Assembly: GCA_947488625.1 (NCBI GenBank)
Contig: CANKZR010000001.1
Location: 1,302,001-1,366,000 of the forward strand
Direction: 5' to 3'
Length of the DNA: 64,000 nt
DNA from: an uncultured Sphingomonadaceae bacterium
GTDB lineage: Bacteria > Pseudomonadota > Alphaproteobacteria > Sphingomonadales > Sphingomonadaceae
Made by a program: the position numbers and the translations under genes. Positions 1-64,000 of the stretch are shown here, piece by piece. Position 1 is the first letter of the stretch. Every line of letters starts with the position of its first letter. Below the pieces are notes generated by a model, which was given only the letters and a program-made list of their open reading frames with translations, was not told the DNA's origin and made no database searches.

Positions 1-1458
1 TGCCCCAGCCATGTCCGTGCGGGTTGCCGCCTTACGCGCCAGATCACCCAGGCGATCCAGAATACCGCTGAACTTGGCCTGCGCATAGGAGTGGAAAGCA
101 TAACCGGCGCTTTCTGCTGCGGCCTGTTGCGCGCGTCCGCGCCATGCCGCCAGTCGCTTTCGATTGGGCCGGTCGAGGAACAGGGTGTAGCCGAAAAGCT
201 TGTCCACCGCGCCTTCCACTTCGGGCCTTAGTGCGGCCACCATCTTGCGCAGCTCCTCCGCCTCGCGCGTTTGCACTTCCAGCACTTCCAGGTTGTCGCG
301 GATCGGCTGTTCGCGCGGGATAGCCGAAAGCGAACCGGCGATGGCGCCGAAGAAGCTGACGGGCCGTGGCGTGTCGCCTTCCGCGGGGCGTGGGCGGCGG
401 GGGGAGGGGTCTATATAGACGAAGCGCCTGTCCACTTCGCGTTGCGCAGGGCGAACGCTCAAAGCCTTTATCGCGCCTTCGAAGGGAGCATTGTTGAGTA
501 CCGAACCATCGACCAGAGCGACGTGGTCGACAGTTCCGCGTTCCACATGGGTGGGCATGATCCGTCGCAGGAACCTGTCCCTGCCATCCCATTCGACGTC
601 GCAGGCCGTATCGATTTCCGCAATGCGCAGGGGAGGAAAGGCTCCCGGAAAACTCGCCGTCGCACGCGCTGCCAGTGTCAGCTCGCACAAATGCGCCAGG
701 TCGTGCCCGCCTTCGGAAGGAGTGTGCGCGCGAAAACCGATGGGCATGCGGTGTTCCGGTTCTTCCACTTGCGGGGGGCTGTTGAGGCGCAACGTCTCCA
801 GCCGCCCGCGAAAGTCCGTCGCCGTTACCAGCAGGTCGAGCGGATGGCGCGATGGAAGAAGCGGGGCCTCGGTAGGGCCGTACGACATCGCCAGCAGAGC
901 ACGGTGGATAAGGCGGCTGAACCCCGAGCCCGAAAAGGGCGGCTCGAACCATCGACCGCGCACCAGGCTGGAAATCTTTCGCCGCACCTCGTTGCGCGTT
1001 TCAACGGCAACGGTTTCCGAAACCGTATTGCCCGGCGCCCGCGTCAGATACCAGACGATGGGCCGCATATAAAAGCGCGCGGCTGGCGACCATGGCCGCG
1101 CTTCGGGCTCCACTAGTTTTTCGACATCGGCATTGTTCAGCCACAGCTCGGTCAGCGGCTCCAGACTGCGGCCCGAATGAATGGCCTGGGCCAGGAATAC
1201 GGCGTTGATCCCGCCAGCGCTCGCGCCGGTGACAATATCGGGCAGCACGCGCAGGCGAAGGTCGCGCTCTGCTTCTATGCGTTGCAGCAGCGAGAGATAA
1301 ACCGCCTCAACGCCATCGGCCTCGTCCTGCCCGGAAGCATGAAAGGCGCGGCTGGCGCGGGCAAGCTTCCATATCTCCTTGGTGACGCCATGCATGTACA
1401 CCGCCAGGCTGACACCGCCATAGCAGACCAAGGCTATCCTGAGTTCTTTTTGCCGCAT
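1..1458 (-). CDS. Patatin-like phospholipase family protein (3' end outside the window)
   Basis: The frame is open from an ATG at 1458 down to base 1 without a stop, so 486 residues are seen and the C-terminus is missing. Near the N-terminus is a glycine-rich CYGGVSLAVYMHG stretch (about residues 9-21, oxyanion-hole region). It is followed by the nucleophile elbow GASAG with Ser80 and, near residue 317, a DGS motif supplying the dyad Asp. This is the patatin Ser-Asp layout; the long middle and tail fit the large bacterial patatin-like proteins with a DUF3376-type C-terminus. Family members hydrolyse acyl esters of phospholipids or related lipids; the substrate here is unknown. No signal peptide is seen. 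It is divergent from radA with a 92-base gap. Confidence 0.85.
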   Translation of the reverse strand, partial: MRQKELRIALVCYGGVSLAVYMHGVTKEIWKLARASRAFHASGQDEADGVEAVYLSLLQRIEAERDLRLRVLPDIVTGASAGGINAVFLAQAIHSGRSLEPLTELWLNNADVEKLVEPEARPWSPAARFYMRPIVWYLTRAPGNTVSETVAVETRNEVRRKISSLVRGRWFEPPFSGSGFSRLIHRALLAMSYGPTEAPLLPSRHPLDLLVTATDFRGRLETLRLNSPPQVEEPEHRMPIGFRAHTPSEGGHDLAHLCELTLAARATASFPGAFPPLRIAEIDTACDVEWDGRDRFLRRIMPTHVERGTVDHVALVDGSVLNNAPFEGAIKALSVRPAQREVDRRFVYIDPSPRRPRPAEGDTPRPVSFFGAIAGSLSAIPREQPIRDNLEVLEVQTREAEELRKMVAALRPEVEGAVDKLFGYTLFLDRPNRKRLAAWRGRAQQAAAESAGYAFHSYAQAKFSGILDRLGDLARKAATRTDMAGA

Positions 1459-1550
1459 CGCCAGCGTTGATGGCAGAACCGCGCGCCGCTGGCCAGATGC
1501 ACCGCTTCGCGCACTTGCGTTCCGCTTTCGTTCCGATTAGCAGATGCCAC

Positions 1551-2918
1551 ATGGCCAAGCCGAAAAAACGTTTCATCTGTACCGACTGCGGCAGCGTATC
1601 CTCGCGCTGGCAGGGGCAGTGCCCCGATTGTTCCCAGTGGAATACGCTGGAAGAGGACGTGCCCGATACCAAGTTTGCCGCGAAGCATAATCTTGCCAGC
1701 GGGGGGAGGGCGATCACCTTCGAATCGCTGGACGCGCCGACTAAGCCGCTTGCGCGCAGGACTACGGGCATCGGCGAGTTCGATCGCGCCCTTGGCGGTG
1801 GGCTGGTGCCGGGCGCGGCCATCCTGATGGGCGGCGAACCAGGTATCGGCAAGTCCACGCTTCTGCTGCAGGCTGCGGCAAAAATCGCGCAGGAGGGTGG
1901 CTCGGCAGTCTACGTAAGCGGGGAAGAGGCAACCGGGCAGGTGCGCATGCGTGCAGCGCGTCTGGGCCTTTCCAAGGCGCCGCTGAAGCTGGCGGCGGCC
2001 ACATCCGTGCGCGATATCCTGACTACGCTGGGGCAGGACAATCCGCCGGACCTGCTGGTGGTCGATTCGATCCAGACGATGCATTCCGACATGATCGAAG
2101 GCGCCCCCGGTACGGTCAGTCAGGTGCGCGCCTCGGCGTTCGAGCTGATCCGCTTCGCCAAGGAGCGGGGCACAGCACTGGTGTTGGTTGGCCATGTTAC
2201 CAAGGACGGCAATATCGCGGGCCCGCGCGTTCTGGAGCACATGGTGGATACGGTAATGAGCTTCGAGGGGGAGCGCAGCCACCAGTACCGCATCCTGCGT
2301 TGCCTCAAGAACCGGTTTGGCGCGGTTGACGAGATCGGGGTCTTCGCCATGGAAGGCCATGGGCTGGACGAGGTAGGCAATCCATCGTCTCTGTTCCTTT
2401 CAGGACGCGAGGATCCCATTGCGGGCGCGGCGGTTTTCCCCGCGCTTGAGGGCACGCGCCCCGTACTGGTGGAGATACAGGCCCTGATCGTACGCCTGCA
2501 ATCGGGCGCAACACCGCGCCGCGCGGTGGTGGGATGGGACAGTGGGCGACTGGCCATGTTGCTGGCCGTGCTCGAATCGCGTTGCGGCCTCAGCTTTTCG
2601 ACGGCGGAGGTATATCTCAACGTGGCGGGCGGTTATCGCCTTTCCGATCCGGCAGCGGACCTTGCCGTTGCCGCCGCCCTCATCAGCGCGCTGGCCGACA
2701 AGCCCCTGGGTGCCAATGCCGTGTGGTTCGGCGAAGTGGCACTTTCGGGCGAAATCAGGCCTGTGGCGCATGGCAACCTGCGCCAGAAAGAGGCGGCAAA
2801 GCTTGGGTTTGGCAAGGCGTTCGGACCGGCTGATGGCGAGCGACACGTGACTAGCTTGCAATATGCAGATGTGGGCGCAGTGTCCTCTCTCGTTGACCGC
2901 GTGATGGCATCGGCATAA
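1551..2918 (+). CDS. radA: DNA repair protein RadA
   Basis: 455 residues, the usual length. A four-cysteine zinc finger (Cys10, 13, 24, 27) is followed by a RecA-like ATPase core with Walker A GEPGIGKST at about 95-103. The RadA signature KNRFG lies near residue 255, and a Lon-like C-terminal domain follows. RadA acts in branch migration during recombination repair. The start at 1551 (MAKPKKRF) is chosen because family members begin just before the zinc finger; the frame stays open upstream but that sequence is not conserved in character. A CvpA-like gene follows 6 bases after the stop. Confidence 0.95.
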   Translation: MAKPKKRFICTDCGSVSSRWQGQCPDCSQWNTLEEDVPDTKFAAKHNLASGGRAITFESLDAPTKPLARRTTGIGEFDRALGGGLVPGAAILMGGEPGIGKSTLLLQAAAKIAQEGGSAVYVSGEEATGQVRMRAARLGLSKAPLKLAAATSVRDILTTLGQDNPPDLLVVDSIQTMHSDMIEGAPGTVSQVRASAFELIRFAKERGTALVLVGHVTKDGNIAGPRVLEHMVDTVMSFEGERSHQYRILRCLKNRFGAVDEIGVFAMEGHGLDEVGNPSSLFLSGREDPIAGAAVFPALEGTRPVLVEIQALIVRLQSGATPRRAVVGWDSGRLAMLLAVLESRCGLSFSTAEVYLNVAGGYRLSDPAADLAVAAALISALADKPLGANAVWFGEVALSGEIRPVAHGNLRQKEAAKLGFGKAFGPADGERHVTSLQYADVGAVSSLVDRVMASA

Positions 2919-2924
2919 ATCCGT

Positions 2925-3446
2925 ATGCAGATGACGGGGTTCGATCTCATTGTGCTGCTGATCGTGGGGGTCGGCGCGATCGGAGGCTTCCTGCGCGGCT
3001 TCGTGCAGGAAGTGCTCTCTATCGCCGCGTGGGTACTGGCGATTTTTGCGATACGCTTCCTGCATACCGACCTTACTGCGGCCATCCTGGACTTCATGGG
3101 TTCTCCCATCACGGCTTCCATCCTGGCTTTCGCGCTGCTGCTGCTGATCCCCTATGCCGCGATGAAACTGATCGCGAGCGTCGCCGGACGCTCGACACGC
3201 AATTCCGTGCTAGGCCCGGTCGACCGGGTGCTGGGGTTTGCCTTCGGTGCGCTGAAAGGCGTGCTGATCGTCGTTGTTGCGTTTTCGCTGCTGGTGCTGG
3301 GGTATGACACTGTCTGGGGCGCGCAGGGTCGACCTGCCTGGATCGTCGATGCGCGGTCGTATCAGTTGGTGGATGCGGGTTCTCGCGCGATGGTACAGAT
3401 CATCGAGGAACGTCGCGCTCGCCTGCAGGACGAAGAGGCCGGATGA
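2925..3446 (+). CDS. CvpA family inner-membrane protein
   Basis: 173 residues with four hydrophobic segments (roughly 6-25, 28-47, 62-84 and 102-125) and the typical early GGFLRGF turn, then a charged C-terminal tail. This is the layout of CvpA, first described in colicin V production and linked to envelope stress and often found beside purine genes; biochemical activity is not established. It sits between radA and an IscU-like gene whose ATG overlaps its TGA by 4 bases, so the two are probably translationally coupled. An in-frame ATG at 2931 is an alternative start. Confidence 0.85.
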   Translation: MQMTGFDLIVLLIVGVGAIGGFLRGFVQEVLSIAAWVLAIFAIRFLHTDLTAAILDFMGSPITASILAFALLLLIPYAAMKLIASVAGRSTRNSVLGPVDRVLGFAFGALKGVLIVVVAFSLLVLGYDTVWGAQGRPAWIVDARSYQLVDAGSRAMVQIIEERRARLQDEEAG

Positions 3447-3874
3447 GCGCCGACCGGCTCTACACCCCTGCCATGCTTTCTGCCGCGGTTGAACTGGCAA
3501 GCTATCCTCCGCTTCAGACCGCGCAACTACATGGGTCCGCCCGTTCTCCGGCATGTGGCTCCACGCTGGACCTGGATATGGACCTGGATGGCGAGGGGGC
3601 CATCGCGAACATCGGCATGAGGGTGCGCGCATGCGCTGTCGGTCAGGCCGCCGCCGCCATTTTTGCGCGACACGTCGAAGGGCGCTCCGCGATCGAGATC
3701 GATACCGCACTTGCAGACCTTGGCCGCTGGCTTGAAGATGAGGGCCCACAGCCGCAGTGGCCGGACCTTGCCTTGATAGCGCCAGCGCGCGATTATCGCG
3801 GGCGTCACGGTGCCATGCTGTTGCCGTGGAAGGCCGCAGCAGCGGCTCTTTCCAGCAAGGCTGCGGCAAGCTAA
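3443..3874 (+). CDS. IscU/NifU-N-like iron-sulfur scaffold family protein
   Basis: 143 residues resembling the IscU fold. A first ligand loop SPACGS (Cys38) and a second RACAVGQAAA (Cys64) are in the IscU places. The third cysteine expected before the C-terminal LPW motif is absent: the sequence there reads RGRHGAMLLPW. With two of three scaffold cysteines it may be a specialised or non-catalytic relative rather than a general scaffold. Its ATG overlaps the CvpA-like stop by 4 bases. The family call is fairly firm; the function is inferred. Confidence 0.7.
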   Translation: MSADRLYTPAMLSAAVELASYPPLQTAQLHGSARSPACGSTLDLDMDLDGEGAIANIGMRVRACAVGQAAAAIFARHVEGRSAIEIDTALADLGRWLEDEGPQPQWPDLALIAPARDYRGRHGAMLLPWKAAAAALSSKAAAS

Positions 3875-3909
3875 CGGTTTTCCTCGAACAGTTTCGCGGG
3901 GGAGAATAC

Positions 3910-5565
3910 ATGGCGACAGCGGCGGCAAGCACCGTTCACGAACCGAGCAAGAAGGAAATTCGCCTCGTCATCGCAGCCAGTTCGGCTGGCACGGTCTTCG
4001 AATGGTATGATTTCTTCATCTACGGAACGCTCGCCAGCCTCATCGGCGCAGCCTTCTTTCCCAGTGATAATGAAACACTGCAGATTCTTTTGGTATGGGC
4101 CGGCTTTGCGGTCGGATTCGGATTTAGACCGCTTGGGGCGATCTTGTTCGGTTATTTGGGTGATCGGCTGGGCAGGAAATACACATTCCTTGTTACTGTC
4201 ACCCTGATGGGCGTGGCGACGGCGGGCGTCGGCCTGATCCCGACGGCTGCGACCATCGGGATCGTGGCGCCCATAATCGTGCTGCTTTTCCGCATCCTGC
4301 AGGGCCTGGCCCTTGGCGGCGAGTATGGCGGTGCGGCGATTTACGTGGCGGAGCACGCTCCACCTGAAAAACGCGGGTTTTATACCAGCTTCATCCAGGC
4401 CAGCGTCGTGGGTGGCTTCGTGCTGTCCATTATCGTGGTACTGGCCTGCCGCGCGCTAATCCCGCCGGAGGAGTTTGTCGCGTGGGGATGGCGCGTGCCG
4501 TTCCTGCTTTCGCTTATCCTGCTGGGCATTTCTTTGTGGATGCGGTTCAAACTGTCCGAAAGTCCTGTGTTCAAGGCGATGAAGGAAGCAGGCGAGACCG
4601 CCGGTAACCCCTTCGTCGAAAGCTTCACCTATCCCGGTAACAAGAAGCGTATTTTCGTGGCGCTGTTCGGCATCACCGGCATTCTCACCACGATCTGGTA
4701 CACCGCGTTCTTCTCCGGCCTTTCTTTCCTTCGCGGGCCCATGCGGGTGGACGAACAGGTTGTTGAAATCATCATGCTGCTGGCAGGTGCCATTGCCATG
4801 GCGTTCTATTTGGTGGTGGGTCGCTGGTCGGACCGGGTAGGGCGCAAGAAACCGATCATCATCGGTGCGATTGCCACCCTGCTGCTGATCTTTCCGCTGT
4901 TCTGGGGCATGGGCCATCTCGCCAATCCCGGCCTGCAACGCAGTGCACAAGAAGCGCCCGTGGTGGTAAATGGCAACAACTGCGATTTCGATCCTTTTGC
5001 CGAAGTGCAGACAACGCGGTGTGGCCGCGTTTTGCAGGATCTCACAGCGCTTGGCGTTCCTTACGATATCCAGTCGCTCTCCACGCCGATCGACATACAG
5101 TCAGACACTCCGGGTCTGATCCTGTCGGCTGGCGAGGCGAGCACGGACCTGAGCGCCGACGTAGCCGAAAACGAAGAAAGGCGCGCAACCGTCCGATCCT
5201 TCCTGGAAAGCAACGGCTATGACTTCTCGGTCCAAACACCGCCGTTGGCGAACATCATCGGAATCATCGCTCTGCTGCTGTGTTTCGGCATGCTGTCCGC
5301 ACTCACCTACGGTTCGGTAGCCGCGCTGCTGGCAGAGATGTTTCCTCCCAAGATACGCTATTCCTCTCTCTCGATCCCATATCATATCGGCGCAGGGTAC
5401 CTGGGCGGGTTTCTGCCCCTGATCGCCGGATATATCGTCGCACGCAGCGGCGATGTCTATTCCGGCCTTTGGTACACCTGGGGCGTGGTAGCCTTCGGCC
5501 TAGTGGTCGCATGGTGGGGCATTCCGGGCGGACCGCCACGCGATTTCCAAGATGACCCTGCCTGA
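3910..5565 (+). CDS. MFS transporter, metabolite:H+ symporter (MHS) type
   Basis: 551 residues with about 12 hydrophobic segments. The opening SAGTVFEWYDFFIYG (about 25-39) and the loop 2-3 motif GYLGDRLGRKYTF (about 81-93) are hallmarks of the MHS/ProP-KgtP branch, which imports organic acids, proline or betaine with protons. The start at 3910 follows a purine-rich GGGGGAGA site. Between two late transmembrane segments lies an unusually long polar loop of about 110 residues (coding about 4915-5240) with two cysteines, probably periplasmic. The substrate cannot be told. alr begins 14 bases before its stop. Confidence 0.88.
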   Translation: MATAAASTVHEPSKKEIRLVIAASSAGTVFEWYDFFIYGTLASLIGAAFFPSDNETLQILLVWAGFAVGFGFRPLGAILFGYLGDRLGRKYTFLVTVTLMGVATAGVGLIPTAATIGIVAPIIVLLFRILQGLALGGEYGGAAIYVAEHAPPEKRGFYTSFIQASVVGGFVLSIIVVLACRALIPPEEFVAWGWRVPFLLSLILLGISLWMRFKLSESPVFKAMKEAGETAGNPFVESFTYPGNKKRIFVALFGITGILTTIWYTAFFSGLSFLRGPMRVDEQVVEIIMLLAGAIAMAFYLVVGRWSDRVGRKKPIIIGAIATLLLIFPLFWGMGHLANPGLQRSAQEAPVVVNGNNCDFDPFAEVQTTRCGRVLQDLTALGVPYDIQSLSTPIDIQSDTPGLILSAGEASTDLSADVAENEERRATVRSFLESNGYDFSVQTPPLANIIGIIALLLCFGMLSALTYGSVAALLAEMFPPKIRYSSLSIPYHIGAGYLGGFLPLIAGYIVARSGDVYSGLWYTWGVVAFGLVVAWWGIPGGPPRDFQDDPA

Positions 5566-6601
5566 TCCGCCGCCAGCCACGCTGCGTCTGCGGATCGATA
5601 CCGATGCACTGGCAGCCAATTGGCGCGCGCTCGATCGGCTGTCGGGCACTGCCGAGGCAGGAGCGGCGGTAAAGGCGGATGGCTATGGCCTGGGCATCGA
5701 CCATGTCATGCCGGCATTGCTATCGGCAGGCGCCCGCCAGTTCTTCGTCGCGCATTGGAGCGAAGTGCCTGCCGTTCTGCGCCATACCGGCGGAGCGAAC
5801 ATTGCCGTACTGCATGGTGTGACGACCCCGCAGGAAGCGAATTTCGCAAGAGCCACCGGCACGATCCCTGTCCTCAATTCGCTTCGCCAGGTGCAAATCT
5901 GGCTGGAAACGGGTGGGGGGGGCTGCCACCTGATGGTCGATAGCGGAATCAATCGGCTCGGCATTGCGCCCGGCGACCTTGGCGCGCCGGAATTGCAGCG
6001 GCTGGAAGTGGAAACGCTGCTATCGCACCTCGCATCCGCTGACGAAACCTCCGCTCAGAACGCGCGCCAGCTACAGATCTTCCGGCATGCCACCACGCAG
6101 GTTGACGCACGCAAGTTGAGCCTTGCGAACAGCGCGGGTATCGCGCTCGGGCCGGACTATCACTTTGATATCACGCGCCCCGGACTTGCACTCTACGGCG
6201 GTGTTCCGCGATCCGAACTCGCCAGCCACATTCGCGACGTCGTGATGATTGAGGCGGCGGTGCTGCAGATACGGCAACTTTCTGCTGGAGACACTGTCGG
6301 CTACAACGCAACCTGGCGCGCAAACAAACCAATGCGTGTGGCCGTCCTGTCCTTGGGATATGCGGACGGTTTCCTGCGTAGCTGGGCCGAGGACGGTGCG
6401 TTGCAACATGATGGCCAGAGCCTGCCGATTCTCGGACGCATTTCAATGGATATGGTGATCGTCGATTGCGAGGACATCAAGCTGCAGGAAGGTGATTTCT
6501 GCCATCTTATCTATAGTTTACCGCAAGCAGCGGAAATTGCGAAGCTGTCCCAATATGAGCTTCTCACCCTTCTGGGGAACAGGTTCGACAGAGTTTCCTG
6601 A
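5552..6601 (+). CDS. alr: Alanine racemase
   Basis: 349 residues. The PLP-binding motif AVKADGYGLG places the Schiff-base lysine at residue 41, and the C-terminal half carries VGYN and GYADG, where the catalytic tyrosine and PLP contacts lie. The enzyme interconverts L- and D-alanine for peptidoglycan. The start overlaps the transporter gene by 14 bases, so the two are probably co-transcribed. The length is at the short end for the family, with no obvious missing motif. Confidence 0.93.
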   Translation: MTLPDPPPATLRLRIDTDALAANWRALDRLSGTAEAGAAVKADGYGLGIDHVMPALLSAGARQFFVAHWSEVPAVLRHTGGANIAVLHGVTTPQEANFARATGTIPVLNSLRQVQIWLETGGGGCHLMVDSGINRLGIAPGDLGAPELQRLEVETLLSHLASADETSAQNARQLQIFRHATTQVDARKLSLANSAGIALGPDYHFDITRPGLALYGGVPRSELASHIRDVVMIEAAVLQIRQLSAGDTVGYNATWRANKPMRVAVLSLGYADGFLRSWAEDGALQHDGQSLPILGRISMDMVIVDCEDIKLQEGDFCHLIYSLPQAAEIAKLSQYELLTLLGNRFDRVS

Positions 6602-6669
6602 CGGCCCGATTGCATATCCCATGCTGCAAATGCTAAGATTGACAGCAACATAAGTGGGAACCCGCAAAA

Positions 6670-7233
6670 ATGGCCGACAAGAAAACGTCTGACGGTGAAC
6701 CGATCGTCATCAAGAAATACGCCAACCGTCGTCTCTACAACACGCAGTCCTCCAGCTACATCACGCTGGACGACCTTGCGCGGATGGTTCGCACAGGCGT
6801 TGATTTCAAGGTTCTCGATGCAAAGTCGGGCAGCGACATCACCCATGCCATCCTGACGCAGATCATCATGGAAGAAGAGACCCATGGCGAGCAGATGCTG
6901 CCGGTCAGCTTCCTGCGCGACCTGATCTCGATGTACGGTAACTCGATGCAGTCGATGATGCCTTCTTATCTGGAAGCGACGATGGAGAACTTTCGTACCA
7001 ACCAGGCCAAATTGCGCGAGGCGTTTCAGCCCGGTCTTGGCGCAGGTGCATTTTCCAAGATTGCAGAGAAGAACATGGCGATGTTCCAAGCCGCAGCTGG
7101 GGCGTTCATTCCCGGCAGCAATGCTGGCAAGGATGCCACTCCGGAAGCGCCTGCAGCGGATCCCGATGATATTGACGCGCTGAAATCGCAGATGGCCGAA
7201 ATGCAGCGCAAGCTGGACAAGCTGGGCAAATAG
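6670..7233 (+). CDS. phaR: Polyhydroxyalkanoate synthesis regulator PhaR
   Basis: 187 residues. The N-terminal block (about 12-75), with IKKYANRRLYNT and ITLDDLARMV, is the PHB/PHA accumulation regulator DNA-binding domain. It is followed by a PHB_acc-type segment and a C-terminal coiled-coil-like tail rich in Met, Glu and Lys. PhaR homologues bind DNA and PHA granules and repress phasin genes, so the host probably makes PHA or a related storage polymer; no PHA synthase or phasin is in this window. A purine-rich site precedes the ATG. Confidence 0.92.
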   Translation: MADKKTSDGEPIVIKKYANRRLYNTQSSSYITLDDLARMVRTGVDFKVLDAKSGSDITHAILTQIIMEEETHGEQMLPVSFLRDLISMYGNSMQSMMPSYLEATMENFRTNQAKLREAFQPGLGAGAFSKIAEKNMAMFQAAAGAFIPGSNAGKDATPEAPAADPDDIDALKSQMAEMQRKLDKLGK

Positions 7234-7342
7234 GCCCGCTTAAATAGCGCCGTCGTACAAACTGAGGCGCAAGCTCTCGACACGGCGTCCGCTCGGCGTC
7301 ATGGGGGGCCTCACGTCTGTTTGATCCACGGAAAATTTTGCC

Positions 7343-8887
7343 ATGTCTGCCATTCGCCATGCCTTGAACACTAAGCGCGAAGACGATTTTGCCGCCTGGT
7401 ACCAGGAAGTTATCTCAGCCGCCGACATGGCCGAGGAATCGGGTGTGCGCGGCTGCATGGTGATCAAGCCCTGGGGCTATGGCATCTGGGAACGGATGCA
7501 ACGCCTGCTGGATGACCGGATCAAGGCCGCAGGCGTGCAGAACGCCTATTTCCCGCTGTTCATTCCGCTCAAGAATTTCGAGCGGGAAGCAGAGCATGTC
7601 GATGGCTTCGCCAAGGAAATGGCCGTCGTCACCCATCACCGCCTGATCACAGACGGAGAAGGTGGGCTGATCCCCGACCCGGAGGCTAAGCTGGAAGAGC
7701 CGCTGGTGGTGCGCCCGACCTCGGAGACGATCATCGGCGACGCCATGAGCCGCTGGGTACAAAGCTGGCGCGACCTGCCCCTGCGCATCAACCAGTGGGC
7801 CAACGTCGTGCGATGGGAAATGCGCACGCGCATGTTCCTGCGCACCAGCGAATTCCTCTGGCAGGAGGGCCATTCCGCGCATGCCACCGCTGACGAAGCG
7901 CGCGAAGAGACGATGATGGCGCTGGAAATGTACCGCGCCTTTGCGGAAGAAGACGCTGCCTTGCCGGTGATCGCAGGTGAAAAGCCGGAGAACGAGCGTT
8001 TCCCCGGCGCTGTCGAAACATGGTCGATCGAGGCAATGATGCAGGATGGAAAGGCACTGCAGGCAGGCACCAGCCATTACCTCGGCACCAATTTCGCGCA
8101 GGCTTCAAATATCCGTTACCAGAACCGGGAAGGCCGCGAGACGCTGTGTCATACCGTAAGCTGGGGTATGTCCACGCGCATGGTCGGCGGGCTCATCATG
8201 ACGCATGGCGACGATGATGGGTTGCGCGTGCCGCCTGCTCTTGCCCCGTTCCAGGTGGTGATCCTGCCGATGTTGCGCGAGAAGCCCGAAGACGAAGCGT
8301 TGCTGGACTATTGCGACAAGCTGCGTGCGGCCATCGCGGGTCAAACCGCACTGGGGGAGCCGGTACGGGTGTTGCTGGACAAAAGGCCGGGCAAGGCTGC
8401 TGCCAAGCGCTGGGACTGGGTGCGCAAGGGCGCGCCGCTAATTCTTGAAGTTGGTGGCCGCGACATGGAGAACGGTGTCGTCAGCATGCTGCGCCGCGAT
8501 ACACTGTGGAACACGGAAACCGGCAAGCCCGTTTTCCAGAACCCCGACCGCGACCTGTGCGCCCAGACCGTGCCCACGATCCTGTCCGATATGCAGAACG
8601 GCCTGCTGGTAGAAGCACGCGAACGGCGCGAGGCGAATATCCGCCGGGACATCACCGACATGGATGCGCTGGCCGAGCATTTCAGCCGCGAGGCGAAATA
8701 CCCGGGCTGGGTGGAAGTGCAATGGTCGAAGCCCACGGGGGACCGGCTGGCCAAGGTTGTCGAAACGCTGAAAGACCTGCGCCTCACCCTGCGCAACGTT
8801 CCGCAAAATTCGCTGCCTGCCGATGGCACCTGTATCTTCACCGGAGAACAGGCCGCCGAACGGGTTTACGTCGCGCGCGCTTACTAA
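7343..8887 (+). CDS. proS: Prolyl-tRNA synthetase, archaeal/eukaryotic (type 3) form
   Basis: 514 residues, class II synthetase. Class II motif 2 is visible around VVRWEMRTRMFLRTSEFLWQ, preceded by RPTSE. The N-terminal GCMVIKPWGYGIWE block and the terminal tyrosine (ends VARAY) are features of the short archaeal/eukaryotic ProRS group, not of the bacterial form with a large editing insertion. No INS editing domain is present. It charges tRNA-Pro. The gene stands alone between phaR and a convergent M3 peptidase gene. Confidence 0.93.
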   Translation: MSAIRHALNTKREDDFAAWYQEVISAADMAEESGVRGCMVIKPWGYGIWERMQRLLDDRIKAAGVQNAYFPLFIPLKNFEREAEHVDGFAKEMAVVTHHRLITDGEGGLIPDPEAKLEEPLVVRPTSETIIGDAMSRWVQSWRDLPLRINQWANVVRWEMRTRMFLRTSEFLWQEGHSAHATADEAREETMMALEMYRAFAEEDAALPVIAGEKPENERFPGAVETWSIEAMMQDGKALQAGTSHYLGTNFAQASNIRYQNREGRETLCHTVSWGMSTRMVGGLIMTHGDDDGLRVPPALAPFQVVILPMLREKPEDEALLDYCDKLRAAIAGQTALGEPVRVLLDKRPGKAAAKRWDWVRKGAPLILEVGGRDMENGVVSMLRRDTLWNTETGKPVFQNPDRDLCAQTVPTILSDMQNGLLVEARERREANIRRDITDMDALAEHFSREAKYPGWVEVQWSKPTGDRLAKVVETLKDLRLTLRNVPQNSLPADGTCIFTGEQAAERVYVARAY

Positions 8888-8924
8888 GGCTGCCGGGTCG
8901 CTGCTGCTGCGGCAACCCGGCCTT
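8886..8924. terminator. Possible bidirectional terminator between proS and the M3 peptidase gene
   Basis: AAGGC (8886-8890) and CGGGT (8894-8898) pair with ACCCG (8915-8919) and GCCTT (8920-8924), giving a 10-bp stem with a 3-base bulge. It lies exactly between two convergent genes. No long T tract follows, so the call is tentative. Confidence 0.35.
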
Positions 8925-8929
8925 ATCCC

Positions 8930-10927
8930 TCACTCCTGCGGCAAACCCTGCTCCAGATCTTTCTGAAATGCCTCGAACGAGATGTCGCGGCCGACAAAGT
9001 CGCGCACCAGTTCCGCTGCAGGGCGCGTACCGCCCGGTTCCAGCACAAGACGGCGATAGTCGGCGGCGGTTTGCGGGTTTGTCAGACCTTCGGCCTTGAA
9101 CCGGCTGAACATGTCGGCCGCTATCACGCGCGACCAGCCGTAGGTATAGTAAGCCGCCCCATAGCCATCCAGATGCCCGAAAGCGGCCTGGAATTCCGAC
9201 GTGGGCGACGGCGGCACCAAAGAATAGGCACCGCGCCATTCACGCGCAGCCTCACCCAGATTTTCAGGCACCGGCCGGGTGTAGAAGTTGTAGGAGGTGG
9301 CGGTCAGCCCAAGCTGGCCCATCTCGAACATGCCCTGGTTGAAATGACGCACCGCGTTCATGCGTTCTACCAGGTCGCGCGGAATGACTTCCCCTTCCGC
9401 ATTGACCGCGAAGGTCGCGAGCGTGTCGTAATCGTAGACCCAGTTTTCCAGGATTTGCGAAGGTGCTTCGATGAAATCCCACTCCACGCTGATCATGCTC
9501 GTGCCCGCATATTCGCGGCGACCACCGAAGATGAAATGCAGGATATGACCATATTCGTGCAGGAAGGTAGTAACCTGTCCATGCTCCATCAGCCCGTCGG
9601 GCATGTTCTGCACCAAGGCTGCAACCGGCACTTCGCCATCCTGCGGAGATCCGACGAACAGCGGGAGCACGTTGGCATGGGTGTATTTGCCGGGGCGCGG
9701 GTGGGAATCGAGATAGAAACGACCCATTACCGTGCCATTCTCGACCAGTTGGTAAGGCTCCACGTCCTCGTGCCAGACTGGCGTGTCCCACGGCTGCACT
9801 TCCACCCCGAACAATCGCTGCGTCAGATCGAAAATGCCATCGCGGACATTGTCGTGCTGGAAATATTGCCGCGCTTCCTGCGGGTCGTAATTGTAGTTCG
9901 CCTGCTGCACTTTCGGACCTAGCCAGCCGAGCTGATGCGGCTCTATTGTTTCGGAACCGGGACGCAGTTCCTGCAACATGGCCAGCAGTTGTGTGTAATC
10001 GCCCTGTGCCACGGGACGCGCCGCTGCCTCGGTCTGGGCGATGAAATCTTCCACCTTTTGCGTGGTGTCCAGCATCCGGTCTGCGAATTGCAACGCGGCA
10101 TAGTTCTCATACCCGGTGAGCTGTGCCAGTTCCTGTCGCAGAGTGAATATCTGCCGCAAGACCTCGTCATTCGCGGGCCACGCGCGTTTGCCGTAGACTT
10201 CAGAATATCGTTCGCGCAGGTCATCGCTGTCGGCATAGGTCATGACGGGGACGTAGTCCGGGCTGGCGGTTGTCAGGGTAATCATCCCGTTCTCGCCAAC
10301 TTCACGAGCCTCTACATAATCCTGCGGCAGCCCGGCCAGTTCGTCCGGTGACACCTCGATGGTGCCAACGTCCTCCGCTATGTTCTGAGCAAATTGCGTG
10401 CTGAGCGCAGCGAGTTCGTCGTTGATCTCCTGCACGCGGGCGCGGCCATCGTCATCCAGCGCCACACCACTGCGGCGAAAACTGTCCAGCGTATCGTTAT
10501 AATAGTTCTGCGTGACTGCATCGGTCTCGGCCACATCCAGCGATACGAGTCGATCGTAGAGCGGACGCGACAGACTGATCTCGCTCATCAGGCCAGCCAT
10601 GCGCGCCGCACAGGCGCCGCCCGCTGCCCGAAGTTCGGGTGTCAGCAGGACCTGCTGGTACAGCCCGCTTTCGAACTGCGCCGTCAGCAACAGCGCCACA
10701 ATCTCGTCATAGCGCCCCAGCGTGTTGGCGAGGTTCGGCGCGTCGCGGTCACCCAGCATTGCATCACGACGCAGGTCTATCTGGCCAGCATAATAATCGC
10801 AGCGTTCCGCAATCTCGGTTTCGCCGGGATCGTGCATCACCGGCCCAAGCAGATTGTACACGTCGCCAGCCTGCGCAGGCGCCGCCAGGATTGTGGTGGC
10901 AGCCAGTGCCAGTGAAAGATTCTTCAT
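8930..10927 (-). CDS. M3 family zinc oligopeptidase, secreted
   Basis: 665 residues. It begins with a Sec signal peptide (MKNLSLALAATTILAAPAQA, cleavage likely near residue 20), so it is expected in the periplasm. The zinc motif HEYGH is at residues 457-461, followed by a glutamate-rich helix (SVEWDFIEAPSQ) that gives the third ligand, as in thimet oligopeptidase and Dcp. Such enzymes degrade short peptides. It is divergent from a secreted M28 peptidase gene, suggesting a shared role in extracytoplasmic peptide use. Confidence 0.92.
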   Translation of the reverse strand: MKNLSLALAATTILAAPAQAGDVYNLLGPVMHDPGETEIAERCDYYAGQIDLRRDAMLGDRDAPNLANTLGRYDEIVALLLTAQFESGLYQQVLLTPELRAAGGACAARMAGLMSEISLSRPLYDRLVSLDVAETDAVTQNYYNDTLDSFRRSGVALDDDGRARVQEINDELAALSTQFAQNIAEDVGTIEVSPDELAGLPQDYVEAREVGENGMITLTTASPDYVPVMTYADSDDLRERYSEVYGKRAWPANDEVLRQIFTLRQELAQLTGYENYAALQFADRMLDTTQKVEDFIAQTEAAARPVAQGDYTQLLAMLQELRPGSETIEPHQLGWLGPKVQQANYNYDPQEARQYFQHDNVRDGIFDLTQRLFGVEVQPWDTPVWHEDVEPYQLVENGTVMGRFYLDSHPRPGKYTHANVLPLFVGSPQDGEVPVAALVQNMPDGLMEHGQVTTFLHEYGHILHFIFGGRREYAGTSMISVEWDFIEAPSQILENWVYDYDTLATFAVNAEGEVIPRDLVERMNAVRHFNQGMFEMGQLGLTATSYNFYTRPVPENLGEAAREWRGAYSLVPPSPTSEFQAAFGHLDGYGAAYYTYGWSRVIAADMFSRFKAEGLTNPQTAADYRRLVLEPGGTRPAAELVRDFVGRDISFEAFQKDLEQGLPQE

Positions 10928-11041
10928 TCTATATAGACCCCCTGTAACCCGGACGGGCAGAAGGCGGAGATTAGATAGAACCGGTTACGCCTGCAATCGA
11001 CGATCTTGCAATGCTGCGAACAATCGGCGATCTACCTGCAA

Positions 11042-12484
11042 ATGCGCAAAATTATTCTCCCCGCGACCATGATCGCTGTCGCCTGTGCCCCCGCCATGGC
11101 TCAAGATTCCGCCACCGATCCTGCTGCGCCCGTTTCGGCAGAGCGGTTGCAGGACGACGTCGAAACGATGGTGTCCTTTGGCACGCGGCATACCCTTTCC
11201 AGCCTCGACGATCCCGAACGCGGCATCGGCGCGGCGCTGGACTGGGGCAGGGCGCAATTCGAAGAGGCGAGCGCTGCATGCGGCGGCTGTCTGGATGTAA
11301 GTTTCGTGGAGCGCGAGATGGAAGGGCGGCGCATCCCGGAGCCTGTGCTGATCCGCAACGCCATCGCCATCCAGCGCGGTAGCGAACGCCCGAACGAGGT
11401 CGTCATCATCCAGGGCCATATCGATAGCCGCGCATCCGATGTGATGGATGCGACCAGTGAAGCCCCCGGCGCGAATGACAATGCCAGCGGCAGCGCACTC
11501 GTGTTGGAAGCGGCCCGCGCGCTCAGCCAGAACGAGTATCCCACCACCATCGTGTATGCGCTGCTGATGGGAGAGGAGCAGGGTCTCTACGGCGGTAACC
11601 TGCTGGCGGATTACGCGATGGAGCAGGGCTGGACCGTAAAGGCCGTGCTCAACAACGACGTCGTCGGCGGATCATGCGGGTCGGACGGCGTGTGCGATGC
11701 AGAACATGTCCGCGTATTTTCCGAAGGCGTGCGCGCCGATGCGGATGAGGAGTTGCGCGCCGCGATGCGCAGCCGGGGCGGGGCGAACGATTCGCCAAGC
11801 CGTAATCTTTCGCGCTTCCTAGACCAGCTGGCCGAAGGCGAAACCGGTGGCCTCGACGTGCGGCAGACATGGCGCAGTGATCGCATGGGGAGGGGCGGGG
11901 ACCACCTGCCGTTTCTCGATCGCGGCTACCCCGCCATTCGCTTCAGCGTGGCCATCGAGGATTACGAGCACCAGCACCAGGACCTGCGCGTGAAAGACGG
12001 CGTGACCTACGGTGACACGGTGGACGAGATGGATTTCGACTTCCTTGCCGATGTCACCCGCCTCAACATCCGCGCCGCCGATGTGCTGGCCCGCACGCCG
12101 ATGCCGCCTGTTGCAACTGTTGACGGCATTGTGCGGCCCGATGTCGATTTCGACTGGGCGCCGGTCGCGGGCGCTTCGGAATATCGCATTTACAAACGCC
12201 GGACGGACGCGCCCGATTGGGAAGCAGAGCCCGTAATCAAGATTGATCATCGTGATCGTCCAGTCGGAGAAGCGCCCCTGTGCACCCAGGCCCTCAACGA
12301 TCCTGATGCGTTTCCCCGTATGTGCTGGTCAGCAGAGCGGGTAAGGGTAATCATGCCGCGATTGCGCGGCGATGACTGGATCTTCGGCGTCAGCTCGGTG
12401 GCGGCGGATGGGGCGGAAAGCCCGGTATCCAGCGCGGTACCCGGTGGCCAGTTCTATCCGCTATCCGCTGGCGGCGAGGAGTAA
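11042..12484 (+). CDS. M28 family metallopeptidase, secreted
   Basis: 480 residues from the ATG at 11042, chosen because a clean signal peptide (MRKIILPATMIAVACAPAMA) starts there; the frame extends 12 codons upstream without signal character. The two-zinc aminopeptidase motifs are seen: GHIDS (His126, Asp128), NDNASG (Asp146) and GEEQG (Glu178/179). A later aspartate (NND) and histidine complete the set. The C-terminal ~110 residues look like a fibronectin-like fold. It probably releases amino acids from peptides in the periplasm. Confidence 0.88.
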   Translation: MRKIILPATMIAVACAPAMAQDSATDPAAPVSAERLQDDVETMVSFGTRHTLSSLDDPERGIGAALDWGRAQFEEASAACGGCLDVSFVEREMEGRRIPEPVLIRNAIAIQRGSERPNEVVIIQGHIDSRASDVMDATSEAPGANDNASGSALVLEAARALSQNEYPTTIVYALLMGEEQGLYGGNLLADYAMEQGWTVKAVLNNDVVGGSCGSDGVCDAEHVRVFSEGVRADADEELRAAMRSRGGANDSPSRNLSRFLDQLAEGETGGLDVRQTWRSDRMGRGGDHLPFLDRGYPAIRFSVAIEDYEHQHQDLRVKDGVTYGDTVDEMDFDFLADVTRLNIRAADVLARTPMPPVATVDGIVRPDVDFDWAPVAGASEYRIYKRRTDAPDWEAEPVIKIDHRDRPVGEAPLCTQALNDPDAFPRMCWSAERVRVIMPRLRGDDWIFGVSSVAADGAESPVSSAVPGGQFYPLSAGGEE

Positions 12485-12511
12485 CTCGACAGCGCGCATT
12501 GGCGTCCCCAT

Positions 12512-14851
12512 ATGGCGGGGCACATGAACAAACCGAAAAACACAAAGAAGTTCGAAGGCCTGCCTAACAAGGATCAGGTCATGGAATTCATCCGCGGCTC
12601 CGACACCCGTGTCGGCAAGCGCGAAATCGCCAAGCATTTCCGCCTCAAGGGGCAGGAGAAAATCGCGCTGAAAGCGTTGCTGAAGGACATGGCCGAAGAA
12701 GGCCTGATCGACGGTAAGACCAGCGCCTATCACCGCATGGGCGGCGTGCCGCGCGTGACCGTGCTGAAAATTGTCGAGATAGACGATGGCGAACCCATCG
12801 GCGTGCCCGAAAGCTGGGATCCCGACGATGGCACCGCTCCGCCGCGCTTGCGCGTGATCGAGAAGAAAAAGCAGCTCGCCCTGCGCACTGGCGACCAAAT
12901 CGTCGCCCGCACCGAAGAAAAGGGTAGCGGCTGGCTGGCGCACCCGATGAAGAAGCTGGCTGTTGCCGAAGACCAGATGCTGGGCGTGATAGAGATCGAC
13001 GGCGGCGGCAAGGCGTGGCTGGCGCCGGTGGACAAGCGTATTCGCAATTCCTTCGCCGTATCCGATCGGGGCGAGGCGGAAGAGGGCCAGCTTGTCGTTG
13101 CCGAACCCACAGGTCGCGGGCGCAATGCTGCCGTGAAGGTGACAGAGGTGCTGGGCGATCCGCTGGCTCCGCGCAGCTATAGCCTCATCGCCATTCACAA
13201 GTTCGGCATTCCCAACGTCTTCTCGCAAGAAGTGCTGGACGAGGCCGAGAAGGCCGCCAAGCTGCCGCTGAGCGAGGAGGACCGCGAGGACCTGCGTGAC
13301 CTGCCCATCATCGCCATCGACCCTGCCGATGCGCGCGACCACGACGACGCGATCTGGGCCGAGAGCGATGGCAAGGGCGGCTTTCGCGCGCTCGTCGCCA
13401 TTGCTGACGTATCCTATTACGTACGGCCCGACAGCGCGCTGGACAAGGAAGCGCGCAAACGCGGCAACTCCGTCTATTTCCCGGACCGCGTCGTGCCGAT
13501 GTTGCCCGAAGTGCTATCTGCCGACGTCTGCTCCCTGCGTGAAGGCGAGGACCGCGCGGCGATGGCCTGCCACCTCACCATCGATGCCGATGGCAAGGTG
13601 ACAGACTGGCGCTTCACCCGCGCCATCGTGCGCATCCACCAGGTGATCGCCTACGAAGATGCGCAGGCGCAGATCGACGAAGGCAAGGCATCGGGCCCGA
13701 TCAATGCATTGTGGGCCTGCTGGAATTCACTGGCCTCTGCCCGCGATGATCGCGATCCGCTGAACCTGGACCTGCCTGAACGGCGCGTGGAACTGGGCGA
13801 GGATGGCAAGGTGAAGGGCATCGCCGTGCGCGAGCGGCTGGATGCGCACCGCGTCGTGGAAGACTTCATGATCGCGGCCAACGTCGCAGCGGCAAAGGCA
13901 CTGGAAAGCAAGGCCAGCCCCGTCGTCTACCGCGTGCACGAACCGCCGACCCGCGAAAAGCTGGTTGCGCTGCGCGAATATTTCGAAAGCATCGGCAAGA
14001 ACCTGGCGCTTGGCCAGGTAATTACGCCGGGCCTGTTCAACCGCATGATCAAGGATGTGGCCGACGAAAGCGAGAAGGCGCTGGTGATGGAGGCCGTGCT
14101 GCGCAGCCAGACGCAGGCCTATTACGGGCCGAAGAACGCCGGCCATTTCGGCCTTGCGCTAGGTTCCTACGCCCACTTTACTTCGCCCATTCGTCGCTAT
14201 GCGGATCTGCTGCTGCATCGCGCGCTGGTGGATGCCTACAAGCTGGAACAACCCAAGCCGAAGGATCGGGCGATCCCTGCACATTCGGGCCTTTCGGACC
14301 GTGACCGGGACGATCTTGGCAAGATCACCGAAGCCATCTCCATCACCGAACGCCGTGCGATGGAAGCAGAGCGCGACACGATCGACCGCTATGTGGCAGC
14401 ATGGCTTTCAGCGCGCGTGGACGAGATTTTCCCCACGCGTATCACCGGAGTGCAGAAGTTCGGCTTCTTCGCCACCATCGTCGGGCTGGGCGGTGATGGG
14501 TTGGTGCCCGTCAGCACGCTGGGCCGCGAGTATTTTACCTACGACGAGGCGGCACATTCGTTGGTGGGTGAGAACAGCGGCACCAGTTTCACGGTGGGGG
14601 ACAAGCTCGACCTGCGATTGGCGGAGGCTAATCCGCTGACTGGTGCGCTGAAGTTCGAACTGCCCGATGGCGAAGGTGGCCAGAAGGTGGAGCCGCGGGG
14701 CAAACGTCCGGAGAAAAAGCACCGCAAGGGCGGCTCGCACAAAGGCGGGCCTCGCAAGGCGGGCGCGCGGAAGGATGACAAGGGCAAGCACGCCGTTGGC
14801 AAACGCGGTCGACCCGGAAATATCCGGCATCAGGGCCGCAAGAAGAAGTAG
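12512..14851 (+). CDS. rnr: Ribonuclease R
   Basis: 779 residues. It has an N-terminal winged-helix/cold-shock region, then the RNB catalytic domain with the aspartate cluster IDPADARDHDDAIW (about 270-283), then a C-terminal S1 domain (GVQKFGFFATIVGLGGDGLVP). A very basic Lys/Arg-rich tail of about 55 residues ends the protein. RNase R is a processive 3'-5' exonuclease that degrades structured RNA. An in-frame ATG at 12524 is an equally plausible start; neither has a clear Shine-Dalgarno. It follows the M28 gene by 27 bases. Confidence 0.94.
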   Translation: MAGHMNKPKNTKKFEGLPNKDQVMEFIRGSDTRVGKREIAKHFRLKGQEKIALKALLKDMAEEGLIDGKTSAYHRMGGVPRVTVLKIVEIDDGEPIGVPESWDPDDGTAPPRLRVIEKKKQLALRTGDQIVARTEEKGSGWLAHPMKKLAVAEDQMLGVIEIDGGGKAWLAPVDKRIRNSFAVSDRGEAEEGQLVVAEPTGRGRNAAVKVTEVLGDPLAPRSYSLIAIHKFGIPNVFSQEVLDEAEKAAKLPLSEEDREDLRDLPIIAIDPADARDHDDAIWAESDGKGGFRALVAIADVSYYVRPDSALDKEARKRGNSVYFPDRVVPMLPEVLSADVCSLREGEDRAAMACHLTIDADGKVTDWRFTRAIVRIHQVIAYEDAQAQIDEGKASGPINALWACWNSLASARDDRDPLNLDLPERRVELGEDGKVKGIAVRERLDAHRVVEDFMIAANVAAAKALESKASPVVYRVHEPPTREKLVALREYFESIGKNLALGQVITPGLFNRMIKDVADESEKALVMEAVLRSQTQAYYGPKNAGHFGLALGSYAHFTSPIRRYADLLLHRALVDAYKLEQPKPKDRAIPAHSGLSDRDRDDLGKITEAISITERRAMEAERDTIDRYVAAWLSARVDEIFPTRITGVQKFGFFATIVGLGGDGLVPVSTLGREYFTYDEAAHSLVGENSGTSFTVGDKLDLRLAEANPLTGALKFELPDGEGGQKVEPRGKRPEKKHRKGGSHKGGPRKAGARKDDKGKHAVGKRGRPGNIRHQGRKKK

Positions 14852-14852
14852 C

Positions 14853-14878
14853 GGAACGGGCAGGGGGCCAGCATCGTT
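14853..14878 (+). promoter_or_regulatory. EcfG-type general stress promoter upstream of the peroxiredoxin-like gene
   Basis: GGAAC at 14853-14857, a 17-base spacer, then CGTT at 14875-14878. This is an exact match to the alphaproteobacterial EcfG (sigma-EcfG) consensus GGAAC-N16/17-CGTT. The predicted start of transcription lies some 15 bases before the ATG at 14900. The downstream product fits an oxidative-stress role. Confidence 0.6.
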
Positions 14879-14899
14879 GGGTGGGCAAAGGAGAATTCA

Positions 14900-15415
14900 A
14901 TGCTCAAGCCCGGACAGACCGCCCCCGACCTCGACCTGCCGCTGACAATCGATGCGCGCTTCGTCCTGTCGGACCAGACACCAGACACGTTCACCATGCT
15001 GGTGTTCTATCGCGGCAAGCACTGCCCGATCTGCAAGAAGTACCTGGAGGAGCTGGGCGGACGCTTGTCCGACTTTACGGATCGCGGCATCAACGTCTTT
15101 GCCATCTGCATGGATAGTGAAGAGCGCGCAATGGTGGTGGACAAGGAATGGAAAACCCATGACCTGCCGCTGGCCCATGACCTTTCGGAGGAACAGGCAC
15201 GCGAGTGGGGCCTCTATATCTCGCAAAAGCGCGAGGGAACCGAGGAACCGGATAAGTTCAGCGAACCGGGTCTTTTCCTGCTGAAACCCGACCGCTCGAT
15301 TTTCTTCGCGGTCACCCAGAGCGCACCTTTCACCCGTCCCTCGCTGGATGAACTGTTGGAAGGCATCGATTTCGTGACGAAGAATGATTACCCGACGCGC
15401 GGCACTTTGATCTGA
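14900..15415 (+). CDS. Peroxiredoxin-like (AhpC/TSA) family protein
   Basis: 171 residues, thioredoxin fold. The FYRGKHCPICKKYL segment places a CxxC pair at Cys42 and Cys45 where AhpC/TSA proteins have the peroxidatic site; here it resembles the 'peroxiredoxin-like' group with a CPxC redox motif. It probably reduces peroxides or disulfides in the cytosol; no signal peptide is seen. A strong AAGGAG site precedes the ATG. An EcfG-type promoter match sits immediately upstream. Confidence 0.85.
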   Translation: MLKPGQTAPDLDLPLTIDARFVLSDQTPDTFTMLVFYRGKHCPICKKYLEELGGRLSDFTDRGINVFAICMDSEERAMVVDKEWKTHDLPLAHDLSEEQAREWGLYISQKREGTEEPDKFSEPGLFLLKPDRSIFFAVTQSAPFTRPSLDELLEGIDFVTKNDYPTRGTLI

Positions 15416-15450
15416 CTAATCTCCAAGGGCCGTTTTTTAGATGATCGAGA

Positions 15451-15903
15451 TCAACTCAACGCGTCGATCTCTTCGTTGCTGAGGCTGCCCGGCACGATGA
15501 ACAGCGGGCAATGAAGGCTGCCGACGTGGGTGGAGAAGTGCGTTACAAGTGGTCCGGGCGCACCCTCCGCAGCCGCGCTGAGCACGAGGGCGGCGACTTC
15601 GGGATGCTCGGCGAGGTATTCCGCAACGACGGTCTTCGCATCGCCCACGCGCACCGCGATCTGCGGCATCTTGCCTGATTCGTACATCAGTTCGCCCGCC
15701 GCAGAATTTGCGAGTACCTCGGCACGGTCGCGCGCTTCTTCCTCGATGGTCGCCTGCACGCCGCCAAAGGCGTTGAACGTCTGGCGCGGAACCAGTGCCA
15801 GGAGGTGAACCATGCCGCCCGTCCTGGCCGCACGCCGCGCGGCGAAGCGCAGGGCGGTACGCGCCTCCTCCGTTTCGTCGACAATGGTCAGATAGACACG
15901 CAT
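15451..15903 (-). CDS. Universal stress protein (UspA family)
   Basis: 150 residues from the ATG at 15903, preceded by GTGGAGAACC, a good ribosome-binding site; an ATG six codons further up is less likely. The start MRVYLTIVDETEEA and the alternating beta/alpha pattern are UspA-like. The C-terminal GSLHCPLFIVP matches the last conserved strand of the fold. The nucleotide-binding GxxGxxxxxxxS motif is not clearly intact, so ATP binding is uncertain. It is convergent with the peroxiredoxin-like gene and divergent from the pdh E2 gene. Confidence 0.85.
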   Translation of the reverse strand: MRVYLTIVDETEEARTALRFAARRAARTGGMVHLLALVPRQTFNAFGGVQATIEEEARDRAEVLANSAAGELMYESGKMPQIAVRVGDAKTVVAEYLAEHPEVAALVLSAAAEGAPGPLVTHFSTHVGSLHCPLFIVPGSLSNEEIDALS

Positions 15904-16031
15904 AATTGGTTCTCCACGCAATATCGTATCGGGGGAAACAAGGAAAACCGCAAGATGCCTTGCCCCGCGTCGCCAAATTGGCCAGAGAGCGAGCTACGCG
16001 ACAACATGCTTTCAGGGAGCTAAGCGCCTCT

Positions 16032-17336
16032 ATGCCGATTGCCATCAAGATGCCCGCCCTCTCGCCGACCATGGAAGAAGGCACCCTTGCCAAATGGCTG
16101 GTAAAAGTGGGTGACACGGTGTCCTCTGGCGACATCATGGCCGAGATTGAAACCGACAAGGCAACGATGGAATTTGAAGCCGTGGACGAGGGTACCATCG
16201 CCCATATCCAGGTGGAAGAAGGAACCGAAGGCGTTCAGGTCGGCACGGTCATCGCTACCCTGGCCGAGGATGGCGAGGATGCAGGCGAAGTGAAACCGAT
16301 GGGCGATGGCGATGCTGCCCCCGCGCCTTCTCCAACCCCCGCGCCCGATGAAAGCAACGAACCCACACCGGCCCCCGCAGCGAAGCAAGGTCCAGCACCA
16401 AGCCCGTCGCCCGGCCCGGTTCCTTCGGACGAACGCATCGTGGCATCCCCGCTCGCGCGCCGGATTGCGGAGCAGAAGGGCCTCGACCTGTCGCAGATCA
16501 GTGGCACTGGCCCCAATGGCCGTATCATCAAGGCCGACGTGGAAAGCGCCAAGCCTCGCGAGGCAGCCGCTCCGGCTCCTTCAGCGAGCGAGCCTGCACA
16601 AACTCCCGCACCGGCGGCAGCACCAGCCAGCGCGCAAGACTTTGGTATCCCGCACGAGGTCGAGAAGCTGTCCTCGATGCGCAAGGTGATCGCCAAGCGT
16701 CTGACCGAGAGCAAACAGACAGTACCGCATATCTACCTCACCGTGGATATCCGCCTCGACGCCATGCTGAAGCTGCGAAGCGAGCTGAACGCCGCGCTGG
16801 AACCGCAGGGTGTGAAGCTTTCGGTCAACGACATGCTGATCAAGGCACTGGCGAAATCGCTGGAGCAGGTTCCGGCCTGTAACGTGCAGTTTGCCGGTGA
16901 CACGATGCTACAATTCAAGCGCGCCGATATCTCCGTCGCGGTGTCGATCCCCAATGGCCTTATCACCCCCATCGTAAAAGATGCGGGCGCCAAGGCGATG
17001 AGCAAGATCAGCACGGAAATGAAAGATCTGGGTGCCCGCGCGAAAGAGGGCAAGCTGGCTCCGGAAGAATTCCAGGGCGGCACTGCCAGCCTTTCCAACA
17101 TGGGCATGTTCGGCATCAAGCAGTTCGAAGCCGTCATCAATCCGCCCCAAGGTATGATCATGGCCATCGGCGCGGGCGAGAAGCGTCCCTACGTGGTCGA
17201 CGACAGCCTGCAGATCGCCACCGTGATGAGCGCGACAGGCAGCTTCGACCACCGCGCCATCGACGGCGCGGACGGTGCGCAGCTGATGAAGGTGTTCAAG
17301 GAACTATGCGAGGCGCCGCTGGGGCTGGTGGCGTAA
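16032..17336 (+). CDS. pdhC: Pyruvate dehydrogenase E2, dihydrolipoamide acetyltransferase
   Basis: 434 residues. One lipoyl domain (about 1-76; ETDKATME with lipoyl lysine Lys43) is followed by a long Ala/Pro-rich linker. The peripheral-subunit-binding domain lies at about 137-173 ([11 protein letters not shown]...GPNGRI), then the catalytic domain with HRAIDG (His407, Asp411). It transfers acetyl groups to CoA in the pyruvate dehydrogenase complex. The start at 16032 matches the conserved [14 protein letters not shown] opening. E1 genes are absent here, but lpdA lies just downstream. Lipoylation would depend on LipA, encoded at 40.1-41.1 kb. Confidence 0.94.
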
Positions 17337-17348
17337 CACGATCGCAAT

Positions 17349-17735
17349 ATGGCCGAACGCAACCCTGCCATGCGCGTTACCGCGATGCCTGCCGACGCCA
17401 ATGTTTATGGCGACATTTTCGGCGGCTGGCTGATGAGCCTGATGGACTCGGGCGCGGGCCTCGTCGCTGCGCGGCGTGCCAAGGGCAGGGCGGTTACCAT
17501 CGCAATGGACGGGGTGGAGTTTCACAAACCCGTGAAGGTGGGCGACGAGGTATCCGTCTATGCCCAAATCACCCGCGTTGGCCGCACAAGCATGGCAATC
17601 GACACGCAGGCATGGCGGCGTGACAGGCATTCTGAAGACGAGGAACTGGTGACGTCCGCCACCTTTACCTTCGTCGCCGTCGACAACAACGGACGGCCGC
17701 GCGCGGTCGAACAACAGGAGCAGCAAATTGGCTGA
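17349..17735 (+). CDS. Acyl-CoA thioesterase, hotdog fold (YciA/BFIT-like)
   Basis: 128 residues with the hotdog acyl-CoA hydrolase pattern: DANVYGDIFGGWLMSLMD, in which the Asn and the aspartate form the usual active region, then VEFHKPVKVGDEV. It hydrolyses acyl-CoA thioesters; the chain length preferred is unknown. It sits between pdhC and lpdA, 12 bases after pdhC, and overlaps the lpdA start by 8 bases, so it is probably co-expressed with the dehydrogenase subunits. Confidence 0.88.
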   Translation: MAERNPAMRVTAMPADANVYGDIFGGWLMSLMDSGAGLVAARRAKGRAVTIAMDGVEFHKPVKVGDEVSVYAQITRVGRTSMAIDTQAWRRDRHSEDEELVTSATFTFVAVDNNGRPRAVEQQEQQIG

Positions 17736-19143
17736 TAGCAATTACGACGTCATCGTTCTCGGTTCCGGCCCCGGCGGCTATGTCGCGGCGATCCGCTGCG
17801 CGCAACTTGGACTGAAGACAGCCATCGTGGAGCGCGAGAACCTTGGCGGTATCTGCCTCAACTGGGGCTGTATCCCGACGAAGGCCTTGCTCCGCTCGGC
17901 AGAGATCCTGCACTATGCGCAGCACGCCCAGGATTATGGCCTGAAGATCGCGGGCGAGATCGAGGCGGATCTGGAAGCCGTGGTGAAGCGCAGTCGCGGC
18001 GTTGCCAAGCAGCTGAACCAGGGCGTGACGCACCTGATGAAGAAGAACAAGATCACCGTCCACATGGGGGAGGGCACGTTGACCGGCCCCACCAGCCTCA
18101 CGGTAAAGGGCGACAAGGGCGAAGAAAAGCTGACCGCCAAGCACGTGATCGTCGCCACCGGCGCGCGCGCGCGCGACTTGCCGTTTGCCAAGGCCGACGG
18201 AGAGCGCATCTGGACTTATCGCCACGCCATGACGCCGAAGCAAATGCCGAAGAAACTGCTGGTGATCGGCAGCGGCGCGATCGGCATCGAATTTGCCAGT
18301 TTCTACAACGACATGGGCGCCGATGTTACCGTGGTCGAGATGCTTGATCGGGTCGTGCCCGTAGAGGATGCGGATGTATCTGCCTTCCTCCAAAAGGCGC
18401 TGACCAAGCAGGGCATGACGGTCATGACCGGCGCAGGGGTCGAGGACATCAAGTCTGATGACAAGGGTGTGAAGGCGAAGATCAAGGGCAAGGACGGCAA
18501 GGTTGCCGATCACGAATTCAGCCACTGCATCGTCGCCATCGGCATTCAGCCCAACACAGAGAATATCGGGCTGGAAAAGCTGGCGGAGATGGATCGCGGC
18601 TTCATCCAGATCGACGATTACGGGCGCACCAAGTCCAAGGGGCTATGGGCCATTGGCGATTGCACGCCCGGCCCGTGGCTTGCCCACAAGGCCAGCCACG
18701 AGGGCGTGACTGCTGCCGAGGCCATCGCGCAGGAGCTGGGCAAGGACGGGCTGCACCCGCACCCGCTGAACCGTGATGCCATTCCGGGTTGCACCTATTG
18801 CCACCCGCAGATTGCCAGCGTCGGCATGACCGAAGCGAAGGCGAAGGAAGCAGGGCACGAGGTGAAGGTCGGCATGTTCCCCTTCATTGGCAACGGCAAG
18901 GCCATCGCGCTTGGCGAGGCGGAAGGCTTCACCAAGACCGTGTTCGACGCCAAGACCGGCGAGCTGCTGGGCGCGCACATGATCGGCGCGGAAGTCACCG
19001 AGATGATCCAGGGCTATGTCGTCGGCAAGACGCTGGAAACGACAGAGGCCGAACTGATGCAAACGGTTTTCCCGCATCCCACGATTTCCGAATCGATGCA
19101 CGAAAGCGTGTTGGCCGCCTACGATCGAGCCATCCACATCTAG
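17728..19143 (+). CDS. lpdA: Dihydrolipoyl dehydrogenase (E3)
   Basis: 471 residues. The FAD-binding GSGPGGYVAA (12-21), the redox disulfide GGICLNWGC (Cys43-Cys48), an NAD-binding GSGAIG and the C-terminal His450-Glu455 dyad are all present. It reoxidises dihydrolipoamide of the 2-oxo acid dehydrogenase complexes. The start is TTG at 17728, supported by AGGAG at 17716-17720 with 7 bases of spacing and by the immediate start of the FAD-binding strand. It overlaps the thioesterase gene by 8 bases. Confidence 0.95.
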   Translation: MADSNYDVIVLGSGPGGYVAAIRCAQLGLKTAIVERENLGGICLNWGCIPTKALLRSAEILHYAQHAQDYGLKIAGEIEADLEAVVKRSRGVAKQLNQGVTHLMKKNKITVHMGEGTLTGPTSLTVKGDKGEEKLTAKHVIVATGARARDLPFAKADGERIWTYRHAMTPKQMPKKLLVIGSGAIGIEFASFYNDMGADVTVVEMLDRVVPVEDADVSAFLQKALTKQGMTVMTGAGVEDIKSDDKGVKAKIKGKDGKVADHEFSHCIVAIGIQPNTENIGLEKLAEMDRGFIQIDDYGRTKSKGLWAIGDCTPGPWLAHKASHEGVTAAEAIAQELGKDGLHPHPLNRDAIPGCTYCHPQIASVGMTEAKAKEAGHEVKVGMFPFIGNGKAIALGEAEGFTKTVFDAKTGELLGAHMIGAEVTEMIQGYVVGKTLETTEAELMQTVFPHPTISESMHESVLAAYDRAIHI

Positions 19144-19183
19144 ACGTTCACCTGCGACGAACCGCTGGTCGCAAACACTGGAA

Positions 19184-19226
19184 AACAATCACCTCTCGCG
19201 CGTTTTCGTGTCGAGAGGTGATTGTT
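19184..19226 (+). promoter_or_regulatory. Perfect 15-bp hairpin burying a Shine-Dalgarno
   Basis: The left arm 19184-19198 is the exact reverse complement of the right arm 19212-19226, with a 13-base loop. The right arm contains GAGGTGAT (19215-19222), an eight-base match to the anti-Shine-Dalgarno. The arm ends directly before the ATG at 19227. Either this is the lpdA terminator (no U tract follows) or an RNA structure blocking translation of the small ORF downstream. Confidence 0.7.
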
Positions 19227-19349
19227 ATGGAATACGAAATTTCAGATCAGCCGCAGGAAAACTACCGTCCAGAGCGCGTGGCCATGCAGCCCGAACCGGT
19301 TGAGCAGCACGGTGAGCTCCCCCTGGATGCAGAGGGTCAGCCCGAATAG
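19227..19349 (+). CDS. Hypothetical 40-residue acidic protein behind a hairpin-occluded ribosome site
   Basis: 40 codons from the ATG at 19227 to the TAG at 19347-19349. The product (MEYEISDQPQENY..., ending AEGQPE) is polar, acidic and rich in Gln, Glu and Pro, with no transmembrane segment or recognised motif. A long ribosome-binding match (GAGGTGAT) stands 4 bases before the ATG but lies wholly inside a perfect 15-bp inverted repeat. Expression would thus require the hairpin to open. It is not recognised as a family; whether it is translated is unknown. tRNA-Ser follows on the other strand. Confidence 0.45.
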   Translation: MEYEISDQPQENYRPERVAMQPEPVEQHGELPLDAEGQPE

Positions 19350-19363
19350 ACGATTGGGGAAAT

Positions 19364-19453
19364 TGGCGGACAGGGTGGGATTCGAACCCACGAAGGGCTT
19401 GCACCCTTGCTGGTTTTCAAGACCAGTGCATTCAACCGCTCTGCCACCTGTCC
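19364..19453 (-). tRNA. tRNA-Ser(TGA)
   Basis: 90 bases including an encoded CCA. The acceptor GGACAGG pairs with CCTGTCC, the discriminator is G, and the anticodon loop has CTTGAAAA with anticodon TGA. A long variable arm (GCAAGGGTGCAAGCCCTT region) marks a class II serine tRNA. The T loop reads GGTTCGAATCC. Confidence 0.97.
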
Positions 19454-19623
19454 GCAAGAGCAGGCGCGGGCTAACGCCAAATTCTTCGCTTGTCACCATG
19501 CAACATGCCCTGCCGTCACTCGATCCATCATCCTATCGACGAACAGGCGCATTTCGATGGCAGTTCGTCGCATAAAGAAAATGGGGGATTCCCACGCGGC
19601 GACGCGTGCAGTAGTCAGGACGT

Positions 19624-20655
19624 ATGACATTCAAGACCTTGCGCCACGTCGGCGCCTTCGCCGCTGCATTGATGCTGAGTTCCGCACCCGCGACTGCACA
19701 GGGAGAATCGTTCAGCGATTATCTGGATAGCGTTGCCGTACATGCCCGCGCCGAGGGGGTGAGCCAGGGTACAATCGATCGCGTGTTCTCCGGATTGACA
19801 CCCAACAATCGCGTACTGGCACTGGATCGTGACAACGTTTCGTCGGGCAGTTCCACGACCAGCACCGGCTTTCCGTCGATGGCCGGATACCTCAATCGCC
19901 ACAACACATCCTCCCGTATCAATGGTGGCATTCGCAAACTTGCCGAGGTGCGGTCTCTGGGAGCCGAGGTGGAGCGTCAATACGGCGTCCCCGCCGAAAT
20001 CGTCGTTGCCATCTGGGGGCACGAGACAGCCTATGGCGCGGTAATGGGCAGCTTTGATCTGCCACGTTCGCTCGCCACTCTGGCATGGGATGGACGCCGC
20101 AGAACGCTGTTCGAACGCGAATTGATCGACGTACTGAAGATGGTGGATCAGGGTGTGTCACGCTCGCAACTGGTTGGAAGCTGGGCCGGGGCATTCGGCA
20201 ACGGCCAGTTCCTTCCCAGCGTATATCTGCGCCTCGCCGTTGACGGCGATGGTGATGGGGACCGCGATATCTGGAACTCGGATGTCGACACCATGCATTC
20301 TATCGCAAATTATTTTCGCGACGCTGGCTGGCGCACCGGAGAGCCCTGGGCCGTGCGTGCCTATGTGCCCAACTCCGCAGATCGCTCCGGAATAGAAAAT
20401 CGCGTGAATTCACCGGTTTGCCCCAGGGTGCACGAACGCCACAGCCGCTGGTTGACCGTGCGCGAGTGGCGCGAAAGGGGTGTGGAGCCGCGCGCTCCCA
20501 TCGGTGATGACGTGATGGCGGCCCTGTTCGAACCCGATGGTCCCGCCGAACCTGGCTACCTCTTAACCCAGAATTATAAGGTTATCCTCGAATATAACTG
20601 CTCGAACTACTACGCGATGAGTGTGGGATTGCTTGCAGATGAGATTAGCAGATAG
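19624..20655 (+). CDS. Lytic murein transglycosylase, MltB family
   Basis: 343 residues with an N-terminal signal peptide (cleavage near ATAQG, residue 26) and no lipobox, so it is likely a soluble periplasmic enzyme. The MltB-type catalytic glutamate is in WGHETAYG (Glu134), followed by WAGAFGNGQFLPSVY, the family's substrate-cleft motif. It cleaves the glycan strand to give 1,6-anhydro products. Its end overlaps the next lipoprotein gene by 17 bases, and D,D-carboxypeptidase follows, making a cell-wall remodelling set. Confidence 0.92.
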   Translation: MTFKTLRHVGAFAAALMLSSAPATAQGESFSDYLDSVAVHARAEGVSQGTIDRVFSGLTPNNRVLALDRDNVSSGSSTTSTGFPSMAGYLNRHNTSSRINGGIRKLAEVRSLGAEVERQYGVPAEIVVAIWGHETAYGAVMGSFDLPRSLATLAWDGRRRTLFERELIDVLKMVDQGVSRSQLVGSWAGAFGNGQFLPSVYLRLAVDGDGDGDRDIWNSDVDTMHSIANYFRDAGWRTGEPWAVRAYVPNSADRSGIENRVNSPVCPRVHERHSRWLTVREWRERGVEPRAPIGDDVMAALFEPDGPAEPGYLLTQNYKVILEYNCSNYYAMSVGLLADEISR

Positions 20656-21712
20656 CCTGAATATCCGCGCTGGCGCGCGCGCGCTGGTAACCATTGTCGT
20701 TGCCTCTGGCCTGGCGGCCTGTGCCTCGACCGGAACTATGGGCAATGCCGCCACGGTGGCATTGCCAGCCAACGGGCCGCAGGCGGATTATCCGATCCTG
20801 GTGGGTGAACCTTACCAGATCGCCGGTACGCAATATACGCCTGCCGATGTGCTGAATTATGATGAGGTTGGCTATCTGACGCTCGATCCGGATACGACCG
20901 GGTATTCCGGCGCGCACCACACGCTGCCTGTACCGAGCTATGTCGAGATAACATCGCTGGAAAGCGGTCGCACGGTGCTGGTACGGCTCGAACGGCGCGG
21001 ACCGATGACCACGAACCACCTCGTCGCCCTGTCGCCTGCAGCAATGGCGCAACTGGGCGGCAGCGTGGAAACCCCCGTTCGCGTGCGCCGCGTAAATCCG
21101 CCCGAGATGCAACGCGCCATGCTGCGTTCTGGTGAGGCTGCACCGCTTCGGATGGACACGCCATCTTCGCTACTGACGGTGCTGCAACGCCGCCTGCCCG
21201 ATAGCGGCTCCGCCTCTCTGGCAGCGAGTGCAGAACCGCCAAGCGAAATAGAGACTGTCGCCCTTGCTGCCTCCACCGCCTCTGCCGCGACGCTCGAAAC
21301 GGTCGAGCTTCCCCCAGTCGAACCGTCAAGGTCTAGTGAAAGCGTCGAACTCGTGGCAGAAGAGGCCGCCCCGGTCGAACGTTCGGAAATCGAAGACAGT
21401 CAGTTCGCCGCAGCCTTCCAGACCGGCGAGAACGGGGCCGCAGAACCGGAATTCGTCGCAACCCCTGGACCAACCGCGCCAGAACCGGCACCGTCTGAAA
21501 TCGACGGTGGTTTCGTTGTGCAGGCAGCGGCTTTTGCCAATGCGGACAATGCGCGTCGTGCTGCTGAAACGCTTGGCGGTGAAGTCAGCCAGTCGGGCCG
21601 GTATTACCGCGTACGCACCGGACCGTTCCCTACCCGTGGAGAAGCCGAGGCCTCGCTCGCCAACGTGCAGAGTGAAGGCTATAGCGATGCTCGAATCCTG
21701 ACCAGCGGCTGA
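20639..21712 (+). CDS. RlpA-like SPOR-domain lipoprotein
   Basis: 357 residues from the ATG at 20639. A lipoprotein signal ends in a LAAC lipobox (Cys28). A double-psi beta-barrel like RlpA follows (about 55-150), with AHHTLPVPSYVEIT and LERRGPM, then an acidic, Ala/Glu-rich linker. A C-terminal SPOR domain (about 285-355; GGFVVQAAAFANADNA) binds denuded septal glycan. RlpA's catalytic Asp in the NDRGP motif is replaced (ERRGP), although the His is kept, so glycan cleavage is doubtful. An ATG 18 bases upstream is a less likely start. Confidence 0.85.
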   Translation: MRLADSLNIRAGARALVTIVVASGLAACASTGTMGNAATVALPANGPQADYPILVGEPYQIAGTQYTPADVLNYDEVGYLTLDPDTTGYSGAHHTLPVPSYVEITSLESGRTVLVRLERRGPMTTNHLVALSPAAMAQLGGSVETPVRVRRVNPPEMQRAMLRSGEAAPLRMDTPSSLLTVLQRRLPDSGSASLAASAEPPSEIETVALAASTASAATLETVELPPVEPSRSSESVELVAEEAAPVERSEIEDSQFAAAFQTGENGAAEPEFVATPGPTAPEPAPSEIDGGFVVQAAAFANADNARRAAETLGGEVSQSGRYYRVRTGPFPTRGEAEASLANVQSEGYSDARILTSG

Positions 21713-21750
21713 GCCATTCCGTTCTGCCGCAAGATAGCGGCGGAGAGCGC

Positions 21751-22941
21751 GTGCAGCAGTTGATGGCCTTGGCGAAAACCGCAATGATGGCATCTGCCAT
21801 CGCGCTTGCTGCAAGTCCGGCCCTGCCAGCTCCGGCGCCAGCTTCCGAAGCTGCGCCGATACCCGCGCCGGTGCCGGAAGAGATTCCGATCGGCCTGTTG
21901 GTGGACCTCTCCAACGGACAGACACTGTTTGCGCGAGAAGAAACGCGGCGCTTCGTTCCAGCTTCCGTAACCAAGGTGATGACGGCCTATACGGCGTTCA
22001 AACTGGTCGACGAAGGCGCGTTGCGGCTGGATGCCCGCTTTGCCTATTCGCAGGACCTGGAAGATGCCTGGTATAACGAAGGCTCCAACATGTTCCTGCG
22101 CGCAGGAGAACAGCCAACGATCGGCCAGCTGCTGCTGGGTATCACTACCGTTTCGGGCAACGACGCCAGCGTGGCGATGGCCGTTGCCGCGACGGGCTCA
22201 CTAGACGCCTGGCTAGACCTGATGAATGCCAACGCGGCGCTGTTGGGCATGAAAGACACGCATTTCGGATCCCCCAACGGATATCCCGATGGTGGCCGGA
22301 CCTATACATCGGCGCGCGATCTTGCGCTATTGGGTGAAGCTATCACGCAACAGTATCCGGCGCTTTACGACCGGTATTTCGGCCACCGCACGATGCGTTG
22401 GCGTGACATTACGCAGGCCAACCACGATCCGGTGACGGGGCGTGTGGATGGTGCAGATGGTCTGAAAACGGGCTACACGCGGGAGGCGGGCTTCACATTC
22501 CTGGGCTCGGCAGAGCGCGATGGACGAAGACTGGTCATGGTGCTGGCCGGCGCGCCTGACGGGCGATCGCGCGACCAGGCATCGCGCGCATTGCTGGAAT
22601 GGGGTTTCGATGCATTCCATCAGGAGACCCTCCTCCCGGCGGACGCGATCGTGGGCGAAGCCCTTGTGCAAGATGGGGTCGACAGCAGCGTAGCACTGCG
22701 AACGGCGAAGCCGGCGATGCTCAACATACCGCTTGGACAGGATGAAAAACACATAACGATGGAAATCGTCTATCGCGGCCCCATTCAGGCCCCGATTGAA
22801 GCCGGTGCCGAGATCGCCCGACTTCAGCTTAACGTCGATGGAAAGCTGGCACTGGAAATGCCGCTGCTCGCGGCCGAGGCGGTTCCCAGGGCGAACGCTT
22901 TCCAGCGGATTGCCAATGCATGGAGAAAATGGCTGGCATGA
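21751..22941 (+). CDS. D-alanyl-D-alanine carboxypeptidase, PBP5/6 (S11) family
   Basis: 396 residues from GTG at 21751 (ATG at 21763 is an alternative). A hydrophobic signal is followed by the S11 motifs SVTK (Ser72, Lys75), SGN (Ser135-Asn137) and KTG (239-241). The C-terminal beta-rich domain and a last amphipathic helix (AFQRIANAWRKWLA) for inner-membrane anchoring are typical of DacA-type enzymes. It trims the terminal D-Ala of pentapeptides. Its stop overlaps the tmk ATG (ATGA), so it is co-expressed with tmk and holB. Confidence 0.93.
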   Translation: MQQLMALAKTAMMASAIALAASPALPAPAPASEAAPIPAPVPEEIPIGLLVDLSNGQTLFAREETRRFVPASVTKVMTAYTAFKLVDEGALRLDARFAYSQDLEDAWYNEGSNMFLRAGEQPTIGQLLLGITTVSGNDASVAMAVAATGSLDAWLDLMNANAALLGMKDTHFGSPNGYPDGGRTYTSARDLALLGEAITQQYPALYDRYFGHRTMRWRDITQANHDPVTGRVDGADGLKTGYTREAGFTFLGSAERDGRRLVMVLAGAPDGRSRDQASRALLEWGFDAFHQETLLPADAIVGEALVQDGVDSSVALRTAKPAMLNIPLGQDEKHITMEIVYRGPIQAPIEAGAEIARLQLNVDGKLALEMPLLAAEAVPRANAFQRIANAWRKWLA

Positions 22942-23573
22942 CGGGCGCTCGCTTTATCACGTTCGAAGGCGGTGAAGGCGTCGGCAAGTCCACGCAGGCG
23001 CAGATGCTGGTCGAGGCACTGGAATCGCGCGGCCTCCGCGTCATCCAGACGCGCGAGCCAGGCGGAACGCCCGGAGCGGAAGCCATCAGGGCGCTTTTGC
23101 TCGACACGAACTACGAATGGGGCACCCGTGCCGAAGCGCTGCTGTTCGCAGCGGCTCGTTCCGATCACGTGGCGGGCCTGATCGGTCCGGCACTCGATCG
23201 CGGCGACTGGGTCGTTTGCGACCGCTATATCGATTCCTCGCGCGCCTATCAGGCAGGGGGAGGGGAATGGTCCGACGATGCGATCCTGTCCCTGCACACC
23301 CTTGGCTCTCACGCGCTGATGCCGGATCTTACCTTGCTGCTGCAAGCACCGCTGGACCATGTTGCCCAGCGTCTCCACCTGCGCGATGGCGATAACTCGG
23401 ATCGTATCGGCGGAAAATCTGCCAGCTACCATAAACGCGTTGCCGAGCATTTCAGACAGATGGCGATGACCGATCCTGAACGCTTCGTACTGGTCGACGC
23501 CACCGGCACGCCCGAGGATGTGCATAAGCGGGTAATGCGCGCAATGGCGCCCCTTATCGGTGAAGGCGGGTGA
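22938..23573 (+). CDS. tmk: Thymidylate kinase
   Basis: 211 residues from the ATG at 22938, which overlaps the previous stop and has GGAG 12 bases upstream; ATGs at 22920 and 22929 are alternatives. The P-loop GGEGVGKST (11-19), the DR(Y) motif in CDRYIDSSRAYQAGG and the LID region are all seen. It phosphorylates dTMP to dTDP. The tmk-holB pair is a common bacterial arrangement. Confidence 0.94.
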   Translation: MTGARFITFEGGEGVGKSTQAQMLVEALESRGLRVIQTREPGGTPGAEAIRALLLDTNYEWGTRAEALLFAAARSDHVAGLIGPALDRGDWVVCDRYIDSSRAYQAGGGEWSDDAILSLHTLGSHALMPDLTLLLQAPLDHVAQRLHLRDGDNSDRIGGKSASYHKRVAEHFRQMAMTDPERFVLVDATGTPEDVHKRVMRAMAPLIGEGG

Positions 23574-24535
23574 GCCAATACATCGGCCATGACGAAGCGT
23601 GGGAAGATTGGCGCCGTGCCCTGTCGGGCGAGCGCATGCATCATGGCTGGATCCTCTCTGGCCGCAAGGGAGTGGGCAAATCCGCCTTTGCCATGGCTGC
23701 CGCACGCGAACTCGTGGCGGAGGATGGCATTCCGCAGCCGGAAGGCCAGCATCCCGATATCCGCTATCTCAGCCATCCTCCCCGCAACGATGCCGAGGCG
23801 CGCAAGCGCGATGACGGCAAACCGTTCGAACTGGCGCGCAATATCAAGGTTGACCAGATCCGCGAGCTGCAGCGACGCCTGAACACGCGGCCCACGCTGG
23901 GCAGCCGCCGCGCGGTAATCATCGATCCGGCTGACGACATGGAAACCAGCGCCGCCAACGCCCTGCTCAAGAGCCTGGAGGAGCCGCCCGCGGGCACCTA
24001 TTTCCTGCTGATCGCGCATCGTCTCGGGCGATTGCTGCCCACCATCCGCTCTCGCTGCCGGATTCTCACCTTCCCACGCGTTTCCGATCTCGACATGGAT
24101 GCGATCCTCGCACGCGAGAGTCCGCAAGCCAGTTCGCAGGAGCGGTCAGCCGCAATCGCCGCCGCCAGCGGATCGCCCGGCGCGGCCATCGATTTCGTGG
24201 AACTCGATCTCGGCAAGATCCACGCGCTGATGCAGAAAGTGGTGGAGCAGGGCGACCCCGATTTCGTCCTTCGCGGTCGATTGGCCGGCGCTATCGGAGC
24301 GCGTCCTAGCCGGGAAAAGCAGCTTGCCGCGATTGAACTTGCGCGCGCCGTCGTGGCGGAAAGGATGTCCGATATCAGCCGTGCACAGATCCCGGCGATG
24401 GTAGAGACGCACGACGAACTCGTGCGCCTTGCCGGACAGGCGCCGACCTATAATTTCGACCCCGGACTGCTGGTGATGGAAATCGGCACCTTGCTCGCCA
24501 ACCTCGCGGCTTCTAGGACGCCGGCCAATGGCTGA
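23570..24535 (+). CDS. holB: DNA polymerase III delta' subunit
   Basis: 321 residues from GTG at 23570, overlapping the tmk stop by 4 bases. The clamp-loader AAA+ fold is seen with Walker A-like GRKGVGKS and sensor region NALLKSLEEPP; the SRC motif is in TIRSRCRIL. The zinc-knuckle cysteines of E. coli delta' are missing, as in many alphaproteobacteria. It is part of the clamp loader that loads beta on DNA. metG follows with an 8-base overlap. Confidence 0.92.
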   Translation: MSQYIGHDEAWEDWRRALSGERMHHGWILSGRKGVGKSAFAMAAARELVAEDGIPQPEGQHPDIRYLSHPPRNDAEARKRDDGKPFELARNIKVDQIRELQRRLNTRPTLGSRRAVIIDPADDMETSAANALLKSLEEPPAGTYFLLIAHRLGRLLPTIRSRCRILTFPRVSDLDMDAILARESPQASSQERSAAIAAASGSPGAAIDFVELDLGKIHALMQKVVEQGDPDFVLRGRLAGAIGARPSREKQLAAIELARAVVAERMSDISRAQIPAMVETHDELVRLAGQAPTYNFDPGLLVMEIGTLLANLAASRTPANG

Positions 24536-26093
24536 CTCTTTCTATCTTACCACCGCGATTCACTATCCCAACGGCAAGCCCCATATCGGCCATGCCTACG
24601 AAACGATCGCAGCTGATGTCCTGGCGCGCTTCCACCGACAGATGGGCCGCGAAGTGCGCTTTCAAACAGGTACTGACGAGCATGGCCTGAAAATGGCCCA
24701 GAAGGCTCGTGATCTTGGGCAGGCCCCACGCGAGTTGGCGGACGAAATGTCCAACCATTTTCGTGACTTGTTCGATGGCCTTGATATCTCTTACGACCGG
24801 TTCATCCGCACCACGGACGACGATCATTACCGGGCCAGCCAGGCAATCTGGAAAGCGATGGAAGCCAACGGCGACCTTTACCTCGACAGATATGAAGGAT
24901 GGTATTCGGTACGGGACGAGGCATATTACGACGAAAGCGAACTGATAGATGGGGAGGGGGGTGAGAAGCTTTCCCCCCAGGGTACGCCGGTGGAATGGAC
25001 CGCAGAAGAAACGTGGTTCTTCAAACTGTCGGCCTATGGTGACAGGTTGTTGCAGCTCTACCAGGACAATCCCGATTTTATCCGCCCGGAAAGCCGTCGC
25101 AACGAGGTGATGCGCTTCGTCGAAGGCGGGCTGCGTGATCTTTCGGTCAGCCGCACGAGTTTCGATTGGGGCGTACCCGTGCCCGGAAGTGACGGGCATG
25201 TGATGTACGTATGGGTCGATGCCCTCACCAATTACCTTACCGGGCTGGGCTACCCCGATGATACGGAAGACATGTCCAAGTTCTGGCCTGCGGATCTGCA
25301 CCTTGTCGGCAAGGACATTACACGTTTCCACGCGGTCTACTGGCCCGCTTTCCTGCTCAGCGCCGGGATCGCGGTTCCAAAGCAAATCTATGCACATGGT
25401 TTCCTGCTCAACAAGGGGCAGAAGGAATCGAAGTCGCTGGGCAATGTTACAGACCCTGCGGATCTCGCGAACGCCTATGGTGTGGATGTTCTGCGGTATT
25501 TCCTCCTGCGCGAATTCTCCTTCGGACAGGATGGCAGCTATTCCCCTCAAGCTATTGTAAGCAGGTCAAATTCTGAACTCGCCAACAGCTTTGGCAATCT
25601 TGCCCAGCGCACTCTTTCGCTAATCTTCAAGAACTGTGACGGCAACCTGCCGCCTGTCGAAAATCATACCGCTGAGGACGATGCACTGTTCGCACACGTG
25701 TCGCGAGCCATCCGTGAGGAGATGCCTGCCGCCTATACCGACCTCGCCTTCGCACAGGCGCTGGAGGCGTGGATGGGCGCGGTTTTCGCATGCAACGCCT
25801 ATGTCGATGCGCAGGCACCCTGGGCGCTCAAGAAAACCGATCCCGAACGGATGAAGACGGTACTGGCCACGCTATATATCTGTATCGCGCAACTGGCCGT
25901 CGCCGTAATCCCGGTAATGCCCGGCTCGATGGGCAAATTGCTGGATGCCATGGGTATCGCTCCTGAACTCCGCGACTTCGATGCCATCTGCTCGCAATGG
26001 TACACACCGCCGGCGCAATCGGACTTCACGCTGGATAAGCCGGAAGGGCTTTTTCCGCGTTTGGAGATGCCCCAAACGGAGGCGGCGGAATGA
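24528..26093 (+). CDS. metG: Methionyl-tRNA synthetase
   Basis: 521 residues, class I synthetase of the short form without a C-terminal tRNA-binding (EMAP-II) domain. The HIGH motif is PHIGH (19-22). The second signature reads KESKS at 299-303 instead of KMSKS, followed by LGN. It charges tRNA-Met for initiation and elongation. It overlaps holB by 8 bases and tatD by 4, inside a long run of coupled housekeeping genes. Confidence 0.94.
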   Translation: MADSFYLTTAIHYPNGKPHIGHAYETIAADVLARFHRQMGREVRFQTGTDEHGLKMAQKARDLGQAPRELADEMSNHFRDLFDGLDISYDRFIRTTDDDHYRASQAIWKAMEANGDLYLDRYEGWYSVRDEAYYDESELIDGEGGEKLSPQGTPVEWTAEETWFFKLSAYGDRLLQLYQDNPDFIRPESRRNEVMRFVEGGLRDLSVSRTSFDWGVPVPGSDGHVMYVWVDALTNYLTGLGYPDDTEDMSKFWPADLHLVGKDITRFHAVYWPAFLLSAGIAVPKQIYAHGFLLNKGQKESKSLGNVTDPADLANAYGVDVLRYFLLREFSFGQDGSYSPQAIVSRSNSELANSFGNLAQRTLSLIFKNCDGNLPPVENHTAEDDALFAHVSRAIREEMPAAYTDLAFAQALEAWMGAVFACNAYVDAQAPWALKKTDPERMKTVLATLYICIAQLAVAVIPVMPGSMGKLLDAMGIAPELRDFDAICSQWYTPPAQSDFTLDKPEGLFPRLEMPQTEAAE

Positions 26094-26887
26094 CTGCGAG
26101 CGTTCCCCTGATCGATAGCCATTGTCATTTGAATTACGAGGGGCTCATAGAGCGGCAGGACGAGGTTCTCGGAAATGCCCGCGAGGCCGGCGTAACAGGT
26201 TTTCTCAACATATCGACGCGTGAAAGCGAATGGCGCGACGTGGTGGCTACGGCAGAGCGAGAAAGCGACGTGTGGGCCACAGTGGGCATCCACCCGCATG
26301 AGGCCGACAGGCACGCCGATCTTGGTCGCCAGGTTTTGCGCGATGCCACAGACCATCCCCGCGTCATCGGAATCGGAGAAAGCGGCCTCGACTATTACTA
26401 CGACAAGTCTGATCGCACGGTGCAGCGCGACCTGTTCCGCATGCATATCGACGTAGCGCGTGAAACCGGACTGCCGCTCGTGATCCATACGCGCGATGCC
26501 GAGGATGATACGGTCGAGATTATCGCCGACGAGATGGGGAAGGGCGCCTTCCCGGCGCTGATCCACTGCTTCACCGCCAGCGCCGAATTCGGGCGCAAAG
26601 TTCTGGACCTTGGCCTGACCATCTCGCTTTCCGGAATTGTGACATTCAAGAATGCCAGAGACTTGCAGGATTTCGCGAAGGACATCCCATCCGATAGGCT
26701 GCTGGTGGAAACAGATAGCCCGTTCCTCGCGCCGGTGCCGCATCGCGGTAAAACCTGCGAGCCGGCATTCGTTCGACATACGGCCCAGTTCGTAGCGGAA
26801 CTGCGGGGCGAGAACGCATCAGACCTGGCCGCAAGTACTTCTCACAACTTCTTCAAATTGTTTGCGAAAGCAGGAGCGCCTTCGTGA
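26090..26887 (+). CDS. TatD family deoxyribonuclease/hydrolase
   Basis: 265 residues, TIM-barrel metal-dependent hydrolase. IDSHCHLNYE gives the first metal ligands. GIGESGLDYYYD, VIHTRDAEDDT and the C-terminal LVETDSPFLAP are the TatD signatures. Homologues act as metal-dependent DNases or tRNA-related hydrolases; the biological role is not fixed. The location after metG is common (metG-tatD). Its start overlaps the metG stop (ATGA), and a GTG-started hydrolase overlaps its end. Confidence 0.92.
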   Translation: MTASVPLIDSHCHLNYEGLIERQDEVLGNAREAGVTGFLNISTRESEWRDVVATAERESDVWATVGIHPHEADRHADLGRQVLRDATDHPRVIGIGESGLDYYYDKSDRTVQRDLFRMHIDVARETGLPLVIHTRDAEDDTVEIIADEMGKGAFPALIHCFTASAEFGRKVLDLGLTISLSGIVTFKNARDLQDFAKDIPSDRLLVETDSPFLAPVPHRGKTCEPAFVRHTAQFVAELRGENASDLAASTSHNFFKLFAKAGAPS

Positions 26888-27651
26888 AGCTGCTGGTGCT
26901 TGGCTGCGGTACGTCAACAGGCGTTCCGCGTATCGGCAATGACTGGGGCGAATGTGATCCGACAGAGCCGAAGAACCGCCGCAGCCGCGTATCCATCATC
27001 GTAGAGAGCAACGAGGGGCGGCGGTTGCTGGTCGATACCTCTCCCGACCTTCGCAACCAGTTGCTCAGCAACGACATCGGCAGCGTGGATGGTGTCTTCT
27101 GGACCCATGACCATGCCGATCATTGTCACGGCATCGATGACCTGCGGCCCATGCGCTATGGGCGCGCCGGTCCGATCGCAGGCTTCGCTTCGAGCGAAAC
27201 CTGTCGCCGTCTGCGTAACCGGTTCGGTTATGTGTTCGCCGGGCAATACGGCTATCACACGCTCGTGGAACTGAGCACGCTCGACAATCTGCGGATGCAT
27301 GCAGGCTTCGGTGTCGAAACGGTGGAAATGCCGCACGGGCCGATCAATACGACGGCATACGTCTTCGAGGCCGATGGAAAAACAATAGGTTATGCCACTG
27401 ACTTCGCGGAAATTACCGATGATATGCTCGACCTGTTCGATGGTGTCGATATTCTGGTGACCGATTGTCTGCGCAGAAAAGAGCATCCGACACATGCGCA
27501 CCTCGGCATGGCCCTGGACCTGGCAAAACGTACCGGAGCGAGAACCACGGTTCTGTCGCATCTTGATAAAAGCATGGATTACGCGACTTTAAGTGCCGAA
27601 GTGCCGGATAATGTTCTTGTCGGTTTCGATGGATTGGAGCTTGTCGCATGA
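26884..27651 (+). CDS. MBL-fold metallohydrolase, PhnP/YcbX-like phosphodiesterase
   Basis: 255 residues from GTG at 26884, overlapping the tatD stop by 4 bases. The metallo-beta-lactamase motif THDHADHCHG (His75, Asp76, His77, Asp79, His80) and later aspartate and histidine ligands (YATDF; LSHLDKS) are present. The opening GCGTSTGVPRI is typical of the PhnP-like group (phosphoribosyl cyclic phosphodiesterase) that also includes tRNase Z relatives. No phosphonate genes are nearby, so the real substrate is unknown. The metG-tatD-MBL order is conserved in alphaproteobacteria. Confidence 0.88.
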   Translation: MKLLVLGCGTSTGVPRIGNDWGECDPTEPKNRRSRVSIIVESNEGRRLLVDTSPDLRNQLLSNDIGSVDGVFWTHDHADHCHGIDDLRPMRYGRAGPIAGFASSETCRRLRNRFGYVFAGQYGYHTLVELSTLDNLRMHAGFGVETVEMPHGPINTTAYVFEADGKTIGYATDFAEITDDMLDLFDGVDILVTDCLRRKEHPTHAHLGMALDLAKRTGARTTVLSHLDKSMDYATLSAEVPDNVLVGFDGLELVA

Positions 27652-27815
27652 GTGATGCATCGCTTGTATCGATTGTGGCGCTGGTCGGCTGGCTGATCCT
27701 TGCTCTTGGCGCTTATCGTTCGCATCAGGTCAACATGTCGAAGACGATACGACTTGCGTTGATCTGGGGCTGTATATTCACGGGATTGGCGCTGTTTTTC
27801 AGCCTGGTGACGTGA
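27648..27815 (+). CDS. Small two-helix membrane protein, hypothetical
   Basis: 55 codons from the ATG at 27648, overlapping the preceding stop (ATGA), to the TGA at 27813-27815. Two hydrophobic stretches (about 6-23 and 36-54) are separated by a short basic loop with RSHQVNMSK, so a helical hairpin in the inner membrane is expected. No family is recognised. The coupled start and the coding-like composition argue that it is real. Confidence 0.65.
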   Translation: MSDASLVSIVALVGWLILALGAYRSHQVNMSKTIRLALIWGCIFTGLALFFSLVT

Positions 27816-27860
27816 GATGCCACTTCGGCACGACCTAACCTGATCCATCCCCTATTTTAC

Positions 27861-27874
27861 ATAATATATATTAT
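27861..27874 (+). promoter_or_regulatory. AT-only palindrome, possible promoter region for mazG
   Basis: The stretch 27861-27874 is a perfect 14-base palindrome of A and T only (ATAATATATATTAT), conspicuous in GC-rich DNA. It sits 33-46 bases upstream of mazG. It offers several TATAAT-like -10 hexamers, but no convincing -35 element can be fixed. Confidence 0.35.
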
Positions 27875-27906
27875 CAATCTAACCACAGTCAGCGCGAGTG
27901 CAGTCC

Positions 27907-28665
27907 ATGTCCGACCAGATAGCCCGCCTTCTCTCGATCATGGCACGGCTACGCGATCCCGATGACGGATGCGAATGGGACGTCGCGCAAACGTTCGAAA
28001 CCATTGCGCCATATACGATCGAGGAGGCCTACGAGGTTGCCGACGCGATCGAACGTGGCGACATGGCGGACCTGCGCGGCGAGCTTGGCGATCTTCTGCT
28101 TCAGGTCGTCTTCCACGCGCGCATGGCAGAAGAAGCCGGTCACTTCGCCTTCAACGATGTCGCCCACGCGATCTCTGACAAGATGGAGGCGCGCCACCCA
28201 CACATTTTCGGAGACGAAGGCGGCGTGATGGACGGCAAGCGATGGGAAGACATAAAGGCTGCTGAACGCGCGCAAAGCGGATCGACCAGCACGATGGACG
28301 GCGTGGCGCGTGCGTTGCCAGCCTTGCTACGCGCCGAAAAACTGCAGAAACGCGCTGCCCGCGATGGCTTCGATTGGCCGGATCACCAGGGGCCGGCGAC
28401 GAAGGTGGCGGAGGAAGTGCAGGAATTGCGCGAAGCCGATGATGCTCACCGCGCGGAGGAAGCGGGCGACCTGCTCTTTGCGGCCGTCAACCTCGTGCGA
28501 TCGTACGGCATAGGTGCAGAGGATGCACTGAAAGCTGCAAATGCGAAGTTCGAGCGACGCTATCGCGCGATGGAAGACCTGGCAGGCGGCGGCTTCGCGC
28601 AGCGCGATCTTGATGCGCAGGAAGCGCTTTGGCAGCAGGTCAAGCGGCAGGAACGCAACGTCTAG
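27907..28665 (+). CDS. mazG: Nucleoside triphosphate pyrophosphohydrolase MazG
   Basis: 252 residues from the ATG at 27907 (GTG at 27898 is an alternative). Two MazG domains are seen. The first has ETIAPYTIEEAYEVADAIE and the metal motif ELGDLLLQVVFH; the second has KVAEEVQELREAD and EEAGDLLFAAVNLVR. The enzyme hydrolyses NTPs to NMPs, cleaning aberrant nucleotides and, in E. coli, lowering ppGpp. Its stop overlaps the convergent hflX stop by 4 bases, so no terminator fits between them. Confidence 0.94.
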   Translation: MSDQIARLLSIMARLRDPDDGCEWDVAQTFETIAPYTIEEAYEVADAIERGDMADLRGELGDLLLQVVFHARMAEEAGHFAFNDVAHAISDKMEARHPHIFGDEGGVMDGKRWEDIKAAERAQSGSTSTMDGVARALPALLRAEKLQKRAARDGFDWPDHQGPATKVAEEVQELREADDAHRAEEAGDLLFAAVNLVRSYGIGAEDALKAANAKFERRYRAMEDLAGGGFAQRDLDAQEALWQQVKRQERNV

Positions 28666-29984
28666 AGCGTTTCGAACCGCCCCCATTCCTTTTCTGTCAG
28701 CCGCACTTCGATGTGCCGCATCGGGCCGTGCTCGGACTCTCCCCCGTCATTATCCGAGAGCACTTCACCGTGGGCATGAAGCCAGGCAATGCGTGCCCCG
28801 TCAGACGCCGGAATCATCAGTGAATGGCGGCGGGCCCCTTCTGTCAGCACCGCGCCAAGCTTCTCGCGCAGACCTTCTATGCCTTCCCCGGTGATTGCCG
28901 AGATGGTTACGACATTCTCGTCCTGCGCGGCCACATCCGCCAGTTCATCACGCAATTCACCGTCCAGCAGATCCCACTTGTTCCAGACCTCTAGAATGGG
29001 TGTCGGCTCCCCTTCCCCCTCCACCTCGATCACGCCAAGATCGGCGAGCACCTGCAGAACCTGTTTTTTCTGCGCGGACGTATCGGGATTGGCAATGTCG
29101 CGGACATGAAGGACGATATCGGCGGCGGTCACTTCTTCCAGCGTGGCGCGAAATGCTGCGACAAGCTGGGTCGGCAGGTCGGAAATGAAGCCTACCGTGT
29201 CCGACAATATGGCTTTTTCAACGCCGGGTAACGTAAGGGCGCGCATTGTCGGGTCCAGGGTCGCGAACAACAGATCTTCTGCCATCACTTCCGCGCCGGT
29301 CATGCGATTGAAAAGGGTCGATTTGCCAGCGTTCGTGTAACCGACCAGGGCCACGACGGGCCATGGCGCTCTGCCCCTCCGCTTGCGGTGCAATTCACGC
29401 GTCTTGCGAACCTGCTCCAGTTCACGGCGCAGTTTTGCCATGCGATCACGGATCATCCGGCGGTCGGCCTCGATCTGCGTCTCACCCGGTCCGCCGAGGA
29501 AGCCGAAACCACCGCGCTGCCGCTCAAGGTGGGTCCAGCTGCGGACGAGGCGGCTGGCCTGGTAATCAAGATGCGCCAGTTCTACCTGCAAGCGACCTTC
29601 GGCCGTCGCCGCGCGTTCGCCGAATATCTCCAGAATCAGCCCCGTCCGGTCGATAACCTTGCGACCGATCTTGTCTTCGAGATTGCGCTGCTGGATTGGC
29701 GAAAGCGCGCCATCCACAATGACGAGCTCGGCTTCATGCAATTCGCAATCAGTGGCGATGCGCTGCACCTGGCCTTCACCGAATAAAGTATTCGGCTTTA
29801 CCTCGCGCACTGGCAGAATGAAGGCTTCGGCCACGACGATGCCGATGGCCAGGGCGAGCCCCTTCGCCTCTTCAAGACGTGCGTCAGGATCGTCATCGCG
29901 GCGCTGGCTGCGGATGTCCGGGCATACGACGAGAGCCCGCGCACCGCGGGTAACTTCGCCTTCGATATCGTCGTCTATGATCAG
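28662..29984 (-). CDS. hflX: Ribosome-associated GTPase HflX (probable non-ATG start)
   Basis: G1 is [10 protein letters not shown]3 is DTVGF and G4 is NKWD; a glycine-rich [11 protein letters not shown] region and a long N-terminal HflX domain precede them. HflX splits stalled or stressed ribosomes. The first ordinary start codon in frame is GTG at 29834 (390 residues), but about 50 conserved-looking residues ([18 protein letters not shown]...) are encoded upstream of it with no ATG/GTG/TTG. The open frame reaches a CTG at 29984-29982, which overlaps the hfq TGA and has AAGG 9 bases upstream. This would give 440 residues, the usual HflX size; this start is inferred. Convergent overlap with mazG at the 3' end. 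Confidence 0.85.
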
Positions 29985-30565
29985 TCTTTTTCGCCTTCAG
30001 TGGCATCATCATCCAGATCGTCGTCGGTCAGATCGACCGGGCGATCGGGCTGGATCGTAGATACAGCGTGCTTGTACGCCAGTTGAACATACCCGTCACG
30101 CTCCAGCAGCATGCAGAACAAATCGAAGCTGGCGATCCTGCCCTGCAGCATTACGCCGTTCACGAGGAACATGGTAACCGCAACGCCCACATCGCGTACA
30201 CGCGTGAGGAAAATGTCCTGCAACTGGCGCACCTTGCGTCCGCCGTTGGGGCCGGTGCCGAACTGCTTTGCATCGACGGGCTGACCGGGCATGATCGTGG
30301 AGATCGCGTGCTTGTAGACGAGCTGCGATTGCCCGTCCCGGCGCAGCAGTATCGAGAAATTATCGAACCAGGTGACGATGCCCTGCAATTTCACACCCTT
30401 CACCAGAAACATGGTGACCGGTGTTTTTTCGCGGCGCAGATGATTGAGGAAAACATCCTGCAGATTGGCGTTCTTTGCGCCATTTGCAGGCTTTTCGGCG
30501 CGCGGTTCAGTGGCTTCGACCTCTTCTGCAGATCGTGTACGCGCTGAAAGGGTGCCCTTGGCCAT
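29981..30565 (-). CDS. hfq: Tandem two-domain RNA chaperone Hfq
   Basis: 194 residues with two complete Sm-fold Hfq domains at about 34-96 and 114-176, offset by exactly 80 residues without gaps (LQDVFL/LQDIFL, TMFLV/TMFLV, YKHA/YKHA). Ahead is a 33-residue charged extension, and after domain 2 an acidic tail. Domain 1 keeps the rim patch RREK and GVKLQG. In domain 2 the rim residues become RDVG and the distal-face lysine (E. coli K31) is methionine. Both keep the proximal Gln8 and YKH residues. Three chains could form the usual six-subunit ring with alternating faces. It is a global sRNA-mRNA chaperone. hflX starts on its stop codon. Confidence 0.95.
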
Positions 30566-30653
30566 TGCTTGACTCCATCGTTTTTGGCGGGCGTAGGTCC
30601 CGCAATCTGGCGACCTCCTGGAAAAACCCTGTTACGGGCAGAAGACACACCGA

Positions 30654-30705
30654 CTGCACTTTTGTGCGGTGCAGCGATATATTAGCAAAAAGCCGAACGA
30701 CGCAA
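30654..30705 (-). promoter_or_regulatory. Candidate hfq promoter and leader inverted repeat
   Basis: Reading leftward, TTGCGT (30705-30700) and ATATAT (30682-30677) are separated by 17 bases, an acceptable -35/-10 pair for hfq. Immediately downstream the leader has CTGCAC (30654-30659) and GTGCAG (30669-30674) as an inverted repeat that could form a small hairpin. Both calls rest on sequence alone. Confidence 0.4.
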
Positions 30706-30723
30706 ATAGTTCCGCAATAGAAT

Positions 30724-32115
30724 TCAGTCCGCTTCGCCTTCTTCGTTGTTGCTTCGCTCGTTCATGCCAAGCAATTTCAGCTTACGATGCAAAGCGGAAC
30801 GCTCCATGCCGATAAAGCCTGCGGTCTTGGAGATATTGCCCGAAAACCGCCGGATCTGGATACGTAGATACTCGCGCTCGAAACTCTCGCGCGCTTCGCG
30901 CAGGGGAACCCCCATCAGGGTCGATATGCCCCCGCCCTCTTCGCTTGAGGCGCCCGTCAATTCCGATGGCAGCATATCCGGCGTGATAGCTTTGAAATCC
31001 TCTCGAGGCGCGAGAATCACGGTGCGCTCGATGACATTACGCAACTGCCGCACGTTGCCTGGCCAGTCGTAGGCCTGCATCGCAGCAAGGGCCTCGGAGG
31101 CGATGGTGGGGGGCTCTACCCCCTGCTCTCGCGCGTAGCGCGTGAAGAAATGGTCGGCGAGAGCGGGTATGTCTTCGCGGCGATCAGCCAGCGGCGGGAT
31201 ATCGATGGGCACCACATTAAGCCGGTAGAACAGGTCTTCGCGGAAGCGTTTCTCCTCGATCTCCGTCAACAGGTCGCGCGCGGTGGATGATACGACGCGA
31301 ACGTCCACCCCCACCTGCCGGTTACCGCCTACCCGCACGAAGCTTTGATCCGTCAGCACGCGCAGGATGCGCGCCTGCGTGCTTTCGGGCATGTCCGCCA
31401 CCTCGTCGAGGTAGAGCGTGCCGCCATCGGCAAGTTCCAGCAGCCCAGCGCGTACCAGTTTGCCGTCCGCCTCCTCGCCGAATAGCTCATGCTCGAACCG
31501 CTCCGGCGTGATGCGTGCCGAATTGACCGTGACGAAAGCCTTGTCGGCGCGCGGGCTCCAGGCGTGCAGCAGCCGTGCAGCCACTTCCTTGCCCGCACCA
31601 GCAGGACCGCTTACCAGAACGCGGCTTCCCGTGTTGGCAACGCGCTTCAATGTGGCGCGAACGGTGTTTATGGCGCTGGAATTGCCTGTGAATTCATCGT
31701 GCGAAGCCATGCCTTCGCGAAGCCGTTCGTTCTCGCGGCGCAGGCGTTCGGTTTCCGTGGCGCGGGCGACAAGGTGGAGCAGCTTTTCCGCCTCGAAAGG
31801 CTTTTCGATGAAATCCATCGCCCCGCGGCTCACTGCGGAAACTGCGGTATCGACGTTGCCATGTCCGGAAAAGATGATGACGGGTAAGTTCGGCTCCCGC
31901 GCCTTTACTGCATCCAGCACTTCCAGCCCGTCCATCGGACTACCATGAAGCCATACGTCTAGCAGAACGAGGCTGGGGCGGCGTTCGTCGATCATGGCCA
32001 GCGCACTGTCGCTGTCGCCAGCGGTGCGGCATTCATAGCCTTCATCGCTGAGGACGCCGGCTACGAGATCGCGAATATCGCGCTCGTCGTCGACCACGAG
32101 GATATCGAGTGCCAT
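30724..32115 (-). CDS. ntrX: Response regulator NtrX
   Basis: 463 residues: a receiver domain (phospho-acceptor Asp53, conserved VVDDERD and KPF), an AAA+ domain with GPAGAGKE (170-177) and GTLYLDEVADMP, and a C-terminal Fis-like helix-turn-helix. The sigma-54 contact motif GAFTGA, expected near residue 217, is replaced by EEADGKLVRAG, so activation of sigma-54 polymerase is unlikely. It pairs with NtrY 21 bases upstream. NtrYX systems respond to nitrogen and redox state and affect the envelope in alphaproteobacteria. Confidence 0.93.
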   Translation of the reverse strand: MALDILVVDDERDIRDLVAGVLSDEGYECRTAGDSDSALAMIDERRPSLVLLDVWLHGSPMDGLEVLDAVKAREPNLPVIIFSGHGNVDTAVSAVSRGAMDFIEKPFEAEKLLHLVARATETERLRRENERLREGMASHDEFTGNSSAINTVRATLKRVANTGSRVLVSGPAGAGKEVAARLLHAWSPRADKAFVTVNSARITPERFEHELFGEEADGKLVRAGLLELADGGTLYLDEVADMPESTQARILRVLTDQSFVRVGGNRQVGVDVRVVSSTARDLLTEIEEKRFREDLFYRLNVVPIDIPPLADRREDIPALADHFFTRYAREQGVEPPTIASEALAAMQAYDWPGNVRQLRNVIERTVILAPREDFKAITPDMLPSELTGASSEEGGGISTLMGVPLREARESFEREYLRIQIRRFSGNISKTAGFIGMERSALHRKLKLLGMNERSNNEEGEAD

Positions 32116-32135
32116 TCAGTACTCTCCTGTCAAAA

Positions 32136-34364
32136 TCATTCGGCGGCCTCGCTGCTTTCGTCCAGGTCGCCGGGATGGATCGCAAAACGCAGCGTAGCCT
32201 GCGTGCCGCCCTTGGGTAGCGAGGTAAATTCGAGGTCGCCTGCGTGCTCCTCGACGATCTTCTTCACGATGGCGAGGCCAAGGCCAGTGCCCTTCTCACG
32301 CGTGGTGACATAGGGCTCTATCACGTTCTCCCCGCCTTGCGGCAGACCAATGCCATTGTCTCTCACCGTAATCTCGATCTGGTCGCGCCGCCGAGCCATC
32401 GCGACTTCTATTCGCCCGCGCCAGTCCGCCGGGGCATCGGAGAGGTGGGCCTCGACAGCTTCTGCCGCGTTCTTCAGCACATTGGTCATCGCCTGCCCCA
32501 GCTGGTGGCGGTCGCACTCGATGGGCGGAATTTCTTTTTCGGCGCTGAAGGCGTAGGTGATTTCCGGATGCGCCACTTCCTGCAGGAACAGGGCTTGCCG
32601 GACGAGGTCGACGGCATCCTCTATACGGAAAACCGGCTTGGGCAGGCGCGCGAAGCTGGAGAATTCATCAACCATCTTGCGCAGGTCGCCCACCTGCCGG
32701 ATTATGGTGCCGGTCAGTTCGTCGAACAATTCCTTGTCCGTCTCGATCTGTTTGGAATAGCGGCGTTTCAGGCGTTCTGTCGCAAGCTGGATCGGGGTGA
32801 GCGGGTTCTTGATTTCATGTGCGATACGGCGCGCCACGTCAGACCACGCGGCCTGCCTCTGATCCAGCAGCTGCCGCGTGATATCCTCGAACGTGATCAC
32901 GTATCCTTCCGTCGCCGGAGAGAGTTGCACGGCCAGGGTCAGCAATTCGCCATTGCGGCTGATCTGGATGATTTCACTGCGCCCTTCATCCTTCACCAGT
33001 TGCGCCAGCTGCGGTGCGATATCCTCCAGTGGTTGATCGACCGGTATCGGGCCTTCGCTATCAAGCAGCAGGTGCTGGGCGGAATTGTTCATCAGCAGGA
33101 TGCGACCATCGCCATCCAGCGAGATGATTCCCGCGCGAATTGATTGCAGCACCGCCTCGATAAAGGCGCGGCGCTCGGCCAGTTGTCGGTTGGCTCCCAA
33201 AAGAGCATCGGTCTGACGCCCGATCTGCTCGCTCATACGGTTGAAAGCGCGATTGAGCAGGCCGATCTCGTCCTGCCCCGTGCGTCCGGACACGCGCATG
33301 GCATAATTGCCCGCCCCTATCTCCTGCGCGACTTCGGCCAGTTCGGCCAGCGGCTTTACCTGTCGATCCGCAAAGCGAAGCGCCGCCCATACCGCCAGAG
33401 CAACCAGCGCCAGCGAGACACCGAACAGGGCAATGTTGAACTGCAGTTGCAACACGCGCGCCTGCTCGGTCAGTTCCTCGTAACTTTGCGCGACGTTTTG
33501 CGCGCGGCGATATTGGGATAGCGCCTCTGCATCTGAATCCCGCGCCGCGTACAGATATATTCCCAACGCTTCGTCCAGCGGCACGACCGCTTCGGTCCGC
33601 TCCTCTGTAGCCCGTAGCACGACGGATTCGCCGCTGCGGAATTGCTCCAGCTCCTCCGGACTGATGCGCTGGCGCTGCGTATCATCATCCGGATCGACGA
33701 TTGCGATAACGCGAAACCCGCCATCCTGCGCCTCCTGCAGAATGGCACTTTCACTGAGCCCGCGATTAAGGACCTGCAGCGAATACTGCTGCTGGAAGTC
33801 CAGGCTCGTCATGCTCATGACCTGCAGGAAGAAGCGAAGGTCGCTCGCCATGGCCATGGTATTGTCGCCCACGGCGCGCTGGTTCTCGTCGTAATAGCCG
33901 CGCGCCAGTTCGTTGGCATTGTCCAGGATACCGCGGGAATCGTCGCTGAACCAGAATTGCACGCCGGACTGGAACAGGATCGATGCGAACACGGCCACGA
34001 ACAGCGTGGGGATCGCCGCCAGAAGCGAAAAGAAAAACACCAGGTTTACATGCAGCCGCCCCGTGGTGCCCCCTGCCCTGCGCTTGGCGATCCGCCGCCC
34101 CCACAGGACGACAAGGCCCAGCGCGGGCAACAACGTGCCGACGAGCAATGCGGCAGCCTGCCACGATGGAACGGGCTCTCCGAAGTTCGGGCGACCGGCA
34201 AGGGTGAACCACACCGTCACCAGCATTACGGCGAGGGCCGCGTAGCAAGCGATCTCCAGCCACAAGAACAGGTTGAGCCGACGCGAGGCGACTGCCGCGC
34301 GGCGCAGGAAGCGGGAGCGTTTTGCGGTCGCAGGGTCAGGTTCGGAGTGTGGCTCTTGGGTCAC
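32136..34364 (-). CDS. ntrY: Sensor histidine kinase NtrY
   Basis: 742 residues. Several N-terminal transmembrane helices (about 25-150) flank an extracytoplasmic sensing region up to a further helix near 300. A HAMP domain follows, then a PAS domain, HisKA with [18 protein letters not shown] (His516), and an ATPase domain with the N box, GIGLP and GTGLGLAI. It probably phosphorylates NtrX. The membrane topology fits an envelope signal such as redox state, but the ligand is unknown. ntrX follows after a 20-base gap. Confidence 0.93.
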   Translation of the reverse strand: MTQEPHSEPDPATAKRSRFLRRAAVASRRLNLFLWLEIACYAALAVMLVTVWFTLAGRPNFGEPVPSWQAAALLVGTLLPALGLVVLWGRRIAKRRAGGTTGRLHVNLVFFFSLLAAIPTLFVAVFASILFQSGVQFWFSDDSRGILDNANELARGYYDENQRAVGDNTMAMASDLRFFLQVMSMTSLDFQQQYSLQVLNRGLSESAILQEAQDGGFRVIAIVDPDDDTQRQRISPEELEQFRSGESVVLRATEERTEAVVPLDEALGIYLYAARDSDAEALSQYRRAQNVAQSYEELTEQARVLQLQFNIALFGVSLALVALAVWAALRFADRQVKPLAELAEVAQEIGAGNYAMRVSGRTGQDEIGLLNRAFNRMSEQIGRQTDALLGANRQLAERRAFIEAVLQSIRAGIISLDGDGRILLMNNSAQHLLLDSEGPIPVDQPLEDIAPQLAQLVKDEGRSEIIQISRNGELLTLAVQLSPATEGYVITFEDITRQLLDQRQAAWSDVARRIAHEIKNPLTPIQLATERLKRRYSKQIETDKELFDELTGTIIRQVGDLRKMVDEFSSFARLPKPVFRIEDAVDLVRQALFLQEVAHPEITYAFSAEKEIPPIECDRHQLGQAMTNVLKNAAEAVEAHLSDAPADWRGRIEVAMARRRDQIEITVRDNGIGLPQGGENVIEPYVTTREKGTGLGLAIVKKIVEEHAGDLEFTSLPKGGTQATLRFAIHPGDLDESSEAAE

Positions 34365-34421
34365 GTTGCAGGCTTACAACAATGCTGTTGCAGGTTTGCA
34401 AGTTAAAAGCGTTGTAATCCC
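34365..34421 (-). promoter_or_regulatory. Repeat-rich ntrC-ntrY intergenic segment
   Basis: GTTGCAGG occurs twice (34365-34372 and 34387-34394, 22 bases apart). TTACAAC (34374-34380) and GTTGTAA (34411-34417) form an inverted repeat around the second copy. These could be protein-binding sites or RNA structure for ntrYX expression; nothing else is seen in this 57-base gap. Confidence 0.3.
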
Positions 34422-35831
34422 CTATCCCCGCGAAAACTTCTCCGGTTCGATATCCAGTTCGGACAATCGCTTGCGCAGCGTATTGCGGTTGATCCCCAGC
34501 ATCTGGGCGGCTTTCAGCTGATTGCCATTCGTCCTGGCCAGGGCGTAGCCGAACACGGGTCGTTCCAGTTCGGCAAGCGCTTCTTGATAAAGCGCACCGT
34601 CCTCGAAACCTGCCTGCTCCAGCCAGCTGCCGATCAACGTGGTGATATCGAGATCGGCGCTGCCGACATCACCGCCGGGCGCCTGGTCGAGCACGGAATG
34701 GATGGTTTCCGCATCGATCACGTCCTTGCGCGCCAGCAGCGCGGCGCGATAAACAAGGTTCTGCAATTCGCGAACATTGCCGCGCCATGGCTGCCGAGCA
34801 AGCAGCCGGGCGGCCTCTTCATCAAGCGATTTCAGCGGCAGCCCTTCCTCGGCAGCCCGGGACAAGAAATGCAGCGCCAGCGGCGCCACGTCATCCGCCC
34901 GGTCGCGCAAGGGCGGCAGTTTTATCGGCACGACGTTGAGGCGGTAATAGAGATCTTCCCGAAAACTCCCCTGCGCGATCAGCGGCAGAAGATCGCGGTT
35001 GGTGGCGGCGATAATTCGCACATTCACGGCGATTTCTTCGCTGCCTCCGACGCGCCGGATGCGGCCTGATTGCAAGGCGCGCAGTAAGCGCGTTTGCGCT
35101 TCGGCGGGCATGTCGCCGATTTCATCAAGGAACAGCGTGCCGCCATGCGCCTGCTCGAACTTGCCGATATTGCGCGATATCGCGCCGGTGAAAGCACCTT
35201 TCTCGTGCCCGAAAAGCTCGCTCTCGATAAGTTCGCGGGGGATGGCCGCCGTGTTCACCGGAACGAACGGACCGGTTTTTCGTGCGCCGAGATTGTGGAT
35301 AGCTTCTGCCACCAGTTCCTTGCCCGTACCGCTCTCGCCCAGCACGAGAACAGTCAGATCGTTGTTCAGCACGCGTGTTATCAGGCGATAAACGTCCTGC
35401 ATCGCCCGGCTACGCCCGATCAATGGTAATCCGTCGCCCGGTTGCTCCGCGCTGGGATCTTCGGGCATGCGGCTTTCCACCGCCTGACGCGTGGCGCGCA
35501 CCAGTTCATCAAGGTCGAAGGGTTTGGGGAAATACTCGAATGCGCCGCGATCCGTGGCGCGCACTGCCGTATCCAGCGTGTTCTGAGCCGAAAGGATGAT
35601 AACCGGCATATCCGGATAGGTTTCGCGAACCGAACCGAGAGTCTCGATACCGTCGCCATCCAATAGCATCACGTCTGTCAACATCACGCCATACCTGGCC
35701 CGAGCCAGCGCGCTATCACGTCCCGCCACGGTTTCGGAGGTTTCGACTTCGAAACCCTCTTCCTCCAATGCAGCGCGGATGACCGTGGCGATGGCGTTAT
35801 CGTCTTCTACCAGCAAGGCGCGGTGTGCCAT
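34422..35831 (-). CDS. ntrC: Nitrogen regulation response regulator NtrC
   Basis: 469 residues: receiver (Asp53), sigma-54 AAA+ domain with GESGTGKE and an intact GAFTGA at 212-217, and a C-terminal Fis-type helix-turn-helix (INRNTLRKRLSEL). Phosphorylated NtrC activates sigma-54 promoters of nitrogen-assimilation genes. It follows ntrB by 27 bases and precedes ntrYX on the same strand. The contrast with the neighbouring NtrX, which lacks GAFTGA, is clear. Confidence 0.95.
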   Translation of the reverse strand: MAHRALLVEDDNAIATVIRAALEEEGFEVETSETVAGRDSALARARYGVMLTDVMLLDGDGIETLGSVRETYPDMPVIILSAQNTLDTAVRATDRGAFEYFPKPFDLDELVRATRQAVESRMPEDPSAEQPGDGLPLIGRSRAMQDVYRLITRVLNNDLTVLVLGESGTGKELVAEAIHNLGARKTGPFVPVNTAAIPRELIESELFGHEKGAFTGAISRNIGKFEQAHGGTLFLDEIGDMPAEAQTRLLRALQSGRIRRVGGSEEIAVNVRIIAATNRDLLPLIAQGSFREDLYYRLNVVPIKLPPLRDRADDVAPLALHFLSRAAEEGLPLKSLDEEAARLLARQPWRGNVRELQNLVYRAALLARKDVIDAETIHSVLDQAPGGDVGSADLDITTLIGSWLEQAGFEDGALYQEALAELERPVFGYALARTNGNQLKAAQMLGINRNTLRKRLSELDIEPEKFSRG

Positions 35832-35858
35832 GGGTGATCCCCTCCTTCTCGAACTCGC

Positions 35859-36923
35859 TCAACGGGCCATCGGCAGGTGGATGCGAAAGTGTGTCCATCC
35901 ACCGGCCTTGTCGCGCTCGTGACTGACGCGCCCGTCCATGTCACGAACCAGCTTTTGCACCAATGCCAGCCCAAGGCCCTGCCCGTTGGTCTTGTTGGTA
36001 ATGAAAGGTTCGAAAATGTCGTCATGGATCGATGGATCGATACCGAGGCCATTGTCGCTCACCTGGATTTCGATGGGCAGTTTCACCGGCCTCCCAAGGC
36101 GGATCACGTTCATCACGATACCGCTGACAAACCGCGTACGAACAACAAGCTGCGGCGAGACGACTTCGGCACAGGCATCGCGCGCATTGGCCATCAGGTT
36201 CACCAGCACCTGCACCAAAGCGCCTTCATTGGCGAGGACTGGTGGCAGCGATGGGTCGAATTCCTCGCGCCACGCTGCGCTGGAATCGCTTGATATGCGC
36301 ACGGTCTCGAAAGCGCGGTGGATCGCTTCGTGCAGGTTGATCGGCCCGACAGGCTCCGCGCGTTCGCGGCCGAGCCGCTGCATCCTGTCTATCAGCTGGG
36401 CTATGCGATCAACCTCGTCGGCGATCAGCCCGGTCAGCGTCTTTTCAGCTTCGCCGACCTTGCGCCCCAGCAATTGAGACGCGCCGCGGATGGCAGCAAG
36501 TGGGTTCTTGATTTCGTGCGCCAACACCGCAGGCCCTCGCAACTGCCCCCTGCGTTCGTAATTTTCGAAACGCTCCCCCTGGCTGGCATCGGATAGCGTC
36601 GCAACGCGCCATCCCGGGTGATTGGCCAGGGTAGATACGGTGATATTCAGCCGCAGGTCGTGATCGCCGACCCTTGCATCCACACCGCGCGCTGTCAGTT
36701 GGGTATCGGTCTCGCGCAGGCGATCGACGATGGTAGAACCGGTGAGGGACAAAAGATCGGGGAAAGGTCTGCCTTCCATGCGGGCCAGGCTGAGGCCAAG
36801 CAGGTTTTCAGCGGCAGGATTGGCTTCCCGGATCACGTGGTCGGGTGCGATCAGCAGCATGGCAAAGCCAAGGCCGTTGATCTGGTCGCGCGCAGCGGGA
36901 AGCGCGGCGTGAGGCTCGCTCAC
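35859..36923 (-). CDS. ntrB: Nitrogen regulation histidine kinase NtrB
   Basis: 354 residues from GTG at 36923, whose G-T-G-A overlaps the dusB stop; the frame remains open further upstream but only across dusB. An N-terminal PAS domain is followed by HisKA with [19 protein letters not shown] (His136) and the ATPase N and G boxes ([18 protein letters not shown]). No transmembrane helix is present, so it acts in the cytosol, controlling NtrC phosphorylation with PII signals. PII (glnB) is not in the window. Confidence 0.94.
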
Positions 36924-37942
36924 GCGGCCCGGCGCCTCAGGAAAGGTTCGTAAAAACGCTCCAGCTCGCCCAGCACTTGCGCACTGTCGTCGATGAAGTT
37001 CACCTTGTTGCGGAAATCGGCGCTGCCGTGCATTCCCTTGGTGTACCAACCCAGGTGCTTGCGGGCGATCTTCACGCCAACATCGTCGCCATAATGGACA
37101 AGCATGGCGCTGTAATGCTCGGTAACGGTTTCGTACTGCTCGTCGAACGATGGGCTCTCCAGCAATTCGCCGGTATGCCACCAGTGCATCACCTGCCCCA
37201 GGAGCCACGGTCTGCCATAGGCGCCCCGCCCTATCATCAAGCCATCGGCGCCTGATTGTTCCAGCGCGGTGGCGGCATCGTGAATGGAGCAGATATCGCC
37301 GTTCACGATCACAGGAATGGAAACCGCGTCCTTTACCTTGCGAATGAAGGACCAGTCCGCATTCCCCTTGTACATCTGGTTGCGCGTGCGACCGTGTACG
37401 GTGATCATCTTCACGCCCAGATCCTCCGCGATGCGGCTGAGTTCGGGCGCGTTCAGGCTGGCGTGGTCCCATCCCATGCGCATCTTCACCGTGACCGGCA
37501 CCGACACGGCTTTTACCGTGGCCTCCATCAATTTGGTGGCGAGGCCGACTTCGCGCATCAGGGCGCTGCCCGCCAGCTGGCCCACCACCTTGCGCACCGG
37601 GCAACCGAAGTTGATATCGATTACGGCTGCGCCATTGTCTTCCTGCATCTTCGCGGCTTCCGCCATCGAAGCGGGGTCGCAACCTACCAACTGCATCGAG
37701 ACCGGATCCTCGATTGGCGCCCAGGCGGCCTTCTGGATCGACTGGCGCGATTCGCGGATCGCCGCCTCGCTGGCAATCATCTCGGTCACGTTGAGGCCGG
37801 AGCCATATCGGCGCACTAGCGTGCGGAACGGCAGGTCGGTTACTCCGGTCATCGGCGCGAGCACGACAGGGCAGTCGATCCGCACGGGACCGATATCTAT
37901 GGGCGTTACAGCCGGGGGAGAAGGAAGTTGGGTTGTGGTCAT
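36920..37942 (-). CDS. dusB: tRNA-dihydrouridine synthase (NifR3/DusB)
   Basis: 340 residues, FMN-binding TIM barrel. [12 protein letters not shown] opens the barrel. The catalytic cysteine is Cys114 in [14 protein letters not shown] and GRGAYGRPW complete the FMN site. It reduces specific uridines of tRNA. Linkage to ntrB is the classic nifR3-ntrB order of alphaproteobacteria. It is the first gene of a run continuing to hflX; ispDF diverges from it across a 74-base gap. Confidence 0.95.
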
Positions 37943-38016
37943 GATGGCTTGTGCCTAAAATATAGGCAGGCCCATAGTGGATTGCGAGCCTCGCCTCAAG
38001 CGGCTAGCGCGCTGGC

Positions 38017-39189
38017 GTGAACACCCGCGCCGCATCATCCCAGCCACCACCACGACTTGCCGCCGTAATCGTGGCTGCCGGTAAAGGATTGCGCGCTGGC
38101 CAGTCCATGCCCAAGCAATTCGCTCCGTATCGCGGCTCCACCGTATTGCGGAACGGGATCGAGGCGCTGCTGCGTGGCGGCGTGACCCGGTTCGCCATCG
38201 CCATTCCGGAAGGCGCAGACAACCTGGCCAACGATTGCCTGAATGGCATCGATGGCGTGTCGCTTGTGACAGGCGGAGCGACCCGGCAGGAGAGTGTCGC
38301 CCGCGCTCTGGAAGCGCTGACGGAAGATGCACCGGATATTGTGCTGATCCACGACGCCGCACGCCCCGATTGTCCGACGACAGTAATCGCGCGCCTTTGC
38401 GGCGCGCTCGACTCCAGTCCGGGCGCGATCCCCGTCCTGCCGGTGGTCGATTCCATGATCGTGGCCGATGGTGGCTTCATGACGGCGGACGCGAAGCGCG
38501 AAACCCTGCGCCGGGTTCAGACACCGCAGGCTTTTCGCTTCGAAGCGATCCTTGCAGCGCATCGCTCTTGGCATGGGGCACCGGATGCAGGTGACGATGC
38601 GCAAGTGTTGCGAGCGGCTGAAGGCGATGTCGCGCTGGTCGATGGTGACGAGCGACTGAAGAAACTCACATTCGCGGAGGATTTCATGGACCACGACAAG
38701 CCCACCCCGTCCGTGCGCGTGGGTTCCGGCTACGATGTCCACCGCCTTGCCGCTGGCGAGGAACTTTGGCTCTGCGGTGTAAAAGTCGATCATGACAAGG
38801 GTCTCGCCGGCCATTCCGATGCGGACGTGGGTCTTCACGCCGTGGTCGATGCCATTCTCGGTGCCGTGGCCCAGGGCGATATCGGGCAACACTTTCCTCC
38901 CAGCGATCCGCAATGGAAGGGCGCGCCATCGTCGCGGTTTGTGGAACATGCGGTCAAGCTGGCAGCAGAAGCGGGTTACCGCGTAGGCAATATCGACCTG
39001 ACACTGATTTGCGAGGCACCGAAGATCGGCCCGCACCGCAATGCCATGCGGGCAAGGCTGGCGGAACTTCTGGGCGTGATGGAGGGAAATGTCAGCGTGA
39101 AAGCGACGACCACCGAGAGGCTGGGCTTTACCGGACGCGGGGAAGGCATTGCAGCGCAGGCCATGGCGACTATGGTCGCGCGCACATGA
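38017..39189 (+). CDS. ispDF: Bifunctional IspD/IspF, MEP isoprenoid pathway
   Basis: 390 residues from GTG at 38017. Residues 1-225 are the CDP-ME synthase (IspD) with [10 protein letters not shown]...PKQF and IHDAARP. Residues 231-390 are the cyclodiphosphate synthase (IspF) with GSGYDVHR (metal ligands Asp and His), GHSDADV and [11 protein letters not shown]. The fusion performs two non-consecutive steps of the MEP pathway, as in many alphaproteobacteria. It overlaps the downstream CinA-like gene by 4 bases (ATGA). Confidence 0.96.
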
Positions 39190-39683
39190 CTGATTCCCTG
39201 CTCCCGAAGGATATCGTCGATCTCGCCCGCCGCGTGGTGGAGGAGAACACCGCTGCGGGCCGCACGATTGCGCTCGCCGAAAGCTGCACCGGCGGCCTCG
39301 TGGCGGCCGCGCTTACCGAGATACCTGGCAGTTCAGCCGTGCTCGACCGCTCGTTCGTCACCTATTCCAACGCCGCGAAACAGGGCGAACTGGGCGTTGC
39401 CAGCGATATCATAGAGGCATTCGGAGCGGTTTCGGTCGCCTGCGTATACGCCATGGCGCGCGGTGCGCTGGATCGCAGCGATGCGGATATCGCCGTGGCC
39501 ATCAGCGGCATTGCCGGCCCCGGTGGAGGTACAGACGGTAAGCCAGTGGGTACCGTAGTTTTCGCACGGCTGGAAAAGGGTCAGGAAAAGCCCGATGCAG
39601 AGGAGCGCCTGTTCGCAGACACCGGACGGTCCGGCGTGCGCGCTCAGGCGACGCTTTGCGCGCTGGAACTGTTGCTGCCGTAA
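39186..39683 (+). CDS. CinA C-terminal (PncC-like) nicotinamide-nucleotide amidase
   Basis: 165 residues from the ATG at 39186. The family signature [20 protein letters not shown] (catalytic Ser/Thr/Lys-rich site), then TYSNAAKQ and [17 protein letters not shown], is intact. It probably deamidates NMN to NaMN in pyridine-nucleotide salvage. The N-terminal CinA (MoCF) domain is absent, as in stand-alone PncC proteins. Its 3' end overlaps the convergent COQ10-like gene by 40 bases. Confidence 0.9.
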
Positions 39684-40105
39684 AGCTCGTGCGCGCGTTT
39701 CTCGAACGCGTCCACCATCTTGCGGAAAGCGCGGTCGATATACTGGCCCGCCAGCGTCTCGAACATCTTGCTCTTGAAGCTGAAATCGACTGCGAAATCG
39801 ATCTCGCAGCAATTATCTCCGCAGTTGCGAAAGATCCAGTTGTTGTCGAGATCGCGCAGCGGCCCGTCGATGTAGTGTACGTTGATCGCGTTGGGGCGGT
39901 TCTTCACCACCTTTGACGTGAACTTCTCGCGCAGGGCCTTGAAGCCCACCAGCATGTCGGCAGTCATCTCCGTATCGCTGTCCTGCCGCACACGCGTGGC
40001 GACAACCCAGGGAAGAAACTCCGGGTACTTGTCGACATCGGCCACGAGGTCGAACATCTGCTCAGCCGTATAGGGCAAGCGGTGCGTTTCGCGGATCGAC
40101 GGCAT
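39644..40105 (-). CDS. COQ10/RatA-type START-domain protein
   Basis: 153 residues: an SRPBCC (START) fold with PYTAEQMFDLVADVDKYPEFLPW at the start and a long C-terminal helix. These are hallmarks of the ubiquinone-binding COQ10 family, also annotated as RatA. In alphaproteobacteria it is thought to help coenzyme Q function in respiration; a toxin role is doubtful. It follows lipA with a TGATG overlap, a pairing often seen in alphaproteobacteria, and its 3' end runs 40 bases under the CinA-like gene. Confidence 0.9.
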   Translation of the reverse strand: MPSIRETHRLPYTAEQMFDLVADVDKYPEFLPWVVATRVRQDSDTEMTADMLVGFKALREKFTSKVVKNRPNAINVHYIDGPLRDLDNNWIFRNCGDNCCEIDFAVDFSFKSKMFETLAGQYIDRAFRKMVDAFEKRAHELYGSNSSSAQSVA

Positions 40106-41064
40106 CAGGCTTCGCGCCTTTCCTTTGCTGCCTGCTTTTCCAGCTTCGCCTCTCGCGCAGCGCGCATTTCGGCAAAGTCGTCGCCCGCGTGGTAGCTGGA
40201 GCGCGTGAGCGGCGTGGACGCCACTTGCAGGAAGCCCTTGGCCCGCGCAATGGAGCCGAAGGCGTCGAAAGCCTTCGGCGTCACGAAATCTTCTACCTTG
40301 GCGTGTTTCGGCGTCGGCTGGAGATACTGGCCCATGGTGATGAAATCCACGTCCGCACTGCGCATGTCGTCCATCACCTGATGAACTTCCAGCCGCTGTT
40401 CACCCAGGCCCAGCATGATGCCGGACTTGGTGAAAATCATCGGGTTGTGGCTTTTCACCTCTTCCAGCAATCGCAGCGAAGCATAGTAGCGCGCTCCGGG
40501 GCGGATGGTGGGGTAGAGCCGCGGCACGGTTTCCAGGTTGTGGTTGTACACGTCCGGCCCTGCCTCGCAGATCGCTTCCACCGCCGCACGCATCTTGCCG
40601 CGAAAATCGGGGGTGAGGATCTCGATGGTCATGTCGGGCGCTTCGCGGCGCAGCGCGTTGATCACCTTTACGAACTGCCCTGCCCCGCCATCGGGCAGAT
40701 CATCGCGGTCCACGCTGGTAATGACGATATGCTGCAAGCCCATCTTGGCCGCCGCAATCGCGGTGTTTTCCGGCTCCATCGGATCGACCAGACGCGGCAT
40801 GCCCGTCTTGACGTTGCAGAAAGCGCAGGCCCGCGTGCACACGTCGCCAAGGATCATCACCGTGGCGTGCTTCTTGCTCCAGCATTCCCCGATGTTCGGG
40901 CACGCTGCCTCCTCACACACCGTGTTGAGATTGAGGTCGCGCATTAGTTTGCGCGTTTCATGATAGCCCTTGCTGACAGGCGCCTTTACGCGAATCCAGT
41001 CGGGCTTGCGCAGGCGGGCCGGGCGTTCACCCTCGGGTTCTGGTGCGGTGGAGAGATCGTTCAT
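40105..41064 (-). CDS. lipA: Lipoyl synthase
   Basis: 319 residues from the ATG at 41064 (GTG at 41076 is an alternative). The two iron-sulfur motifs are present: the auxiliary cluster Cys50/55/61 ([12 protein letters not shown]) and the radical-SAM cluster CTRACAFC (Cys76/80/83). The enzyme inserts two sulfurs into octanoyl groups on lipoyl domains, serving the E2 protein encoded at 16.0 kb. It is translationally coupled to the COQ10-like gene. Confidence 0.96.
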
Positions 41065-41171
41065 ATCGATGCCCACTTAGGAGCCTGCCCCCCTTGGGGC
41101 AACCCGGCAATACGTCCTGATCCCATGCCTCCCCCTTGCACATTCTGCTAAATCGCGGCAGCGGTGTCACC

Positions 41172-41807
41172 ATGAAGACATTCAACGAACTGCTCGAAGG
41201 CTATACCCGCTTCCGCGAAGGCGATTGGAAGGTGCAGCACGATCGCTGGGAACAGCTGAAAGAAGGCCAGTCGCCAAGAGTGATGGTGATCGCCTGTTCC
41301 GACAGCCGCGTGGACCCTGCGCAGATTTTCGACGTGTCGCCCGGAGAGATTTTCGTCGTGCGCAATGTCGCCGCGCTCGTTCCCCCGTTCGAGATGACGC
41401 CCGGTCAGCATGGTGTATCCGCAGCGCTGGAATTTGCGGTGCAGTTCCTGAGAGTCAGCTCGGTCGTGGTGATGGGCCATGGCATGTGTGGCGGCTGCAA
41501 GGCGGCGCTGACGCAGGATCTGCACGGCAACGAACTGGGCGAAGGCGGCTTTGTCGCCAACTGGATCAACATGCTCGACGACGTGCGCGATCCCATCGCC
41601 GCAGACCACGGAACCACAGGCCGTGACGCGGAGCGCGCTATGGAACTGGCAGCGGTAAAGGTAAGCCTTCAGAACCTTCGCACCTTCCCCTACGTGAAGG
41701 ATAAAGAGGCGTCCGGCGATCTTAGCGTGCGCGGTGCTTACTTCGCGATTTCGGACGGTGTCCTGCACTTGCTGGACGAGGATAGCGGCGAGTTTCGCCC
41801 GGCCTGA
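41172..41807 (+). CDS. Beta-carbonic anhydrase
   Basis: 211 residues from the ATG at 41172; the frame is open 12 codons further but without family character. Zinc ligands are Cys42 in CSDSRVDP and His103/Cys106 in GHGMCGGC, with the Asp44-Arg46 dyad intact. It interconverts CO2 and bicarbonate, supplying bicarbonate to carboxylases and to carbamoyl phosphate synthetase (carB is near the right end). No signal peptide is seen, so it is cytosolic. Confidence 0.94.
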   Translation: MKTFNELLEGYTRFREGDWKVQHDRWEQLKEGQSPRVMVIACSDSRVDPAQIFDVSPGEIFVVRNVAALVPPFEMTPGQHGVSAALEFAVQFLRVSSVVVMGHGMCGGCKAALTQDLHGNELGEGGFVANWINMLDDVRDPIAADHGTTGRDAERAMELAAVKVSLQNLRTFPYVKDKEASGDLSVRGAYFAISDGVLHLLDEDSGEFRPA

Positions 41808-41833
41808 CCGAGAAACCGCGTATAAGAACGTCT

Positions 41834-41856
41834 GGTTTAGCTTAGTTAAGCAAACC
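41834..41856. terminator. Possible hairpin terminator downstream of carbonic anhydrase
   Basis: GGTTT-A-GCTT (41834-41843) pairs with AAGC-AAACC (41848-41856) around the loop AGTT, leaving one bulged A. It stands 27 bases after the carbonic anhydrase stop. It overlaps the end of the small opposite-strand ORF. No long T run follows. Confidence 0.35.
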
Positions 41857-42009
41857 CCGCCTGATCGCGGCGAACGCGGCCAGTGCACAGGGCACGGAGC
41901 CGATCAGCGCTAGGCGGGCCAGACTGATTGATGGCAGGTTTGCGCGCAAACCGGCATTCGCCTCGCACGCATACCAGTCTTCCAGATCATCGGGTTGGCC
42001 GTGTGTCAT
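41842..42009 (-). CDS. Hypothetical 55-residue protein
   Basis: A 55-codon frame from the ATG at 42009 to the TAA at 41842. The upstream AAAGGGG (4 bases before the ATG) resembles a ribosome site. The N-terminal half is acidic (QPDDLEDWYACEANAG). The C-terminal half has a hydrophobic stretch LALIGSVPCALAAFAAI ending in RRGLLN, possibly one membrane helix. No homologue is recognised. It fills most of an otherwise empty 334-base gap (41808-42141); I see no other feature there beyond the hairpin at its end. Confidence 0.4.
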   Translation of the reverse strand: MTHGQPDDLEDWYACEANAGLRANLPSISLARLALIGSVPCALAAFAAIRRGLLN

Positions 42010-42141
42010 GAGCCCCTTTGTAGGTTCAACAGATTGCCGAATTGTTGCAGGAGAAGCATAAATATTTGGGGTGTGCGCCAGTTCAGCATCGATATTTTCC
42101 GGCTCTTGCCTTCCCCCGCCCTCCCCGCCATGTAGCGCGCC

Positions 42142-42852
42142 ATGCCGGAAGCAGAACTCAAGAACATCGCCCTCCTGATCGACGCGGATAATGCCAGTCA
42201 TCATGGTATCGACCCCGTGCTTACCGTTCTGGCAGAACTGGGGCAGGTGAATATCCGCCGCGCCTATGGCAACTGGGCCAAGCCTGCGCTTTCCAACTGG
42301 AACAAGATTTCGCACCGCTTTGGCCTGCAACCGGTGCAGCAATTCGACCTGACGAAAGGCAAGAACGCCACCGATATCGCCATGACAATCGACGCGATCG
42401 ACTTGTTGAACGCGGGCAAGGTTGATGGCTTCGGCATCATGAGCAGCGACAGCGACTTTACCCCGCTCGTCACCCGGCTGCGGCAGGATGGACTGATCGT
42501 TTACGGATTCGGCAGCAACAAGGCGCCCGAAGCGTTCAAGACTGCCTGCACCCGTTATATCGATGTGGATCAGCTCATACGCACCAACTCCGCCGACGAG
42601 AAGAACGGCTCTGGCCCCGCCCTGGATCAGGACCTGGTCAATCTTCTTGGCGATGCATGGCGGGCCGCCAGCCGCGATGACGAGGGGTATGCGCGGCTAC
42701 ACGAAGTGGGCCAGATCGCCGGCAACCGTTCCAGCTTCGACGTACGCAATCACGGCTTCAAGCGCCTGTCCGACCTGATGCGTGCCGCCAGCGACAACTT
42801 CAAGATGGAACGCCGCGACGACAAGCAACTGTATGTAAAGCGGCTGCGCTAG
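42142..42852 (+). CDS. NYN-domain nuclease with LOTUS (OST-HTH) domain
   Basis: 236 residues. The N-terminal NYN/PIN-like domain carries ALLIDADNAS (Asp14, Asp16), KGKNATDIAMTIDAIDLL (Asp78, Asp84) and SSDSDFTPLV (Asp103, Asp105), the acidic set for metal-dependent RNA cleavage. The C-terminal ~70 residues (ALDQDLVNLLGDAW... to the end) fit an OST-HTH/LOTUS fold, a small RNA-binding winged helix. The combination suggests a ribonuclease acting on structured RNA; the target is unknown. It stands alone. Confidence 0.85.
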   Translation: MPEAELKNIALLIDADNASHHGIDPVLTVLAELGQVNIRRAYGNWAKPALSNWNKISHRFGLQPVQQFDLTKGKNATDIAMTIDAIDLLNAGKVDGFGIMSSDSDFTPLVTRLRQDGLIVYGFGSNKAPEAFKTACTRYIDVDQLIRTNSADEKNGSGPALDQDLVNLLGDAWRAASRDDEGYARLHEVGQIAGNRSSFDVRNHGFKRLSDLMRAASDNFKMERRDDKQLYVKRLR

Positions 42853-43107
42853 GAGCCTGGCGGCGCGCTTTCCTACTTAAGCGGCTTGGACGCAGGGCAA
42901 TGCTCATGCAGCCCTCCCCTTCACCTTGCCGACCTGACCGCAGAGCGCAGCCTAACCCGCTGTTATACAGCCCGAATACGGTGAACCGGCTTTTCGACCC
43001 AGGACAGTGTTCCAGGTGTTCCACATTAGCAATTGTTAGCGGCCATCCGGCACGAATTTGTGTCTCGTCCGTTAGGGGCAAAACCATACAGTGGAGACAA
43101 CAGGGCA

Positions 43108-43932
43108 ATGGTCGACAAATCAGAGAAGTTCAATTGGCTGGTCCGCGTGGGCTATTTCAGCCGCGCCATCCTATATTCGGTCCTGGGCCTGATCGCGCTT
43201 ACCAGCGCCCAGCAGATTGCGCAGGGTACCAACGGCATTTTCCAGGCAATCGAGAACTATCCGGCGGGCACGGTGATCCTGTGGATCATGGTGATCGGCC
43301 TTACCGCATACGCCCTGTTCCGGTTCTGCTCTCCGCTGTTCGATATCGAGAACAACGGGTCGGACAAAAAGGGTTGGGCCAAGCGGATCGGTCATGCCGG
43401 TAGCGGCATCGGCCACCTTGCACTTGCCTATTCCGCCTACAAGTTTGCCAGCAGCGATAGCGGCGGCTCAGGCGGTTCGGGTAGCGGCGGTTCCGGTGGT
43501 GGCGCTCAAGAGGCGGCCTCCGGTGTCCTTTCGATGGAGTTCGGTGGTACCGTAATCGGCATTCTCGGCCTTATCTTCTTCATCGTTGCCATCTTTCAGG
43601 TGAAGAAGGGCATTACCGGCGAATTCATGCATCGCATCAGCGGGCAGGCTCCTTCGGCCACCCGTTGGCTTGGCGGTGCCGGGTTCCTAGCGCGCGGTGT
43701 GGTCTATGCCGTGATCGGCTGGTCGCTGTTCAAGGCAGGTTTCATGTCGGCGAGTGCGGAGCAGGTGAAAACCCTTGGCGACGCGGTGGCAAGTCTGGCG
43801 GGTGAAGGCTTCATCTTTACCCTTACCGCAATCGGTCTGCTGCTGTTCGGCATCTTCAGCCTGATCCTGGCGCGCTACCGGATTATTCCAGAGCTTGACA
43901 AGAGTGCCGGGGTTCCCAACTTCCGCGCATGA
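43108..43932 (+). CDS. DUF1206 membrane protein
   Basis: 274 residues from the ATG at 43108, chosen for the GGAG site at 43092-43095 and the family-like start FNWLVRVGYFSRAILYSVLG. Six transmembrane segments are arranged as repeated pairs, each beginning with a (G)-(Y/F)-x-(A/S)-R-(A/G)-type turn (VGYFSRAI, AGFLARGVVYA). A glycine/serine linker of about 20 residues (coding about 43460-43505) splits the protein. Function is unknown. Its stop overlaps the Grx-MauE gene start by 4 bases. The 255-base gap upstream shows no gene. Confidence 0.85.
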   Translation: MVDKSEKFNWLVRVGYFSRAILYSVLGLIALTSAQQIAQGTNGIFQAIENYPAGTVILWIMVIGLTAYALFRFCSPLFDIENNGSDKKGWAKRIGHAGSGIGHLALAYSAYKFASSDSGGSGGSGSGGSGGGAQEAASGVLSMEFGGTVIGILGLIFFIVAIFQVKKGITGEFMHRISGQAPSATRWLGGAGFLARGVVYAVIGWSLFKAGFMSASAEQVKTLGDAVASLAGEGFIFTLTAIGLLLFGIFSLILARYRIIPELDKSAGVPNFRA

Positions 43933-44711
43933 ATTCAACAAGTTCTCATCCCGAACAGGAGGCGCGCGGATCCAAGCACGCGCGCCTCCACCGCATGGTG
44001 ATGGAGAAGCATGTCTGTCCCTATGGGCTCAAGGCAAAGTGGTTGCTGGAGCGCAATGGATACGAAGTTGAGGATCACTACCTCACCACTCGTGAAGAAA
44101 CCGACGCTTTCAAGCAAAAGCATGACGTGAAAACGACGCCCCAGGTCTTCATCGAAGGAAAGCGCATCGGCGGTTACGACGCGCTGCGCGCGCATTTTGG
44201 CGATCCACCCAGGGACGATAGCGAAACAAGCTATACTCCGGTCCTGGCGGTATTTGCAGTCGGCCTGGGTCTGGCCTTGGCTTTAAGCTGGTGGAGCTTC
44301 GGAACCCCGATCACCATTCGCGCTGGCGAGTGGTTCGTCGCGTTTTCCATGGCCATGCTGGCGATGCTCAAACTGCAGGATGTGGAACAGTTCTCCACGA
44401 TGTTCCTTGGCTACGACCTGCTGGCAAAGCGGTGGGTGCCGTACGCCTACCTCTACCCTTTTCTCGAGGCTGTGGCAGCGATCCTCATGGCAGGCAGGCT
44501 GCTACCGTGGCTCTCCGTTCCGATTGCGCTGATCATCGGCACGATAGGCGCAGTGAGCGTAATCTACGCCGTCTATGTGCAAAAGCGCGAGATCAAGTGC
44601 GCCTGCGTGGGCGGCAGTGCGAATGTTCCTCTCGGTTTTGTCTCGCTAACTGAAAATCTCGCAATGATGGCCATGGGCATCTGGATGGTTGTCAGGCCCG
44701 TAGTGCTGTGA
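43929..44711 (+). CDS. Glutaredoxin fused to a MauE-like membrane domain
   Basis: 260 residues. Residues 20-97 are a glutaredoxin with the active site HVCPYG (Cys30) and TTPQVFIEGKRIGGYD. Residues 100-260 contain four transmembrane segments with a CAC pair in IKCACVGG, resembling MauE/DoxX-type quinone or disulfide-transfer membrane domains. The fusion suggests electron passage between a cytosolic thiol and the membrane; its exact partner is not known. It overlaps the DUF1206 gene by 4 bases and is 3 bases from the convergent lipoprotein gene. Confidence 0.8.
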   Translation: MNSTSSHPEQEARGSKHARLHRMVMEKHVCPYGLKAKWLLERNGYEVEDHYLTTREETDAFKQKHDVKTTPQVFIEGKRIGGYDALRAHFGDPPRDDSETSYTPVLAVFAVGLGLALALSWWSFGTPITIRAGEWFVAFSMAMLAMLKLQDVEQFSTMFLGYDLLAKRWVPYAYLYPFLEAVAAILMAGRLLPWLSVPIALIIGTIGAVSVIYAVYVQKREIKCACVGGSANVPLGFVSLTENLAMMAMGIWMVVRPVVL

Positions 44712-44714
44712 GGC

Positions 44715-45224
44715 TCAGGCTCCGCAGTTGACCGTGCCCGTGCCCTGGTAGATCACGCGGTCCCAGCGATCGCGCAACCATACCGTCCCTTCATACAGAG
44801 CGCCGCCTCCTTCTCCGATCTCCTCGACGGCCTGCTCGTCGTCGATTTCCAGCCGCAGCGAATACTCACGGCCATTGTACAAGGAGCGTGTTCCGGCGGG
44901 CAACTCTCGCGACCCGGGATCGGCCGCGAAGCGCAAAAGGTTGTCATCAATCTTCACATAGGCATCTACCTCGCGGGCAATTACCCGCGCACCCATGCTC
45001 GTTCCCGGCGCGTAAGAGCACGCAAGACCGAAGAGATCGTTCGCTTCGATATCGGGATATAGGATCGGTTCAGGCACCACCTCGATCAGCGGAGGGGCGG
45101 TATCGTTGGCATCGCGCACCCACTCCACCACGGCGCGGTCCTCATCGGCCCTTTCAGCGTCGCTGATCCCATCGCCGCAGGATGCTGTCGCCAGACCGAC
45201 CACCAGGATGACAAACAGTCTCAT
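44715..45224 (-). CDS. Hypothetical lipoprotein
   Basis: 169 residues from the ATG at 45224. The sequence opens with MRLFVILVVGLATASC, a lipoprotein signal ending in a TASC lipobox with Cys16. The mature part is acidic with one further cysteine pair (LACSY and the terminal VNCGA); it has no recognised domain. The ATG overlaps the mutL stop (ATGA), so it depends on the mutL transcript. Its function is unknown. Confidence 0.7.
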   Translation of the reverse strand: MRLFVILVVGLATASCGDGISDAERADEDRAVVEWVRDANDTAPPLIEVVPEPILYPDIEANDLFGLACSYAPGTSMGARVIAREVDAYVKIDDNLLRFAADPGSRELPAGTRSLYNGREYSLRLEIDDEQAVEEIGEGGGALYEGTVWLRDRWDRVIYQGTGTVNCGA

Positions 45225-47038
45225 CAATGCCTCCCGAACAGTTTCTCGACGTCTTCCATCGACAGTTTCACCCATGTCGGACGCCCGTGGTTGCACTGCC
45301 CTGAACGCGGCGTCGCCTCCATCTCACGCAGGAGGGCGTTCATCTCCGCGACGTTCAACGTACGTCCCGCGCGAACCGAACCATGACAAGCCATCGTGGC
45401 AAGCACGTGTTCTATCTTCTCGCCAAGCAGCAACGATGCACCATGTTTGGCAAGATCGTCCGCAAGATCAACAAGTAACTTTTCGGGGTCTGCGCGCTTG
45501 AGAGTTCCAGGCAAGGCGCGCACGAGCATGGCACCGGGGCCGAAACGTTCGATCGCCAGCCCCAGAGTGGCGAAATGATCGATCTGCTCTTCCAGCCGGT
45601 CGCAGGCCGGCTCATCCATCTCCACGACTTCGGGCATGAGTAGTGCCTGGCTGGCAGCAACCTTATCGCCCGCCCCCGCCGCGCGCAGGCGTTCGAGCAC
45701 GATCCGCTCGTGCGCGGCATGCTGGTCCACCAGCACAAGTCCATCGGCGGATTCGGCAACGATATAGGTGTTGGCGACCTGCCCGCGCGCAACACCGAGA
45801 GGAAACTGCTCCGCATTTTCGGGCAAGGCTTCCGCGGCCTCTGCCCGCCCATGCGGTACGGCAGCGACATCCGTTTCGCCTGTCCACTCGTCGCGCGGCT
45901 CTGCAACATGCGAACGGGAAGGCGCTGTCCAGTCGCGCCCGGCAAATATGGATCGCAATGCAGGGGATTGCTCTGCGCGCACAGGTTCGACCTGCCAGCG
46001 ACCCATAGCCCCGGAATCAGGTGCCTGGGCGCTACGCCTGTCTCCTGTCGAAAGCGCTTGTCGCAGACCCGATACTATGAAGCCGCGAACTGCCGCCGCA
46101 TCCCGAAATCGAACTTCGGTCTTGGCGGGATGCACGTTCACATCGACATCGCCGAACGGTATGTCGAGAAACAATGCCAGCACGGCATGACGATCGCGCG
46201 CCAGCATATCGGCATAAGCGCCGCGCACGGCCCCGGTCAGCAAGCGATCCTTGACCGGTCGACCGTTGACGAACAGATACTGGTGGTCCGCGATCCCGCG
46301 ATTGTATGTCGGCAACCCTGCCACGCCTGTCAGGCGCATAAGCCCTTCACCGCTGGGTCTTTCCAGTTCGATGGATACCCCATTGTCGGCCAGTTCACGG
46401 GCGACAATCTGGGCAACCCGCGATTCGGTACTTTCTCCGCCCTGCACGGAGAAAATGCGCCTTCCACCATGCTCGAAAGTAAACCCGATGTCGGGCCGAG
46501 CCATGGCAAGCCGCTTCACCACGTCCTGGCACGCTGCATATTCGCTGCGCGGCGTACGCAGGAACTTGCGTCGTGCCGGGATCTTGGCGAACAGGTTCTC
46601 GACACGAACGCGCGTTCCTGGTGGCAAGGCGGCAGGGCCTTCCTCCACCAATGCACCATGGTCGACCACTCGGTGCCAGCCCTGCTTTGCCCCGCGCGGG
46701 CGACTCTCCAGGGTCAGTCGCGATACGCTGGCGATGGAAGGAAGCGCTTCACCTCTGAAACCAAGTGTGCCGACCTGTTCAATTGCCTCGTCCGGCAATT
46801 TGGACGTTGCGTGGCGCTCCAGCGCCAGTGACATTTCCTCGGGCGACATGCCGCAGCCATCATCGGTTATCTCGACCGAATCGAGGCCACCTTCGATAAT
46901 CGTCACCGCTATCCGCGTGGCGCCGGCATCGATGGCGTTCTCCAGCAGTTCCTTGAGCGCCGACGCTGGACGTTCCACCACCTCGCCCGCAGCGATACGG
47001 TTGACGAGTGTCTCTGGAAGTCGGCGAATTTGCGGCAT
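45224..47038 (-). CDS. mutL: DNA mismatch repair protein MutL (endonuclease type)
   Basis: 604 residues. The N-terminal GHKL ATPase has ELLENAIDAGATRI, DDGCGM and GFRGEALPSI. The C-terminal domain has the intact nuclease motif DQHAAHERIVLE (438-449), plus ACHGS and CNHGRPT. It therefore belongs to the nicking MutL group, consistent with no MutH being needed. It coordinates mismatch repair after MutS. It is divergent from the rod-shape operon. Confidence 0.95.
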   Translation of the reverse strand: MPQIRRLPETLVNRIAAGEVVERPASALKELLENAIDAGATRIAVTIIEGGLDSVEITDDGCGMSPEEMSLALERHATSKLPDEAIEQVGTLGFRGEALPSIASVSRLTLESRPRGAKQGWHRVVDHGALVEEGPAALPPGTRVRVENLFAKIPARRKFLRTPRSEYAACQDVVKRLAMARPDIGFTFEHGGRRIFSVQGGESTESRVAQIVARELADNGVSIELERPSGEGLMRLTGVAGLPTYNRGIADHQYLFVNGRPVKDRLLTGAVRGAYADMLARDRHAVLALFLDIPFGDVDVNVHPAKTEVRFRDAAAVRGFIVSGLRQALSTGDRRSAQAPDSGAMGRWQVEPVRAEQSPALRSIFAGRDWTAPSRSHVAEPRDEWTGETDVAAVPHGRAEAAEALPENAEQFPLGVARGQVANTYIVAESADGLVLVDQHAAHERIVLERLRAAGAGDKVAASQALLMPEVVEMDEPACDRLEEQIDHFATLGLAIERFGPGAMLVRALPGTLKRADPEKLLVDLADDLAKHGASLLLGEKIEHVLATMACHGSVRAGRTLNVAEMNALLREMEATPRSGQCNHGRPTWVKLSMEDVEKLFGRH

Positions 47039-47082
47039 TTCGGTACCTTATCGGTCACCCGCCGCTTTTTCGAGGCGAACCG

Positions 47083-47109
47083 CGACAAAACTGTGGCTTT
47101 GTCGACAAA
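47083..47109. promoter_or_regulatory. Repeated CGACAAA boxes in the mutL-mreB intergenic region
   Basis: CGACAAA occurs at 47083-47089 and at 47103-47109, exactly 20 bases (two helical turns) apart. The second is part of a perfect 12-base palindrome TTTGTCGACAAA (47098-47109). The two genes diverge here (gap 47039-47222), so this could be an operator or promoter element. No bound factor can be named. Confidence 0.35.
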
Positions 47110-47132
47110 TTTTTTGGCCTTTATCGCCATGA

Positions 47133-48269
<1,137 letters not shown>

Positions 48270-48298
48270 TCGGATAAATTCGGGAGGTAACGGCGGTT

Positions 48299-49192
48299 AT
48301 GGCGCCGCCATCGGCAACTAGAGCAGGATCGAACAAGAGGGCGCAGCTGGGGCTGTTCGCCGGTTATCTTGCTGCCGGGCTTGGGGCTGCCCTGGGCATT
48401 CTGCTTCTGGCGATTTCTCTCTGGCGTCCGGAAACATTCAACGGATTACGGTCCATGGCGAGCGATGCCGCCGCCCCTGTGGGGGAGGTTGGCGCCGCAG
48501 GGCGTGTGGGATCGCGCAATTTCTTTGAAGCCATCGCAGGCTATTACAACGCTGGTAGCAAGAATGCAGAGCTGGAGGAAGAGATCGAGATCGCCCGCGT
48601 TCGGCTGGTAGAGGCGCGTGCGCTGGAGCAGGAGAACGAGCGTCTGAAAGCCGTGCTGGATCTCGCCGATGGCGATGTCGCTCCCGTAGCCGTGGCGCGC
48701 CTGATCGGTTCTACCTCTACCAGCACCCGGCGATTTGCCTATCTCTCGGCTGGCAGCAACGATGGCGTGGCTCCTGGCATGCCGGTAACATCGCCGCTCG
48801 GCCTCGTTGGTCGCGTGCTGGAAGCTGGATCGAACACGTCCCGTGTACTGCTGTTGACTGACACCGACAGCGTCGTGCCCGTCCGACGCGCCACGGATAA
48901 CACCGTCGCCTTCGCCGAAGGTCGCGCCGATGGATCGCTGCGCATTCGGCTGATCAACCTTGGTATCAATCCCCTGGAAATCGGCGATATCTTCGTGACA
49001 TCCGGTGCCGGGGGAATGTTTCATCCCGGCACTGCCGTCGCCATGGTGAGCGAAATAACCGATGACGGTGCGATCGGCCAATTGCTCAGTAATCCAGCGG
49101 CGACCGATGTCGTGATCGTGAAACCGGTCTGGCAAGGCGAGCTGATGGATACGATGGGAGATCCGCTCGAACCAGATCAAACGGAAGAATAA
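48299..49192 (+). CDS. mreC: Rod shape-determining protein MreC
   Basis: 297 residues: a basic N-terminus, one transmembrane helix (about 17-43), a coiled coil (about 78-120, EEEIEIARVRLVEARALEQE) and the two-barrel periplasmic domain with GVAPGMPVTSPLGLVGRV. MreC links MreB to PBP2 and RodA. GGGAGGT lies just before its ATG. It overlaps mreD by one base (TAATG). Confidence 0.94.
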   Translation: MAPPSATRAGSNKRAQLGLFAGYLAAGLGAALGILLLAISLWRPETFNGLRSMASDAAAPVGEVGAAGRVGSRNFFEAIAGYYNAGSKNAELEEEIEIARVRLVEARALEQENERLKAVLDLADGDVAPVAVARLIGSTSTSTRRFAYLSAGSNDGVAPGMPVTSPLGLVGRVLEAGSNTSRVLLLTDTDSVVPVRRATDNTVAFAEGRADGSLRIRLINLGINPLEIGDIFVTSGAGGMFHPGTAVAMVSEITDDGAIGQLLSNPAATDVVIVKPVWQGELMDTMGDPLEPDQTEE

Positions 49193-49746
49193 TGGAAAGG
49201 CTGGCAACCAGCGCGCGGCGTGACGCCTATGGCAGCAAGATCAACCGGGCGCACTCTCCCGTGCTCGCCTATGGCGTGCCGTGGCTTACAACTATGCTGG
49301 GATCGCTGACACCGCTTCTTCCGGTAATTGCACCGGCTCCGATACTGCCACCGCTCGGCTATCTCGTACTACTGGCCTGGCGATTGGCTAGACCTGGTGT
49401 CCTTCCCATGTGGGCCGGGTTACCGCTTGGATTTTTCAACGATCTTTATTCCGGTCAGCCTATGGGCAGCAGCATCCTGCTATTCTCGATCACCATGATC
49501 TCGCTGGAATTGATCGAACTGCGTTTCCCCTGGCGCAGCTTCTGGCAGGATTGGCTTATCGCAGCCATTTTCATTCCGATATATCTGTTGTCTAGTGCCT
49601 TGTTTTCCGGGGTGGAAATCGGATTCGACCGCTTGCCCATTCTTATACCCCAGGTCTTGCTTTCCGTGATCGCGTTTCCAATTGTGGCTAAGATGGTTTC
49701 CCTGCTCGACAATCTGCGACTGACGCGCGTGAGGCGGATCGGTTAG
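49192..49746 (+). CDS. mreD: Rod shape-determining protein MreD
   Basis: 184 residues. Four to five hydrophobic segments follow a short polar N-terminus, with LPLGFFNDLYSGQPMGSSIL as the family-like central loop. It belongs to the elongasome with MreC, PBP2 and RodA. The start overlaps the mreC stop and the stop is 3 bases before mrdA. Confidence 0.9.
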   Translation: MERLATSARRDAYGSKINRAHSPVLAYGVPWLTTMLGSLTPLLPVIAPAPILPPLGYLVLLAWRLARPGVLPMWAGLPLGFFNDLYSGQPMGSSILLFSITMISLELIELRFPWRSFWQDWLIAAIFIPIYLLSSALFSGVEIGFDRLPILIPQVLLSVIAFPIVAKMVSLLDNLRLTRVRRIG

Positions 49747-49749
49747 GCC

Positions 49750-51771
49750 ATGGATCGTAAACTTACGTCGAATTCACTGAAGGAAACCTTCGACCGGCGC
49801 AGCTTTGTCATCGGCTCGGTACAGGGTGGTATCGGTCTGCTTCTGGCCGCGCGGATGGGTTATATTGCCGTTGCCGAAAATGAGAAATACGAGATGGAGG
49901 CTGAGAGCAATCGCGTTAATCTCAGCCTGATCCCTCCGCGAAGAGGATGGATTCTCGATCGCAACGGCTCTCCCCTCGCCTCCAATCGCGCTGATTTTCG
50001 CGTCGATATCATTCCCGAGCGGTTGGAAGACCCCGACAAGACCGTGGAACTCGTTGGCGAATTGCTCGAATTCACCGACGCAGAAAAGGCTGACCTGCGC
50101 GACAGGTTGGAAGCTTCGGCGGGTTTTGCGGCGGTACCTGTTTCCAACGGACTGGATTATGAGAAATTCGCCGCGATCAGCGTGCGAATTCCCGAATTAC
50201 CAGGCGTCATCCCGCAACGCGGCTTCTCGCGCTTCTATCCCACAGGTGCTTCGGTCGGGCATTTGCTAGGCTACGTCGGCGCGCCCAGTCGCGATGAATA
50301 CGATGAGGAGCCGCAGCCGCTTCTGCTTACGCCTGGATTCAAGCTGGGCAAGGATGGTATCGAGAAGCAGTTCGAACAGCGCCTGCGGGGCGAACCTGGT
50401 GCTCGCCGCGTGGAAGTCACCGCCTCGGGTCGTATCGTGCGCGATCTGGAAACGCGCGACGATGTTCAAGGTGAAGCGGTCCAACTTGCCATTGACGGAC
50501 CCTTGCAGGACTACGCTGCGCGCCGGATAGGTCTAGAGTCAGGCTCCGTGGTCGTGATGGACTGCGCCACTGGCGAACTGCTCTGCATGGCTTCCATGCC
50601 AAGTTTTGATCCCAACAGCTTTTCCGACGGGATCGGCCGGGTCGAATTCGCAATGTTGCGCGAGAACGATCGCGTTCCCTTGCGCAACAAGACGCTGAAG
50701 GGCCTCTACCCGCCCGGCTCGACCATCAAACCGATGCACTCGATGGCTTTCATGCACGAGGGCGTATCTCCCGACGAATCGATTATCTGCGGTGGCGGAC
50801 GCCGAATTGGCAACCGCTTCTTCAACTGCTGGAGCAACCATGGCCGCGTGGATATGGCCAAGGCCATTTACCAGAGCTGCGACAGCTATTTCTATCACTT
50901 CGCCCAACAGGTAGGGTTCGACAAGGTTGCCGATTACGCACGGCAATTCGGGCTTGGCCAGGAGTTCGACCTCCCGGTCGCCAGTCAGTTCTACGGCACC
51001 GTGCCCGATCCAGCGTGGAAGCTGGAGAAATACGGTTCGGAATGGCAACCCTATGACACGGTGAACGCATCGATCGGCCAAGGCTACTACCTCGCAAGCC
51101 CGTTGCAATTGGCGGTCATGTCCGCGCGGATTGCCACGGGACGCAAGGTGACACCTTCACTTCTCAAGGTCGGCGAACATTCACCGTTCGCATCTCTGGA
51201 TTTCAGAAGCGACGAAATCAGCTATATTCGCCAGGCAATGAGCGATGTCGTAAACGGACCCGGCACTGCAGGTCGTGCACGTTTGCCAATCGAAAATGTG
51301 CTGATGGCAGGCAAGACCGGTACGGCGCAGGTTGTCAGTCTCAGCGTATCGGATGGCAAATCCGGTCCGTGGAAATATCGCGATCATGGCCTTTTCGTGT
51401 TTTTCGCGCCCTTCGACAATCCGCGCTATGCCGGTGCCGTGGTGATCGAGCATGGTGGTGGGTCAGGTGCGGCCTATCCAGTCGCGCGCGATGTCATGAC
51501 CTTTCTACTCGATCCGCAAAAAGGCCTCGATGCCCTTCATACTTTGGAAGAACAATGGGGCGGCACGGCCCAGCAACGGCTTGATGCGCAATACCAGCAA
51601 TATGCGACAGCCGCTGGCGTGAACCTGCCACCGGCACCGCCGCCAATCCGGCTCGCCGAGCAGGTGGATGCAGAAGCTCGCGCCGCCTATTCCGCACCTG
51701 CTCAGGAAACCGAGCGTGTGTTCGCACCGCGCGATGAAGCCAATCCAAGCGCTGATGGAGTGACGACATGA
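49750..51771 (+). CDS. mrdA: Penicillin-binding protein 2 (elongation transpeptidase)
   Basis: 673 residues: a membrane anchor near the N-terminus, a PBP dimerisation domain, then the transpeptidase domain. Ser324 and Lys327 form the STIK nucleophile box, SCD replaces SxN near residue 375 as is usual for PBP2, and KTG is at 522-524. A Pro/Ala-rich C-terminal extension of about 60 residues follows. It crosslinks side-wall peptidoglycan together with RodA. ATGA overlap joins it to rodA. Confidence 0.94.
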   Translation: MDRKLTSNSLKETFDRRSFVIGSVQGGIGLLLAARMGYIAVAENEKYEMEAESNRVNLSLIPPRRGWILDRNGSPLASNRADFRVDIIPERLEDPDKTVELVGELLEFTDAEKADLRDRLEASAGFAAVPVSNGLDYEKFAAISVRIPELPGVIPQRGFSRFYPTGASVGHLLGYVGAPSRDEYDEEPQPLLLTPGFKLGKDGIEKQFEQRLRGEPGARRVEVTASGRIVRDLETRDDVQGEAVQLAIDGPLQDYAARRIGLESGSVVVMDCATGELLCMASMPSFDPNSFSDGIGRVEFAMLRENDRVPLRNKTLKGLYPPGSTIKPMHSMAFMHEGVSPDESIICGGGRRIGNRFFNCWSNHGRVDMAKAIYQSCDSYFYHFAQQVGFDKVADYARQFGLGQEFDLPVASQFYGTVPDPAWKLEKYGSEWQPYDTVNASIGQGYYLASPLQLAVMSARIATGRKVTPSLLKVGEHSPFASLDFRSDEISYIRQAMSDVVNGPGTAGRARLPIENVLMAGKTGTAQVVSLSVSDGKSGPWKYRDHGLFVFFAPFDNPRYAGAVVIEHGGGSGAAYPVARDVMTFLLDPQKGLDALHTLEEQWGGTAQQRLDAQYQQYATAAGVNLPPAPPPIRLAEQVDAEARAAYSAPAQETERVFAPRDEANPSADGVTT

Positions 51772-52874
51772 GGGGAGAGATCACCCTCCCCGCTCCAATC
51801 GCCGAATTCCCTTGGCGGGTCGTGATCCCTCTCACCCTGCTTGTGGCGTTCGGAGCCGCTGTGCTGCATTCGGCGGCAGGCGGTTCCATGAACCCCTATG
51901 CAGATTCGCACCTTATTCGTTTTGGCGTGTTTCTCTTCATCGCTCTGGTCATGTCCTACTTCCCCGAGGACTGGGCGAAGATCATTGCGATCCCGGCCTA
52001 TGTCATCACCCTGGTGCTGCTGGTCGCAGTGGAGCTGGTCGGACAGCTTGGTGGTGGTAGCCAGAGATGGCTCGAACTTGGCTTCATGCGGCTTCAGCCA
52101 TCGGAGCTTATGAAGCCCGGCATCGTCCTCATAATTGCGGCGTTCTATCACACATTGCCCGTCGGTATGATAAGCAGTTGGCGCGCATTGCTGGTGCCTA
52201 TCGGTCTGATAATCCTGCCTGTCGGACTTGTTCTCCTGCAACCCGATCTTGGTACTTCACTCGCCATTGCCTTTGGCGGCGTGGTGGTAATGTTCCTTGC
52301 AGGGATCCCGCAGAAATGGTTCATCGGCGGCGGCATCGCTGCGCTGATTCTGGCACCGATTGCCTATTTCTTTGGCCTTCAACCGTACCAGCAACAGCGC
52401 GTGCTGACCTTCCTCGATCCTGCAAGCGATCCGCAAGGAAGCGGTTATCACATCATTCAGTCAAAGATCGCCATTGGCTCAGGCGGACTGGCAGGTAAGG
52501 GGTTTGGCGAAGGTTCGCAAAGCCAGCTGGACTATCTGCCGGAACCCCACACGGACTTCGTTTTCGCCACCATGGCAGAAGAATGGGGCCTGATAGGCGG
52601 ACTTTTCGTTCTGCTGGTTTTCGGCATCGTGCTGCGCTGGGGGCTGCTTATCGCGCGTGAGGCCCAGACCCGCTTTTCGCGGCTTCTGGCCGGCGGCATG
52701 ACGGCCACGATATTCTTCTACGTTGCCGTAAACCTCATGATGGTGATGGGACTGGCGCCGGTCGTGGGAATCCCCTTGCCCTTCATGAGTCATGGCGGCT
52801 CTTCCATGATGACCAACATGATCTGTGTAGGCGCACTGATGATGGTGGAACGCTGGAACCGACGCACATCGTAA
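51768..52874 (+). CDS. rodA: Peptidoglycan glycosyltransferase RodA (SEDS)
   Basis: 368 residues with about ten transmembrane helices. The SEDS signatures are seen: LQPSELMKPG, LLQPDLGTSLA, the WGLIGG loop preceded by LPEPHTDFVFATMAEE, and the late VVGIPLPFMSHGGSSM. RodA polymerises lipid II for cell elongation, in complex with the PBP2 encoded just before it. It ends the rod-shape operon; tRNA-Lys follows after about 120 bases. Confidence 0.95.
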   Translation: MRGEITLPAPIAEFPWRVVIPLTLLVAFGAAVLHSAAGGSMNPYADSHLIRFGVFLFIALVMSYFPEDWAKIIAIPAYVITLVLLVAVELVGQLGGGSQRWLELGFMRLQPSELMKPGIVLIIAAFYHTLPVGMISSWRALLVPIGLIILPVGLVLLQPDLGTSLAIAFGGVVVMFLAGIPQKWFIGGGIAALILAPIAYFFGLQPYQQQRVLTFLDPASDPQGSGYHIIQSKIAIGSGGLAGKGFGEGSQSQLDYLPEPHTDFVFATMAEEWGLIGGLFVLLVFGIVLRWGLLIAREAQTRFSRLLAGGMTATIFFYVAVNLMMVMGLAPVVGIPLPFMSHGGSSMMTNMICVGALMMVERWNRRTS

Positions 52875-52907
52875 CGGGCAAGTTTAGCGGGAATGTAATG
52901 CAACCCC

Positions 52908-52966
52908 TTTTCATGCCGGAAACAACCGCTATATGAGCGCCTCCCGGCGATTCGCGACTGCGAATC
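52908..52966 (+). promoter_or_regulatory. Candidate promoter and small hairpin upstream of tRNA-Lys
   Basis: TTTTCA (52908-52913) and TATATG (52930-52935) with 16 bases between could be -35 and -10 elements for the tRNA. Just after them GATTCGC (52949-52955) and GCGAATC (52960-52966) form a perfect 7-bp hairpin with a 4-base loop. Each arm contains a GANTC sequence, the CcrM methylation target of alphaproteobacteria. Confidence 0.3.
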
Positions 52967-52995
52967 AAAGGTAGCCAGCGACACATCGCTAGCAT

Positions 52996-53071
<76 letters not shown>

Positions 53072-53310
53072 CTTTCCCTATCCCTGTCGAATTGGACCTT
53101 CCCTACGCCGTAAGGCAGAGGGATTCGGAGTGGCCAATCCGCGATAGTCCAGCAATTCGCGTTGTCGGTAAAAATCCCGAAGGTTACCCAAGAGGTTCGC
53201 GCTGTGGTCACCATGGCGCAAGATCAGCACCGCGCTAGCCGAACCTCGTGTTCTTCCGTCGCCAAGACCGAAAGGTCACGCTGGCACCTGAAACCTGCTA
53301 GACATTGCCC

Positions 53311-54279
53311 ATGCGTAGCCCGCTTGCCTTTCTAATACTTTCGATCCTGCTCGCCCTCGCACCACACGCCCGTGCACAGAACGCCGACATCGCCACGCAG
53401 GACCTGCGCCTTGCGCGCATCGCGGATGCAATGTTGATTGATAATGTTCGACTTTGCCGCACGACAATGCCTGTGACAGGGATGATCTTGCACAGCCTTG
53501 ATCAATATGGCGATGGAGCAGAACCCTTTTTCGCGAACGGGACATTGTCGATAGCCGCGGTCGTACCTGGTTCGGCAGCGGACCATGCAGGAGTGCAAGC
53601 GAACGACGGCATCGCGTCAATCTCCGGCATCCCCATCGCTAGTATGAAACCGGACGGCGACAGCCATCTGCGCGAAGTCGCCTTTTTTACCCTTTCCGGT
53701 ATCGGACCGGACGATCCACTCGAACTCGCGATATCGCGGGATGGCAACACACGTGAAGTGCGCTTCGAAGCGCCACGAGGATGTCGCGCGTTGGTGGAGA
53801 TCCTCGCCGCCAGCGACTTCAACGCTCGCTCCGACGGTCGTGTTATCCAAGTGAGCTTGGATTTTGCCGCTAGCCTTTCCGATGAACAGCTTACCGTTAT
53901 CGTGGCGCATGAACTTGCGCATGGGGCGCTGGAACACCGCCGCCGCAAAGTGGAGGCGGGCATCGATAACGCCGGTATTCTGCGCCATGTGGGTCGCAAT
54001 CAGCAAGTGAACCGGCAGGCGGAGATTGAGGCAGACAGGCTATCGGCACACCTGCTGGCCAATGCCGGTTACGACCCGATGATCGCGCCCCAATTCTGGC
54101 GCTCCGCCGAAGGTCTGATCGCTGGCGGAGGATCTATGCCCAGCTTTATTTACCCGACCCAGACTGCCCGTGCCGAAATCATCGAGAGGGAGATCGCCCG
54201 CTATCTCGCATCGCGGCGCGGCCCAACCTGGCCGGGACACCTTCTCGGTCGAAGAGACCGGGCGTTTACAGGCGACTAG
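53311..54279 (+). CDS. M48 family metalloprotease with PDZ domain, secreted
   Basis: 322 residues from the ATG at 53311, the start of a signal peptide ending near HARAQ (residue 23). A PDZ-like domain (about 80-150; AAVVPGSAADHAGVQANDGIASISG) precedes the zinc site HELAH (His200, Glu201, His204), with the third ligand Glu238 in EIEAD. It may be a periplasmic quality-control protease, comparable in role to BepA or LoiP. It is convergent with the flavin reductase gene (4-base overlap). Confidence 0.88.
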   Translation: MRSPLAFLILSILLALAPHARAQNADIATQDLRLARIADAMLIDNVRLCRTTMPVTGMILHSLDQYGDGAEPFFANGTLSIAAVVPGSAADHAGVQANDGIASISGIPIASMKPDGDSHLREVAFFTLSGIGPDDPLELAISRDGNTREVRFEAPRGCRALVEILAASDFNARSDGRVIQVSLDFAASLSDEQLTVIVAHELAHGALEHRRRKVEAGIDNAGILRHVGRNQQVNRQAEIEADRLSAHLLANAGYDPMIAPQFWRSAEGLIAGGGSMPSFIYPTQTARAEIIEREIARYLASRRGPTWPGHLLGRRDRAFTGD

Positions 54280-54797
54280 ACCTTGTGGGCAGAGCCCTTC
54301 GGCGCCTCGCTGATATCGATGTAATTGCGGTCGAAATAGGTCAACGGCGTCGCATCCTGGCGATGTTTGGCCGCCAACAACTCTCCGATGAAAATCGTGT
54401 GCGTACCGAACTCGTGACGATGCACCGCCCGACATATGAGGCTCGATTGCGCAGTACGCAGGACCGGAGTGTCCTCGGCCTCCAGCCAGTCGCCTACTGC
54501 AAACCGATCCGCGTCGGGCCGCATGAAGTGCTCTGCAACATCGCGATTGCCCAGCCCCAGCACGTTTACGCAGAAACGCTCCGCCCGTTCGAGAGGATCA
54601 TGCAGCGACGCAGTGCGGTTGATGCAGACCAGCAGGGAAGGAGGTTCGAAACTCAGGGAACTGACAGCGGTTGCAAGGATACCATAACGCCGTCCACCCT
54701 CGCTGGTGGTAACGGCGTACACTGTTGCTGCAACATGACGCATAGATTCGCGGAAGGCTTCAACCAGCTTTTCGTGGCTCTGTCCTGCATCGCTCAT
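54276..54797 (-). CDS. Flavin reductase family protein
   Basis: 173 residues from the ATG at 54797 (MSDAGQ); the frame is open further up but that part overlaps the intergenic repeats. The split-barrel FMN-binding flavin reductase pattern is seen: TTSEGGRRYGILATAVSSLSFEPPSLLVCINRT, given here by position about 30-62, and a C-terminal EFGTHTIFIGELL. Such enzymes reduce FMN or FAD with NAD(P)H for partner monooxygenases. It is divergent from the riboflavin biosynthesis pair, a fitting neighbour. Confidence 0.88.
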   Translation of the reverse strand: MSDAGQSHEKLVEAFRESMRHVAATVYAVTTSEGGRRYGILATAVSSLSFEPPSLLVCINRTASLHDPLERAERFCVNVLGLGNRDVAEHFMRPDADRFAVGDWLEAEDTPVLRTAQSSLICRAVHRHEFGTHTIFIGELLAAKHRQDATPLTYFDRNYIDISEAPKGSAHKV

Positions 54798-54850
54798 TCC
54801 GGCTCTTTGCGTTTTCCCCGGTCTCGGCGCAAGAGCGAATTTATACCGAG

Positions 54851-54890
54851 AATGTGATGTTGCGCACTTGCCATCACATTGCGATGTGAT
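54851..54890 (+). promoter_or_regulatory. Palindromic leader upstream of the HTH-RibB fusion with two alternative hairpins
   Basis: AATGTGATG (54851-54859) pairs perfectly with CATCACATT (54872-54880), a 9-bp stem with a 12-base loop. The centre of the second arm, ATCACAT (54873-54879), also pairs with ATGTGAT (54884-54890), a 7-bp stem with a 4-base loop. The two structures exclude each other. As DNA these are three ATGTGAT-type half-sites, a likely operator. The start codon at 54902 has no clear Shine-Dalgarno. No FMN riboswitch was seen. Confidence 0.55.
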
Positions 54891-54901
54891 ATGCGCCAAG
54901 C

Positions 54902-56170
54902 ATGAGCGACTTAATCATAGCCCGCGTCCGCGAAATCATCGCCGACGGAAAAATGACCCGCGCCGGCCTTGCCCGCGCTGCCGGTCTTCATGCCAATACC
55001 TTGCGCGATTGCAACGAGGACGGTTGGAACCCCACATCCGACACCCTCACGAAGCTCGACAATTTCCTGACCGACAATGACGAAACGCCCGTCCTTGTCG
55101 GCATCGAGGAGATTATCGAGGAAGCACGCAACGGACGAATGTATATACTGGTGGATGATGAGGATCGTGAAAATGAAGGCGACCTTATTATTCCGGGTCA
55201 GATGGCAACACCTAACGCCATCAACTTCATGGCGACCCATGGGCGCGGACTGATCTGCCTCTCACTCACATCCCGGCGCGGCAAGGAGCTAGGCCTCGAG
55301 ATGATGAGCAACCGCAATCGCGAGAGCCAGCAAACCGCTTTCACGGTGGCCATCGAGGCGCGCGAAGGCGTTACAACCGGCATTAGCGCGGCGGATCGGG
55401 CGCGCACCGTTTCCGTTGCCATCGATTCCTCGAAAGGCCCGGACGATATCGTCACGCCCGGCCATGTCTTTCCGCTGATAGCACGCGACGGCGGGGTGCT
55501 GGTGCGCGCCGGCCATACCGAGGCGGCCGTGGACATTTCCCGTCTTGCCGGCCTCAATCCCAGCGGCGTGATCTGCGAGATCATGAACGAGGATGGCACC
55601 ATGGCAAGGCTGGAAAACCTTGTCGGCTTTGCCCGCAAACATGGCATGAAGATAGGGACGATCCGCGATCTGATCGAATACCGGATGCGTAACGACCACC
55701 TGGTCAAGAGAACCAACGAGAGCACGTTCCAGTCCGATTATGGCGGTGATTGGCGAGTAGCAAGTTACCGAAACACGGTGGACGGCTCGATCAATCTCGT
55801 ATTGCAAAAGGGCCATGTGGTACCCGACAAGCCGATCCTGACCCGAATGCACGCCATCTCCATCTTCGACGACGTGCTGGGCCGCAGCGGCGACAGAAAA
55901 CGCGCTCTGCAACGTGCGATGGCGGCCATCGGAGAAGAAGGCGAAGGGCTGATCGTCGTCCTAATGCCGAACAAGCCGACTTCGCTGGAAACCGAAATCG
56001 GAGGCGTTCAGCATGGCAGCGGCGAACTGCGTGAATACGGCATCGGCGCGCAGATCCTTGCCGACCTTGGCGTGACCGACATGATCCTGCTTTCCAATTC
56101 GCACCACAATGTCGTTGGCCTCGAAGGTTACGGCATCACGGTTGTCGAAACCCGCCCGATTCCGGAGTAA
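54902..56170 (+). CDS. ribB: HTH-RibB fusion with degenerate RibA-like domain (DHBP synthase)
   Basis: 422 residues in three parts. Residues 1-58 look like an XRE-type helix-turn-helix (MTRAGLARAAGLHANTLRD). Residues 65-270 are 3,4-dihydroxy-2-butanone 4-phosphate synthase with DDEDRENEGDLI, GVTTGISAADRA and RAGHTEAAVDI. Residues 275-422 resemble GTP cyclohydrolase II but lack its three zinc cysteines (the place reads RMHAISIFDDVLGRSG), so that activity is probably lost. RibB makes the four-carbon unit of riboflavin. ribH follows after 3 bases. The HTH suggests autoregulation through the leader repeats. Confidence 0.9.
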   Translation: MSDLIIARVREIIADGKMTRAGLARAAGLHANTLRDCNEDGWNPTSDTLTKLDNFLTDNDETPVLVGIEEIIEEARNGRMYILVDDEDRENEGDLIIPGQMATPNAINFMATHGRGLICLSLTSRRGKELGLEMMSNRNRESQQTAFTVAIEAREGVTTGISAADRARTVSVAIDSSKGPDDIVTPGHVFPLIARDGGVLVRAGHTEAAVDISRLAGLNPSGVICEIMNEDGTMARLENLVGFARKHGMKIGTIRDLIEYRMRNDHLVKRTNESTFQSDYGGDWRVASYRNTVDGSINLVLQKGHVVPDKPILTRMHAISIFDDVLGRSGDRKRALQRAMAAIGEEGEGLIVVLMPNKPTSLETEIGGVQHGSGELREYGIGAQILADLGVTDMILLSNSHHNVVGLEGYGITVVETRPIPE

Positions 56171-56173
56171 AAT

Positions 56174-56593
56174 ATGGCCAAGTTTCTAATCGTCGAAGCC
56201 CGTTTCTACAGTCACCTTAATGACATGCTGATCAAGGGTGCAAAAGACGCACTCAGATCGGCGGGGCACGAGGCCGAGGTAATCACTGTACCAGGTGCAC
56301 TGGAAGTGCCGGGCGCGATCGCACTCGCGGCGGAGAGCGATCAGTACGACGGCTTCATCGCCATAGGCGTGGTAATCCGGGGAGAGACCTACCACTTTGA
56401 AATAGTGGCAGGGGAGAGTGCCCGCGCGATCATGGCGCTCACGATGGATGGCATACCCATCGGCAATGGTATCCTGACAACCGAGAACGAGGATCAGGCA
56501 CTGGTACGTGCAGACCCTGCGCAAAAGAATAAGGGCGGAGAAGCGGCGCAGGCCGCAATCCGTATGCTGGAACTAAGCGAAAAATTCGGGTGA
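56174..56593 (+). CDS. ribH: 6,7-dimethyl-8-ribityllumazine synthase
   Basis: 139 residues. [15 protein letters not shown] and [20 protein letters not shown] carry the substrate-binding residues, and the catalytic histidine is in TYHFEIV. The sequence [16 protein letters not shown] matches the C-terminal phosphate-binding part. It condenses the RibB product with the pyrimidine to give lumazine. It sits 3 bases after ribB, so the two are co-expressed; ribE and ribD are not in the window. Confidence 0.95.
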
Positions 56594-56601
56594 ACCACCA
56601 G

Positions 56602-56673
56602 CGCGCTAGCGCGAACACTTCTCACCGGGCATGATAGCAAGTAGCAGGAAGAGACCTGGTTTGTCTCTTCCTG
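56602..56673. terminator. Convergent ribH-eno hairpins
   Basis: A perfect 11-bp stem, CAGGAAGAGAC (56645-56655) with GTCTCTTCCTG (56663-56673) around a 7-base loop, lies between the convergent genes. A 12-base palindrome CGCGCTAGCGCG is at 56602-56613. The stem could end transcription in both directions, although no T run follows. Confidence 0.45.
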
Positions 56674-56709
56674 TCTGCCTGCGTTATGACGGCCACAATC
56701 GCTGCGCGG

Positions 56710-58035
<1,326 letters not shown>

Positions 58036-58044
58036 CTATCGCCC

Positions 58045-58069
58045 GGAACTTTGCACTGCAACACGCGTT
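58045..58069 (+). promoter_or_regulatory. EcfG-type general stress promoter for the membrane-protein cluster
   Basis: GGAAC at 58045-58049, a 16-base spacer, and CGTT at 58066-58069: an exact fit to the consensus for alphaproteobacterial general stress sigma factor EcfG (GGAAC-N16/17-CGTT). It lies about 80 bases before the ATG at 58149. The following genes are all on the plus strand. Confidence 0.65.
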
Positions 58070-58148
58070 AAGCGATTGAACCGGGGTATTGCAGCCCCCC
58101 TATGAATATTGAGGGACACCAAGGTGAACCCAGGAAGGGAAAAGAACA

Positions 58149-58703
58149 ATGGCAGCCAAGAAACCTGTAGCCAACACATCCACCGTCGCCGCAACGCCAA
58201 ATGCGACCGAGACCGTGGAAGCCACCACTACCACCACCAACACAACCACGACCTCACCCAACACGGCGGAGGCAAAATCGCGTTTCAACGCTGCGCTTGA
58301 TGAAGCGAAGGCCGGCGCGGCCGCACTTGGCGACGAAGCCAAGTTGCGGGCAAGCGGCTACCGCGAAGATGCCAAGGCACGCGGCGGCGAGTGGTCAACC
58401 GATGCCAAGTCGAAGGCCGGTGAGCTCGCAGTAGAGGGCAAGCACAAGGCAAGCGAAGCCCTTACCGGTCTGTCGCGCGTCATCGACGAGAATGCGCCCG
58501 CGCTGGATGAAAAGCTGGGTCCCAAGTACGGCGATTATGCCCGCTCGGCGTCGCAGTCGTTGCAGGAGAACGCGCGCAAGCTCGATGAGAAGAGCCTGGA
58601 TGAACTCGCGGACGAATCGCGTGAAGCTATCCGCAAAAGCCCTGCGACCGCAGTCGGCCTTGCCGCTCTCGTCGGCTTTTTCTTCGCCCGCCTGTTCCGC
58701 TAA
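58149..58703 (+). CDS. DUF883/YqjD-like membrane-anchored stress protein
   Basis: 184 residues. A threonine- and asparagine-rich N-terminus (about 8-40) is followed by an Ala/Lys/Glu-rich helical region with a repeated DEAKxxAxxxGxEA-like pattern. The protein ends in one hydrophobic C-terminal anchor, KSPATAVGLAALVGFFFARLFR, like E. coli YqjD, ElaB and YgaM. In E. coli such proteins tether stationary-phase ribosomes at the inner membrane under RpoS control. An EcfG-type promoter precedes the gene. Confidence 0.75.
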   Translation: MAAKKPVANTSTVAATPNATETVEATTTTTNTTTTSPNTAEAKSRFNAALDEAKAGAAALGDEAKLRASGYREDAKARGGEWSTDAKSKAGELAVEGKHKASEALTGLSRVIDENAPALDEKLGPKYGDYARSASQSLQENARKLDEKSLDELADESREAIRKSPATAVGLAALVGFFFARLFR

Positions 58704-58709
58704 GACACG

Positions 58710-59168
58710 GTGCAGGTAAAACACGACGAAGGCGTCGAACCGCTTCAGGCTAGCGACGCCGCTCACGCAGCGACATTTCCGCAGGACGGGTCGGCGCACC
58801 ACGCCGAACCGCCTGCGGAAACGCGCTCGCTTGCCGATGATCTGGAAGCGCTTCTCGAAGATGCGCGGACTTACCTTGATGCAGAGATGTCGTACCAGAA
58901 AACCCGCGCAGGGTTTGTGGCAGACAGGCTTAAGAAAGCCGCTGCATTTGGAGCGGTAGCAGCCTACTTTGCGGTATTGGCCACCATTGGTTTGACCGTA
59001 GGGCTTATCATTGCACTAACGCCGCTGATCACAGCCTGGGGCGCCACGGCCGTAGTCGTGCTGGCCTTGTTGCTTCTGGCCTACATTCTGGTTCGGAAGG
59101 CTGGAAAGGCATGGAATGACATTACCGGTGCGATGAAGAGCGACGAGGAGCCCGGCGGCCATGGCTGA
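58710..59168 (+). CDS. Phage-holin-family (YqjE-like) membrane protein
   Basis: 152 residues from GTG at 58710. A polar N-terminus of about 45 residues leads to a short helix and two strong transmembrane segments (about 72-97 and 101-125), the arrangement of the Phage_holin_3_6/YqjE family. Despite the name there is no phage context. It follows the YqjD-like gene by 6 bases, as yqjE follows yqjD in E. coli, and overlaps the next gene by 8 bases. Confidence 0.75.
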   Translation: MQVKHDEGVEPLQASDAAHAATFPQDGSAHHAEPPAETRSLADDLEALLEDARTYLDAEMSYQKTRAGFVADRLKKAAAFGAVAAYFAVLATIGLTVGLIIALTPLITAWGATAVVVLALLLLAYILVRKAGKAWNDITGAMKSDEEPGGHG

Positions 59169-59526
59169 TCTACAACGACAATTGCACGAAGATCGCATGC
59201 TGCGAGACGCGGCGAAGCGGTTGGTCAAAAATGATATGGCTCATGTCAAGGGCGACGTCTCTCGAAAGGGATTGGGCACTCGGTTTGTTGACAGAACCAA
59301 GGACGGCGTCGCCGAACTGGCAGATACCACCGGGCACTATGCCGATACGCATCGTGCACAACTTGGCACAGGGCTCATCGTTGGTGTCGCAGCCCTAGCC
59401 GGCTGGATTTTCCGCGATCAACTTGCTGAGGCGGTTTACGATCTGTTCCACGACAAGAGCCCGCTGGAGCAGGCTGCTGATAAGGTGGAACAAGTCGCAC
59501 AGAACGCCCGTTCCTACCTAGACTGA
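59161..59526 (+). CDS. Hypothetical membrane protein, third gene of the cluster
   Basis: 121 residues. A basic, helical N-terminal half (RDAAKRLVKNDMAHVKGDV) leads to one hydrophobic segment (about 68-86, GTGLIVGVAALAGWIF), then a charged tail ending in VEQVAQNARSYLD. No family is recognised with certainty; the position is that of yqjK in the E. coli cluster, but sequence similarity cannot be judged here. The start overlaps the holin-like gene by 8 bases. Confidence 0.6.
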   Translation: MADLQRQLHEDRMLRDAAKRLVKNDMAHVKGDVSRKGLGTRFVDRTKDGVAELADTTGHYADTHRAQLGTGLIVGVAALAGWIFRDQLAEAVYDLFHDKSPLEQAADKVEQVAQNARSYLD

Positions 59527-59551
59527 AACACATATCTCCTGGAGATTACTG

Positions 59552-60046
59552 ATGAATGATCCGAAACGTGCCGAAATCAAGGCCCGCATCGCCGCTGCTC
59601 AAGAGCGCGAAGATGCCAGGGCTGAACAATCCACCACCGAGCGCGTAGCCGAAAAGGCTTCTGATGCGGGGGATGCCTTCACCAGCTTTGTGAAGGAACA
59701 TCCCCTCGCCTCGGCTGCCGGTGGTGTCGTTCTGGGCATTCTGGTTGCGGGCATGTTCAAAGGCCCGCGTCGTGCAGCTGCCACCGGCGGAGCCAAGGCC
59801 GTTGGTCTTGCCGCGATCGGCGCAGAAATCGCGTCTGCATTTGCCAGTGAACTGCTTGACGATGCGAAGGATGTCGGTCGCGCCGGCGCGCGACGCGCCG
59901 AAGACGTTGGTGACGCGCTTGGCGACCGCGCCCGCTCTGTTCGCCGCGATGCGACCTATCAGGCAGATCGCGCGGGAGATGCCGCACGAATTGCCAGTCG
60001 GGAAACCGGCAAGAGGATTGCACGGGCATTCGGTAAACGCCGCTAA
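59552..60046 (+). CDS. Hypothetical helical protein with a central hydrophobic segment
   Basis: 164 residues. The charged first 47 residues lead to KEHPLASAAGGVVLGILVAGMF, a DUF883-like membrane stretch near residue 48-69. A long Ala/Arg/Asp-rich helix with DDAKDVGRAGARRAEDVGDA-like repeats follows, ending in a basic FGKRR. The overall build resembles the YqjD-like gene upstream with the membrane part moved to the middle. A GGAG site lies before its ATG. It is probably the fourth gene of the stress cluster. Confidence 0.65.
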   Translation: MNDPKRAEIKARIAAAQEREDARAEQSTTERVAEKASDAGDAFTSFVKEHPLASAAGGVVLGILVAGMFKGPRRAAATGGAKAVGLAAIGAEIASAFASELLDDAKDVGRAGARRAEDVGDALGDRARSVRRDATYQADRAGDAARIASRETGKRIARAFGKRR

Positions 60047-60147
60047 CCCCGACATTCGAAATGCAAACTCATGTCCCCTTGCGCTGTGAGCCATTTGGCC
60101 TAGAGCGCGGGGGATTTTGTTTGCAACAGTAACCGAAAGGTCATCGC

Positions 60148-60387
60148 ATGTCCGAAGAGCACGAACACCAGCTTCTCCATCTCGTAATGGGTGGCCGCGT
60201 AACCGATCCGCGGGGCGCGGAATTCCAGGACTTGAAAGACATCCACGTCGTAGGCTTCTTCGCCAATTTCGAAGCTGCAGAGGAAGCCTGGCGCGGCTGG
60301 GCCCAGCGTACGGTCGACGATGCGGAGATGAAATACGTGATCGTTCACCTGCACAAGTTGCTGGAGCCGGACCTTCCCGGCAAGTAA
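60148..60387 (+). CDS. DUF4170 family protein
   Basis: 79 residues. The body with LHLVMGGRVTDPRGAEFQDL, VVGFFANFEAAEEAWRG and a VDDAEMKYVIVHLHKLL ending is a compact alpha/beta domain of the alphaproteobacterial DUF4170 family, whose function is unknown. A purine-rich site (AACCGAAAGG) is upstream. It ends at a strong terminator; whether it is part of the upstream cluster is unclear because of the 101-base gap. Confidence 0.8.
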   Translation: MSEEHEHQLLHLVMGGRVTDPRGAEFQDLKDIHVVGFFANFEAAEEAWRGWAQRTVDDAEMKYVIVHLHKLLEPDLPGK

Positions 60388-60399
60388 TCGCAGACACAA

Positions 60400-60425
60400 A
60401 AAAGCCCCGCTTTAGCGGGGCTTTT
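60400..60425. terminator. Strong bidirectional intrinsic terminator
   Basis: AAAAGCCCCGC (60400-60410) and GCGGGGCTTTT (60415-60425) form a perfect 11-bp stem with the tetraloop TTTA. A-runs and T-runs on the two sides make it work in both directions, ending the plus-strand cluster and the minus-strand greA transcript. Confidence 0.93.
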
Positions 60426-60447
60426 CGTATCGCTCATCATGACGCGA

Positions 60448-60915
60448 TTACTTGAACTCGATCTTGTCGATCAGGTAGAACTTCTCGCCTGAAGGCACTG
60501 TCACTTCAACCTCATCACCAACGCTTTTACCGATCAGTGCGCGTGCCAGCGGGCTTTCGTAGGATACGCGCCCGACCTTGGCATCACTTTCTGCCTGGCC
60601 CACGATCTGATAGGTCAGCGCCTTGTCGTCTTCGTCCAGCACGGTCACGGTCGCGCCGAACACCACCTTGTCGCCCGAAAGACTTGCCGGATCGATGATC
60701 TGCGCGCGGCTGGTCTTGTCTTCCAGATCGGAAATTTGCGCCTCTACCTGTCCCTGCCGTTCCTTAGCCGCGTGATATTCGGCATTCTCCGACAGGTCGC
60801 CATGCGCACGCGCTTCCTCGATCGCGTCCACGATCTTGGGACGCTCCTCACGCAACGCCTTGAGATCGGCGGTCAGCTTTTCATAGCCCTCCGCGAGCAT
60901 CGGCACTTTCTGCAT
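60448..60915 (-). CDS. greA: Transcription elongation factor GreA
   Basis: 155 residues. The N-terminal coiled coil ([39 protein letters not shown]) carries the conserved acidic tip. The C-terminal globular domain ends YLIDKIEFK. GreA enters the RNA polymerase secondary channel and stimulates transcript cleavage at arrest sites. It lies 97 bases downstream of carB on the same strand, an order common in alphaproteobacteria. Confidence 0.96.
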
Positions 60916-61012
60916 TGTATTTCCTGCTTTCTATGACTCTCGTCAATACGACCCTGTCCCGCCATACTGGCGGCTGCCAAGGCCGGATCGAGGTGGAGGA
61001 GGTGTCTGGTTC

Positions 61013-64000
<2,988 letters not shown>

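Follow-up and report, generated by a model that had tools for sequence, protein, structure and literature searches.

Two unlike Hfq domains in one chain: a tandem Hfq of a Sphingomonadales family and its putative three-chain ring

Hfq helps regulatory RNAs to pair with mRNAs. Most descriptions of it are of a symmetric homohexamer, in which it is hard to alter three of the six sites. The window analyzed here, a stretch of 64,000 nucleotides from an uncultured Sphingomonadaceae bacterium, contains a gene for an Hfq with two Sm domains in a single chain. What kind of ring would such a chain build, and do its halves do the same work?

A chain of this kind has been seen before. According to the available text of Yang et al. 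2010, the Hfq of Zymomonas mobilis (ZMO0347), also from the Sphingomonadales, has two Sm-like domains in one chain, as in six other species of the order, and the authors raised the idea of testing whether three chains form a ring (PMC2877685). An earlier note on this DNA had mentioned tandem Hfq proteins in sphingomonads, which this account bears out. Because Yang et al. 2010 and the NCBIfam model NF010691 (PRK14091) cover them, neither the tandem architecture nor the trimer idea is new. The available text on ZMO0347 holds no analysis of domain-specific residues, origin or distribution (PMC2877685). Among the top-ranked titles and abstract beginnings of the open-license literature we found no description of domain asymmetry in a tandem Hfq, and in PMC7546472 the strings domain, trimer, hexamer, Sm-like and duplicat are all absent. 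What is new here is an apparent single origin in the window's family and a fixed residue code that distinguishes the halves.

Excerpts of three reports indicate that Hfq is functional in the cells of sphingomonads: a Zymomonas hfq mutant has reduced tolerance of several inhibitors (PMC2877685), deletion of hfq in Zymomonas alters the expression of many genes (PMC9797736), and in Sphingopyxis granuli, whose hfq may or may not be a tandem, the Hfq-dependent small RNA SuhB represses thnR (PMC6563040).

The gene and its surroundings

The gene and its neighbors, all on the minus strand, have the following features.

29981..30565, minus strand: tandem hfq, 194 amino acids, an uninterrupted single frame with Pfam and NCBIfam matches
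30464..30565, minus strand: N-terminal extension, residues 1-34, mostly of low confidence in the AlphaFold2 model
30275..30463, minus strand: Hfq domain 1 (D1), residues 35-97, matched by Pfam and aligned with E. coli Hfq
30224..30274, minus strand: linker of 17 residues between D1 and D2
30035..30223, minus strand: Hfq domain 2 (D2), residues 115-177, matched by Pfam and aligned with E. coli Hfq
29984..30034, minus strand: acidic C-terminal tail after D2, residues 178-194
28662..29834, minus strand: hflX GTPase gene, the downstream neighbor (coordinates of the frame with a usual start codon)
30724..32115, minus strand: ntrX response regulator gene, the upstream neighbor, identified by profile matches
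32136..34364, minus strand: ntrY sensor kinase gene (NtrY_N, 384.6 bits)

The tandem Hfq at 29981-30565 is real. The Pfam model for Hfq (PF17209, curated cut-off 27 bits) matched the protein twice, and when the domains were scanned alone D1 scored 108.9 bits (E 9.1e-32) and D2 84.9 bits (E 2.9e-24), which excludes chance matches. The two full domains in one chain, 80 residues apart, that the earlier note had described are thus those at residues 35-97 and 115-177. That note would have withdrawn its reading had a stop or frameshift come between the domains; we found neither, and all 147 tandem loci that we aligned have a single open frame. The Pfam scores and the open frames of the relatives together rule out an artefact or a chance reading. 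The protein also matches NF010691 (294.9 bits, cut-off 270) at model positions 7-175 of 176, so that this equivalog model, which carries the generic name RNA chaperone Hfq and no other, fits nearly the whole protein.

A search of the genome (listed completeness 100%) showed that the tandem gene is its sole hfq and recovered no second Hfq able to mix into rings. The order ntrX-hfq-hflX is common to 140 of 149 two-domain loci (three of the 149 being copies of the window locus); six were scored otherwise, probably through a stop-to-stop frame that overlaps ntrX, and three lacked one neighbor in the stretch examined.

The idea that an internal start lets D2 be translated on its own was considered and rejected, there being no conserved start codon ahead of D2 in the 147 loci: a GTG three codons before D2 is present in only 10 of them, the window included, and the TTG found at the first D2 codon in 48 is the ordinary leucine of the sequence LQD. 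Upstream of D1, and before a variable stretch, 98 of the 147 loci have a TL[ST][AVP]R motif (mostly TLSAR or TLTAR), a pattern that overlooks near variants; many short N-termini are without it.

Several other signals at the locus deserve mention. The conserved frame of hflX extends back to the stop codon of hfq (about 29984), where the window and some relatives have no ATG, GTG or TTG. Among the 135 tandem loci outside genus g12 (described below) that have an hflX hit, the codon of the hflX frame that overlaps the stop of hfq (29982-29984, minus strand, in the window) is CTG in 95 and TTG in 15, in one case followed by a stop; 55 of the 95 CTG loci have no usual start within the next 11 codons. 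From this pattern hflX may start at the CTG, in coupling with the end of hfq; the overlapping CTG may also be a chance product of a last codon that ends in C before TGA. A 159-codon frame antisense to hfq (30068-30547, plus strand) has similar counterparts in many relatives and is not taken as a gene. In a scan of the window with Rfam, two tRNAs alone reached threshold, and shuffled sequence gave as many promoter and terminator patterns as the surroundings of hfq.

Distribution and origin of the tandem gene

We surveyed an order sample of 396 genomes, 313 from the window's own family (f1) and 83 from other families. Two Hfq domain matches were found in 300 of the 313 f1 genomes and one in 13; no f1 genome of this sample had more than two. 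In the other families one match was found in 76 of the 83 genomes, none in six and two in one (G001), the second match of which is a fragment near the end of a contig. In a second sample a full tandem was recovered at E <= 1e-50 from 335 of 397 f1 genomes, representing 79 of 96 genera. Among the 20 listed of the 62 misses, one (G094) is a diverged tandem of genus g12, and 12 of the 20 were examined: 10 have a single-domain Hfq, and the other two, which are 66-67% complete, gave no match. The 10 include an assembly (G1119) with two hfq loci encoding an identical protein, perhaps an assembly duplicate given its 7% contamination, and another (G1146) with a stop inside its single Hfq domain.

No tandem was found outside f1: the class sample gave 5 hits in 385 genomes and the phylum sample 18 in 398, all in f1, at a limit of 1e-50 that a very diverged, g12-like tandem would escape. 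The tandem is present in 80 of the 80 nearest relatives (the best 80 of 467), and among named relatives in Aurantiacibacter, Croceibacterium, Novosphingobium, Qipengyuania and Erythrobacter. The NF010691 cut-off was passed in 53 of 80 genomes searched with that model, and 14 tandem genomes, g12 included, lie below it. The tandem hfq also has a match in two pieces in Sphingomonas parapaucimobilis, at NZ_CP155749.1:256059-256505, annotated RNA chaperone Hfq; the 880-kb record that contains it is classed as a plasmid. No phage match covered 80% of the query.

How did the tandem gene arise? In a tree of HflX and NtrX, which is independent of hfq, the 67 tandem genomes formed one clade (SH-aLRT 99) and 13 single-domain f1 genomes fell outside it. 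A second tree (71 rows), with 10 further single-domain genomes and 36 tandem genomes, gave the same outcome (SH-aLRT 99) and placed G1127 nearest to the tandem clade. The first tree (93 rows) was built by a quick method without bootstrap, and its deepest root is unsure because one f1 row (L189) groups with the outgroup, an uncertainty that leaves the tandem clade unaffected. In a tree of the domains themselves (28 tandem loci, 63 columns) D2 formed one clade with support of 100; D1 needs two changes and was not cleanly apart from single-domain sequences. The simplest reading of these trees is that a single in-frame duplication occurred on the stem of the tandem clade, with no loss or reversal in the sample. 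Loss of D2 as the source of the single-domain f1 genomes is not supported, since the 13 and the further 10 all lie outside the tandem clade.

A residue code that differs between the domains

Aligned with E. coli Hfq, D1 of the window protein has all five basic residues of the rim (R44, R45, K47, R75 and R76), together with K56 (E. coli position 28), K59 (position 31) and N69 (position 41). It is itself derived, having Lys at position 28 versus Asn in the 52 single-domain loci that we used for comparison. D2 reads R124-D125-V126-G127 and E155-R156 along the rim, with N136 at position 28, M139 at position 31 and L149 at position 41 on the proximal face; R16 is thus retained as residue 124, and Glu stands in the place of the Caulobacter rim residue R49. 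D2 also keeps Q116 (position 8), F150 (position 42) and Y164-K165-H166 (positions 55-57), and Q8, F42, Y55-K56-H57, Q33, Q52 and T61 are present in both domains. The alignment agrees in each particular with what the earlier note had read from the letters: D-V-G at positions 17-18-19 of D2, Met at its position 31, and Gln8 and Tyr-Lys-His retained in both domains. A canonical Gram-negative homohexamer would have a full basic rim on every domain, and because D2, with R-D-V-G and Glu in the R49 place, does not have one, we do not class the protein as such.

To what extent is this asymmetry shared? We aligned both domains of the 147 tandem loci with the 52 single-domain loci; the resulting counts reflect one event on the stem and subsequent conservation rather than independent events. 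Across five rim positions (E. coli 16, 17 and 19 and Caulobacter R49 and R50) the mean number of basic residues was 5.0 in single-domain Hfq, 4.96 in D1 and 1.96 in D2, and the full set of five was present in every one of the 52 single-domain loci and in 142 of the 147 D1 domains. D2 mostly retains R16 (Arg in 115 of 147) and a basic residue in the R50 place (140), and it has acidic residues at position 17 in 78 loci, at position 19 in 57 and in the R49 place in 130.

Distal and proximal positions differ too. D1 is most clearly changed at position 28, where all 147 D1 domains have Lys; all 52 single-domain loci and all 147 D2 domains have Asn there. Position 31 is Lys in all 52 single-domain loci, Lys (140) or Arg (7) in D1, and Met in 142 of 147 D2 domains. 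Position 41 is Asn in 51 of 52 single-domain loci, Asn in 137 of 147 D1 domains and Leu in 132 of 147 D2 domains. Other clear changes in D2 are M63 to Gln (143 of 147) and W38 to Ala or Ser (138 of 147). In 146 of the 147 proteins positions 28 and 31 are both Lys or Arg in D1, and neither is in D2; the remaining protein has one such residue in D2 as well as the two in D1. Conversely, Q8, Q52 and K56 are invariant in both domains (147 of 147 each), with F25, L32, F42 and T61 nearly so; in D2, H57 and T61 are present in 147 of 147, F42 in 142 and Q33 in 139. Median net charge is +4 for single-domain Hfq, +5 for D1 and -1 for D2; that of the linker (13-24 residues long in the 147 loci) is 0 and that of the tail after D2 is -6, compared with -4 for the tail of single-domain Hfq.

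Judged from these alignments, the domains differ in a way that is fixed throughout the sampled clade and that includes the proximal face (position 41). The earlier note's picture of a D2 that has lost most of its basic rim and K31 holds, and the rim and distal differences between the domains recur throughout the 147 loci. The weak rim and distal sites that it ascribed to D2 are read from the residues lost; of the A-site, Q33, Q52 and T61 persist.

Genus g12 (L170-L179; ten genomes of 2.1-2.9 Mb) has a fast-evolving tandem Hfq. All ten have K28 in D1 and N28 in D2, and many other signature positions deviate: Met is at position 31 of D2 in only five of the ten, and D1 varies at usually fixed sites, with Gln in place of H57 in three.

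Could the fusion simply act as an ordinary Hfq, the differences in D2 being drift with no functional meaning? D2 is less conserved than D1 (75% versus 87% mean pairwise identity over 57 loci), and its rim letters differ from genus to genus, as drift would have it. Yet drift would not be expected to fix Asn 28, Met 31 and Gln 63 in D2 and Lys 28 in D1 at the frequencies given above, or to leave D1 and D2 alike under purifying selection. Uncorrected pN/pS was 0.16 for D1 and 0.22 for D2 (50 disjoint pairs, g12 left out), values that are rough because synonymous sites are partly saturated; the comparison indicates that both domains are under purifying selection and that D2 is constrained. We consider neutral duplication highly improbable.

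A second alternative is that D2 is mainly a structural spacer, which would complete the ring, bind little RNA and leave an Hfq with three active protomers. The absence from D2 of most of the rim charge, of K31 and of a polar residue at position 41, along with its negative median charge, is what a spacer would lead one to expect. A spacer, however, would have no need of base-contacting residues, and D2 has Q8, Q52, K56, H57 and T61 without exception in the 147 loci and F42 and Q33 in nearly all. This explanation is, in our estimation, unlikely.

Proposed assembly of the ring

AlphaFold2 modeled the window protein with a pTM of 0.75 (pLDDT >= 70 at 142 of 194 residues) and a relative with a short N-terminus with a pTM of 0.84 (pLDDT >= 70 at 146 of 162 residues); we ourselves estimate that a pTM of about 0.5 would result if the placement of the two domains relative to each other were uncertain. 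The models confidently predict that D1 and D2 are packed together within one chain, in an arrangement that may not be ring-like. Searches with Foldseek and VIA matched each half to Hfq chains, the best being that of Caulobacter crescentus (PDB 6gwk), and no solved tandem chain was among the PDB matches listed. The Caulobacter protein differs in having one domain per chain, in being a homohexamer and in having an acidic tip on each protomer.

Excerpts of the structural literature give the residues of the code a setting. The acidic tip of Caulobacter Hfq lies against the rim of the adjacent protomer, with D81 and D82 near K19 and R18, and E75 contacts R49 and S39 of the neighbor (PMC6561178). 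On the proximal face a base is in contact with position 41, and the contact of N28 in the second A-site is mediated by water (PMC10628458). In a Pseudomonas structure K31 contacts the A-site adenine at its 5' phosphate through the backbone amide (PMC6422490); because residue 31 contacts RNA in this way, the effect of the side chain is uncertain and the change of K31 to Met may matter less than it appears to. The place of the Caulobacter residue S39 is Thr in D1 and mostly Ala in D2, and D2 mostly has no equivalents of Caulobacter K19, K21 and R49 or of the hydroxyl in the S39 place.

On the combined strength of the residue code, the model and the analogy with Caulobacter, we think it probable that the protein is the cell's general RNA-pairing chaperone Hfq built as a covalent dimer, three chains of which would close the usual six-Sm ring as a pseudo-hexamer with domains in alternation, D1-D2-D1'-D2', and with specialized halves. 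After the one duplication, the residue changes that we observe would have split the work. D1 retains the full basic rim and has gained one more lysine at the distal turn. In D2 the fold, the proximal core (Q8, F42, Y55, K56 and H57) and Q33, Q52 and T61 of the A-site are still there, and most of the rim charge, K31 and the polar residue at position 41 have been given up. The acidic tail, which survives after D2 only, would in an alternating ring lie opposite the basic rim of D1 in the next chain, and the neutral linker would run to D2, which has lost most of its tail-docking residues. We favor the alternating ring because docking of the tail on the next protomer would put it on the basic rim of D1', an argument reasoned from one homohexamer crystal structure, that of Caulobacter Hfq.

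Alternatively, six chains could assemble like with like, a symmetric hexamer of D1 domains being stacked on, or tethered to, a hexamer of D2 domains with another job. Hfq rings are seen to stack in crystals (PMC5379935, from the text available), a linker of 13-24 residues could bridge two rings, and D2 forms the single clade described above for the 28 loci of the domain tree. A ring purely of D2 domains would, however, turn the acidic tail toward a rim without most of its basic residues, and for this reason we disfavor separate rings; the packing of D1 against D2 within a chain in the AlphaFold2 models also speaks against them, although it would be compatible with stacking as well. We regard this assembly as quite unlikely.

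If the ring does alternate, its outcome would be three annealing-competent rim sites, with proximal and distal faces of three-fold rather than six-fold symmetry. We hold it fairly likely that such three-fold asymmetry is built in: a basic rim confined to D1 would be gated by the tail of the neighboring D2; the lysines of the distal face would go from six single residues to three pairs, the Lys and Arg residues at positions 28 and 31 staying at six per ring; and the pore would have three canonical and three altered U-pockets. Non-identical Sm domains are likewise found in the rings of eukaryotic Sm and LSm proteins (in part from the available text of PMC2877685), which differ in being heteroheptamers of separate chains with no fused pair; no shared duplication is implied.

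In this family of bacteria, then, evolution appears to have altered three of the six sites of Hfq once and to have kept the change, and the single-domain relatives just outside the tandem clade are ready controls. If the proposal is true, one could test how many rim sites are required for annealing, whether a protomer is acted on by the acidic tail of its neighbor, and how an asymmetric ring serves RNAs that use different faces. The tandem protein would then be a natural test of which sites of Hfq must act together.
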